Shown here piece by piece: positions 1-64,000 of a stretch of DNA of 64,000 nucleotides. This DNA is from Muricea muricata. Its lineage: Eukaryota; Cnidaria; Anthozoa; Malacalcyonacea; Plexauridae. The stretch is taken from positions 15,784,960 through 15,848,959 of the forward strand of contig OY979717.1 of the NCBI GenBank assembly GCA_963855995.1, written 5' to 3'. Below the pieces are notes generated by a model. It was not told the origin of the DNA, did no database searches, and saw nothing but the letters and a program-made list of their open reading frames with translations. The position numbers were made by a program, and so were the translations under genes. Numbering within the stretch: position 1 is the stretch's first letter; each line of letters opens with the position of its first letter.

Positions 1-588
1 AATGGGAAACGAGGCAGAATAACCCAGTCAAATGTATTATAATTTTTATTGGATAAGTCAAATAAATTTAACTGACGTTGCTATTAACAAATACAATGAA
101 ACATAATCCAAACGCATTTAAATTAGGCATATAAAAGTTCCATGAATTTATGTAAATTATATTATAATCTTTTAAAACTATTGTAAATTTTCAGTAACTT
201 TTTATCTTGTAAATGCCTATGGTAATTTAGTTCTCGAGGCTTCTATGATTGTATTACTGGTATATTTAGAGTTTTCTTAAAACTAAAGACGTATGCGTGC
301 AGTACAACATATTAGAGAGCTTTAGATTTGACTAGGGTTACAAGAACGAGTACGACTACAAGATTTTGACTTTAAAAATTAGCGATTGATGTGTGATTAA
401 TGTGATAATATCCTGTTTTTCGGTGCAATATATCTTGAGAACAGTAGACGATCCACAGACAAGTACAGGTTTGGAGAAAAGAAACGTACTCGTTTTCATA
501 ATCGTAGCTAAATCTAAAACTCCCTATTAAGTATTAACTAATGTACTTGTGCATGTGCATTAACCTATTTGTTAATTTATTTCTAAAG
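1..588 (+). other. Upstream intron of RACGAP1, no exon recognised
   Basis: AT-rich sequence before the first recognised exon. The exon at 589 begins inside the N-terminal coiled coil, at about human RACGAP1 residue 67, in phase 0, so at least one more upstream coding exon must exist. I could not find a convincing match to the expected first 65 residues here, so the start codon probably lies outside the window. Confidence 0.5.
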
Positions 589-3500
589 GCTGATAATGAA
601 GCATTGCAAGTGAAATTAAAACATGCAAGGTTGGCACAATATAATACTACTGCTATTTTTGACCATATATACTGTACACTACTCATATTTTAAGAGTTTT
701 GTTGAAATATATTTGTTTTTGTGTGAAATACGGCAGCTGATGATTTCAGCCAAGCTCGTTCCCAGGCCTCTTTGCGGTGAAACATGTGGTGGGCAGAGGC
801 CCAGGCAAAGGCTGGTTGTCACATGACCAAATTTTCCATATATTAATTTATTACCGAAATTAAGTGCCCAATAATTTGGTAGGAAAATAAATTGGAAAAT
901 TTGGACATGTGACCAGAGCCTTCTACCTCGCGTTCCATCATAAAGCCCCTAGGAATGAAGTTGGATATTTCAGCTAATGATTTTGAATTATATACAACAA
1001 TTTGTTGTTATTGTCGATTTCAGCTAACTTTTCACTGTCATATTCCGAGCTTCGTTGCGAAGTTCTAAAGTTCGTTGTGAAGTTCAAAAGTTCGTTTCAG
1101 GATTGACAAACCGGTTTGTAAACTAAGCTTTTGATTGGCTTCTTTGAGTTCAGGGGCCAATCACAGCCTTTGTTTGCAAACCGGCTTGCAAATTCTGAAA
1201 TGAACTTTGCAACGAACATACGAACTTCGCAACAAAATTCGGAATATTACAGTGAAAAGTGACCTGAAATCGACGATAATTATGTAAAACAAACTTAACT
1301 TTTGTTTTACATAATGATATTGCAAACTTACATGAGTAATTAATTGTGGAGTGGAAGTAAAATTAATTGGATAAAATTATCATTGAATAGAAATGAGCAA
1401 ATAACAGAACAAAGAAAGAGACAAAAAGCTGAAAGCGCGCAACAACACCTGGTAAGAATACTGCTTACTCTGTGGATTTATTGTTGGGTCAGCAGCTATT
1501 ATCTGTAATTAGTGGAGTATACCAGAGTTTAGTATTGCAAGTGAAGTCATTTGATTTGCTACCTCGATAGATAGCGAGTAGCAAAACGGATCGTTTTCCT
1601 GGCGTATTTTTTTTTTATTGGTGTATTTTTATTATTGGTATCTCAAGACAATTTGCAGAGTTTTCAAAATGTTATTCAGTAGGTATTGCCAAAAGTGGGC
1701 GTTGAGACTGATTTAGATACATACTCATTTTAAAGTATACAAAAAAAGTGGACGTCGGAAATCGTAAAGTTGCAGTCGCATGTGACGGGCGACGGCTTAT
1801 TTTGGAAACACTGAGTTGTGGCATTTTTTGACAAAATGGCTTGATTAAAATCAAGTTAACTAAAAAATGGCTTAAATTTAAAAAATCAGATTACTTGCGT
1901 TGATTTCTACATCGTGATAGTTGATTCGGGATTCGTCCTCATCAACTGCATAGAAATTTTAGGTTTCTTTGTAATGTTTCCTCGTACAATGTTTTGTTAA
2001 TGATTACATTTAAGTTAAATTGGCTTATACTAAAGTATGTACCTTAGGCAACTTTCGTAAGTTAGCCAAAACGTCTTGAATAGGAGAAGAATGCTTAGCA
2101 CCGTATATAAATATTAGGCATATGTGAAAATTGAAGTTGTATGTATGTATGCGGTAGAGATTTTAAATGCTTCTATAGTCTTCCACATGTAGAAATATGT
2201 ATCCAGTAAGATATTCTGTAGTGTCCATGTTGTGTTTTCGAAGTCAATGTTGTGTGTGATTTTTGTAATGATTTGTTAAGTCAAATTTTTGTGCTTTTCA
2301 ATATGGGGCTCACAAAATATGTGAGGCGAGCTTGCGGGGTATGCGCAAGGAGATGATATCAAAGTGATGGGAGTAGAGGTGTAAAAAGTGAGGAAAAAAG
2401 CATCGCATATTTCGTTAACGACCACTATTGTCCTTTTCTTGAAAAAAATGTAATCCTGAATGGAAGTAGAAGTTGAGCTTAAAGGTTTTTCTTTAGGAAA
2501 GCCAGGTTGCGTTGATCAAAGAGTTGCTGAATGATGAAGATGCGAGGAACAGATTGAAAGACAATGAAGTCAAATTACTGACTCAAATTAGTCATTGCCA
2601 ACAAGAACCTATGAAAAATAGCCCTGTGAAAAGGTATGCAGACATGCTCTTGTCTTTATGATCTAGTAATGGCTGATGGGTTTAGTTGGGATCCGATATT
2701 GGGATCCAGCAAATTGTCTCAAAAAGCTAGCTGGTATTCCACTGTTGCACTGTTATGAAATAATTAATTAAAAAAAGAACAGCATATATAATAGCCTATA
2801 ATGTATGATTTACGACGTATTTTATAAGTGATACTTCAATATACTTAAACAGAATATAGAAAGATTTTTTGTGCGTGTGTTTCCAGGCCCCGTGAGCGTG
2901 CGGATGTGTCCCACTTATCGCCAACATATTCAGACATTGATTACACAGATGATGACTTAGTGAGTATTTCCTTAATGTTCTTTGTTCTTTTTATTGTTTT
3001 TTGAAAAAATTGTTGAAAGTTACTCGGGTTTTTGCTCGCGGAAAGTCGTCCTCCTCGTACAATCTTCACGATTTCAACCATTTACCCATATTTCAAAGGA
3101 TGAATTGACCTTATTCTCCTTCCCGTACACATGAGGTGGCGTATATCCAAATAACAAAATGTAGCTGTTAGCAAACAAGTATTCTGGTAAATCTAAACAG
3201 TTTTATTGTCTGAAAATTCTAATCCTTTTCTTTACACCTTGCGCTACACGACTACACACTAAAAACTATTGTCATTGCGCATGCTCCACAGTGAACCCAC
3301 TTAGTTCAAATAACATAAACAATATTAACAATAAATATCCCTATCATAGCGTTTAAATATACGCCCATAGAGATTATAAATATCAGCAAAGAGGGCATCA
3401 AGGGTGAAAGCTGGGAATGCAGCTACTAGGACCAAAAAACAGTTGAAAGAGCACTGTTTTGCCCATAAAACCGAGAAAACGATTCTGAGCAACGGTTAAA

Positions 3501-6500
3501 AAACACGTTGTACAGATGTCTGCTGTTTTTAACGTGGTTAGGAGGCACTAGACTTTTACTTACATCTGCCAGACAGCGCACTTGAAAAGAGCATGAGTGC
3601 AAGATAATTCTAAATTGTTCACAATTTGCAATTTCTTTCGAAGCAGGCAAGGGAGACAATTCTTTCACAAGACGCGTTTGCCTTCCCCATAGATATAGTA
3701 GGTCTAGATTGCTGACTCATAGTATAATTACTATTGCGTAGGCGTGACCTGTATGATAAATCCAAGATGGCGCGGAAACCGGGCAAAAAACTATAAGACT
3801 CTACAGGGTAATCCATGTTTTTCGCGATTTAAAACGTCTCGTTGCTTGGAATCGCTTCGAATCAACATGTTTTGGAAACAGCTAATTATTGCGGAAGTTT
3901 TGAGCACAATTTGTATAATTTCTGTTGAATTCCTCGTGAAAATCTCGCTCGTGAAATGTGTTGTGAATTGGTCACTTGGTCAGTTCGAGACATTTGTTGT
4001 CCAAAATATGTATTTTTGACCGGCTTTGGCCTCTTGGTTGTTATTGTGACCTACAGCTATCCTAAATGAAACATTTACAAAACGATGGAGCAAAATGTTC
4101 GCGTGCAAATCGATTATTCGCTTGATTTGTGTGGTGTGTGATTTTCATTTACAATCATGTAGACTGTAATGCAGTGCACAGTGTGTCGATGAATCTATGG
4201 AGCAAGATGATACATTTTTGACGTTGCCAATTTGAAAATTATTCTAGCGGTATTTGTGTTCACTTCATACAATGTCTTTTACCCTTAATTAGGCTTAATT
4301 AGGTTAAATTTGTGTTGAGTGTGTGCAAACTACCCAGACTGAAAAGTTTTAGTTTGTGCATAAAAGATCCTTTTCACCAGAGAATTTTGCGCAGAAATGT
4401 AGAAAACTTCTAGAGTCTAATCAGGTGGTCTGGGTTCAGTTTGGTTGATGACCCTCAGACTCAGTAAATAAATTTATCATCATCAATTTATCATTGTCAA
4501 TATTGAGCACAGTTGGCAGGTTAGCCTAGATTTTCTGATGATTTGTGCAGATTTCTTTATGAATTATTAATGATTTTATAATCACGACTAATTGTTCATT
4601 GGAATATAGCAAATGGGCATTAGAATATTGCTTTACCATACTCGCATGTTTGCAGACTTTGCTCCAATATTGCACAAGCCAGCAAGCAGGTGCATGTCGC
4701 ATTCTAGGTACAGTGTATGCAAAAGTATGCCAAAGTTTACCATTATGTTAATTTTAAAGTAAACATATAGTTTAAATTCAAATTAAACTGTGGATTGTTC
4801 AGTTAATTCTACCCACATTTCACACACGATTCACACCAACGAAACTAGCAGCTGTAGCACCAGTTTTCGATTATATTTTGGTAATGCATATTACATAATT
4901 CAGACAATATTTACTTGATAACCTATCCGTCTTTGAAGTTCGAAAACAGTACGTTGGCTTGAAGTCGTATCTATGTAGTAAATATTACTAACGTATCAGG
5001 TATCACACACCACACAAATCAAGCGAACAATCGATTTGTACGCGAAGATCTTGCTCCATCGTTTTGTAAATGTTTAATTTAGGATAGCTGTAGGTCATAA
5101 TAACACCCAAGAGGCCAAAGCCGGTCAAAAATACATATTTTGGACAACAAATGTCTCGAACTGACCAAGTGACCAATTTACAACACATTTCACGAGCGAG
5201 ATTTTCACGAGGAATTCAGCAGAAATTACACAAATAGTGCTCAAAACTTCCGCAATAATTAGTTGTTTCCAAAAAATGTTGATTCGAAGCGAGTCCAAGC
5301 AACGAGACGTTTTAAATCGCGAAAAACATGGGTTTCCCTGTAGAGTCTTATAGTTTTTTGCCCGGTTCCCGCGCCATCTTGGATTTATCATACAGGTCAC
5401 GCCTCCGATGGAGAGTCAGCAATCTAGACCTACTATGTCTATGGCCTTCCCACTTCTCTGTCATGTGCAATAATGAACATTATTTTCTCATGAACTTATC
5501 CTTGGGGCCTCTGGCTTTAATAAATGGGCTACCAGAATGCCACAAATGCTATTTCAGAGATTCAAATTTTCTGGGGGAGCTTGCCCCCAGGCCCCAGGTG
5601 ACGTCAAACAAACCCGTTAAAATAGTTTCCGTCCGCGCCCCCTCCTCCGTCAACATTTAAATAGCTTTCCGCGTTCCCTGTTTAATCAACCACCACGTTT
5701 AGCACACCTCCTCTCCTCTCATCCAGGCCAAAAACATTCTGTTTTTTCAAAACGCTTACTCCGTCTGGCGCTTGGGATTTATCTACGCTACCGATGTGAT
5801 TTTCCATCCGAGAACAAACACAAAAAATGAATTAACTAATGTTTTGAACCACTGCTTGTCAAATAACTTGAGATTATTTTGTTCTAGACAAGCAAGCTTG
5901 ATGACGTAGAGGATGAGGTACGTCGGTGAACGATAGTTGTAAAAAGATTGATCTGGCTTGTGTAGGGACGCGGGAAAATGAGGAAGTTGGGGTGACACTG
6001 ATCGAGGAGCAGGATGGGACTGTCCAACAATGTAGAATGCACCTGTATATAATGTATCCTGTTAGTAAATCTAATTGTAAATGCACGAATTTTATCTCTT
6101 CGTATTTTTCTTTCTGATTTTCAGCAAACCCCGCCTAAGAGATTGAGAAAGAGTTATTCAGTAAGTACACCACTTACTGAGTAAGTACAGTACCACAAAT
6201 ATCTATTTACGCCACATTGTTCCGCTTGCGCAAGTAACAACATTTAATTCAAGTTGGGAGAAGCCGGGGGTGTTTTATTAGTTTCCACTTATGCGGGAAA
6301 TATGAGAAACACAGCAAGTTTTAACAACTTGTACAGGTATACCGTCATGTAAGTATCTAAACAACTTGTAGCAACTTTGCAAATATGCTGTCAACAGTAC
6401 ACTTCTGCGCAGCTTGTTAGAAGTTAGTTCCGAACAAGTTTGTAACTAGGTGTTTACAGCTTTTAAACAACCTCACTGGCATAATCAGACTTTGTCGCAA

Positions 6501-9500
6501 GGTGGCTCCAACAAGGCTTATACAGTCGTAATATAACAACATCGCCAACCTTATAGCATTCTTGTCATCGGACTTGTTGGAACAACCTTGTAACAAGTGT
6601 GCGTTTCAAACTTGCTGCGACGAACTATAGCCGAACAAGCAGTTCTAACGCAACTGGCTGACAGCTTGTGAACAAACATGTTAGCAGAGAAAAGAAGAAA
6701 AGAAACGTACTCGTCGTTTTCAGACGCCAGTTCTGAAATACGAAAGTAAGGTTCATGCTGGCCTTAAGCTTCAGTGGCTACAAGCGTCTCCATATACTGC
6801 AAGGCATGATGGAATAAAGATTTTGTAGTGAAGTTAGAACACAATTTACCATGTTCAAAAAAGATCTATTGAGGTTACCAATTGTTGGTTACCAACATAC
6901 ATCTGAGAGTGTGTGTTTGGACGATCGTTGTAAACTGTAACTGATTGTATTGTTAGGCTGCAGATGCTATGATGCCAGTTAGTGAAATAACAACCCCTCC
7001 AGCTAGTAGTTTGTCTAAAGCTACAAGTGCAGTGTACCTAAAACCATTGGAGAACCAGCCTATTGAAAGACCACCATCTGGAACTAAACCTCAACATCAG
7101 CAAGTTGCAAGGCTATCTCAACAACAGAATACAGGTACTAACCAAGCTTTGTTTAAATACAGCATCGTTTTGATTGATATGTTTGCCATGAAAGTGTCCT
7201 CTTACCAATATTTTTTTCGGTTATATGCTTGGACAATGTGCAATGAGCTTAGTCAATGTGGGAAAGCTACACTGAGCAACTAGTAAGAACATGTGCTATA
7301 TGCATAAGCTATTGTCTGAATAGAAATTTAAACGTAAATTTTTTTTTTTGAATGGAAATTTGTTGATCAACAGAGGCCTCTTTCCCTTCCTTCAAATTGA
7401 TACTAATAAGGCTAACACCAAAATGGCTGCCACTGCTTTAATTAAAATGCAGTACAGTTCATTAGAATCTTCCACTACCTAAAACCGTAGAAACAGAATT
7501 CGACAATAGTCTGTTTATAATCATTTCAGGCAATGCAAGGTTTTTTCAGGGTTATCCCGTATCCCTCATTTTTTCATAACTTCCGGGTTTCCAATTCAAC
7601 AGTAATTCTACCCGCGATGAATTTTAACTCAAACAATATAATTTTAACTATGCTGTGAACGTCTTGGTGAGATGAATGAGTTCAAAACTCAATGAATTCA
7701 AGTTTAAGATATTGAGACTGTTTTACGGCTTTAAAAAATCCCTGAAAATAACCCTGTGGTATAAGATCGCATGTTTGTTTTTATGTGCTGTACACTAACT
7801 ACCGATTATTTTCAAAACTAGATTTCTCGGACATACTAAAATTATTGCGATATGCAATTGTTTGTATTTCTAGGAAACAGCAAGACACCGAACTCCCGAT
7901 CTGGAACCCCAGCAGGGTAGGTGTTGCTAACATTTGGACATTAACTTACTGCAGGTAAACGTTGTGCCATGCTTTACAATTTGTTTAAAATTTTGTTTAA
8001 TTTTTACAATCTTTGTTTCGCAGCTCTCAAACTCCGTCCGACATCATATCCAGCGGAAAGAAGCCAAAGGCAAGCAATTTGTGTCTTTCATTTTATATAG
8101 CTTTGCGATACGAACCGTCTCTCCATACCAGCGTGCGCCAATTACTGCTGGCTCGTATATAACCTAATCCTACCTTGTCACCTCCCAGTGGGAGGAAACC
8201 GATGGAAACTCACAACTTTCGACACCGCGTTCATTTAAGCCCTTCAAATTTTCTTTGGCAAATTTAGTGTGTCGAATGTGGTTTTTTTTCACCGTGTAAA
8301 TTAGGCATTTTTGACAAATTTGTCGTTTTACATGGTCAAAAAACATTTGGCATATACATTTGTCAAAGAACATTTGTCTGTGTAAAAAGGACTTTATACT
8401 CTCATCATACGAGAATTTGGTTTCGAGTCTATGCAGTTGTGAAGTTCTTGCTTACAATCGAACCTAGATACAATTATAGATTGCAATGACAAGAGACGTG
8501 GCTACGTAGCTACATGATCTGACGAAATACTGTAGACTTTTTATATGTGTTTGCCTCGTTCTTTTAAAAAACCCCTATTAAAGTATAGTGAGTTATGTAT
8601 GGAAAGTAACGAAGCTTCTAAAGCAGGAAGAATGAAGAAAGCCTTTACTTGGCAAGGTGTTCTATACTGTAATGGACCATTCCCCTTTTCGATGAACTTT
8701 TGAATTAGGAACATTCATCAGATTCAGCACAGCTGAAATTAAGAGCATCCTAAACTTAGTAACATTGTGAAGTTTAGTTGCAAAACATTGTAAAATGTTG
8801 AAAATATCGTCCTGTGAAGTTTGCCAATTTTGTATACTTTTGTATTAGGCGCGGAAAGTATAATCAGGTTACGAAATGTGATTACACTTTTCCGCGCACA
8901 ATACAAGTATACAAAATTTGCAAACGTCACGGCTATATTTTCCACATTTTACAATGTTTTGCAACCAAACTTCATCGTTTTACTAAATTTAGGATGCTCT
9001 TTCCAGCTGTGCTAATGAATGTTCCTAATGCAAACAAAAGTTTGTCTAGAAGGGGAATGGTCCATTGCTCCCCAACCAACGACCTTAATGGTGAAAGGCA
9101 AGTGGTCCAACTTCGCCATCTTGAGAATAGATCTTTTTGTCAAATTGTTTAGGAAAAAGCTTTTTGAGGTCAAACTATAGTATTTCCTATATATAACTAT
9201 AGTAAGGTCAAATACATGACGTGACTGTCGTCTGCAATTATCATTCTGCTGTAGGGAAATGAGTTTTCAAGCTGTGACGTTTATTCAAAACGTGACATTT
9301 CTATGCGTGTTTGCTCGATCACATGCACCAGAGTATAAAGATGCTATGCATGTATTGATTTCGTGTGCAGTAGAAGAATGTATGTCCAATTGAAAAGATA
9401 AATCCTGCTTGCAGGACGTAGAAAGCACTGTACGAGTAATTCCATAATTCGTCTCGTTTTTCCTGCTGTAACGAATTATTTCTAACACTAAGTGCTAATT

Positions 9501-12500
9501 ATTCTTTTTAGAACCACGACTTTGTGTCAAAAACAGTTTTGAAACCAGAGTCTTGTAAACCTGTGAGTATTACGTTAAGTCCTTTGTGCAAGGCTGTTCT
9601 TCCATGAGCTTCGAACAGTACGCTGTATTTCAAAATTTTTAGACCAGTATACCAGGTCTTGCGTAGGTCTTGTGGGGATAAAATTCCACTATAAAATTCC
9701 ATCTGGTTGATAATCAACGCATTCCACTATGACGACTTGCGAAATGTGGAAGTTGATCGCCGGTTTTTGATGGATTTGAACCCTTGTCCGTACATCAATT
9801 TTTTTCTCTTATTCATTAGTGTGGAAAACTCATTCGGTTTGCTAAAATGGCGCTAAAGTGTCGAGGTATGTGCAGAGTGATGCGGATATGGCCTGGGGCA
9901 AACACTTTTCCTCACGAAGCAATGCACGAAAGTCAAACAGCGTCAGATATCTTCATTTCTTGACCGTTTTTTTGTAGTTCCCACGAATTAAATTGTATTG
10001 GAATTGTACTACAGCTACTGTTAACAAAAGTTTGTTTTAACAGCAATGATTCTCTTTCTACAAGCTTAGTGGTCATAATTCTAATCGTACGCTGCCGGCG
10101 GCCAGTTGTTCAAGTCTGAGTTAGTGCCAACCCTATAGATTAAAGTTTAACCTACTGTTTTTCCGGTATATGCGCTTCTGTTTACCATTCTGAATAAATA
10201 TTGCCATGCAAATAAACAGGCTGCTGGGAAGTTTCCTTTCAATTATATGTTAATCCAGGGTTAAGATATAGCTGGTAATATAGCAAAGCAAAATTATTCG
10301 TGTGAACACTTCTTTGTGTTTTATGAAATGGATACTGTAGACGATCTTATATTTGCCTCACAATGTATTCATATAGATTGCCGAGCAATTTGCCACACAG
10401 ACTGTAAGAAATTGGTGCCAGTCCCATGCATTCCTGTGAAACGTACGCCAAACTCTGCAAGAAAACCCATCGTAAGTTGACTGTAAACCAGCTATTTACA
10501 GCTATTGTAACTTCTATTTAGCTGACGCGTTTTTTGTTATCAACTGTAGGAAGAAAATATCGAGTTTTATGCACCCACCGTAAGTCCTAGAATTCCGACA
10601 TTAGTGGTAAGTTAACCAAATTTCATACTGAGTTTTATATACTTTTTTTCTAATACACCGTTATAACTAGACTGAGCTGTGCTGTCCAGCTAGCTTGTGT
10701 TGCAAATGATTGCTCTGTTAATATTTTTGCGTGTATGAAAATTTGAGTTTGTTTTGACCATCAAAATTAGTTCAAAATTCCGAAAATTAACTTACATTCG
10801 GTTTCGTAGCTGCGATGTGTTCAAGAACTGGAACGTCGAGGCTTAAATCAAGTTGGTCTGTACAGAGTTCCAGGGTAGGTTGAATGTTTTGACTGGGAAT
10901 GGAAATATTCACTACTTGCAGATGTGTTGTGGAATTTTGAGAGTTGTGTTCCTGCATAGTAAATAATTAAAGAATATATTTTGCTGTTTTTAATAATTCA
11001 TATCTTTGTTTTTCGTTGAAATCGCTGAACTCAGAAACTTTATACAGTTTAAGCGTAGAAAATTAAAAATCTATATTATAAACTTCGGAAAAAAGTAATA
11101 TACGTCTTCGGGGGTGTAGGGTATATATCCCCCAACAAAAAATGGCATTCGGTTTTATTAAATATCCTTAAATAAATGTGGTTTGTCTATCCAGCTACTG
11201 TAATTCCCAATAAATCCCTAGTTAATATAGCAGAACCATGGCTACTGACGACTAAAATAGGTTCAGGGGGATTCCTTTCCCCAATAAAGAAATCTTTGCA
11301 AATTTTGGTGGAAGATCCCACCCAACTCCCAAAACCTTAAATATATCTCTGTGTCTTTTCATAGTTTTTTTGAAATTATTGTAAACCCAATTATGGTATT
11401 TCTTTAGGACTGAAACTCGTGTCCGCGCGTTAAAAGCTGAATTCTTGAAAGGAAAAGGCTCTCCTGATTTGGTCTGTAGCACCTTCAATAATTTGGATCT
11501 CAGACATTAATATTCATGGTAACTTGTTGCAACAGTTGCATGAATGAAACAAATAACATTTTTCTTTAGACGAAAGAGAGTGATGAAAATGTGATATGTG
11601 GCACCCTAAAATCGTTCCTTAAACAGTTGTCCGAGCCACTTCTTACATATGCTTTGCATAAACGATTTTTGGAAGCTGTTGGTAAGTGTCATTTTATCGT
11701 AAATACTTGTGATTGACTGTGCTGTTGTTACGTGTCCTAAAATGATAAATTGGAAACCAACCCTATGCCCTACCCCAACATACCTGTAGAAAGACTATTA
11801 AATATTAATAGCATTCCTATTAAGTTTGAGCATTATAGGAGATGGTGGTGGTCCAAACGTTCAATGCTTTAACATTCAATGCACATGACACCAAAGCTTA
11901 AAATTGTGCACATTCTCATTGATTATTTTGGAAGTGTCTAAGGGGCTGATTATATGATCCCGCTTGCTCGGGATTACGTGAAGCGTAACATGATTTTGAG
12001 GTATTGAAATAAGTCGTAGTTTACGTTTTAAAAAATGTTTAATCCTTGATTGCTTGAGATTTTCGTTTTGTAGAAACATGAAGTGAACAAAATAGTGTAT
12101 ATCGGCATTAATTTTCTTTAAATCTATCTTCTTATTGATCAATGCTGAAAAGATTCGATACCTCATTTTTCAATACCTCAAGATCATTTTACGCTTCAAT
12201 TAATCCCGGGTAAGCGGGACCATATAATCAGCCCCTAATTAAGGTGGCGCCAGTGGTTAGCGTGTTGTGCTTCTCGCCAGAGTTAGTGTACACCACGTTT
12301 CGTGTTTGAGTTCCATGTAGGAGAGTTCTCGTCGTTGATCTCCTGTGATTCGAGGGTTTTTCCCCGGGGGTCTTCTCTCTCTAAAATTAACACACTCTAG
12401 TACATAAAGGGGCAAAATATTGGAAAAAGTTTATAAAATGTTGGCACATGCAACCTATGTAAGGGTTCCTTGTCGCATTGCTAGTTTGCTGGTGAAATTG

Positions 12501-15500
12501 GATGCACTTTATCATACTGTGCGCTTCCTTTAGCGCGTCATTTTACAGTTTACAAAAACAGAAATGGCGCGTTGTGCCTCTCATCGCTGAAACCAAGTCT
12601 GGTGTGGTATCTCTTGTGAATTGAGTACCCTAGTTGATTTCTCTTGTTCGTCGGGAGTTTTTCTTAGGGGTACCCCGGCTTCCCTCCCTCTTTATAATCA
12701 ATAAGCAATCTTTTCCACGGTAATTTCCCACCGTTTGCTTTCCATACATAGAGAAAACAGACGATGATGATGCGTTAATCTTCCAAGCAGTTAGTGAACT
12801 ACCAGCAGCAAACAGAGATACACTTGCTTATCTCATGGTACATCTACAAAAGTAAGTGGGTTTATAAAGCCCGTTTTCCACTTCAGTCGTATCGTTGTGA
12901 AACGTAGCGTATTTCATTGTGTTAGGGAAGCGAAGCAAAAGCATGAATTAAGAAACGTGATTGGTGACAAATGACGTTCCCAATTTTTGTGTTCATTGCG
13001 AGTGGCGCGAACAAATTCGCTTAGTGGAAAACCGGCTTTAGTCTATAGTTGAAACACTTGCGACTGTCATATATGCTCAGCCTTTGAACGATTTGATCGC
13101 AGAAAACGTCAAATTTTGTCCCGTGTTTTACTTTTCTATTGCTCAAACCCCATTATGCGTGAATTTAAAGATGTTGTTTTTTTTATTGTATTCTATCAGA
13201 GTTGCACAAAGTCGCGAATGTAAAATGCCAGCTGCAAACATCGCCAAAGTATTCGCTCCAACATTGGTCGGCTATAGCAGTCCTCATCCGGAACCAGTTC
13301 AGATGTTGAGCGAAGCCAAAGTTCAACCAAAGGTTAGTAGATACAATTATTGCGCGATTGTATACACTGTGTGAACTTTGAAGTTTATATGTGCTGTGTG
13401 GCAAGAGCTTAAGAGATTACAATTTATTGAAGATTTTCAGAAGAGGGGAAATCCTGGCCGTTTGCATGCAAATTATGCAGCATTTTTTGGTTGCGGTATT
13501 TTACAGTTTGAATATAATGTCGTGCGCATGACTAAGATTTGCCACATAAGTTGCTACATTTATATTTCTCATATTTAATTCAAATGCCGTACGGCACTGA
13601 ACACTCTTTAGCAAAGCGAGTTTAAGTGCAGTCCTGACCTGTTATACTTTAGTCTACTCAACATGTCTTTCATACCAATGACATTTCTTTAAGATTGTGG
13701 AGAAATTGTTGTTAATGCCGGCTGATTATTGGAATCAATTCCTTCATGTTCAAGAGGAGAATATCCGATCGCCTCCTTATAATCCCAACACCCACAACTC
13801 TGACGGAACACCAAAGACACCGCAAGGAGTGACCGGTAAGAGAAATAAAACTATGAATTGTTCAGTAACGGCGGGTAGCGTAAATGATGTCTCCCTTTTC
13901 TTTAATTAAATTAAAGTATGCATATTTTGCGAGAAACGTTTGTGTTTGAACGAAGTTCTATTTTGTATTTTGATGTTGCTTTCAAGGTTTCTATAAAATA
14001 TTAGTTGAGACATTGAATAACTCTCAAATAAACCCTCGTTTCAAATGCAAAATAAGGCTTTTTTAAAAAACTGAAAATTAAATTAAATTAAATCATTTGC
14101 CTTCATATTTTTTTTGCATGAAAAATCAATTAAAATCGGTGAATATTTATCATTTATTATATTGTTATGGGTGTTTTACCGCAAACTAAAACATTCGTAT
14201 TTTCCATATTTTCACTAGTGAAAAAAATAACGCTTGAAAAAAGCTTGGGATTTCCTGCGGGATTTCTATGTTTCTGTTAGCTTGTTCCGACTTCTGATTC
14301 TTCTTGTTTTCACTACTTAAAAATAATAATCATATCTTCGCGACAATATCAATCGTATCTTCAGGACAATATCATAAATATCCCTCGTTCGCTGCGCTCA
14401 CTCGTGACATTTGTAATATCGTCCCTCAAGCGATAAAACTAATATCGCCTTGCCCCTTATATGATAACCTATACTTATGGACCCAAAGCAAGGTGATCCG
14501 GCTAAATATCGACCGGAAGTGACGACATTTCCCAAATGCTTTAGCCCCAGGAAAATATCATCACTGAGGGTTCATATTTTACCGAATCACCAGAGCGGAT
14601 GGTTTATAAATGTTATATCATACCGAAAATTTCAACATGCGAAGCTAGTTTGAGCAATACTGAGTCAGAAATTTAAAAACACCATTTTTCATTGCTTTTA
14701 ATCGGTGGTAGTGGCTCTCGCAGGATGAATTTAATATCACAGTGGGATAAACATAATATGATCAACCTCGTCCCCAGGGACATCTGTGTGGGCGCAGTGA
14801 GGAAATAGATGACCCTGGTAAAGGCTGTAAAAATCTCCAAGATTCTAGGAGATTTTCGAGCATGCGCCGTCAGTGAATAATGTGGCGCTGACTCAAGTTA
14901 CCACTGGTACAGAGCATTGGCGTGCAAATTTTCACAATGTATACAGAAATTTACGCTCACATAAAAACAATATTTAAAAGAATGTTTTTTAAGGTGTGAT
15001 ACTCAACATTAAAAAACTATTCAAACCAACCACAAGTTGTACATAAAAGCCCCAATCTAATAAATGTGCTGAAAACAGGAAGTAATATTATGCTGTCATT
15101 TCGTTAAACCAATCACACTTATTGTCACAAACCCGACTGGTCGAATGTGTTAACCAATGAACAAGGAGATTACGACAGCCTTTACTAGGGTCATCTATTT
15201 CCTCACCGCGCCCACAAAGATGACCCTGGGGACGAGGTTGATAATATGATCACATCCTCGTCTCGAAATACGGGCACAGGGCATGCGATACCAACTCACA
15301 TTGTGACTAGGTACAAGTTTTTTTATTGGACAATTTGAATTTAAGGTATAATATTTTTTGTTAATGTTAGCTCCTGGTGGCAGCATGCTTGGTCCTGCTG
15401 GGAGTGGGGAAACGCCAGGCAGCAAATCAATCAAGAAGAAAGGCAGCTTACTTAGTAGAACACCTCTTACTCCAAGGTAAGTTGAGAAACGAAAAACAAA

Positions 15501-16516
15501 GACGTTTGTCGAGTGCTTGTTGTTGTTCACCTCGTACCCAGGGTCTTTTCTCTTGCTTAGGTTTGAAGACCCTGGGTACGAGGTTGGTAGTTGTCCGTAG
15601 TGGACCCAATAATGTCTTCTTTGATCTATTGCAAGTTTACAATACCGAAACATGTGCTTGTCCATCCTTAAATTAAGGAAGTTTATTAATGTATTGGAAA
15701 CGCTGTTAGTCTGATTGGTACTCCATTAACGTCAATAGACAAATCCGACTTACCTATGCTTGCATTAATATTTTAAGATCACTCGCACGTCCAGTTACTA
15801 TTATATTAGCTTGCGGCAGCGTAACGGAGAACAAAAGTAACGTCGTACAGTTAATGATTCTTATTCAGCATTCGTATGCCTGGTCTAATATACTCTTCCG
15901 CAAACTAGAACAATTGTAGCCTGCTCGCAGCCTGGAATTTTCAAGGTAGAAGGGAACCAACATTTTCCCTCCCACCTTGAAAATTTCAGGCTTCGAGCTG
16001 GCTAGAACAATGGTAACTAAACAAAACTTAATCCAAAGTTGGGAATTGGGTAGCAACGCAATAAACATTGTTAGCCAAATTTGTCTGTCCTGGTTGCTTC
16101 GGCGCATGCGCCATCCAATATTTTGGTATTCAAAATAAGCGAGCAAGAAAACCATGTCCAAACTGTAACGTGGTTTCCACTTCAAGCATATCATGCCGAA
16201 AAATAGCGTATTTTATTGTGTCCCTGTCATTAGTCCTGACTGAATTCTTATTCGTATTCTGATTGAGTACGCTACGTTTCGCTTCGATACGTTTGAATGG
16301 ATCCCAAATGGCCGTGTGATTGGGTGAAGTTTACCAGTGTATCAAATTCATTTTTTTGTGTTACAATTTTTGAACACCTGCAGTATAAGATAGTTTTCTT
16401 GTATTATGCATTTATATATGACAAACGTTAAATTTCTCGTATACAGATTTGGCAGTAAAAGCAAACGTCCTAACAGAAGACCTCATCATTTCTTCGACTC
16501 CCCAATGTTGAAGTGA
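589..16516 (+). CDS. RACGAP1: Rac GTPase-activating protein 1 (MgcRacGAP/CYK-4), 5' partial, 21 exons
   Basis: Centralspindlin subunit that bundles the central spindle with MKLP1 and tunes Rho/Rac at the cleavage furrow. Exons: 589-629, 1391-1451, 2497-2633, 2887-2959, 5888-5917, 6125-6160, 6957-7134, 7874-7916, 8024-8069, 9512-9562, 9820-9865, 10377-10471, 10550-10606, 10810-10874, 11408-11471, 11570-11681, 12752-12851, 13200-13332, 13694-13835, 15371-15476, 16447-16516 (TGA). They sum to 1686 nt, 561 residues in one frame; the human protein is about 632. Visible parts in order: coiled coil ([16 protein letters not shown]); acidic Ser/Pro linker; C1 zinc finger starting [14 protein letters not shown] with the Cys/His set kept (CRDC, CHTDC, PVPC); RhoGAP domain with arginine finger [19 protein letters not shown] and [13 protein letters not shown]; tail ending FFDSPMLK, very close to the vertebrate end. 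Borders are inferred by eye. Orthology is very secure; single borders less so. Confidence 0.95.
818..913. repeat. Inverted repeat (hairpin) in RACGAP1 intron
   Basis: Arms near 818-850 and 880-913 (GTCACATGACCAAATTTTCC paired with GGAAAATTTGGACATGTGAC) are near-complementary around a short AT-rich loop. It is probably a small MITE or foldback remnant. Confidence 0.6.
1013..1274. mobile_element. MITE-like element with long terminal inverted repeats
   Basis: The left end GTCGATTTCAG pairs with the right end CTGAAATCGAC. Inside, TTTTCACTGT pairs with ACAGTGAAAA and CGTTGCGAAGTTC with GAACTTCGCAAC. It is about 262 bp with no coding capacity and lies in the RACGAP1 intron 1391-1451/2497-2633. Confidence 0.65.
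3679..5452. mobile_element. Large inverted-repeat element, arms of about 0.46 kb, loop of about 0.85 kb
   Basis: The left arm, about 3679-4146, and the right arm, about 4999-5452, are reverse complements with few mismatches. Examples are GGCGTGACCTGTATGATAAA at 3741 against its complement near 5384-5403, and the ends CATAGATATAGTAGGTCTAG and CTATGTCTATGG. Each arm carries the same 91-codon open frame reading toward the loop (3744-4019 + and 5125-5400 -), with four residue differences by eye. I do not recognise that peptide, and parallel conservation through duplication of the arms explains it. The loop has no transposase that I can see. It is probably a non-autonomous DNA transposon with long terminal inverted repeats, or a foldback element. 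It lies in the RACGAP1 intron between exons 2887-2959 and 5888-5917. Confidence 0.75.
6300..6690. repeat. Degenerate repeat rich in CAACTTGT/ACAAGTTG words
   Basis: Many imperfect copies of AACAACTTGT, GCAACTTTG, GAACAAGTTTG and AACAAGTGTG occur in both orientations, with no clean period. It resembles self-complementary interspersed repeats of invertebrate genomes and contains no gene. The rest of the intron up to 6957 shows nothing else recognisable. Confidence 0.45.
8070..8075 (+). other. Predicted non-canonical GC donor splice site in RACGAP1
   Basis: The exon 8024-8069 ends AAAG and is followed by GCAAGC. Using GC-AG keeps phase 0 into the C1-domain exon at 9512 (acceptor TTTTTAG). The frame otherwise runs on to a stop within about 100 nt, and I found no GT donor with the right phase before it. 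The site has the strong consensus around the C that GC donors usually show. Confidence 0.7.
8671..9066. mobile_element. MITE, family A copy 1
   Basis: About 396 bp with terminal inverted repeats AATGGACCATTCCCC and GGGGAATGGTCCATT. Much of the interior is also self-complementary, for example TTGCAAAACATTGTAAAATG and its partner near 8950-8970. A second copy is at 36350-36821. It lies in the RACGAP1 intron before the C1-domain exon. Confidence 0.85.
10090..10275. mobile_element. Truncated MITE of the GGGGCC(A/G)GTTGTTC family
   Basis: It begins GGCGGCCAGTTGTTCAAGTC, like the left ends of the elements at 20741 and 22115, and contains AACCTACTG and ATCCAGGGTTAA segments. The right terminal repeat is missing or decayed. 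Confidence 0.45.
11939..12237. mobile_element. MITE with AGGGGCTGATTATATG ends
   Basis: About 300 bp. The left end AGGGGCTGATTATATGATCC pairs with the right end GGACCATATAATCAGCCCCT. The subterminal parts CGGGATTA and TAATCCCG also pair. The flanks are TA-like. It sits in the intron between two RhoGAP-domain exons (11570-11681 and 12752-12851). Confidence 0.8.
12240..12400 (+). mobile_element. tRNA-derived SINE fragment
   Basis: It begins with a box-A-like stretch (GTGGCGCCAGTGGTTAGCGT) followed about 50 nt later by a box-B-like GTGTTTGAGTTCCATG, then a pyrimidine-rich tail (GGGTTTTTCCCCGGGGGTCT). This is the layout of a tRNA-derived SINE. It abuts the MITE ending at 12237. Confidence 0.55.
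12530..12715 (+). mobile_element. Second SINE-like fragment, diverged
   Basis: The 3' half, GGGAGTTTTTCTTAGGGGTA then CCCCGGCTTCCCTCCC, resembles the tail of the SINE fragment ending at 12400. The 5' half has a degraded tRNA-like region (GGCGCGTTGTGCCTCTCAT). It lies just before the RACGAP1 exon at 12752. Confidence 0.45.
14761..15242. mobile_element. MITE, family C copy 1 (CCTCGTCCCCAGG ends)
   Basis: About 480 bp. The left end ATCAACCTCGTCCCCAGG pairs with the right end CCTGGGGACGAGGTTGAT. The subterminal GTGAGGAAATAGATGACCCT pairs with AGGGTCATCTATTTCCTCAC. A related copy is at 44301-44798. Open frames across it are incidental. Confidence 0.85.
15529..15584. repeat. Short palindrome sharing the CCTCGT-CCCAGGGTC end
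   Basis: ACCTCGTACCCAGGGTCTT pairs with AAGACCCTGGGTACGAGGT around an 18-nt loop. The ends resemble those of the element at 14761-15242, so it looks like a minimal derivative of that family, sitting about 50 nt after RACGAP1 exon 15371-15476. Confidence 0.7.
15930..15991. repeat. Hairpin repeat
   Basis: GCCTGGAATTTTCAAGGT pairs with ACCTTGAAAATTTCAGGC. It is a small foldback in the last RACGAP1 intron. Confidence 0.6.
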
Positions 16517-16765
16517 GACAAGAACATATTGTACCAAAAACTTGAAATTGTTAATCGATGAAGATGTTTTAAAACCATATAACATGCATATTATAACTGT
16601 ATATAACACTAGGCGTTTAAGTGTGGGATGCCACATCATGCTATATTGACAATACAAAATACAAAAAAGTTGAGGTAAAATTTGAAAAATTCCTAAAGTA
16701 TAGATCGTTAACGCTAATTATTAATCTATTATTAAGTGACCTTTTTACCAACTCCTTATTCTAAT

Positions 16766-17367
16766 AAGGCCCGTTTACACCTGCAATTTTTGGTGCGATT
16801 TATTTTGCTGACGTGATCACGTCATTAAATCAAACCACCTATTAAATTCCAATGTAAAACACCCTGCAATTTAAGTGCGATAAGGTGCGATATTTTCGAT
16901 GTCACCTAGCTGTTGCTTAAAAGCGAAGGGTAACGGGGAGATGTTCGGCGAGACTTATCGACTTGTGAAGAAACTTTCTTCTGCAGATGTTTGTCTATTT
17001 TCCCTAGTAGCTCTTCATATACAAGGTGATGTCTTGTCTGACTCCCTGCTCATAACTTCAAGGCTTTATCCAAACTTCTTTCCCGGCTTTTCTTTTGCCG
17101 AGACCGTGCAAGCATTGCGCTTAGCAAGGCTGTTGTACCAACAGTAGTTATTTCAGCTTCGGTTTCATCCATATTTAGGTGATCATAAAATTTAAATATT
17201 ACTTTGGCCCTGTTTTTCAGGATGAATTGTAATTTAGTTTATTAAATCGCACTAAATTACCCTGAAATAGCTTTCAAATTGCAAGATGTTTGCATTGGCG
17301 ATTTTAAGATCACGATCACGTCAGCAAAAAAAAATCGCAGCAAAAATTGCAAGTGTAAACAGGCCCT
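16766..17367. mobile_element. MITE-like element downstream of RACGAP1
   Basis: The left end AAGGCCCGTTTACACCTGCA pairs with the right end TTGCAAGTGTAAACAGGCCC. The subterminal GCTGACGTGATCACGTC and GATCACGTCAGC also pair. It is about 600 bp and non-coding. It fills part of the 1.9-kb space between the RACGAP1 stop and the next gene, and may supply 3' flanking sequence. I saw no clear AATAAA signal just after 16516. Confidence 0.75.
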
Positions 17368-18408
17368 AAACAAATTCATTTAAACCTCTTTTTGTATCAG
17401 TACTTTCAATAATTAAACATTACAAACGATATAGTTCGTATATATGAATTTTATTTTATATAACTAAGACGTGTGTGTGTTCTGTGCCTTGGTAACTAAC
17501 AAAACACGCGACCTTTCCTTTTTCGTGAGATTTTGTTTTGAGTTTTAATCACACGGCAATAGGCTACATGTATGGGTGAAATTTTCTTGTAACATTCGTC
17601 AGGATAATCTCGTGCTCTCTTGTTAATACATCTCGCCCTTGTTTAAGAACGAAACAATACATACATATATGTTTGAATGAATATGTTTCATTTCATCGGT
17701 TAATTCAGCAGGCTGCTCTAGGCCCGTTTAGCTTGAGCAGTTGATGACTCAAATATAAATTATCTTTAGAGTCAATCCGATTCGTTATTTAAGTAGTTTT
17801 TCTTAACTGCAACTCTAGGCCCTTAATTTTTCTTTTTCGGTTGACGGTAGGTCTGTTCTACTATTGAACATGGCAGCAGTAGTCGCTAATGTGCCTGTTA
17901 GAAAATCTAGTTGAAACTGCAAGACTTGAATTGAATTTAGGAGTAATTTTTCTGGACAGACAAGAGAAATGGAATTATTTTCAATTAATCTACGCAGCGA
18001 AGTCTAACCGTTGGCGTGCATGAGTGATGAGTAGATTATTTTTCTTTCCCCAAAGAATTTCCAAATTTTCTTTCCATGATTTTTAGTTTTCTGGAGTTTT
18101 TAGTTGTTTTTAAATCTCTACTTTGGTAAAGTTGGGCCCAGTCTCCACAAGCGGAATTTTTTTGGCGGGAAATGTAAATATGATAACAAAAATAATAAAG
18201 CGTTATTTAAAAACTGTGTTTTTCTTGGTTAGAGGTATTAATTGTTGTGAAACAGCATCGTAAATTAATAAACTCGGCCCAGAAAGGTTGAAAAAGGTAT
18301 GCTTTGTTGAAAATGTTATGTTTTGTCTTTAACCAAAAACAGTGACTAAAAGCAAAATGTGTAAACAGCTTTAAGAATTTATTTGAACTCCTTTCCCTGT
18401 AAAATCAG

Positions 18409-21400
18409 ATGAATTTTCCTGGAAGTTTTAACCAATCAATGCCAGAGTCGAATAAAACACCTGGGAAAAGAGATATGGGAAATGTTGACTCCTCGGTGGA
18501 ACAACCAAATGACCCAGCCAAGAAACTAAAAAGTTCGTATAGGGTAGGTATATTTTCTCGTGGAATACATGTGTTGGTACGGACCAATTCAGTATAGAAT
18601 TTATACTTGAAATTATCTTTTATCATTCAGGAGGAAAACCCGACAATAAACCCAGCAGAAAGTAGTTTTGAACAGCAAGATTATAATTCAGGTATAGGGT
18701 TTTGCTATAGGTTGTTGCTACACTACAACTGAATGCAGTATTTTGATTTTGCCACCTTTGTAATTTTACTAATTTCGCAACGCTCTTTCTAGCTGTGTTG
18801 ATTGATTTATTTCTCTTTGAATAGACTAGCATTTATTTGATTATGTGCATTGTCGATAGAGAGTAGAAATATTTTTCAGCTCAAAATATTGAAAACTTTT
18901 ATCAGAACATGCTACTTACTACATGACGTATTAAAAGAATCATAATAAGTTGCGTGGGCTTATTTCCACGATTGCGGATACCAGATCCTTTGTACGCTCT
19001 CTATTTATGCTCTATTCAAGCTATCGTCACCAAGCCTGTCTTTAAGCACACTATTTTAGCGAGGCTCGGTTTTGATTTCCACTTCCGCTCCATGGTTTAC
19101 AAGGAACCTGATTGATTAATCGGAACGATACGACAAATCTGATTGACTAAAAGATGGATCAAAGTCAAGGTTAAGCGGCAGGGTAGACAGTGAAAGTCAA
19201 ATTTGAGCCTCGCTATTGTTTAATCGGCACGAATAACAATCAAAATGCAAAATGTAATAAAAATCAAAATTATAATCCCACATGTGACAAAGACGCTAGG
19301 CTATATAGGTATGCACTTCAGACCCCATTTACACGGTACCGGATTCCGATTCGCTTGGTCACGACATCGAGTTCGGGTAGATTGCAGTCTTATTTACTCT
19401 CACCACTTTTTTTCTATGACTACTTGTTGTTAAATTCTGCAATACTATCGTAAGTGTAAGAGCCACAATTTACGTGAAACTATTCAATTTGATATCATCA
19501 GACATGTTTGATATTTGGTACACATGTCACGAATGATGAAAATGCCGTAAATGTTGCCCGCACACGATGAAAGTTGGTCGCTCCAACTGGTCACAAATAT
19601 GAAGTACGCGCGTCAAGTGCGCTCGACGTGTGCGGCTGGCTTAATTTACTGTTAGCTTGGTACGCACGGTATATTGTTGTTGAACTCCGGTCCTTTATTT
19701 GTTTCTATACCTTGCCAAAGCCGTTGGCTCAATTCCTCTTAAATCTCATGTTACCTGGTTTATCTAGTCTCTTTTGTTAATGCTTTTTGTTATGCTTTGT
19801 AAGAAAGTCATTGTGGACAACTGTGGCACAAAAGTCAACAGAAAAAGCATTTTGCATCGTTGAGATTGTGGATCAATCCCCACACACGGACCAGCGTTCG
19901 AATTATAAGATGCCTTTATTATATTGGACTCTGGGCATGTTATTTCTTTCTCTCTCGCTTCAGTTAACTGGTCATAATGCATTTTCGTAAATGTGCTACA
20001 TTTCTCTCATGTCATGTATTACGGTTCACTGGTATACTGTAATAGATTATCTTTTCTATAGAAAACTGCATGGAATCTGCTTGCAAGGCAAGAAATAACT
20101 TAATGCCTGGGCCAATCAGTGCGCCCAAAATGGACGAAATCCTGCGAAGTAAGACTATAAATTGTTTCACTGGCTTCATGCCAGGTTTTTTTTAATTTTA
20201 AAATGCAGAAACAGTTGGGATATGCCATAGAAAGTGGAAATTCTATCTACGATTTTTTCGCGCTCAAGCAATCAAAAACTATGATTTTATGTATCTTGGT
20301 GTATTGCACTCAGGTGAAAATGATGTCTATGGCGCTACTCTGAGTTTATGTTTACTCCAGGCAAGTATATGTCACATATCACAAGATATCACATACTCGA
20401 ACTAACCTGACCGCCTAGCTCAGTTTATATATGGTTGGGCTAGCATTCCAAAGGTTGTAGATTCAGGCATATTTTTCAGCTTTCCCGGTATTGATATAAA
20501 CATTAGCGCAACACCAAAAATCATTTTCACTCGAGTTCAAAACACCATATGCATAAAAATCATGATTACATATATAGTTGACCTGTGGAAGGACTTGCAT
20601 GGGATTAGAAATTTAAAGTTTTAGTAACTTGATGATTACGCATCTTTTCTCAGCTTCATTTATAATTTTAGAACTTGGACAGGATGCTAAAATGTCGGTG
20701 GTGAAATGGTTGCCACTTTTCGGGTGAGTTTTTTTTAGCCCTGGGGCCAGTTGTTCAAAGCTGCATGGGTTAGCGCTAATGCCGGGTTAAAATTTAACCC
20801 AATGTTTTAGTTTCTGTATTTCTAGACGTCTGTTTCTTTCAAAACTTCAGATACCAAAACTTCTGTTGATCCATACAAGATTTCTGAAGAAATATTTCTA
20901 ATCTTTCAAACAAGCTGCTGCATGGAAAATTTCTCTTGGATCTGACCTTACAACATGGTTAAGCTAATCTGCTTTTGAACAACTGGTCCCTGCTGTTTGC
21001 CTTTCGCCACTATCGATAACCAGAACTAAAATGGAAGTAATTTTGTAGCCGAATAAGAGCTAATATACAGTGATTATGGGAGATCAAAATCCAACTTTCG
21101 TCCAATAGAGGTTCACACAATTTCCATATTGATTTTCAATTTAATTTTTTCCCCCGTGACAGTTTTAGTTTTGCTGCACGGTCTCAGTGGCTAATTAACT
21201 CTTTTGGACTGCATCCAGTCAATTTGAGGTAGCTGAGACACGATGTAGGGTCTCACAAGGCAGTGAAATCTTGAGTGGTACTTCGTCGCAAATCGTCAGC
21301 ACTCAACTTTCCCAAGACACAATAGTTTTCGAGTTTGTTTTTCTGCAAGGCAAAAAATTTTTAACGACAAGGGGAGAAAACGGAGAGTTCCTTGGGCTGG

Positions 21401-21666
21401 AGACGCTTTATCTTATTGTTACGCCACTGCATCGTCTAATTTACTCTAATTAGCGTTCATTTGTTTAACGCCCCCTACGCATGGTGAACGAGTTCCTGTT
21501 TTGATGATTTTGTTGTAGTGAAAGTGAAGCTTTTGAAGCATGCTGTGGTGCCAGATTGGACGAGATCTTGAAGCAGGCACTTGATTTGGAGCAAAACTTG
21601 ATTGAGCAAAAGGAATGTTTGAGAGCCAGAATGAAAGCGGTTTCCAGAACATTAATGGCACCATGA
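18409..21666 (+). CDS. TEX12: TEX12-like synaptonemal complex central element protein, 6 exons
   Basis: In vertebrates TEX12 pairs with SYCE2 to build fibres along the central element joining homologous chromosomes in meiosis. Exons: 18409-18543, 18631-18691, 20062-20148, 20314-20360, 20683-20723, 21519-21666 (TGA), in frame, 172 residues; human TEX12 is 123. The last exon encodes LDEILKQALDLEQNLIEQKE then CLRARMKAVSRTL, which aligns without gaps to the vertebrate C-terminal helix (about 13 of 33 residues identical by eye, as I recall that protein) and keeps its heptad spacing. The N-terminal half is polar and poorly conserved. The ATG follows directly after a CAG acceptor-like site, so a 5' untranslated exon, or more coding sequence, may lie upstream. 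The fourth intron is ambiguous: a GC donor at 20361 with acceptor 20682, or a GT donor at 20365 with acceptor 20671 (five residues longer); both keep frame. The main doubt is that short coiled coils can resemble each other. Confidence 0.8.
19057..19215. repeat. MITE-like inverted repeat in TEX12 intron
   Basis: TAGCGAGGCTCGGTTTTGA at the left end pairs with TCAAATTTGAGCCTCGCTA at the right end. It is about 159 bp, non-coding, and lies between TEX12 exons 2 and 3. Confidence 0.65.
20741..20992. mobile_element. MITE, family B (GGGGCCAGTTGTTC)
   Basis: The left end CTGGGGCCAGTTGTTCAAAG pairs with the right end TTGAACAACTGGTCCCTG. It is about 252 bp and inserted in the last TEX12 intron, 17 nt after the donor. 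The same family occurs at 22115-22366 and, truncated, at 10090-10275. Confidence 0.8.
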
Positions 21667-22114
21667 GTTCGAATGTTACGTTTAGTAAACCTTATTCCAC
21701 TTTTCTTATGTTAAATCGACACCTGTTAACCGGTGAATCATTGGCAAGTGTTTATTTATTTATTAACCTTATTGCTCAATATAATAACAAATGTCTGATA
21801 CATTTTGAAACCGTAAGTAATACTATTTGGAAGCTTTTAGTACCTACTGACAACCCTTGTGTTTGACGGCTGTTATAAACTATATGTCGGAACAAGCACT
21901 GACGTATGTTGTGCTAACAAGCCTTAAAAACAAATGATAATTATATAAATAAGTACTCGCCCCTCAAATTATCGAAGTTTAATTGATAAAGTTCCTATCC
22001 ACATTCCTATGGATCTGCCTGCTCGTTCAGTCGTAGTATCACATTCTGCATGCCACTAGCCATTTTCTAATTTTTCTTCGATATAATGAACTTTTCGGAA
22101 ATAATGGTGGCAGT

Positions 22115-22366
22115 CCTGGGGCCGGTTGTTCGAAGCCTGTTTAGCTTAAACGGTGGTTAAGCTCAAAACAGAAACCAAGTTTATGGATTCATTCAACAAC
22201 CAAACTAAAAGCTTTGATTACCGTAATAGAATGATTATGCTTACAACTACATATTTACTGCAAAATATTTAAGTTAACTGTTTAACGAGTGATGTATATA
22301 AGAGTGTTATTTAATTTTGACTTATCCATCGTTTACGCTAAAAGGGCTTCGAACAACCGGCCCCTG
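22115..22366. mobile_element. MITE, family B (GGGGCCGGTTGTTCGAAG)
   Basis: The ends CTGGGGCCGGTTGTTCGAAG and CTTCGAACAACCGGCCCC are inverted repeats. It is the same length, about 252 bp, as the copy at 20741. It lies in the 1.6-kb intergenic space between TEX12 and the HDAC start, the rest of which (21667-23285) shows no gene. Confidence 0.8.
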
Positions 22367-23285
22367 GAAAGCTACTCTGCTTTGCACAATGAAATTTCAT
22401 AAAGCAGATCGTATCTAATCATTGAATCCTAAGATTGAATCATTGAAATTTGACGTAAATGCGACATCTAAAAAGGGCCGAAGTCATGTCTTTGCGAAGA
22501 CGCACGTGTCTCTTGACTTAACAAACTGTTATTTTTGCTAATAATACGTTTGTGGGTGTATAATCCACGGTTGCTAGAACACCGTCTCTACAACAGAATC
22601 AAAATTCGAGTGGAAAAACTTAAAGATAATGAAGGAGGCCCGTACGGCTGACCCCACTACGCTGACCCCCGTGAGTTTTGTAAATATATTATATATCTTG
22701 GCAGGTCGACCGTTTGACTTATTTCGTCGCCCGTTCGCAGGCTAACATCATTGCTCTAGACATTTCAGATCTCGATTGCTTAATTTTGGTAATACATATG
22801 CCTAATATTTAGCTTACTCGAATGTTTTATACCGCTAACAGATGAGAACGTCTTAAAATTACTTAATAATATCGGATTAGAATGTCATGCACGTCTCGTT
22901 TTGAATTTGAAAGGTGTTTGTTTGCCAATGTCTAAAAATAGAACACATTGTGCATATTCGGGCTGATAGCAGGCAGATGTAGCATACACATATCTTTCGC
23001 TTGTCTTGTATTTTAACATTTCGTTGGCATATTTTGTTGAAAGACTTGTTATTTGGTTACAATACGCGAAAGAATGTTGTTCCCAAATCGTACGGCGTCG
23101 TGTTTGCTTGGGTAAATTAAAATTTTGCTCTCATTTACCGTTGACAAATGTGCTGTTCATCTGTAAATGTGATATAGTATGCTGCGAATAGTAATAATGG
23201 AGTACTTAAGCCAGATTCAGATGCACTGAAACAAGGAGCTCTTGCAGCGCTATTTGAAGGCGACAAAGCAAGGTCTAACCACGGC

Positions 23286-26200
23286 AATGGAGGCAACTGG
23301 TGATAGTCCAGGTTTGTAGAATAAAATATAAACCTCTAAGGAATAACAATTCGTTACATGTTGTATATACAGTATGGACTTGTGTGTTTGACAGCATCAA
23401 AATATTGCAAACCCCTATCGACATATCTATGGCATAGTATAAACGATCATTTTTTAATGACTTGTGCTCTGTGTGTCATAGTAGGTGCCTAGCTATTAGA
23501 GATTATGACGGTTGACTAAGCCAGGGTTTATATTTCAAATAAAGAAATCCACATGTCCTTGTTCATTAAAAATATATATTTGCTCTTCGAAATAAACAAA
23601 GATGCGATCATTGGCATTGACATTTTGAAACATCAAAACTATGTTTTGTACCGCTATGAACATTATTTTAACAAAAAACATAGTCTTGATTAATGTGGAT
23701 TGCGAAGTTGAAGTGAAACGTGTTATATGAGGAGGATTTTATTTTACTACCTCGAAATACAAAGCAGCAATCACTCGCTGGATATTGGCTTGTGTTCGAA
23801 CTTTATAGCCAATTTTTTTGAACCCATCTTCAGTTTTTTAAATTTGTGTTTAAAATATGAAACCTGCAATTAGAAAATTATTTGGAAGTAGATATGATCC
23901 CCATGTACGCTATTTTTTTATGTAATTATTTGAAGTACCTTAGAATTGACTACACAAGTTAATGAGTGACCGGGTGAATTTTACAATTAATCTCAGCTGA
24001 CTTTTATTTAACCTTAACCCATGTGTTTATTTTCTCATATTTATATTCATGAAAATATGAAACATTTTTTTGTAAACTTGTCCGAAAAATTAGTACTAAT
24101 TTTGTCAAAGAATTTGAATAATTTGTAACCCTTTCTGGAATGACAATAAATTCATGTCATGCATCTTTCGGTTACGTTATGTCCGGTTTACAAGTTAATA
24201 TTTTTGATATTGCTTCATTGGTTTGTGCCAAAATTTTCCTTGTCATATTGCTAATGACAGAAAGAATTAGAAATATTTGCAAGAATTTTTTATTGTTAGT
24301 AACTTGGCCAAATTAGCTAGAGACAGTGCTAACAAGAGCTGAAAATTAAAGCTTTGCTCAGAGCTGACATGTCTTTGAAGTCGTATTGCAATTTTTAACA
24401 ATGGATTGGAAAACTCGATAATCGGGGGGGGGGGGCACATACTTTTATATTTATTTTCTGCACAATTAATTTCTCTTTAAATTGTAGTCTGTGATATGGT
24501 CTGTGAACACAAATAAATGAATATGTGTCCCCTCCATAATTATTGAGTTATGCCACTGATTATGAAGCCAATACTCAATAAGGTCATTTGTAGAAGTGAA
24601 AAAAGGTCATAATTATATATTAAATTTCTTGACTCTAATAACTTAATTTTAAAATGCTTAGGAGTTAAGAACTTATATTTTATAATTTACATCAAAATTT
24701 TTTTAAAAAACCTAAATATGAAAAATTGGACGGCAAAGTCTTTTTAACCTTGGCCGTAATTCTAAAAATTGCTGTAATTGAACAGTGTTTGTTATTGGAA
24801 CTGCCATATAAACTTATTTGATAAACCCAGGCCTCATTTTCACTTGTGTAAAATACTAGTCAACTGGCTTCAAATTGCATTGATGTGATTTTATTAAACA
24901 TTTCCAGTTCACTGGTTGTTTTTCACTACATCTACTCTTGTATGCTATACTGTCTAGATATGAAATATACATGCATCTAGAGCATATAGTCTGGAGACAA
25001 AGAAAATGAATGTAATTTTTTTCGGGCATCAAGTTTTATGTGGAAATTTCAGTCATTTGGCATTTAAAAAATGTACTTGCTTTTCCTTATGGACTAGCTA
25101 TGCTTTGGTCACATGGTACTAGTTGCATTACTAGGCCAATGTGCAAGCCAGGACAATATGTGTGGACGTGGCCAGTTTGAGTGAAATGATTGATTGTTCC
25201 TTATCTTTTCTTCGAGAAAAATTTTAATTTTTATTGTCAAAAAACATATGATATTGTACAAAGTTGCTATATAATGTACAGATTTACTTCCCACATGTAT
25301 GTAGATATTTTGATACTGAATTAACAGAGTGTGATGGCAGGATTAGCCCAGTTTTGAGTTGAGTTTTGATGGTACAAGCCTGGAAAAAAGTATTATTCCG
25401 ATTTTCTTGTCAGTTCAAGAATGAAGTAATTTTTCAGTAATACACCAGTAAAGATAATGCAGAGTAAACATACAAGTATGGAGAAAATTGCTACATGAAT
25501 AGTAATGTTGTATCATGTAATTAGGGCCGATTGTCAACTTATGCCTGCCTCACACTTCACAAACCTGGCACAGTTTTTCTATGTCTTTGTCATATATGAA
25601 CCTGTCAGTTATGAACAGTGAATTGCTGCATCCTCGTTTGCATTGTTGCAATAATTTTCATTTAGTTTTTCTTCAATCCTTAACACTATGATTTATATGC
25701 TATTACTGGCCTGACCATGGCACTCGATCATCGTGGCACTCTGCATCTGTTCTTTACTGAATTACTGTTAAGTACTCTACCTGCACCTTTACCCAGCTAT
25801 CACTCCCACTTGCTTGCACCTTTAACTTGCACCTCCTTTTTACAAAACCTCCACTAAAAACGATAAGTCATCTCAAGTGCTTAAAATTAAAACTCTGACA
25901 GTCACGTTTTTGACTTTGTCTCTTTTCACGTCTTCAGTCCACACCTCTCCCGATCACCTTTTCCCTGTAATAATAAATAGGAATACTTATTGTAAGTAAA
26001 CGCATGGTTTGAGGGAAATTAGTCATTAAATCTCCTTGAAAGCCGAGAGTGGGTTTGGGACCTCCACAAAACCACAGAGTACTACACCGAGGGCTCACTT
26101 CATTTATTTTCCTATGATTTTTGCGTAACGGCCTTTTGCTCAAACGTGTGCTAAGAGTGGTGGTCACCTCCCTGAAAAATTCAAAATGGCGGCGAAGTTC

Positions 26201-29200
26201 AGAGCCATTTTGAGGTTGTCAGGGGGGTGAATGCCTCTATGCATTTGCTGGGATAAAATTCTTAGCAAGTGCATCGAGGCATTCACCCCCCTGACAACTA
26301 CCAATCCGCGTTACGCTTTTTTCGTCGAGTGAGCCCTCTGTGTAGTACTCTGTGACAAAACCCTCCCGAGGCTTTCAGGCAGATTTCATAACTAATTTCC
26401 CTCAAACCATTCGTTTAGTTTGTAAACGCATGATAGGCTAGGTAATAGGCGAGACAACGAAGGCTTATCAAATTGAAACAAAAAATTCATTAAGCGTTAA
26501 TCTGCTTAATTCACTTCGCCTATACTAAATACCCCTCATCTGGTATTCATGGGGTAAGTACGACAGTAAATATGTTAAATGTAAAATATGACGTTAATGT
26601 AAATTAGGGCGAGTCGGCTGTAAGAACAAAAAGGTAGCCATCTGTTCAGGAAAGATAAGAAAGTCACAAAAACTCAGCGCAGAGAGTCGTACGGTGTGCG
26701 GGAGGTGTGCGGAGACTATGTATTGTGAGTGTTGGTGTCTACTATCAAAAATAGCCCAAAGAATGCAAATTGTAGTTCAACAGCGCGATACCAAGTTGAA
26801 CGCGGCTAAACTATAACGCCGCAAGCGTAGACACCAGATGACACCTATTTTTATCCAGCTGACTTGTGCGTATACTTAGTTTTATATACATGTATAATTT
26901 GCTGCAATAGTTATTCAGACTTTATTCCTATTCTCATTGGAATCTTGAAGTATTAAAGAAATAAAAAGTAGAAATCGTTTGGATGCCGGTGCTCACGCCG
27001 AATTAATTCGTCACACCACCTTGTCACTGCATTGTCTGCCATAATCTCTGGATCGTCTATTTATAGCAGTTCTCATTGTTCTGACCCGTACCGATGATGA
27101 AATCAAGAGGGCGGTCAAGTTCGAACATGATGTATATTGCAGATCTTCAAATGTACACCCATTCTGTTTTTTTCCTTCACAGTTTCCCTTTATATGTTAC
27201 CATTTTGACCAACTTTTCCAGCTACTTGTCTTTAGCAGGCATGCACTTATATAAGTTCTTCACTAAGAACACAATGCTCTTCAAATCTTTTCTTTACAAT
27301 TTTCCATGAAATGAACGATTACGTGTACCGTCTTCTTTCTCAGCATGAAACTAAACTATTTCCACAACTCTGGTGCGGATTCGCTTGTCTAATATTGCTT
27401 GAAAATATTCTGTTCGTTCATCCTCGAAAAGGAATTTTTTCTTGTGTATCTCTGTTCATACCAGTATTCTTTGATTATATCAATATTCTCCGACTTTTTA
27501 TTTTTTGTTGTGTACTACTCTCTTCCTCTGCCACGTCTTGTATGCTCTACCACGTCCTTAACCCTAGCTTCTTTTCCTTGCTCTTTCCGACCTTTCCTCG
27601 CTCAATCTTCTTCAACATTTCCAACATTTCTTCCACATCGCTTTTTCTTTTTTGCGTTCACCTGATCACAGGCACCCCGGCGCACTCAGGGAAGTGTGAG
27701 TGGTCCACACTTATTTAATATCTTTCTTAATGATCTTAAAATCCATATAACATCAATGGGTGGTTTATTCAAATACGTAGATGATTCAAACATTATGTCT
27801 CCAGTCTGGAAGGACGGGCAAATACAGAGGAGATGGTACAGCAGTTCCTGGAATGGTCAAGACGTAATAGTATGAAGTGTAAAGAGTTTAGTTTTCGGAA
27901 GAAGTGTTGTATTGAAACATTTCCGTTGGTGTTTGGCATCCCACAACAGTCATTTATTGTTATATTAGGGGGTACTTTTCAGGAAGATAGCAGATTTACA
28001 ATTTATGTTCATGAAAAACTTAAAAAGGCAAATAGATGCCTTTTTATTATATTATTATATTTTATTGAGATCATTACATGAGGAAGTATATGGACAGGAG
28101 GAAGTTAGTCACTTATTCATTACGCTAGTTCTACTAATCATTACGTATGTTCTTTCAGTATATGGTGCTTCTAAACCTGAACTTACAAAGATTCAGTGTT
28201 TTCTAGATAGATGTTATAAACGTAGATACATTTCAAAAGAATTAAGTGGGCATGAGTTGTTAGAAAACCAAAACAGGAACGTTTTTAGTGAGGTAGAACA
28301 AATTCAAGATTAGCCTATTAAAGAATATACTGCCAAAGAAGAAGATAAATAGATATGTTTCAAGAAACAAATGTAGTAACTTTCCTAAGAGTAACACAGA
28401 ACCTTTTAAAAACTCTTATATGATATTAATCGTTTAATTTTTTAATACACTTTAGCCTTATAATTTAGCCTAAGTAGATTCGTGTGATAGCAAATTAAGT
28501 AAATGATTATGGTGTAACATAAGATATGTATTTTTTATCTGATGAATGATTGATCCGGTAAAATCTTTAATTTCCAATCTTTTGACTATTAACAGAGCCT
28601 CTTCCTGAATCATTAGGCATGAAACTGGTATGTTCGATTTTCTGCACATGGTATGCCATTCCAACACAGCTTGATTTACGTTGGAGCATTTAGCCATGCG
28701 CTGTCGCTTTTGTTTAAGCCTCTCGTTGCCTGTTTCGTGCAAAGCAAGTATCGATTCCTTGTTTTTAAGTGTGGTCTGATGTTATTTTATTTATATAATA
28801 ATGTATGCAATGACGTAACATGCGTGACTCATACTATTTGCTATGGGGGTGCCTGTGATCTGATCCACCGCTTTTCTAGATTCTTTGTTTCCATATTCTT
28901 CTGCCGTGAACTTTTGCTTATCATATGCATGCTCAAAATTTCCTTCCAAAATGTTTTCAGCATTGTTGTTCAAAGCTGGGTTAGCAGGCTTGCTGTCGCG
29001 GCAATAGAAGCGTTCCGAAGCCATTCATTTGCTCAAGTTTAGCAGTTCTTCTGACCATATTGACCAATCAGAATGCTCACGAATCAGATACAGCATTCTG
29101 ATTGGTCAACTAACAGGAAGTTGTGAACTTGTTGAGGAGCTCGTTCAAAATTTTGAGGAATTGATCAGAGGAACTGCTAGATTTGAGCAAATGAATTGGT

Positions 29201-32200
29201 CGCTTCTATTGCCGAGACTGTAAAGTTAACCACGGCTAATAGACCTGTTAACCGTGGTTTAACCAAAGAAGCTACTATTGATTCAGACAAGATGTCTGAA
29301 CAAATATTTGCAAGATTGTGAACAAGCTGGTGGGAAATTTACATTGACTTTCACGTTAACTCAAGGTTAAGTTACACTGCGTCCCCTCTGTTTTGGTCGG
29401 GAAATTATTTTTCGACGTGTAAAATTTCGGGCAGGCGAAATTGCCCGCCCTGTATTTCGTCCGCACGAAATTTTGCTCGACCAAAACTAATTTCACGACA
29501 AAAAATTGAGGGACTGCTCGCAGTCTAGGGTTAAGTTGGCCGGTTTTTGAACAATTAACCGGCCCCTTAAAGACACACTATGCCATCAGTAACGACGCCA
29601 GCCCGACAATTTGGTCATGCAATGCAAATTTAAATCATTATCATTATTCATTTCTTTAAAAATTGATCCTTATAAGGTTTATAAACACTGAAAGTTTTGC
29701 ATTTGCATGAACAAATGCTGGGCTGGCTTCGCTACTGTATAGAACTTTCAGAATCTAAATTTCTTCATGCCTGCTAATTTTTTATGGCATTTTGTGATTT
29801 TTTAATGTGTTTTGGTCGTGCAAAATTTCGTGCGGACGAAATACGGGGTGCGCAATTTCGCCTGCCCGAAATTGGTAAAAATGAATTATTATTCGTCATG
29901 TTATTGGGCCAAATTAATTTTTTTAATATTATTGTTTCACAATGTGTGAATAACCGCCCCCAGCAATATACAGTACCACAAGAAGGCGACGAAGACTTTA
30001 CAGTATTTGCTTCTCTCTTTCTGTAAACTTAAATTAAATCGTTATTTTTAAATTTCTGTTTCAGAAACGACAAAAACAACCAGTGACAATCAGAGAACCA
30101 TTAAAGGAAAACCAGGTAATGTAAGCCGTGCTGCAATGAACCATGATAAACAGCGAACCATAATAATGGTTAAAAATTCAAAATTAAATTTACAAAATAT
30201 TGGTTGGAAAATTTCCACAGCTGTTGAAGTTACACGGTAATGCTATGAAATCTTCGAAATAAGTTCAAAGTACCATAGTGTATGAATTTTGTTTAATTAT
30301 GTGCAGCGATATGAATTACATTTTACCAAACCCGTGGCGACAACATGCAAAGTAATTTATTATCTTAAATTTGTAAGGATATTTAGTTTAATTTGTTTAA
30401 TTTTTATACATTTAAGTACAGAATTTCTGAAAATCACTTAATCTTAACTAGTACAACAGTTACAAATACAGCATTAATCTTAGAACAAGTCCCCTCTGTG
30501 ACTTTAAATGGTCTGCCCTTCACAGATCATTAATGATGAATGGCTATCATCTTTCGATGAATGCTGCCTGTCATTGGCACAAACATTGAGCTTATTTCAA
30601 ATAGATTTAATCGGGTCTATAATCAACCATACCAATATTTTTTTCTAATTTAGCAGTGCCCAACTTAGTTCTTCCTGGTCTAGCGGGAATAAATGCTCAG
30701 TATATGGTCCCAACATCGCCTTCTCAATTAGAAGAATTACTTAAACATGGCTACCCACCACAGTTTATTCTTCAGCAGTTTCAGTTGGCACAGGTATGTA
30801 ATTACACAATGGAATATATTTGCCCTTTTTCGTAATTTTTAAAGTGTCTCTAACCCAAGAATACAGTTATGCTGTTCAGTATGTTGTTTAGCATTACTCA
30901 GGCGTAGCAGTAGTAAACAACACTGTTGATAACTATAAACAATTTGCATGGATAGCCTAGTATATAGCATATGTACAATAATGTACATTGTTTTGGCATG
31001 TTATTATCATCATCAATATTGCAGTATATTAGAGTTTTTATCTTTTGCTGTGTATGTAGTATTTGCATGGGTATTGAGTAGTTGAGTACGATTAAAATTC
31101 CAGGAGTCCGAAGGACTCTTTTAGTTTCTTTCAGAAACGTCTCGGGTTTTCCAAAATATTAAGAATTCAAACATTCACGAAGAGTATCTCATTCGCCAAT
31201 CATATCTCTTTAAATATGCCCTCCACATGATTAGATAAACAATACTTGAACATATTTTAGAAACATCAATAAAAAGTATTCTACTGTAAGTTACGATTTT
31301 TTTTTGTATATTCCACCGAATAACTAACACCCCTGCATGCTACACAACAACTCCGTATCTTCAAAGCAACAATTTAGGGATTGGCTCAAACTTTGCACGT
31401 ACGGAGTTTTAGAGGATAACTGTTAAAAATACAGCAATTACAAATTTTCTTTGAATAAACCTACTTATGGTAAAAATGTGCGTTCTTCGTCTGTCATCGT
31501 ACGATGTCAGATTATGGTCGTCGTTTACATTCATGGCTGATCTGCGTATTCTTGATATAATCTAGCTGACCTACGTATTCTTGATATAATCTAGCTGATC
31601 TGCGTATTCTTGATATAATCTAGCTGATCCGATCGTGAGTAAAAGGCTTTGAACGAGCTGCCGGATAGAAACCGATAATGCCATTTATACGTTCAAGCAT
31701 GATGCACTATTTCACGCAACAGCAAATAATCGAACAGTAACGTTTCATCATGCAATCGAACACTTTTGCCGGTGAAATTAACACGTTTGTTTTCGCTTGA
31801 TAACTTCTGCTAGTTGTTGCACTTGTAAGATTCTCTGTCGTTAAGTGTTTCTGAGTAATAACAAAAGCATGCTGTATTAAGCCAGAAAACATGCCGAAAA
31901 AGCGAGCAAAAGTTTTCTTCGACGTCATAATTGTTGACATATTACACTTGAAACATGACGATTTCACCGGGAAAAGTACTCGATTTAATGATGAAACGTT
32001 ACGTTTACTCTTACTTGGTTCTGCTATGAGCTGTGAACAGAATCTTTGTTTTTGTATAGCTTGCACAACAGCCATACTCGGACTATTATAAGCTTGCAAA
32101 AGGCTTGGAGGCAAGTGCAGCTCGTAAGAACGACGGAAACGATGTGAATGACAATACTCGTGAGAATTCCTCTTGGACTGAAGAGGAGAATGAACGAAGC

Positions 32201-35200
32201 CCTATTAAAGTCAAGGTTTGTATATTAATAATCATATAAAGCAATGGTAGCTATCTCAAGAAAATGTAATAAAATCCAAACCGACACTGCATGCTCTTCC
32301 TGCTTTCGATCGCGACGACACACGCTCGTGGAAGACTGTGTCAAGACGTTTCATTGTATCCGCAGTTCTTTGGTATCGCTTTCTCGCTGGTTTTGACTCT
32401 AGTCATGTGTCTAGAATGTTATCACGTATTTTGGTGTAGAGGTTTCTCCATGGCTTGTCCATGTTATTCATTCTATGTTATGTCAACCAGAGACTGCGTG
32501 AATTGAAGTTACTGTATTCTGTTCCGATATTGCGTTCAATGCATGGAATGGTTTTTGTTATTAATGACTATGATAAAGCGAATTGTGGCCCTAATGGTGT
32601 GACGGAAAAAAAAGGACGTTGCTGATCTAATTGTTGGACGATTGATGCTTTTAAAGTTTCTGGTTAAAACGAAACAAAGCGATATTGCTTAGGAATTGTT
32701 TCTCGGTTGCACTCCTTTTTGAATTAATAATATTGAAATCAGAATCGCCAGTCCAGTTCAGGTGTGGGTTCGATAAGTCTATGTTAGCAGGTGGTAAGGG
32801 AGGGGGGAGGGTTTGGTTGAACAAAGTATTATTATGTAGTACAATTTATACATTAAGAAGATAGTTCCTCCTAAGAGTAGTGTCTTGAAAGAGGCAACGA
32901 TTTTGTAGGAGAAAACCCGAATTTTCCATTGCCAGTACAATGGTGAGTAATATGGTGAGTAATATTTACACTTCTTAAAAATATGTGAAACCAATAAAGA
33001 TACTTGCATTTTAGATTGAGCCTGCTGACAGTGATGATGAGGATGTCAGAGAAGGATCAGAACATTACAATGGTTGTAACGGTTTAAGGAAAAGCGAAAA
33101 GCAACCAGCAGAAAGTATGTAGAGATTTTTTACTGATGAGAAGTTTCTTGTAGTTTTGCATGGCAATAATCATCACAAACAACGCTTCAGATCATCAGTA
33201 GAAATATGAAAAGGCTTGCAATGCGACTACTTGTAACCAATATATCGAGTTCATAAAATGATAATAACATGTAGTATTGATCTAATGTAATGCAATTTAA
33301 TTCTAATACCTATTGACTGTGCCCAAGCCAAGTGAAACAGTATGTTTTGTGCCGATGTTTCCCGAGGCGAATCCGAGGGAAATATCGGTAGTCGAGGGTT
33401 CACAAAACATACTGTTTTCCCGAGGGGCACAGACAATAAGTATTTTATTCTACACTAAGTATCATAGGAGAAGAAAAATATCACAAATTATTGCAAAATG
33501 TACATTTAGTTAAAGTTTTTGACAGAAAAAAACAAAATATAAGTAATGACCACCGCTCAAATATGGTGGTAAGAAGACATGCAGTCGAATTTCTTCGCAT
33601 AATTGAACTTTGACACTTAGTATATATTAATACAATTTGTCTCTTTTAGTAACATCAAATCAAGTCAAACAACGTCTACAGGAATTTGTATTGAATAAAC
33701 AACAGCGCGAAGCAGCCGTTTCTGGAGTACCCGATCCTAATATGTTCAGGCGATGGTAAGCGCATCCTGCAAAATATATTAGAAAGTGCTAGGAATTACA
33801 ATCAATGGACAGCAACCATTTTTTCAACTTTTTAAACTAAAATGTTGAATTCGCAATCTTTTCTTTCACCTCACTCACCCAAACAATGTTGCGTTTTGTT
33901 TGTGTAAACACCTAGAGATAAAAATCGCGGAATCAACATTGTTCTTCGGGGATTGCGGATGCGATTTATTGGAGAAAAAGTCTTGCGTACGTATCTTGAA
34001 ACAGATATCCACATAATTTTGTCCAAGACTGTAGAACATAATGGACGATGGACTTTTAGTTGTTGCTTGTATAGTCATAAAAGTATAGCCGAAACATTTT
34101 CAGTACTAGGATTTTGTGAAATTAACCTGATAGAACTAAATGTTGAAGAATTTTCCACCCTCAAAAAAGATCCATCTGAACCGTTTTGTATCATCAATTG
34201 ATTACGTTTTAGGTAAATGTTAGACTCTTGTTAGACTTGTATTGAGTTGTTTTCTAAAACAGTAAGTTAAAAGTGTACTCAAGGTACAATTCATCCATCT
34301 TAGTGTATATATTGTCGATATTAGGAACCTTGGTGTTGGTGATGATGAACAAGATGCAATAAGCCCGCTTGGTCGATCTCGGTCCGGAAATGGCGATTCC
34401 AATTTTCCTCTTCGTAAAACAGGTACTTTGGTAATTATCATTTTCCCGAAATACCCTCAGATGTGTTGAGCGATAAAACAAAATAATGACTGAATTTTCC
34501 TCAGTGCGCATATAATAATATATAAGGAAATGCTTCTCGACTGTGGTTGGTCAGTTGCAGTGCAGTTAATCCCAAACAGGAGTGCATGAATCTGTAACAA
34601 CAGGGCAAAAATCTGTAACGGCAGAAGAACCAATCGAGGATGCAAATTTTCTTAACAAAACAAACAAACATGGTGGGTGAAATTGGCGAGAAATTGTGGT
34701 AAATTTGGCTGGGCTTTTTAGCGAAATGGATTCATTTAAACAATCTCAACAATGCGAAGTTCTGGCTTCTTTGAACGTATTTATGAAGACGTCATGGGCG
34801 TAAAAATAAAGTTTTTAAAGGAAAAAAGTGAAGGGAGAGATCCCGGTGTAAGTACAGTGTTATTGCGCGTATTTTTGTCTCGAACATTTCCTTTTATATT
34901 ATTAACAAGTAGTATTATCAACTCCTGAGTTTTTAATGACGCGGACTCGTGCAATTTTGGCGTCATTGAAAAACTCCCCCGCGTGCATGTTATTTATTTG
35001 TAAGCACTCGGAAATTCATGCTAAAACAATAGGTCGCCTCAGGATTTATTTACCAAAGGCGAAGTGATTATTGATGAGTAATTGTTTTAGTATAATTTCT
35101 TTGGTAAAACATATATAAAATGCACTTCTTTTATGAATACAGTCTGCTTCGGAAAACTCCTAAGTAAAGACTAAAGTTTATTGGTAGTTTTTCAATAGTA

Positions 35201-38200
35201 AAAAAACACATTTGCAGACAGGATAGTTTAACATCAAAGTTTGTTTATATTCTTTGACGTATTGATGCAATTTTTCTCAATTTGTTAATTTTGGCAAAGG
35301 TATAAATCAAAACTTCTTTCATTGGCGGCCATTTTGATGAATGCCACATATTAACTAGTCTGGCAACCAACCAATCAAATCGATTTCATAACCTAGTCAG
35401 ACTTCATAATCTAGTCAGACTTCAGAACCTAGTCAGACTTCATAATCTAGTAAGACTGCATAATCTAGTCAGACTTCATAATCTAGTCAGATTGCCTTGT
35501 TGAAAATTGTTGCGTATACATGCGAAGTGAAGTTAATATAAAGCAATGCGTTTAAATAAGCTAAGCTATGATGAAACATGTATCGCTGGGGTGGTTCTTT
35601 GAAAGAATTAAAGAGCTTTGTTGAACAAGATCTGAAGCTGCATGGCTCCTGGGCACCTCTTTCAGCCGGATACGAAGGTTTTTCACTCTGAATAATCCGA
35701 TTTCGTTATTTAAATGGTGTGGTGCAACTTCTAAAACAATGTTATTCAAGGGGACAATTATGATCGCTATACTTAGAGTTGGTTTGCTTGGTCAGTTTGC
35801 TTGAAAATGATGAACCCGGAAGCCCTGCTGAAAGTACAGATATACTCCTGATGAGTCGTTTGCTGTGGGTGAATTAACAGCAGAGATAAACGCAGGTACA
35901 GTAGCCGAAGTGATCGAAAGTGTATGTGATCAGATAACTCGGAGAAAAACGACAAAAATTACCAGTAAAGTTTGTGTAGTTTTGAGAATGATCGCTTCAT
36001 TGAACAAAAGGTGTGTTGTTGCAACTGTACCTGCGGTTGCAGTACTAGCGTGGAATTAGAGAGGTTAAAATTGAATATAACAATATTAGAGACATGATGG
36101 ACGAGATCAAATCTGAAATCAACTTATTAAAAGCAAAGCAAAACGACATGGAAGTGGTACACATAGAATGACATGGAATACGACATCAAGATGAGTTAAT
36201 TTGCAGAATTAAAGAGGAAAATATGTTTCTTAAATCAAAATTGTATATATTTTTTTAACATTTAATGCAATGCGATGAAAATAATAATTCCAAGGGTATA
36301 ACTCTAGTCATGCTTCTAACTCTAGCGACAATTCGCACCGCGCACGAACAATGGACCATTCCCCATTAGACAAACTTTTAAATTCGAAAACAATTTCAGC
36401 ACAGTTGGAAAGAGCTTCCTAAATTTAGTGAAATTGTGAAGTTTGGTTGCAAAATATTGTAAAATGTGGAAAATATAGTCCTGTAAAGTTTGCAAGTTTT
36501 GTATACTTTTGTATTACGGAAAAAATGTTTTATATTTCTTTTATGATATAGCTCAAAGAACTTTAACAGAAGAGTGGCGGGAAATTTTCCGTGTTGACAT
36601 AGAGTTATATCAACACGGCTCTTCGCCAATCAGCGTTCAGAATTTACAAATGCTATATTATAAATTAGTATACAAAATTCGCAAACTTTACATTACTATA
36701 TTTTCGTCATTTTACAATATTTTACAACCAAATTTCACAATCTCACTAAATTTAGGAAGCTCTTTCCAACTGTGCTAAAATTGTTTTCAAATTTAAAAGT
36801 TTGTGTATTCAATGGTCCATTGAATAACCTTAGCGTACAATCTTTTAACATTGTAACTATCACAAACATAATGTGCCAGGCCCCTTTTTACGCAAGAATG
36901 TTTTTTTTGAAGGGAAATAACTGTGATTTTCGTCATAGCGTTTCTCCTTATTCCAATTAGCGGTCAAGACCTGGACCTGCGGGGTAATCAAATCCTTATA
37001 ATCTTTTTTCATACCTCACTCGAGACCAGCAGAGTTAATACCACCAAGAATAATGAACATCCATCAACCTCACTATACCCAAGGGCTGAGTTATGCCCAA
37101 CCCTAACCCCAACCATTCATGGAGGTGCAAGTCTACCCAACGTTTCCCTACCGCATTCAACTTGTGATAAAAATTTAGTGCTACCCTCGTTACTTGTTAC
37201 TAAAGTTCGTTCCCTATCTCAAAAAATTGATGAATGCTCTTAATAGCACCAAATCACCAGGCTCAGATATGATTCCAAATAAAACCTTTAAGACATTTGC
37301 ATTAGAATTTGCTCCTGTCATTACAGATATTTTAAAATATTAATGAAGCGAGGAATTTTTCTGGATCACTAAAAGAGTTCACTGGTAGCCCCTATTCCTA
37401 AAGTGGTACCTCCCTCATCCATCGAGATAATCTACGACCAATATCTTTAACATCTCAAGTATCAAAAGTAATGGAAGGTTTTGTCCTGAAATCCCTTGTA
37501 ATATGAAGTGGCTCGTGAACTAGATCCAAAGCAATTTGCCCTTCTAGCGAAGTCGACAACCCAAGCTGTCGTATACTTTCTCCATGTGATTCTTTCAGCC
37601 CTAGATCGTGGACAATGTTCTATCAGAGTATTCTTCGCAGACTTCAAAAAGGTTTTCAATTTCGTGATCATAATGCTGTCATTGATGAACCCCCCCCCCC
37701 CCCCCCCAAAACGCCAAGTTAACCCAGCAATAACAAGATGGCTTCAACCTTGTCTTACATGCCGCGGACAGTCTGTTAAATTTGGTTTTTCTACTTTCAT
37801 ATGGAAGCGTGCCGGTATTTAAATTGTTGTTATTATTATTACCATTGATTTACCTGCACTCTGATTGGTCAAGATTCACTGTCTCTGAAGTGATAGCCCC
37901 TGGCTAGTGACTCTATCTTTTTGCTCCTTTTATACAGTAATAAATTCGAAATGAATTTTTATCAAGTTATGTTGATTATTTGTTAACGCATGAAAAATTA
38001 TGCTAAAACAATTAGTCGCCTAAGACTCAGTATTACAAGCCTATATTCAAGCATATGTGATTACAAGCATATATAGGCTTGTAGTCATCTCGCCTTCGCC
38101 AACTCATTGTTAATCAAATATCGAAAATAAAATCTATCCAGTTCCATGTTACGCTATAGTTGTACCCCTGAGAACATTCTCCTCTCCGCTGACATTTTGT

Positions 38201-41200
38201 GTCTGTGGTCTCAGTATACGTATTCCTATTTTCGTAGTTGTGTAATAAAATTAATTCAATATGTAAACGATATTTATACACGACTGTGCGAAGATATGAA
38301 TTTTATCTGCGACTGGAGAACAATGTTTTATACGAATTAGCGCAGCAACTGAGGTACACCACGAGAAGATAAAATTCATATCTTCAAATCGGCGTATGTA
38401 TAATGTTCTGTTTATTATATTTTGTTGTAAGCAATTTAAAAACCCACGTCATTATATAGAGGATATTATGCACGCGCATAATATCCTCTGTATAATGACG
38501 TGGGTTTTTAAATTTAATATGAGGCGCGAAGATAAGATTATATTTTCGAGTGGTGAAAATATGAGTGTTACAATTAATAATTTTTTTGCCGGTCGTGTCA
38601 AAACGCACTGGTTTTATACCTCAACTAATTACATTTTAGTAGAATCATACTAGTATACTATTGCAAATGCTGTAATTTGATTGGTTACTCTACTCGCTAT
38701 CTATTCCTCGATAGATAGCGAGTAGCGAAACAATCATCTTCCTATAGAGATTTCTTTTAAAAAATTGCTTAAAAATCAAATTTTTTGTTGAATATTCCAT
38801 GTTTGACCTCTGATTCTATCACCGCATAGAAATCTCGAGCTCGTAATCTAATTGTTAAGTATAAACTGAAAGAATACCTGTGTCTCATTTTGGAGTTTCT
38901 TATGTAACAACTTGTCGTTTTTCAAAAACGCGATCGTCTTTCTTTGAAAAACATCAAAATCGGTATGCTGCTCTATCGGCGGGAAATGATAACTTGATCG
39001 ATACCTTCGCCAGTGATGGCATAAAAAATATCTCTAAATATGTATATTCTCGTGGAATTAACCATTTCTCCGAATCGTATTTTTCTAACCCTCATATTGC
39101 ATATGCAAGCACAACATTCTGCATGTCTATAAAATAATTATGATAAATTCATTTATGCATTCAATCACATTAGGCCGTAGTGCGCGTTTGGTCGCGGACC
39201 ATTTTGGTATTAAGGTCCTGTCACACGGTGCAATTTTTCTTGGAACTGCAATGCAATTCTACTCTTGAGAGATGTAAAATTGGCAAGTACATGTTACCAT
39301 CAGAGTTTGCTAATATATTTTTAACATACCGAACATTTGTCACAAATTTACATCTGCGTTGCAATTTGCAAGAAAAATTGCACCATGTGACAGGGCCTTT
39401 ATTGTTCAACACAGAAGGCTTTATGAACCACATTTTTGCGTAGACATACCCCAGCCTCGTCCCCGGCGCTTTGATGTTCTTGTGATGTTAATTCTACGGC
39501 AGTGCGTGGGGTGAGTCATGCGCGCCCTGACAAAGTCTACCACGTATGTGTATCCGCCATAGAACATCAAAGCGCTGGGGACGAGGCTGGACATACGCCA
39601 CGCTGATATAAATACCCTGATGACTGTAGTGATCGCTAGATCACTAGAACTCATGCCCCCGCACGGACAGAAATCGGGGGTTCGCGAAGCGGGTGTAATG
39701 GTAGTATACGTTTTATATACGTGGGGAATATAGTTAGATTATGAAATAAAACACATAAAACTTATACAAAATCGCATTCATAACATTGGCGACGAGGATG
39801 GCTACTACTCTAGTTAATCCAATGCCGCCGTTCGACCCTGACGCGGAGATTGGAGTGAATTTAGCTCCCAAATGGAAAATATGGCTGCAAGATTTTGAAA
39901 TGTATCTCGTGGCAAGCGGGGTCACAGATAACAAGAAGAAAAGAGCGCTATTACTTTACCAGGCTGGGCCACGGGTACGTGAAATTTTTCGCCAGATTCC
40001 TGATCACGGAGACGACGATGATTTCGATACGGCAGTAAACAAATTAAATGCTTATTTCGAGCCACAGAAGCATCGTTTGTATGATGTGTACCAGTTCAGA
40101 CAGGCAAAGCAAGGTGAAATGGAAACACTCGATCAATACTACACGCGGTTAAGAAGTTTATCCCAAAATTGTGATTTCCACGACCCCGATTTCGAAATTA
40201 TGGTTCAAATTGTTCTATATGGAACCTCCAGTCGACTAAGAAAACAGGCTTTGCGTGACCCGAAAGTAACACTAGAAACACTTCTTATAACTGGCCGTCA
40301 GCTCGAGCGAAGCCACGTACAAGCGTGACATATTGAAGAGAAAGTACATACAGTTGAAAAAGATTCTCCGGTAATACAAGCTCTTAACGACCGTCGTCGT
40401 ACACGTACTGTAGCGAATATGTGTCGAAATTGTGGAGGTGAATGGCCTCACACAAACAACCCGTGCCCTGCAAAGAATAAAGAATGTCGAAAATGCAAGA
40501 AACTCAATCATTTCGCCAGGGTTTGTCGGTCGGAAATATCCAGGTCAGAGTACAGCCAAGCAAAGCCAAAGTCGGGACAACAATATTCGACCTTGTTAAC
40601 ACTTCAAATCTCAAAGAAACCAGTAGTGAATCAAGCGACTCTGAATATTGTTATGCGGTAAATGCAAAACAAAGTAAGTCACCTGTCACCAAATTAAAAG
40701 TTAACAATCAGAAAGTGACATTTACCGTAGACACTGGTTCAACCATTAATATCATTGATGAAAATACCTTTAAAACACTGGGAGACATAAATTTGAAAAA
40801 AAACAAATATTAAAGCATATCCCTTTAACTCAACCGAGTCAGTAAAAATGAAAGGGAAGTTCCAAACATGGGTTGAATCTCGCAAGCGCATTACAGTTGC
40901 TACGATATATGTCACAGAACAGGATGGTGGCTGCTTACTTGGTCACAACACAGCACAAGAATTAGGACTCATAAGCTTGCATTTAAACAAGATTGGCACG
41001 TCAACAAACTTCCGCAAACAAAACAACACAACCAACACTCACCCTGTCAAAGATAAAACTGTACAGAACTTGCTAACTAAGCACAAGTGAGTATTTGAAG
41101 GAACTGGGAAACTCCAAAACAGGCAAGTTGAACTTATTGTGGACAGAAGTGTCAAACCAGTCGTACAGCGACAACGAAGAATCCCCTTCCATTTACGAGC

Positions 41201-44200
41201 CAAAGTCAATGGTGAGTTAAATCGCTTGGAAGCAGAAGATATAATCGAGAAAATACCAGACACTGAGGAAACACCTTGGATATCACCAGTAGTTATAGTA
41301 CCAAAAAAGGAAGACAAAATTCGTTTATGTGTGGATATGAGGGCAGCAAACAAAGCTATAAAACGAGTTTGTCACCCAATTCCCACAGTACGTGACATTT
41401 CGATGGATCTCAATGGGGCTAAATTTTTCTCAAAGCTAGACATGTCACAGGCCTACCATCAGCTTGAGCTCGCACCATCATCACGGAACATTACAACCTT
41501 CATCACACATGCAGGCTTATACCGATTCAAGCGCCTCAACTATGGCACAAATTCGGCTGCCGAAATTTTTCAAAATACCTTGCAGCAAGTTTTACACGGC
41601 ATCAATGGCGTCCGTAATATTGCCGATGACATTCTGATATATGGGGCAACATATGAAGAGCACAACAAAGCCCTCAAAGAATGTCTTCAAAGATTAGAGC
41701 TTCATGGATTGACTTTAAACTTAGACAAGTGTAGATTCCTCAAAAACCACTTGGAATTTTTTTTGGCCTGCATGTTATTCTCGCACGACGGCGTACGTCC
41801 AGACCCCAAGAAAATCTCTGCATTCAATAACACCACCACCCCAACTACAGTTGGTGAAGTAAGAAGCCTTCTAGGTATGGCAAATTATAGCTCACACTTT
41901 ATCTCTAACTTTGCCACGATTACGGAGCCTTTACGGCGGCTGACCACAAAGAAGCAAAATTTATTTGGGGCAAAGAACAGGAAGATGCCTACCAGAAGCT
42001 AAAAACAGCCTTAGTCAATAGCCCGGTCATGGGCTATTTCGACACAAAAAACGACTCAGAGTTAATTGTGGACGCGAGCCCCGTAGGATTGTCTGCCATC
42101 TTGGCGCAAAAACCCCCAGGAGAAAATGCTCCATCAAAAATCATCGCCTATGCTAGTCGTGCATTGACACAGACTGAACAAAGATACTGCCAAACAGAAA
42201 AAGAGGCCCTAGCAATTGTTTGGGGGATTGAGCACTTCCACTTATACCTGTGCGGAGCTCCATTTACCCTATACACTGACCATAAAGCACTCGAACTGAT
42301 ATTTGCAAACCCCTTGTCTAAGCCACCAGCTAGAATTGAACGGTGGTTACTCAGATTACAAGAATACGATTTTAACGTACTGTTCACCGCTGGCAACAAA
42401 AATCCTGCTGACTTCTTGTCACGGCACCGCACAGAGGGTAGGAAATCAAAACATAACATCGCAGAAGAATACATAAATTTCGTAACAACTGCAGCAGTAC
42501 CACACAAAATGAACGTTGAGGAAATTATTCAAGCCACAGAGAAGGATGAAGCTCTGATTGTCCTAAAGAATGCTGTCATGTCAGGCTCGTGGGACAACCC
42601 TAAAGTAAAGCCTTATAGAATGTTAAAGGATGAGATTACCATCGACCACAACAACAAGATACTCCTGCGTGGTACTCGTATTATCATACCAGCATCATTA
42701 CAAAAACGCACCATACAGATCGCCCACGAAGACCATCAAGGTCAAGCAAGAACAAAAGCCCTCCTAAGAGAAACGGTGTGGTTCCCTGGCATGGATAAAC
42801 AGGTTCGGACTGAGTTAGAACATTGTTTAGCTTGTCAAGCCACGGCACAACCTAATCACCCGGAACCGATCAAAACAGCGCCAATGCCTAATAGCCCGTG
42901 GGATAAAGTTAAAATAGACTTTTATGGTCCACTACCAACTGGACAGTATATCTTGGTGGTAATTGATTGTTATTCACGATTTCCCGAGATCGAGATATTG
43001 ACCACCATATCAGCTCAAAAAGTCATCCCTAAATTAGATAGTATTTTTGCCCGTCATGGTATTCCCTCACACTTAACATCTGATAACGGTCCACCTTTCC
43101 AGAGTCACGAATTCGGACGGTACATGACAGCGATGGGAATTACACACACGACATCGACACCCCTCTGGCCTCAAGGGAACGCGGAAGTAGAGGCGTTTAT
43201 GAAGCCATTGGGCAAAGCCATCAAAACAGCACATCTTGAACGTCGACCATGGCAGCAGGAGCTATCGCGCTTTCTACTCACTTACCGTTCAACACCACAC
43301 TCAACCACAAAAGTTCCCCCTGCTCAATTGCTTTACAATCGTGAAATAAGGGGAAAACTTCCGTCGTTACCGAGAAACCACAAGGTTGTCAATCGTCACC
43401 GTGAAGCCAAAGAAAATCAAATCAAAGCTAAGGATAAAAGTAAAGAATATGCGGATCAACGTAGAGCTACGAAGTCAAGCAATATTAAAGTAGGAGATAC
43501 CGTTATCGTTAAACAGCAAAAGAAAAATAAACTGTCAGCAAACTTTGCAACAACACCATACACAGTTATATCCATCAACGGATCCACCATAGTGGCTGGA
43601 AATAAAGATCACAGAATCACTAGAAATAGCTCGTTTTTCAGGAAGGTTCCCAGTGATATAGAAAGTGGAGAAGAAGAAGAATCGGTCATTTCACAACCTC
43701 TCAGAAGAGAAACCAGAACAGGTCACCGGGAAGATCGGACAGGAATGCCAGAACAGCAAGATGAAGTAATGCCGCCTAGACGTTCATTAGAACAGCAAAA
43801 CGAGGCAGCGCCGAGGAGACGATCAACGAGAAATCGAACGCAAACCGAATTCTTCGGGCACCCAATTACCTCTCACGTGATTAATTAGAAGTGCTAACAG
43901 GGACAGTGACACTGAATTTAACACTACATAGCATAATAATGTAACATTTATATTTATTCTGGTTTCAGTGTACATTAAAATCAGGTTAGGTTATATTCCA
44001 GTTTTGTTAAAAAGAAAAAGAGAAGTGATGTAGTGATCACTAGAACTCATGCCCCCGCACGGACAGAAATCGGGGGTTCGCGAAGCGGGTGTAATGGTAG
44101 TATACGTTTTATATACGTGGGGAATATAGTTAGACTATGAAATAAAACACATAAAACTTATACAAAATCGCATTCATAACAATGACGTATGAAGTGTAAA

Positions 44201-47200
44201 TTTCGTGACTACCACAATACATGTTAATCAGTGTATTCTGCACCAATCCTGCTGCTTACAAAGATAATCTTACATCTGCAGTGAACACTGGACTTGCCGG
44301 TGATCAACCTCGTCTCCAGGGTCATCTTAGTGGGCGCGGTGAGAAAATAGATGACCCTGGTAAAGGCTGTCAAAATCTCCAAGATTCTTGGAGATTTTCG
44401 TGCATGCGCCGTCAGTAAGTAATGTGGCGCTGACTCAAGTTATCACTGGCACAGAGCATTGGCGTGCAAATTTTCACAATGTATACAGAAATTTACGCTC
44501 ACATAAAAACAATATTTAAAAGAATGTTTTTTAATAATGCAAATGGAATGCTTTATTTGCCGCATATGATAAGCTAAATATCCAAAATATATAGTACCTG
44601 CGTAGAGTACGATACGATCCATTCGATCTGCACGCATGTTGTTCTTACGCTACACTCGACCATTTAGTTTTGTAATTTGTTGGACTAAATTGCGTCCTTG
44701 GTGTGATACTCAACATTAAAACAACTCAAACCAACCACAAGTTGTATATAAAAACCCCAACCTTATAAATGTGCAGAAAACAGGAAGTAATATTACGAGG
44801 TTGCCCGGTGATAAGCTTCAAATTTGATCGCTGAGATGCGTTGTCTCAATTAATTTCTGTGAATTTGCCCGCGAAACCGTGCTTGAGACTAACATCTGCT
44901 GACATTTTTTTCAACTTTAGCTTCAGTTTCTTTGTGCGTGAAAACGATATCTTTACCTGTAAAAGTATACTGAAATCTTTGATTTTCACAATCATGCGTA
45001 CCGCTAACATGGAAAGATTATATCAGTACGATAAACAGGACATTACTGCGTATTTGTGAGAAATAACACGCAAAAAGATAAATTTAATACGCAAGAAGAT
45101 AAATTTAATACGCATCTGGTACGGCTATGCAATATTCCCCACTCATGAACTCTAGTACAGCTTTTGTTTTCGTTTGATCTTAACAGTTCAAATAAAAGTC
45201 TCATTTGACAAATGTGATTTAACACTTATGTTACTTTTTAGCCTCCGAGCCAAACCTAAAAGCGAAGTCGAAACTACGAGTCAAAGTGTCTGAACATCGC
45301 TCGTACCTTGGGCTGGGAAATGCTGCCGTACCACGACGTCGTGAAAGAAACGGAACCAGGATAAATAAACTCGACACAGGTAAGCCGTTTGGATATATTT
45401 CTGTTGAAAAATGAAATAGCAATTGAGGTGTAACTTTTGTCGAAAAGCAAGCAGGGAAAACAGTATTTCATTCGACAAATGAATTAATGTTTTCTTTCTG
45501 ATGTATTTGAAACAGCTAGTAATATCATGGTTAACGAAGAAATTGAGAGCCATGGACCTAAAAAGTGTTTTACAGTAATTAATGTACTGTTTAATATACG
45601 AGCAGGAGTGCTTTATCGGATTTAAAACGCGAGGCGAAGCCGAGCGGTTTATATCCGATAAAGCACGAATTGCGAGTATTTTAAATGGCTTCAAAAACGA
45701 TCCATTTTATACCCATCTTGTCAGTTTGTTTGCGAAATAATTTTCAATATAAATGTTGTATAAGCCGAGAAATTTGAGGCAAAAGTTTTGTGAAAATACA
45801 CATGTGCTTTTATCACATTTAAAGACTCTGCCACGGTTGGGATTTCCTTTGTGTTTTGCTCATGAATTATTAATGAGTTTTTGAAATACACTTATGATAT
45901 AGCATTTGTAAATTCTGAACGCTGATTGGCTAAGAGCCGTGTTGATATTACTCTTTGTCAACACGGAAAATTTCCCGCCACTCTTCTGTTAAAGTTCTTT
46001 GTGCTATATTATAAAAGAAATATAAAACATTTTTTCCGTGTTAATATACAGTTATATCAACACGAGTGGAACCTGGAAAAACGAGAAGTTGTCTGGAAAC
46101 ACGACGCCCGTCGTTTATATTTCCAACCGATCCGAACGTTGTATTCCAATAAAATTACTGGTTTATACAACGTTTGATAATTCCAATAGTTACTGGAATT
46201 GTCATTTCATGCATATAAAATGAACCCTGACCCAAACCCCAACCCTGACCCTAACCCTAACAATCCCGATAATTTATTGGAGACAATAATTTTATTGGGA
46301 TACGTTCGGATCGGGTGACATTTCTTAAATATCACACGCAGCTGAACAAAAAAAATGTGAATTAGAAGAAACCGTACTGAAAATTTATATAGCAGAAATC
46401 AGCTCATCTGTTCTTTCTGCCACAACTGTCACTGAAAAATAATTTCTATACAATTCTGTAAGCGAAATGTTGAAATGTTCATCATATGATCATAAATTTC
46501 TTGGGAAATAAACTTATCTTATGTCGTCGTCCCTTATATTGATATGAAAGATAATTATATACGTTGGGCTCCTCTGAATATCAGATCAAAACCATTTGCG
46601 CGGTTCTATGCAAAATCTCGCTGTGTGTATAGACAAACATATCCGTTATGTAAATTGTAGCAAGGTACATATTGCATATTCACAGACAACGTCAACGATT
46701 CATTACACATTTTGGTCGGTTTTCTTATTCGTACGTCTCGAATGCATACTTAGATAACACAGACGTGGCTTTTCCAGTTATAGCCGATGCAGCAGATATT
46801 ATAGGTAACCTGGAGTATGTCACATTGTAGCATGCCATGGTAGTATAACACGTACTATGTCACGTTGTAGTGTTTCATTATAGTATGTCTCGTAGTATGC
46901 CATGATAGTATATATAATGTTGTTGAATTATTTCACCAACTGTGTTTTCTCTCAGCTTTGATTGTTGGGAAATGAACAAACAAGCCCCGAGAAATGTGTA
47001 CACATTGTTCCGAGGCAGAGTTGTGAACAGATACCAGGTACATTGCACCTTCGTGTATCTACTTGTACCTGATGCATGCTTCCTCGTGTATCCACTTGTA
47101 CCTGATGCATTGCTGCCTCGTGTATCCACTTGTTCCTGATGCATTGCTGCCTCCTTTACTCACTTGTATTCATCATGTATTTTTTACATCACGGCTAGTA

Positions 47201-50200
47201 TTGAACCAGGCACTTTAGGACACACATCTGATAGTACTAATTCGAGCAAAGAATTCGCTTCGATAGATGTGGATATATTTTAAAAGGAGTATTCCCCTGC
47301 CGTCCTCTTCTGTTTACAAGTTCAATGCGTTTGTTTTGTCTAAAAACAAGTTGCGCCTCATTTAATTACTCATACATGTAAACAACAAGCGTGTAGTTTA
47401 AGTTCGCCCACGTAATGACATATTTCGATGACTCGTAATATGATCGTTATCAGCTTTGATTTGTTATACATTCTTGTTTTTACACGATGATGCAGATGAT
47501 TTGCATTAAAATAAATTAACTATTCAAACATTTCCTCTTTATATTTGTCAGATCAAAGCGATGTACTTGATTTCCAGTCGTGAAATAAAGCTACTAGTCT
47601 AGATAGAGTAATGATTTCAACAGCAAAACATCAGTACCTGTAAACATGTTAGAGACTCGTGCGTCTTAGACCCCAGCGAACCGGCTAAACGACTTTTAAT
47701 GCTCATAAGATCAAAGGCTTGCGCTCATTAGTCTTCATTGTATGCACTTTTCAACTCGCTTAACCGAGTAATAAGTCGCCTTTAATATGGCCCTAAATTT
47801 GGTGTCTTACTAAAATTATATATCTTACGATTTAAATGGAATGACTGTTTTAGGGCTGTTTACTTTTGCCATGTATAAAACGATCTTCTCGAAGAATCGT
47901 CTGGGATTTTTTGGGTGTTTTTTGGACCCTTCCGTCAAAAGTATATAGATCCGTCATAATGATCTTATAGACACCCAATTATTCTGTTCTGCAATGTATA
48001 ATTGGTGAAATAATAATTGAAATTGAAACTAATCTGGATAAAAGTTTGCAAATAATTTAATAACACATTTTGTGCATGGGAATGAGGACGGTGGATAGAT
48101 GTTGCTACAAGGTGAATTGTTCGGCACGTTCAGAATTTTCCTTGCCTTTTTTACAAGATCATGTTTTGCTTTTGTTTTGCTTTATTGACACTTGCATGAA
48201 GGGGGGGGGGAGAACCACATTATTGTGTAAACAATAAGGCGATTTGTTTTATATTTCACAACATCATTAAGGATATTAATCTCTCTCCACCCTGGTCGAA
48301 TATAGGTCAAGCCCTGCCTTACCCACGTCAACATGTCAATAGAGGGGAAATAATTCAAGATGTAAAAACGTATATCAGCTAAAATCAATTAAGTCGCAAT
48401 GCGGAACTGAATTATGAACATATTGTGTAGCACTCAACTAACATTGACTTACTTTAATCCTTATTTTTACATCTTAATTTTTGAAGATATTGAGGACGCG
48501 GGTTCTCCATGACCACAACAAACTTTCGACGATAAGTGATACTGAAATTAGGAAAATTAAAAACAAGAACCTGATCGCAATGTACCCTATATGAGCACTA
48601 CTCAGACTGCCTGATCAAGACAATTTAAGACAATAGAAGTGGTTGGTATCATAGAAATTGTTCACGTGACATTGTGGAGATTAGAAAAAGAATTTCTCCC
48701 TGGAATTTTAGAAAGATATTTTGCATGGTGCAAAAGGAATGATTGTTTTAAAACGTTTGTGGAATAGAGAATTTCACTTCAACAAGGAATTCCGTGTATT
48801 TTTCGCCATTTTTGGTAGAGTTTTGAGGAATGTAGTCTCAGATATGAAATATGGATGCTCCAGTTTCGGCTACTGGTCCAAATGGTTCAGACTTTCCTTA
48901 CAACACTATCGCTAACACTATTTACCACTGGTATAGGTATATGACAAAATTGGAATGTAAAAATAGGCACGCAAACGTACGTGCACGTACAACAGCAATA
49001 GACAATTCCCATGATTGATCCAGGGAATATAAACAAAATCGTTCCGATCACAGCTAAAAAGACCTCTTTAAACTTTCCAGTTTCACTAATTTTAAGATGG
49101 TCTTTTTAGCTGTGATGAAAACGATTTTGTTCATTTTGTCTCGATCAAAATGTAGTCTGTCATGGAAATTATCTATCGCTGTTTATATAATAATTAGAGT
49201 TCGTTCTGGAATTTCATTGGTCGAGAACTGTGATCTATTAGAGGACAGACGCGCGCTGACGCCATTTCAACGATAAGCCAATTACAGCAATTTTAGAATT
49301 ATCGATAGCCAATGGCGTGCTTTGTTTTGTATAGATCATGATCACGTCAAATGGCGTGCTAAAGTCTTTTCGTCGCACTACAAAGCTTATTTTGGCAAAA
49401 TTTTTCACATTTTTATTATATAAAACAAATAGATCACATTTTGCGGTTGTCTATTCAGTTGTAGATACACGGTAGACGTCATAATGTGGTAAGAACATCA
49501 GTGACCCTCTCGCCTTGGCGGTTCGTGGACCACTTTTTTGTTCTTACCACATTATGACGTCATACCGTGTATCTATAACTAAACAGACAACGGCAAAATG
49601 TTATCTATTTGTTAGGAAGAGCTGCACATTCAGCACTGCACATTTCCGACAGACTCATAAATGATAACACAGTTTTATCTAGTTTCCGTCAACATTTTTC
49701 CCGTTCCTCCTTTTTTTTCGTATTTTTCACTTCTGGGGTTTTGAATTTGAATAATTTATCTGCATATAATGGCCTCATTCAACATGAAGTCACTGTAAAT
49801 GAGTGGTGATCTCCTATAACTTCCTAAAATAACTATTGTTCACGTGACCAATAGACACTAAATAGTAACGGAATTTTTTAAAGTTTGCCTGCAGGAAATA
49901 CTAATATTTCCGTAGTACATGAAATCTCCTAAAAGCATGCAGCTGAATTGATAGCATTTTCCTAATAGTCGTACTTACAATACAATTCAAAAGGAATCTA
50001 AAAATTAGTAAACTCTACTATACACGAGAGCTTTCTGCTCTAGTTAAAAGCAAATTCTACTGGCTTAAATGTTCAGTTGCACTAACAACTGCTACGGGAG
50101 CGGTTCATAGCAAGGAAAAAGTATGCAATGTTACCTCGGTCATGTCATAATACTACTGTGTCTGTCAATCTTAATTTATTTTTGGGGGCAGCATGAAAAT

Positions 50201-53200
50201 CACTTTAGGCTAATTGGCTTAGTAAAGTAATCTGGACAATAAATTCAGTGAATATGCACAATAACATACTCCGAACATAAGTACCGCAAATTTAATAACT
50301 CGGACTTGCTCCGAAGAAGCTCATGCAAAAATAAAAAGATAAGGCCGTTTCGAAACAAGATAGCGATGAAAATTTTAAGTGAATTATATGTACAATAAAG
50401 CTCCACACTATTTAATTTTGCGAGTGTCATTATTTGAAGCAAAAAAAAACAAGATCCATGTGCGAATGACTTTTTCTATATGTTCTTTCATTGTTGCTTC
50501 GTTAAAGAAGTTGGTTGTCCACAGCGCATTCCAACACCATTCCCAAGCTTGGCGGATATTAACAAATAGGCACGGAAAAATGTTACATTGCAAATATTAT
50601 ATTATACACAAGTTAATAACGACAAATAGTCAAATATACGTATCCAACATGTACAACTGCTGTCTCTTTATTCGTTTATGATTATTTCCAAATGTTTGAC
50701 ATCATCTTTCCAATGCGTCGACGTATGGTAAACCCAGTTCATTGGTATGTAGCCTGTAGATTACAAAATGACAGAGTGTTTTCATGCGGTAACTTACTGA
50801 CTTTTTTGTTTCGACATCATTCGACATCCGTCGTCATTTGTTCTTTGTTTTATGTGGGCTGACATACGCCTACGCAAAAGCCATTTGGCCGAGTTTCTCT
50901 TCCTAATAAAGCTAATGACACTAGCTTTGTTCAGTGTTTTCTTTGCCGGTGTCGACATAATCCTCTAGAATTTGTACAGTGTGTCAGGTCGGGAACTTTG
51001 TACGCCACCATAGTACAGTGTTTATCGCTACACTAATAGAAATCTGGCATTGTATTCGGATTACAGACAGCATTGCTGGAAATCTACGTCTGCACTTAGC
51101 CTCCCACGCATCGTAATATTCAGACATTACGAATATTAGTTTTTGCCCTATAGGGGGGTTTGCCAATCTCGCCTTTTCTGGAGCATCTTGAGCTCATCAT
51201 TTCAAGTAGCAACATCTATCGTACAAGTGGGATAGTTCGCGACGTTTGTTCTGTGAAAGAAGGTAGCTTAAGCTCTATTTTTAACGAACGCTTCACGTCT
51301 TTGTTAAGAGTGTTGGTAATTGTGGGCGGAAATGGCCCTAGTTGCCTGAACAACGTATCGCAACCTCCAATAGGATTCTATATGCTCTACTTTAAAACGA
51401 CTTAACTGCTTCAAAGAATTTCCATTCCAATATTTCGCTCTTCCTTAAGGCGCACAAAGAATTCCTTGTGTACGAAGTGCGTAGCGTTTTTGAAAGCTTC
51501 ATTCTGAATTGTGGCATAGCATACCGGTAGCGTCACAAAGCGCAGTCAAAGCTCGCGTCTAGCGCGGGTCACGCTTCGGTATCGACGATTCGTGTGTATT
51601 TTCTTCAATGTAATGTTTACTTGAGGTTTGTGTATTCTGTCACCATCAAGCGGGGAAAACTTTTTCACCGCATGGGTTCGGCCTTCCGGAAGTGGTTAAT
51701 ACGCAATCGTGTTGTTGTTCTGAACGCTGTTTACATACTGTATCCGTAGACAGGCAAGTAGTGACGAATCTCAAAGGACTTTGTTTTCAACCACAACGTT
51801 ATTGCGATAGACGCAACGAGATCGGGTCCATGTTTAGGGAACAAGATATGCGATTCAATGAAAGCAATAATCGGTCGTCACCGTCCCCAACGCTTCGAGA
51901 TCAGCTTCTACGTAAGCTTGTTGAGAACCGCTCAGGTCAGTGATTTCAATCAATGGTGGTACAACATCTCTTCCGCATTTCGTTACCTGCTTCTGGCTTT
52001 TACGTGGCTACCTTACTTGTATTATGGCCGTGCTTAAATAGAGACGTGTGTACATATCAGACAATCGACTAACCGAGTACTGGTCTACAGTATTATTATT
52101 ATTATTGCAATACAAGTCTGTTGACTGCCTGTGAAACACACTATGAAGACTGTTTAATTGAAGAGAAAATTACCTCTAGCGACAATGGATTTTCGTCATA
52201 TACCGTCTTAGTAAGACTCACGTGGTAAACTTGATGCGGTTTACTTGCCGCCGATAAGCTATAAGACCCTGATTTGCTCACACTCATTGCCTCGTTTCTT
52301 GTGTATTTATTCGCATTGTGTTTATCCGGCTGTTTAGCCGTATGTTCATTTGCATATCTTGATAGCTGTGTGCGAAATAAAGTCTCGCGAAAACCACCTG
52401 GTTCAGCTAGGATATATCACAAGTTTGCCGCATTAGAAAGATTCTGGCGTATTGTAATGATTCGTGAAGACAACGAGCATGGCTACTCGCAGCGGTTTCT
52501 CTGGGCATATCAGTCCGGATTACTCAGCAGCTTATAGCTCATCATTCTCTGTAAAAACAAGCCAAATCTGATACTTAGGCCTCGTGTTCTTTCTTGTTGC
52601 AGCCGAGAACAACAACAATATGGATTCATCGGAAAGCTCTTCGCATCCCAGCTCACCGATACAATTCTCTCGTGGTGGGGAGTCCCCTGGCAGGGAGGTA
52701 AGTCTCGCTCTATGTTATATATACCGTAAATAAATTAACCACAGTAATTAACACATTGATGCCGACCGGCTCTGCAAACATTGCTTAAGAACTGTATTTT
52801 TCTACCGAGATATCCTATGATTCCAATGCACAATTATGGGCGGTCTCGTTTCCACGGACAAGTCCACAGTCACAGCCCAAAACATGTACCTGTGTTTACA
52901 ATTTGCGTTGATTGCAGGTATATGGGTGCTATTTTAGTAATCAATATTTGTGCTATCTATTCCTTTGTGCATAACCTGTCTCAAATAGTCCATATTCATG
53001 CAGTCGTCAATATGTATCATATTTTAGCATGGCTAGATCGAGCTATGAAGCATACATTTAAGATCTTTAATTATCTGTATGTATAGGTAGTTTCTCGGAC
53101 TTGAATATCTGCAAAAATGCCGAAAAATTTAGATAAATATTATAGTATGCGTCTGTCATCAGGTCAAGTGCTCCAAATAGTATACACATTAGTGTGTTTT

Positions 53201-56200
53201 CTTATCTCGCGTCCATAATGAGAAAAATGAAGGTATAAAGTTCGTTGTGTAAACTACAATTGTATTGGCCTATATTGTCGAAATTTTACCATTATATCAT
53301 GAGGCGGAAAATATTTTCTGACCAATATACATTTGTGCCTGCGCGCATTTTGCAGGTATTCTGTTTATTTATAGTATTCATATTATATTATATTTTTTAA
53401 TTCACACCGCAAATAACACTCGAAAATAACAGCGCGTGTAAACACGACTATACCAGGCCAAGCGCAAGACCTATTTTGCTGTAGTGAAATAGGGTCAGCT
53501 GGCTTCGTCGTTTGTTTTCGTGTGCATTGCAAAAAATTTAATTTAATTGTGTTTATTGCCAGTTGCAATTCTGAACATGACGAGTGAACATCTATGCCTT
53601 GGAATAAAATTTCAAGTAAGCTTATAGCCTCGACCATGCACTTAAAATCAGAGAACAAACTTCGTTTCACTAAGACTATTTTTCAAAAATCTTTGTGGTC
53701 AGGGAGGGCAACACAAAGAAGACATTTCACACCACCGACCCAAACAATCTAAGTTTGAGCAGTATCGAAATACAGGTAGAAAGGCCATGCAATACGTACA
53801 AAATGTGAGATAGTTCTTTGCACCGCATGATCGTACTCTAACATTAATTCAAATACATCGCGGAGCAGACACACGACCTGCTTAATATTCATTTCGAGTA
53901 AAACACGTGGTAAAACACGAGGGAGAATTGGTCCTGACCACTCGTGCGTACATGTATGTAATATCACCATAGTCCGCTTGCAGCCTTTCTCCCCCCCCCC
54001 CCCCCCGGCGAAGGAGACTCTATCCCGCACTGGTGGCTGGTAGCGAGGCTGCGTTCGCCATAAACAATTCCGGTTTTTTTTTTACCTCCAACAGAAGCGC
54101 CTTAATTAGGGCTGTTTTCCAGGAACGTGTTTTGTGCACGTACGTAGCTACTGTATATATACGCGCGGAATAATTCAAAGTCTTCTAATTACTCCCTATT
54201 TAAAAAATAGGATTACTAAAGCGTGCTAGTTTAGGTAATGCTGATTCTTCGCAGTTTTACGTGCGTGTAAGAACGTGGAAAACGTGTGTAAATAGAAAAC
54301 AGTGCTTATATTTTAAACGTCTGTACTACATGCAAACGAGGCTGTCGCCAATTAGTGCAAGAATTCAATGCAACAGGATTGCGTCGCCGGTTCAGATATT
54401 TTCCCGCCAATTTCAGCTTTAAAATGTTTTTATACCTATTCTCATCGTTAACTTGCTTTGGTCACAAAAATCCCTGAAAAAAGGCTGAAACAGAAATGAT
54501 AAAATTTTTTCTCAGCCGCAGTTTGTGTGGTCAATTTCTTCTATTTTTTGCCATGTTCAGCCTCGATATTCTTATTAATTTCGTCCTCTTAGAAAAGTAT
54601 AGAGGTGACCGGTATAAACGTGCGTGATACAGTGATTTGTATTTGCACTTTTCTAGTCAGCACAGACTGATTCTTTCCACTTCAACCTTATCGTTTGCGA
54701 AACGTACCGTATTTCACTGTCGAACCTAATGTCAAAAGGAATGACATTGACAAGAAAGTCAGAGTACAGCACGCTTCGCTACGATACGGGCCTTATACAT
54801 GAAGTCGCATTCTTTGTGGTAAACGTGTAAAGCCCCATACAGACGAGCAATTTTTCTATGACAAGTTTTCGTGTGGCAAGTATTATTTGCTCTGTACGCG
54901 ACGGTTTGCCAGTTTTCTCTGTGACAACTGCACTTGTTCAAAAGCTAACATGCAAGCTTTTCAAAAAGTGCACTTGTCATGGAAAAAAATAGCAAAGTAA
55001 AAACTTGCCCGTCTTTACGGTCAAAAAGGAAACTTGCCAAATTTGTGTAAGCATCATGACGCAAACAGCAACGTTTAAGGCTTGTCAAAGAAAAACGTGA
55101 CAAAAAAATTTGCTCGTCTGTAAGGGACTTAACTTGGGCATTAAAGTGCTGCTGCGAACAATCAAGAAAATAAAAAAGGAAACAAATTCCGAAAAATAAA
55201 GTCATCTTGCAATTCAAGATTTGAATAAAAACAAGACAAACATTTAAATTTTCGACTTTATTTCAAAGTCATCGTCAGACAGAACGTCTGAATTAAATTG
55301 TCGGCTGGCCGTGGTTTTTGGACGAACAGTCAAGAATTAAAACATTATGACGACTTTATTCACATTTTGGTCAGAACCCAATCATATTTATGTTCTGCGC
55401 AGATAAAAATACGAGCGGGAGTCCTTTGTCGGATATGGAACACGACGAGCGTGCTTTTAATAATCCCATCTTGTGAATTTATTAACCAAAAAAGTTTCCG
55501 TATGAATCGAGGCAAAATTTTTCTGTATATCTACGCACGTCTTTATTGCATATGAAGATTCCTTCACGGTCTTGTTTGCCTTGTGTTTTGTCCTTGAATT
55601 ATTAATCAGTTTTGGAATAAGGGCAGATAATGTTGCAAACGACGCGGCAAGTTCAACGCCTTGGTGTCAATGTCTGAGAATATATTATATGCACCTGGTA
55701 GATTTGGGTAAATACCAACCTAAAATGATAGAGCTTTGTGATTGGCCTTTCGAAACAAAAGTCATTATTGTTTGTGATTCGCTCTTTAGAAAACCAATTT
55801 CTATAGTTTATTGTCTTATTGTTATAACCAACCACTCGCAAAGCTTGTTAGTATAGGTTGGTGGTGACCCGTAGATTTAGATTATTGTACCCAGTGGCGT
55901 AGTTAAGGGGGGCGACCGCACCCCCCCCCCCCTCAATTGTGTTCAAGACCATTCGAAAAGTCTAATTCCGTGTAGAAGTTGGTGGGCGGACCCCTCTAGA
56001 ATGCCTTCGCCGCTTGCTACTTGCCCCCCCCCCCAAACAATGACCCTGGCTACGCCACTGAATTTGTACTAACTATGAACCAAAGTCAAACTAGATATGC
56101 TCTGGAGACTCGGCCAACGTCATTGTTCTATCTTTTTGTTCGTGTTTATGCAGATTTGTGCACGGTGAAGACAATGCATTTTTGGTACAATGAAGCAATC

Positions 56201-59200
56201 GTCCAAAAGCGTTGCCTCGCCGAAGCACTCAACGTATTATTGAAATAGTGGTAAGCAAAGTTTCAAAAGATTTGTGCACGGTGAAGCTAACTCAGCATAA
56301 AAACGTAGCTCATTATAAACGCTTTGAAGTTTGCCGGGTTTTCCGACCATGTCTGGGTTGACTATGAATGAACAGTAATCCAATAATTGCTGCACCGTAC
56401 TGATGATGATCTTCATGAGTTTACGAACAGAAAGTTTTTCAATAATAAATTTACGTGGTATGTTGTGTTCACCATGCAAACCTGCAAAGATCTTACACAT
56501 CATGTTAAATCACGAAATCCTGTATCCAACATTTTAGTTTCTACCCAAGAAAAGTTACTGAAAAAAAAACTAAATCATAAAGGAAAATATAGTGCAGAAT
56601 TTTTGTCCAAATGTGTTTCAAAACTCGGAATTTACCATTACATAACCCAATTGTCTACACCAACTTTCAATTATTTCCAAGGACGCGACATTACTTACTT
56701 ATGGACGCTGTATTCATTGAATTATTACCACGCAATTCTTACCCCACGGTTGTGGATTGCGCGTCGTGAAGCTGCCACGTCGCAGGTCGTAAACTGCCTA
56801 TTCACGCAGTCATCATGCCGCCAGAATTACAGTAAATGGCCTTGATTTGAAATAAGAGGAAAGTTGTAAAAGACTAGAAGTAATCGGAGATTAGTGATCA
56901 TGAATTGCGTTCGAAATGAGTGTTCAATTGTTAAGAGAATTGTTTTTCACCGGGGCGCTATAAATGGGAAAGCATATACTTCACAGCTGTGCGAAATTTA
57001 CAGCAATTTAATCGCACCAATCACACGGAAGTTAAACACACGTACACCGCCCAAATTATATATATGCTGAACTTGACTTGCCGTTGAAATATTCTGTAGA
57101 GTTTATGCAAATAACAAGACTAAAAGTTGAAACAAACAATGTAATAATTTGGACATTTCATAGTGGATAACATGATTTCTTTCGCAGTACTCTCGTCGCA
57201 GGCGCGATTCGTTTTGCTAAACGCGAGAACGAGGCAAATGTCACATCCAAAGATCTCAAAAGGCCATGCACAGCATCCAGCCGTGACGTCACGACTAGGA
57301 AGCGTTCTTCGTCGAACGCAACAATTAAATATTCTCAGCTTTTGATTACAATTTCATCACATGTCCGCAAATTCGTCTCTGTAGGCGAAGTTTTAGTCTG
57401 TAAGTTACGTTGCGCATGTGTCGAATTTGTCATTGTCAGATTGTCTGTTTGAATCTTCAAAGTTTCGACTGTATGTCGTGTCACATGATGAACCTCTCAA
57501 TTATATGCTGTGCTATACTTGGCATTAAAGATGGACCGACGTTTACGAAGAGTTTGTGTTAACGCGCATGAAAATGACCACTTAGAAAGAATGGAGAAAG
57601 AATCTAATTTTCCTCGGATCGTAAGTTTACCTCCTTCAAATTTTCCTCGAAGCGCACGAATTGATTTATATTTTGCATGAAGTGTTTAAACTGCTATATT
57701 GTAGTTAGTTGTAGTGGAATAATAATTTGTATAATGGTGTAATAAATAAAATCAGTTTTTCAAAGCAGCAAAAGAGTATCGACATGAACCTAGTTTAATC
57801 GTTTAGAAAAAATGTATACACGTGGATATTTAATCCATGTTTATATGTGATAATACAGTTGAATATGGGGCGATGTACTTATTCCACCCATGCATGCGGC
57901 ATAATGATAGTTTGTTGCATTTGTATGTTGTCCTCGGAGTTAGGAAAGCGCAAAACTAGAAGTAGTATTCTAATCAGGCCAAACTTTTTGTTTAAAAAGT
58001 TGGGGTTTTTTAAATAATTTATACTCGTTTGAATTGTTCCTATGTATGCTTGTGTTCAAGCTGTCTTTGCGCTTTAATTCTTCTTCACTTAAAATTTAAC
58101 CTGCTCAACATTGTTTCAGTTGTTCTGTACTTGTAGAAATACGCTATGCTATTTGTATGTTGAAAATTTTCAGAATCTGAAAATCTGGAACATGATTAGA
58201 TCATTTAATTAAATTGTGGAATCTACTCGTAAAAAACAATTGTTGTTCCATCGTCTCTCTTTCCGAGATTTCGTGCGCTTCTTTGAGTTTCTCCATTTAA
58301 GTGAAGTCTGATAAGATGTTGACATGGTAAAAATCTGTTAACGCTGATCTTAGAGCATTAAAAGAAAAATTTCGTTCCCAAACTATTCGGCATCTATATT
58401 TTCATTCGATCTCATGGTTCGGAAATGGCCTGTTCACTTCTGTTCACTACAAAGAATTAATTGCCCGAATTTGTAGTTCTGAAAGTTAGTCAATACACTT
58501 CACAGCATATCATCGGCAGCCCATAAATGCAGCGGTTTAAAATCTTTGCATTAAGGTATACGTATTTCGGTATACATTAAGGTATACATCAAACAAGTGT
58601 GAATAACTTGTGGTCCCAGGGGTATTCTCAAGTGCGTAGCCATGCCCAATACGACGTCAAACTAAGCACTCTCACGTCTCTTGAGCAATGACAATGTACG
58701 TGTATGTCCCTTAAGAATGCATTCCGAGTTTAGGTGGTGAAAAGAAACAATAATCCGTCATCCCTTGCGCGCTCATAGTTTACATTTAGGCTATTGGCTG
58801 GAGAAAAAACGGCAAGGGAAACTACATATGTGGTATAGATTAACTGTACAAATCGGTATTCTATAGAATTGTTAAAGTTGGACCTTTTCGCAGCTTAAAG
58901 ATAATAAAATGGGTAGCCCCTCTGTATAACACCTACACAGATTTGCCAGACCTGGAAAGTGTGGGCGAACATGTGTCGGCTCCCTTTGCTGCACCACTGT
59001 GTACCGAGGTTACATGATTACATCGTCTCAAGTGCATGTTGTTGAAATTAGAGTGTAATCTAACTGAACATTCAAATGCGCCGTAAGAACTTGATCTTAG
59101 ATAAAATTTCTAATTATAGCAAATAATTTACTTGCATGTTAAGCTTATGCACTTTTGACCGTTAATGGGGATCTTTTTGGGAAAAGATTAATCATCGCAG

Positions 59201-62200
59201 GCGCATACAGGTTTTTCAATGACTTGGCCTCGCCGCGTATCACGCGAGTGCTCCTGTTTGAAGATAAAGCTATTATTGTGCAATATGTTTGCTTTAATTT
59301 ATCACGACCTGCATCATTAAAAGTATACTGATATAAACTAATCCCCAAACGGAAACTTCTTATTTGGTATATCTTGTCCCCTCCTCTTTTTCAAGCTGTT
59401 GTGTCTTGTGCACTGAAAAAGCAGTTCGGAAAGTGCCTGTAAGTGAAATATTTTAATAGTTATGTTACGAATCGACTGTAATTAAATTCTCGCACGTGAT
59501 TTAGCTCTCCAGACTTTTAGATCTTCTCCATTGGCGACTGCGTTTTTGGAGCAGGCTATGTTGAAATGTTGACTGAAGTGTGATTAAGAATTGAAAATTA
59601 GCAAATATAACTGATATAGATCTATACTGCATTTTGAGATAAACGGAATCACGGTGCTACAGACGAAGATTTCTACAAGGGCACGAGGCTTGTATATAAA
59701 TGTGCCTCGATATGAGAAATTGTAGGGTACTTACTGTACACAGGTAGCAAAGAAAATCAACAACTTGGTGTGATATTGATAAAAAGTGATTAAACCATGT
59801 TTTCTCCTCGCATTTATCATAGTTGTCAAAAACATTGTCATTGTGCAACATTGTTATACCTGCTTCAGGCTCAAAAGTCTAGATATTTACCAAAATTCTC
59901 TTCACAAGAACTTGTTGTCTGGTTCTATTGTACCGATGACCGCCTGGGAACCGCTGCAGTATTACTTTAGATTCGTTTCTCTCCTGAACAAATATTTTTT
60001 CACCTGCCTTTATAGTATAGGTTTGACAATTTAATTTAGCTCTGTTGTCTACAAATCACGCTAATCTCCGCGCTGTCGAATTCTAATCTATTTTAAACCA
60101 TAAACATCAATAATTGTATCATGTGTATAGACAACAAGTATTATATCTGATAAACATTATATACCCGGCAATCTGATTCTGATCTTTTCACTATCACAAA
60201 TCTGCCGACGGCATTTTTTGTCCACAAGGACTTGTCAAGGTAGTCAAAACTGCGAAAGCTGCAAATAGCCATGTCTGAGAAAAAGGCTGGGTGGGGTTTG
60301 CCGGGGGGTTGTACATTCCCAGCACCACCCTCCATTAATCAATACCTGTTATACACTGAAAAAAACTTGTTCAGTGCGGAAAAAATGCTAGTTCTTATCA
60401 GCTCTGATCAAGTTTTTCTATTTTTGGCCCGAGCATATAAATTTTGGGCATATGGCGAAACTATCTTATCATGCAAAATATTTCATTGATAATACACTTT
60501 TGTCGCTCCCGTCCGAGCTAAGGCAAGTTAACTGAAGATATAAATACAACGGCATTGCATTATATAGTACTTAAGATATATAGAACAACAAGCTTGCCAA
60601 GTCAAAACTTCAAGTTTTCCTAAAATTCATGCATAATAACATTTTGGTAGAAACGGTGGAAAATTTGAAAAGAGGAAATAAACGGCAATTCTATTTTTAC
60701 CCATGTCCTGCATGATGTTGTTGCGAGTAATTCTTATCCAGGTTTCCTATTCAAGTCAGGTTTTTTATTTTGTAATGGTTATTCATAAAAAATGATAGAG
60801 AATAGGAATGGCACTAAGATTTGAACATAACAACTACTAGCACGATACGATTTGCATTGGGACAGTAGGATTTAGTCAAAAAACTACAGTCTGTTTGGTC
60901 CAGAAGGAATCTTCAGGTGGCAGACCAGTTCTACCACCAGAAGGTTCCTTCTGGATGAAACATGCTGTAGTGGGAAGTTTTTGAGGTATTTTGCACGATT
61001 GCACATGTTGCTCTGTCCATATGTCACATATATATTATATGGTGTAAAAATTGTTACTCAGACAGCTTTTGATGCGTGAACCATTTCTTGTTATTTTTCA
61101 GGATCGTACAACTCCTCCTACACCACATGAAACACGAGTCCTGACACCTTCCGAATCATTACCCAACATTCGCTATGGAAAAGTGACACCAGTTGGAATT
61201 CCATATGTAAGTACTTTACTATCCATATCTCTGTAACAATTTCCTTTTTCAAACACTTTTTTCGTTTAGCTCCTTTGCCCTGAAATACAAGGTATAGTTC
61301 GCAGCTTATCAACTCAAATCACAGCTTATGTACGCTTGTATTGCTATAGCGTAACATATTGCAAAGACTTAATTTCATTACTCGGATCCATAGCTTTATT
61401 AGTTTCATAGTTTATACTCGAGACATCAGATACTAGCATTTCAAAGGCCATAGGTTCGATTCCTACCATGGCTAAACATATTGTTAAGCTACACCAGTGG
61501 AGTATAAACTCAGAGATACTAAGTGAAGTCATGGATGTTTCCAAACCATGGTATGCTAGACAGGTCTTCGTATTTGCGTGAATTCTGTTCTTTGATTAAA
61601 ACAGGGCACTCCTATTTCGTTTGGTGCTGGTAGTCTTCCCAACCTACAGAGCATACCAGGTGCGGCAAACATGGACCAAGCTCAATTGAATCAACTTTTA
61701 TTAAACTCCGCTTTAGTGGCCGGGATGTTGCCACAGAATCCTGAACAAAGACAATTTCACAATCGACTTCAAAATCAAATGTTAAGTCAAGTACTGTCAG
61801 AGGGTATTGACGAGGAGACTGAAGATGGAGTGAATGCAGCAGCTCTCCGTCATGCCCAACTCAAAGCACTTGCATTAACACAGGCTCAGTTACACGCCCA
61901 AACGATAGGCGTTTCCGGTGCTGGCGCTATGGCTGTTAACGATGGTACTAATGTTAGCGGACAACCAAACCCGTTACGCCGAAGCCCGCAGTTGTCTCCA
62001 CCTAGTAGCACTACGGTGAAGCGACACAGACCTCTACGTCAAACGCAATCAGCACCTGGACTATCATTACCCAACAATCTTCATGCGCAACAACAGTTTC
62101 AGAAACAAGCACAGTTGCTATTACAGCAACAACACCAAACACAACTACTGCGCTTACAACAGCAGCAGCAAGCGATGCAACATGAACTCCTACGGCAACA

Positions 62201-63898
62201 GTTAGGTCAACAAAAGTTTGAACAACTGTTGCTGCATCAGTCGAAGTTGCAAGTCGAAAAGGATTCTAAGCTATTAAAAGAACGCCTAGAAGCCCAACAA
62301 ACTAAAGAACTGAACGAGCATTTAGCTCTGTTGCAACAAAAACAAAGAGCGTTAAACGAAGACCAGGAAGCAAATGCTGTCATGGAACAACTTAAACGGC
62401 AACACAATTTGATGCAACATATGATTCCTGAGCGCGTGCATGCACTCCAACCTTCTGCGCCTGCGCATGACTCGAACACTCCGGCACATCGACCACTGTC
62501 GCGCGCGCATTCGTCACCTATCGTTGTGAGTCGTATTGCTGGGCAACCAGCGACCACGGGCCTCGTATATGATACGTTGATGTTGAAACATCAGTGTACC
62601 TGTGGAGATGTTAGCTCACACCCGGAACATCCTGGTAGATTGCAGAGTATCTGGGCAAGATTACAAGAGACTGGAGTCGTGTCACGATGTGAGGTAGCAT
62701 ATCTATATCAATGAACAATTTCTCGAACTAACGTTGCCGGTAGTGCTATAAGATCATTCGCTACTCGAAACAATGTAAACAAGCTAGCTAAGGGTCCATA
62801 ATTCTTTCTTTCTTGGAGAACAAAATTTGGCTTAATATGTTTCTTTCCCCTATGTCTTGAATATTTGATACTGTACAACGACAGTGTGTAGATTTATTGA
62901 GATATACTATAGATATATTTGATGGCCAGTTTAGCAATTCAGAAAAAAGAAGAATAAACTGACAAGAATCAGACCGTTTTCTCTTTGTTTGCGGCTTATT
63001 TATTACGTTTTTCCGTTCTAGCGAGTCAGGTCAAGAAAAGCAACTCTAGCTGAAATTCTTACTGTTCACAGGTAAGCTGAAATGTGTAACCATTTACAGA
63101 GACAACTTTAGGTGCGATTTTTGTACTTTTGTTACGAAACTCTGTACGGGCAAACACCGTATTTACGCAGCAAAACACACGCGACCTGTTCAGGATTAAT
63201 GAAAACGGAATTAAACGATGTTTGACTGCCAACATTGTTCAATGTTGCGAGCATTATTGTTCAACATTATTGGACTCAGCCCGCAATCAGGTGTAAAAAT
63301 GCTGAAAAATACTTTGGCAGCAAGCATTGTTCAATCCTGTTGAACTGCTGGCTCAAGTTTTTTGCTGTGTAGGCGACGGAGACATCCGAAAAAGTATACA
63401 TCTTGATAGTATTTGCATAGATTATTTATTGATATTTGTAAAAATTTTAATATTATTTCCTATTGCAGTGAACAACATACTATGCTGTACGGTGGAAGCA
63501 CACAATTGAGGTCCAGGGGAGAAAATGGTATGATCGCTTCTTTAAGAAACTTCGGATATAATACGGATATTGTCGGGCTACCTTTGTACTTTTGTTGTAA
63601 GATTAATAATATTGCAGGTTTCGAATAGCGGGAAAATACGGTGTTTTGAAAATTCCAATGTGGTTAAAATACCGAATTATATCGGTATTACGGAACATCT
63701 CATGCCGATGTTCATACCGATGCTGGTATTTTCGATATATTGGTCAAACCTACTCGATAGACGATTGTGACCAGCTTATTTTCTTCTATAGGTGATATGA
63801 CGACTTTAAAATGTTTTACCACGCTTGCTTGCACTGGATTGGGAGTTGATGCTGACACGATATGGAATGAAGCACACAGTGCAAATGCGGCCAGGATG
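23286..63898 (+). CDS. HDAC4: Class IIa histone deacetylase (HDAC4/5/7/9 type), 3' partial, 14 exons
   Basis: Signal-regulated corepressor that binds MEF2 and shuttles between nucleus and cytoplasm. It is probably the single ancestral class IIa gene, so the HDAC4 symbol is nominal. Exons: 23286-23310, 30065-30115, 30654-30793, 32060-32215, 33015-33114, 33650-33755, 34325-34422, 45242-45379, 52603-52697, 61102-61206, 61605-62693, 63022-63071, 63469-63527, 63792-63898; 2319 nt, 773 residues in one frame. An in-frame TGA precedes the ATG at 23286 with no other ATG between. Visible parts: MEF2-binding helix [12 protein letters not shown] (exon 33650); FPLRKT then [18 protein letters not shown] and PRRRER, the nuclear localisation region; SESLPNI; Gln-rich segment about 62088-62250; 14-3-3-type sites RQTQSAP and SRAHSSP; start of the deacetylase domain, [16 protein letters not shown] and SHPEHPGR, then [13 protein letters not shown] and [17 protein letters not shown]. 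Active-site histidines lie beyond the window. Confidence 0.95.
23311..25996 (+). other. First HDAC intron, 5' part; nothing recognised
   Basis: AT-rich, with a poly-G run near 24426-24435 and no long inverted repeat or coding similarity that I can see. The tail TTATGCCACTGATTA near 24548 resembles the GCCACTG end of the element at 55892-56060 and may be a relic of it. Confidence 0.4.
25997..26417. mobile_element. Nested inverted-repeat element
   Basis: The outer arms pair: TAAACGCATGGTTTGAGGGA with TCCCTCAAACCATTCGTTTA, and CAGAGTACTACACCGAGGGC with GCCCTCTGTGTAGTACTCTG. Inside, 26215-26298 is a separate strong hairpin (GTTGTCAGGGGGGTGAATGC against GCATTCACCCCCCTGACAAC). It may be one MITE inserted inside another. 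It lies in HDAC intron 1. Confidence 0.75.
27668..28320 (+). pseudogene. Non-LTR retrotransposon (LINE) reverse transcriptase fragment
   Basis: One frame reads [18 protein letters not shown] and then KYVDDSNIM, the GxxxG-P and catalytic YxDD motifs of a CR1/Jockey-like reverse transcriptase. After a frame change at about 27815 it continues [17 protein letters not shown], and after another at about 28020, [15 protein letters not shown] and [12 protein letters not shown], a typical LINE polymerase C-terminus. At least two frameshifts break it. The endonuclease and 5' parts are not seen. The sequence from 26418 to 27667 gave no recognisable similarity. The element is dead and lies in HDAC intron 1. 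Confidence 0.75.
28470..28742 (-). pseudogene. pogo/Tigger-like transposase fragment (CENPB DNA-binding domain)
   Basis: The minus frame reads [19 protein letters not shown] then [19 protein letters not shown], the pattern of the Tc5/CENPB helix-turn-helix of Tigger transposases (QAVLxW, P(V/I)SGxMIQEKA). It stops soon afterwards, and no DDE catalytic domain is found. A second minus open frame at 28791-29024 may be upstream residue of the same element, but I cannot identify it. Confidence 0.6.
28997..29219. repeat. Foldback repeat with internal palindrome
   Basis: The arms about 28997-29059 and 29163-29219 are near-complementary (GGCAATAGAAGCG, ATTCATTTGCTCAA, TAGCAGTT and their partners). 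In the middle, GACCAATCAGAATGCT pairs with AGCATTCTGATTGGTC. Its left end overlaps the end of the minus open frame next to the Tigger-like fragment. Confidence 0.65.
29391..29874. repeat. Inverted repeat pair with ACGAAATTTTGC-type arms
   Basis: The arm at 29421-29487 (TTCGGGCAGGCGAAATTGC, ATTTCGTCCGCACGAAATTT, CTCGACCAAAAC) is repeated inverted at 29809-29874. The loop of about 320 bp contains TTAACCGGCCCC, a fragment resembling MITE family B. It lies just upstream of HDAC exon 30065. Confidence 0.65.
31536..31629 (+). repeat. Tandem repeat, 29-bp unit, 3.2 copies
   Basis: Three adjacent units of the pattern GCTGATCTGCGTATTCTTGA followed by TATAATCTA, plus a partial fourth. The middle unit carries two substitutions. 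It is a minisatellite in the HDAC intron 30794-32059. Confidence 0.9.
33308..33441. repeat. Palindromic repeat
   Basis: TATTGACTGTGCCC pairs with CGGGGCACAGACAATA-type sequence on the right, and AAACAGTATGTTTTGTG pairs with CACAAAACATACTGTTT. It is about 134 bp in the intron just before the MEF2-binding exon. Confidence 0.7.
35385..35492 (+). repeat. Tandem repeat, 18-bp unit, 6 copies
   Basis: Six head-to-tail units of TTCATAATCTAGTCAGAC with single-base variants (CATAACC, CAGAACC, TAAGAC, TGCATA) span exactly 108 bp. It is not a CRISPR array: there are no spacers. Confidence 0.92.
35590..36230 (+). pseudogene. Degraded protein-coding remnant, possibly LINE ORF1-like
   Basis: Frames broken by stops read [20 protein letters not shown]-like text near 35605-35690 (approximate because of frame breaks), then [18 protein letters not shown] and, near 36090-36235, a coiled-coil stretch with [14 protein letters not shown] and [12 protein letters not shown]. 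The protein-like bias and the helix pattern, close to LINE reverse transcriptase remains at 37224, suggest a retroelement ORF1. I cannot name it, and it could be a degraded host gene. Confidence 0.35.
36350..36821. mobile_element. MITE, family A copy 2, with nested insertion
   Basis: The ends AATGGACCATTCCCC and AATGGTCCATT, and the interior (TTGTGAAGTTTGGTTGCAAA and partner), match the element at 8671-9066. The centre differs: bases about 36516-36664 are a separate repeat whose reverse complement is at 45892-46039. Confidence 0.85.
36516..36664 (+). mobile_element. Repeat nested within MITE A
   Basis: It contains GAAATTTTCCGTGTTGAC and GTTATATCAACACGG, which form a hairpin-like pair, and AGAAGAGTGGCGGG. 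Its reverse complement recurs at 45892-46039 with few changes. It replaces the GCGGAAAG-type centre seen in the other family A copy. Confidence 0.75.
37224..37690 (+). pseudogene. Second LINE reverse transcriptase fragment (N-terminal part)
   Basis: Broken frames read [10 protein letters not shown], then [38 protein letters not shown] and [10 protein letters not shown] (37631-37660), which is reverse transcriptase fingers and motif A. The catalytic D of ADF is kept, while the usual following FD is FN. Several stops and frame changes make it inactive. It ends at an 18-C run (37690-37707). It covers the part of the polymerase missing from the fragment at 27668, but the two need not be the same family. 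Confidence 0.7.
37690..37707 (+). repeat. Poly-C tract (18 C)
   Basis: An uninterrupted run of C at the 3' limit of the LINE fragment. Similar C or G runs occur near 24426, 48201, 53991, 55920 and 56023. Confidence 0.95.
38433..38514. repeat. Near-perfect 82-bp hairpin
   Basis: AATTTAAAAACCCACGTCAT then TATATAGAGGATATTATGC pairs with its reverse complement, with a single mismatch that would be a G-U wobble in RNA, around a centre of about 4 nt. It lies inside a larger region with a second inverted pair (GAAGATATGAATTTTATCT near 38290 and AGATAAAATTCATATCTTC near 38367). The HDAC intron would transcribe it. Confidence 0.9.
38690..38725. repeat. 36-bp palindrome CTACTCGCTATCTAT
   Basis: CTACTCGCTATCTATTCC and its complement GATAGATAGCGAGTAG form a hairpin. 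The right half recurs near 1565-1583 (TCGATAGATAGCGAGTAGC), so it is an interspersed family. Confidence 0.75.
39451..39590. mobile_element. Short MITE with CCAGCCTCGTCCCC ends
   Basis: CCAGCCTCGTCCCCGGCGCT then TTGATGTTCT pairs with AGAACATCAA then AGCGCTGGGGACGAGGCTGG. It is 140 bp in total. The tips resemble family C (CCTCGTCCCCAGG). It ends 35 bp before the LTR retrotransposon. Confidence 0.8.
39625..39785 (+). repeat. 5' LTR, 161 bp
   Basis: It begins TGTAGTGATC and ends CATAACA. It is identical to the 3' LTR except for an extra 8 bp near the start (GATCGCTAGATC instead of GATC) and one T/C difference (GTTAGATTATG against GTTAGACTATG). It contains an AATAAA-type signal. These LTRs are unusually short. 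Confidence 0.95.
39787..39797 (+). other. Primer binding site, serine tRNA type
   Basis: TGGCGACGAGG lies one base after the 5' LTR. It complements the 3' end expected of animal serine tRNAs (CCTCGTCGCCA). The gag ATG follows directly at 39798. Confidence 0.8.
39798..40661 (+). pseudogene. gag: gag (capsid and two zinc knuckles), interrupted
   Basis: The capsid-like part runs to a TGA at 40326-40328. After the stop the same frame continues with two knuckles, [15 protein letters not shown] and [14 protein letters not shown] (the second a standard CCHC). The [20 protein letters not shown] segment is typical of Mag-type gag. The frame ends at 40661. The pol frame begins -1 relative to it in the overlap 40484-40661, which may be programmed frameshifting or damage. 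Structural polyprotein that packages the element RNA; likely non-functional here. Confidence 0.85.
40484..43888 (+). pseudogene. pol: pol (protease, reverse transcriptase, RNase H, integrase), broken
   Basis: Domains in order: aspartic protease DTGSTINII (40730); reverse transcriptase (41139-42002) with [29 protein letters not shown] and the catalytic box NIADDILIY (41624); RNase H (42029 on) with [24 protein letters not shown] and YTDHKALE; integrase with an HHCC-like zinc site (HEDH, then CLAC) and DDE residues in [15 protein letters not shown] and NAEVEAF. Breaks: a frame change near the 8-A run at 40796-40803, a TGA at 41088-41090, and a frame change near 41950. The RNase H-integrase part alone is open for 619 codons. 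No chromodomain seen at the C-terminus. Confidence 0.92.
44009..44028 (+). other. Polypurine tract
   Basis: AAAAAGAAAAAGAGAAGTGA directly precedes the 3' LTR start TGTAGTG, where plus-strand priming is expected. Confidence 0.8.
44029..44181 (+). repeat. 3' LTR, 153 bp
   Basis: It begins TGTAGTGATCACTAG and ends CATAACA, followed by the duplicated target ATGAC. One substitution relative to the 5' LTR over 153 aligned bases implies a recent insertion. Confidence 0.95.
44301..44798. mobile_element. MITE, family C copy 2, with insertion
   Basis: It matches 14761-15242 from TGATCAACCTCGT through AAAAGAATGTTTTTTAA. It then carries about 164 extra bases (44536-44699) and resumes at GGTGTGATACTCAACATTAA. 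The right end is shortened, lacking the stretch before the ACGAGGTTG tip. Confidence 0.8.
45608..45666. repeat. Palindrome GTGCTTTATCGGA
   Basis: GTGCTTTATCGGATTTAAA pairs with TTTATATCCGATAAAGCAC. The surrounding 45590-45880 resembles 55400-55615 (ATACGAGC-GGAGT, CTTGAATTATTAAT), a diverged copy of the same repeat. Confidence 0.65.
45892..46039 (-). mobile_element. Inverted copy of the repeat nested at 36516-36664
   Basis: Near-exact reverse complement of that segment (GCTGATTGGCTAAGAGCCGT, CGGAAAATTTCCCGCCACTC). Here it stands without flanking MITE A sequence. Confidence 0.75.
46127..46315. mobile_element. MITE-like element with CCGATCCGAACG ends and telomere-like core
   Basis: CCGATCCGAACGTTGTATTC pairs with GATACGTTCGGATCGGG, and CCAATAAAATTA with TAATTTTATTGG. 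The core holds variant telomere-like words (CCCTGACCCTAACCCTAAC near 46237-46260). It is about 189 bp. Confidence 0.7.
46316..47047 (+). other. Intron sequence, mostly unremarkable
   Basis: No exon or long inverted repeat recognised. Near 46816-46910 there are loose repeats of TATGTCAC-TTGTAG and GTAGTATGCCATG words. Confidence 0.35.
47048..47153 (+). repeat. Tandem repeat, about 32-33-bp unit, about 3.3 copies
   Basis: Units of the pattern CCTCGTGTATCCACTTGTAC then CTGATGCATTGCTG repeat with small indels. The open frame on the minus strand there (repeated SGTSxYTR) is a by-product of the array. Confidence 0.85.
47154..48991 (+). other. Intron sequence, nothing recognised
   Basis: AT-rich, with a G run near 48201-48210. 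No convincing exon, palindrome or transposase similarity seen. Confidence 0.35.
48992..49183. repeat. Foldback element (ACAAAATCGTT/AGCTAAAAAGACC arms)
   Basis: The arms about 48992-49065 and 49100-49183 pair (GATCACAGCTAAAAAGACC against GGTCTTTTTAGCTGTGAT; ACAAAATCGTT against AACGATTTTGT; CAGCAATAGACAATT against AATTATCTATCGCTG), with short bulges. Confidence 0.8.
49424..49613. repeat. 190-bp foldback element
   Basis: AACAAATAGAT...ATTTTGC and TAGATACACGG...GACGTCATAATGTGGTAAGA pair with the right half TCTTACCACATTATGACGTC...CCGTGTATCTA and ATCTATTTGTT. The loop of about 45 nt contains CGCCTTGGCGG. It is a long, nearly complete palindrome. Confidence 0.85.
49614..51829 (+). other. Intron sequence upstream of alternative HDAC exon
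   Basis: No repeat of note up to about 51400. From about 51480 to 51830 it is richer in CpG (GCGTCACAAAGCGCAG, TCGCGTCTAGCGCGGG) than the surroundings, which would suit a promoter for the exon at 51830. No TATA or initiator motif can be assigned with confidence. Confidence 0.35.
51830..51935 (+). CDS. HDAC4: Candidate alternative first exon of the class IIa HDAC gene
   Basis: ATG at 51830 opens [14 protein letters not shown], then a Ser/Pro patch and [15 protein letters not shown], ending TCAG|GTCAGT at 51935. It leaves one base, the phase needed to join the constitutive exon at 52603 (CAG|CCGAGAAC, GCC = Ala). An inner donor C|GTAAGC after 51911 has the same phase and would drop 24 nt. The frame is also open upstream of the ATG to about 51692. 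The product would lack the MEF2-binding and first nuclear localisation exons. Not an obvious match to any vertebrate HDAC N-terminus. Needs transcript support. Confidence 0.55.
52698..54830 (+). other. Intron sequence, nothing recognised
   Basis: Contains a C run near 53991-54006 and no coding or repeat structure that I can name. Confidence 0.35.
54831..55128. mobile_element. MITE with CCCCATACAGACGAGC-type ends
   Basis: AGCCCCATACAGACGAGCAA pairs with TTGCTCGTCTGTAAGGGA, and ATGACAAGTTTT-type subterminal words recur inverted. About 298 bp. Open frames across it are incidental. Confidence 0.75.
55892..56060. mobile_element. Short element with CAGTGGCGTAG ends
   Basis: CAGTGGCGTAG at the left and CTACGCCACTG at the right are exact inverted repeats. 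The interior has C/G homopolymer runs. The GTGGCGTAG tip is common to small interspersed elements in many animals. Confidence 0.75.
56061..57530 (+). other. Intron sequence with a 152-codon open frame of doubtful meaning
   Basis: The open frame at 56387-56845 (+) shows no family resemblance to me, no splice-compatible role and no clear start context. An 18-bp direct repeat GATTTGTGCACGGTGAAG occurs at about 56153 and 56269. Nothing else seen. Confidence 0.35.
57531..57620 (+). CDS. HDAC4: Candidate 30-codon cassette or alternative first exon of HDAC
   Basis: ATGGACCGACG to CGGATC|GTAAGT is a 90-nt open stretch ([20 protein letters not shown], then [10 protein letters not shown]). It ends in phase 0, matching the exon at 61102 (GATCGTACA, Asp). 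Directly before the ATG is AAAG, a weak acceptor, and the previous constitutive exon also ends in phase 0. So it can be either an included 30-residue cassette or a first exon with its own ATG. The donor is a strong consensus. The basic start (RRLRR) could add a nuclear signal. Unsupported by family similarity. Confidence 0.5.
57621..61101 (+). other. Intron sequence, little recognised
   Basis: An imperfect hairpin near 60900-60955 (CCAGAAGGAATC against GGTTCCTTCTGG) and repeated GGTATAC words near 58556-58590. No exon found. Confidence 0.35.
62028..62057 (+). other. First conserved 14-3-3-type site in HDAC ([10 protein letters not shown])
   Basis: Corresponds to the vertebrate RPLxRTQSAP phosphosite used by CaMK/PKD for 14-3-3-driven nuclear export. 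Here the arginine lies one position further from the serine (R at -4, not -3). Confidence 0.75.
62088..62250 (+). other. Glutamine-rich coiled-coil segment in HDAC
   Basis: Long runs of Q, L, K and E (for example [20 protein letters not shown]) with heptad-like spacing. In vertebrate HDAC4 the main Gln-rich helix precedes the MEF2 site. Here the strongest one follows the first 14-3-3 site. Confidence 0.8.
62490..62519 (+). other. Second conserved 14-3-3-type site in HDAC ([10 protein letters not shown])
   Basis: Matches the vertebrate RPLSRAQSSP site just before the deacetylase domain, with arginine at -3 retained. Expected to be a CaMK/PKD target. Confidence 0.85.
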
Positions 63899-64000
63899 GT
63901 ATGTCTGCTGTACATATTTCTATTTTCTACTTGTACTCGTACCTAACACACAGATTAACGTTCAATCTATATTTTCCATCTGTATAATGCTCTATCTCAC

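Follow-up and report, generated by a model that had tools for sequence, protein, structure and literature searches.

A probable TEX12 orthologue in the cnidarian Muricea muricata: gene model, intron places and assembly motifs

When eggs and sperm are formed in mammals, paired chromosomes are zipped together with the help of TEX12, a small rod-shaped protein. Does a short helical protein encoded in the genome of Muricea muricata belong to the same family? Or could it look like TEX12 for no better reason than that amphipathic helices resemble one another? We took up this question in the window, the whole stretch of 64,000 nucleotides of DNA analysed here, and in searches of protein databases and of the complete genome. 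As the preliminary description of the locus had proposed, the gene is in all probability (about 0.92) a TEX12 orthologue, a reading that draws on sequence likeness, reciprocal search, intron places and predicted architecture.

Gene model and relatives

The TEX12-like gene consists of five exons on the + strand, at 18409-21666 of the window (Table 1). Its ATG lies at 18409 and its stop codon at 21664-21666, in agreement with the extent described earlier. All four introns are of the GT-AG type, and their phases (0, 1, 1, 2) are mutually consistent. The spliced product has 160 residues and not the 172 of the preliminary description; the spliced homologue P0001 is of similar size (162 amino acids).

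Three relatives, P0001, P0002 and P0003, were obtained from 12 candidates in a search of 5.8 billion proteins. P0001 shows 77% identity over 99%, and P0002 (140 amino acids) 75% over 86%; P0003 runs on through intron 1 and enters intron 2. Both P0001 and P0002 span these splice borders, which lends the splice model independent support. In a scan of viral contigs a peptide pattern was matched in 33 stretches, with no relatives among them.

Could the locus represent a decayed or non-functional copy? Nothing specific speaks for this, and we regard its chance as negligible. The reading frame and the splice sites are intact, and from codon 112 on 45 of 49 residues are kept in P0001 and 47 of 49 in P0002, whereas in the tail the counts are 54 of 84 (P0001) and 34 of 62 (P0002), the pattern expected from selection. 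All five matches in the animal's own genome (453 Mb, 74 contigs) fall within the TEX12-like locus, and no second copy was found among the six candidates scored there.

Table 1. Features of the TEX12-like gene, in positions of the window.
Feature	Position	Strand	Content	Basis
Exon A	18409..18543	+	Codons 1-45, from the ATG on; N-terminal tail, predicted to be disordered	Uninterrupted frame ending at a GT donor in phase 0; P0001 and P0003 have homologous residues here
Exon B	18631..18691	+	Codons 46-66 (part)	AG and GT at its borders, entered in phase 0 and left in phase 1; P0001 and P0002 run across both borders
Exon C	20062..20148	+	Codons 66-95 (part); helical core starts	Splice model; P0001 and P0002; helix in the P0001 model from residue 87, candidate residue 86
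Exon D	20672..20723	+	52 nt, from within codon 95 to within codon 112; N-terminal core helix	Splice model; vertebrate isoform breakpoints; gapless alignment
Exon E	21519..21666	+	Remainder of codon 112 to codon 160, with stop codon; C-terminal helix with its tip	Human TEX12 matches here
C-terminal tip, residues 146-157	21619..21654	+	L146, M150, V153, L157 at LFIL positions	Alignment; LFIL role as described in parts of PMC7612376
Residues 138-152	21595..21639	+	N138, C145, A152 at FFV positions; fibre-surface residues not conserved	Alignment; FFV role as described in parts of PMC7612376 and PMC9452514

Likeness to TEX12 in sequence, introns and predicted architecture

A match to the helical core of TEX12 (human residues 49-123) was found, and TEX12 was the best match. 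Searched against the PDB (177,635 distinct sequences), the candidate product matched two sequences at E<=10, both of them TEX12 constructs, one at E=0.0016 and one at 0.2. The first of these carries engineered changes at the FFV positions discussed below (PMC9452514). A four-row profile (A1) returned TEX12 constructs at E=1.1e-4 and 0.02, together with one unrelated chain at E=1, and neither the candidate nor the profile found any other PDB chain below E=1. In a direct BLASTP comparison with human TEX12, whose core sequence was checked, the two proteins align over 65 residues without gaps at 28% identity. Profile-profile comparison (hhalign) extends this to 68 ungapped columns, with a probability of 89.5% and an E value of 2e-6 that applies to a single comparison. 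The preliminary description had reported a gapless C-terminal alignment of about 33 residues, so the likeness is longer than it had appeared.

Does the match exceed what chance would produce between two amphipathic helices? The local score of 80 compares with a best score of 72 among 20,000 shuffles that preserve the hydrophobic/polar pattern. With the register fixed at an offset of 36 residues the score is 76, against a best of 73 in 20,000 pattern shuffles; 80 registers were tried, and the second best scores -21. The reciprocal search leads back to the same place. When human TEX12 was compared with the 1664 frames of at least 25 residues in the window, a single frame fell under the inclusion threshold, that of the last exon (E=0.00022), followed by the next frame at 5.5. 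Across the 453-Mb genome the human protein found one place only, exon E, and weakly so (E=8.2; two first-look candidates scored).

For comparison across the family, 120 matches were reduced to 27 aligned rows (A4) and then to 23 (A5), hand-picked as 3 invertebrate-type and 20 vertebrate rows, with no fish among the latter. The aberrant isoform P0094 is present in A4 and excluded from A5, and P0003 was excluded from A2, A3 and A5. The vertebrate rows of A4 are 42-93% identical to the first row, as compared to the candidate's 28% over the core, a divergence that, with vertebrates other than fish compared, points to an invertebrate.

The curated Pfam profile gives a different picture. The candidate matched no Pfam family at E<=10. 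P0002 has TEX12 as its only match (E=0.0027, 18.4 bits, under the cut-off of 27), and P0001 lacks a TEX12 match, its sole match being an unrelated family (E=0.15, 12.3 bits, vs a cut-off of 27). The curated cut-off of PF15219 (27 bits) is thus reached by none of the three, whereas the human TEX12 control scores 156.3 bits. Since the Pfam model aligns to human residues 28-111, the conserved C-terminal tip lies beyond it. We do not count the curated score cut-off as a defining feature of TEX12. What the profile has missed is a well supported invertebrate-type TEX12, for which the apparent agreement in intron places argues for true orthology.

Intron 3 interrupts codon 95 (phase 1) and intron 4 codon 112 (phase 2), so that, by the gapless offset of 36, the borders of exon D correspond to human TEX12 codons 59 and 76. 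Vertebrate TEX12 proteins with altered or apparently unspliced forms break at residues 59 and 76; only such broken rows inform on introns, and most rows are ordinary. At human-numbered residue 59 (97 motif matches) we counted D in 75, G in 8, E in 7, V in 4 and A in 3, and a phase-1 split fits because every residue seen there has G-first codons. Residue 76 (96 motif matches) is S in 75, R in 19 and N in 2. A phase-2 split would fit here, since codons that begin with AG can encode either S or R. Seven rows, however, have R-Q-V at codons 76-78, which a plain GT donor within codon 76 fails to explain; these rows would be explained by a GC donor or by a GT donor that follows codon 77. Judged from protein isoforms, the vertebrate introns thus appear to agree in place at both codons, with a phase that fits at 59 and is ambiguous at 76. 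The chance that two sites both match exactly, with about 195 possible, is about 5e-5, and several times larger if one may slip a codon either way.

As an observation in its own right, residues 76-77 of vertebrate TEX12 isoforms alternate between SE, RQ and a deletion, a hint, from protein sequences alone, that this mammalian intron may have an unusual donor (possibly GC-AG) together with paired acceptors.

An AlphaFold2 model of P0001 has residues 1-86 disordered, a helix at 87-113, a break at 114-115 and a second helix at 116-161. Its mean pLDDT is 70.3, exceeding 90 along most of the second helix, and its pTM is 0.34. The underlying alignment held 22 other rows, 20 of which are vertebrate TEX12, so the model is not independent of TEX12. 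The break falls at 77-78 in human numbering. PMC9452514, in its account of the hinge, places this around R78-D82, with the loop modelled at 76-80. A homologue with 77% identity is therefore predicted to combine a disordered tail with two helices that are broken at the TEX12 hinge. The residues of the hinge salt bridge, R78 and D82, are not kept: they are S and E in P0001, P0002, P0075 and the candidate (S114, E118). Among the 20 vertebrate rows, Q78 occurs in one and E82 in one; the pair was described for human TEX12 and is not known to define the family. Foldseek returned two unrelated matches at E<=10 and none below 0.001, a result that carries little weight for helices.

We can now return to the possibility that this is an unrelated short coiled-coil protein, TEX12-like only through shared amphipathic helices. 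Such a protein would account for the missed Pfam cut-off, the 28% identity, the weak genome-wide match and the changed hinge residues. It would leave unexplained why no other PDB chain falls below E=1, why none of the 20,000 pattern-preserving shuffles reaches the real score, why the gapless match ends near both C-termini and why two introns appear to coincide in place. We give it a very small chance. No other family fitted better in the PDB or Pfam searches, and human TEX12 does find its way back to the locus, in the window as in the genome; on both counts the TEX12 assignment of the preliminary description stands.

As a TEX12 orthologue, the candidate shares with the human protein (PF15219; PDB 6hk8, 6hk9, 6r17, 6r2f) a tail that is predicted to be disordered, followed by a helical core of about 73 residues that ends near the C-terminus, the gapless core alignment, hydrophobic residues at the LFIL positions, a predicted helix break at the hinge and, apparently, two intron places. 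Unlike human TEX12, which has 123 amino acids, it is extended by a longer tail; it has N, C and A for FFV and S for R78, lacks GLFY and stays below the Pfam cut-off.

Is a TEX12 gene outside vertebrates new? SYCE2 and TEX12 were both first thought to be vertebrate-only, and both are conserved in Metazoa according to Fraune et al., as reported second-hand in the relevant section of PMC4132317 (2014). A non-vertebrate TEX12 is thus nothing new in kind: the preliminary description was right about the gene and not about its novelty. With the invertebrate TEX12 described by Fraune et al. (2013, Genetics 195:781) the common ground is this claim of conservation in Metazoa, taken through PMC4132317. 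In its passage on coelenterates, the table of the latter article names SYCE2 and not TEX12. An excerpt of PMC10341275 has central-element homology reaching to Cnidaria, and SYCP1 and SYCP3 are the only examples named for wider conservation in the corresponding part of PMC4102245. Among the titles listed by literature searches there was no coral or anemone TEX12 study, which is weak evidence of absence. The gene is an ordinary TEX12 orthologue with one mildly interesting twist, and makes a good annotation, not a surprise.

Assembly motifs and meiotic partners

The twist concerns the residues through which human SYCE2-TEX12 assembles, as set out in the assembly sections of PMC7612376 and PMC9452514. 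Human L110, F114, I117 and L121 (LFIL) form the core of a C-terminal bundle, and glutamates at these positions keep SYCE2-TEX12 at 2:2 and prevent fibres. F102, F109 and V116 (FFV) sit on the surface; when they are changed, 4:4 complexes remain, higher assembly of the core is blocked and the full-length proteins form only occasional fibres (same sources).

How much of this is found in the candidate and across vertebrates? The four LFIL residues align with L146, M150, V153 and L157, the L, M, V and L that had been assigned earlier to the hydrophobic assembly positions. Hydrophobic residues fill these positions in the candidate and in each of the three homologues that extend this far; of the 20 chosen vertebrate rows, 16 have LFIL and 4 have LLIL. 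At the FFV positions the candidate has N138, C145 and A152, and P0001 and P0075 have N, C and S. An exact FFV is present in 6 of 20 vertebrate rows, all placental, and three further placentals have FHV, IFA and FLV. Elsewhere we found LSM in four marsupials, HSV in two turtles, two birds, the tuatara and one frog, and HNM in the other frog. From these counts, the LFIL clamp is shared throughout this sample, unlike the FFV surface, which was described for human TEX12 and is not family-wide. The LFIL part of the proposed assembly motif thus holds, whereas the full motif does not, since the FFV surface needed for full human fibres is N, C, A here. Of the two human motifs, then, one is kept in the candidate and in 20 of 20 vertebrate rows, which makes the fibre model testable by comparison.

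By analogy to the human complex, 2:2 rods would arise when the TEX12 core pairs with SYCE2. In meiotic prophase, the tip with L-M-V-L may then clamp these rods, or link them end to end into chains, along the midline of the synaptonemal complex. With no FFV surface, any sideways growth into wide bundled fibres would have to use other residues or the flexible tails, or would be weaker. Could the FFV surface be a late invention of placental mammals? We put this forward tentatively, at somewhat less than even odds. The ancestral SYCE2-TEX12 rod would then have been chained only through an LFIL-type clamp, and the central elements of invertebrates, perhaps also of marsupials, birds and frogs, would thicken otherwise or stay thin strands of 2-4 nm.

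No SYCE2 sequence was among the candidate's PDB matches at E<=10, although SYCE2 chains are presumably present in that database. A query with human SYCE2, a central-element helical protein (PMC7612376, in its description of the complex), gave eight weak matches at E<=10 in the animal's own genome, the best at E=0.23 (11 candidates scored; a single query and an insensitive one). This best match (L006), a frame of 125 amino acids between frames that by eye look RING-type and kelch-type, was taken as a chance coiled-coil match. The SCP-1 profile (PF05483) had no match in the genome, nor any in the control genomes, so that its silence carries no weight.

Might a true relative of TEX12 have changed its job, serving for instance at the centrosome instead of in synapsis? 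Mammalian TEX12 is also found at centrosomes without SYCE2, as stated in a part of PMC8654964; SYCE2 was not found with one human query, and FFV is not kept. Set against this, the SYCE2 search was insensitive, and SYCE2-TEX12 assembly depends on the LFIL positions, which carry hydrophobic residues in the candidate and its three covering homologues. The GLFY motif, needed for efficient centrosome localisation of human TEX12, does not align in the candidate, though it is also missing from two frog rows. We allow a change of role a small chance, and retain a TEX12 orthologue with a putative role in synapsis as the favoured reading.

Neighbouring genes and repeats

The preliminary description had placed the gene between RACGAP1 and a class IIa HDAC, and both neighbours proved real by their PDB matches. 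The RACGAP1 exon lies within 13042-13371, about 5 kb upstream (PDB E=2.6e-13; Pfam RhoGAP at 18.7 bits, under its cut-off of 24.5). The HDAC exon lies within 61596-62711, about 40 kb downstream, and matches HDAC7 and HDAC4 in the PDB at 2.9e-20, with no Pfam match.

Between the TEX12-like gene and the HDAC exon, an LTR-type element occupies 39759-43885 on the + strand, with frames for retrotransposon gag (just under the cut-off), reverse transcriptase, RNase H and integrase. A repeat around GGGGCCGGTTGTTCGAAGC occurs at 20737-20761 and at 22112-22136. Inverted arms of 78 nt, 74% complementary, are found at 22107-22184 and 22298-22375, and the whole is perhaps a small dispersed inverted-repeat element.
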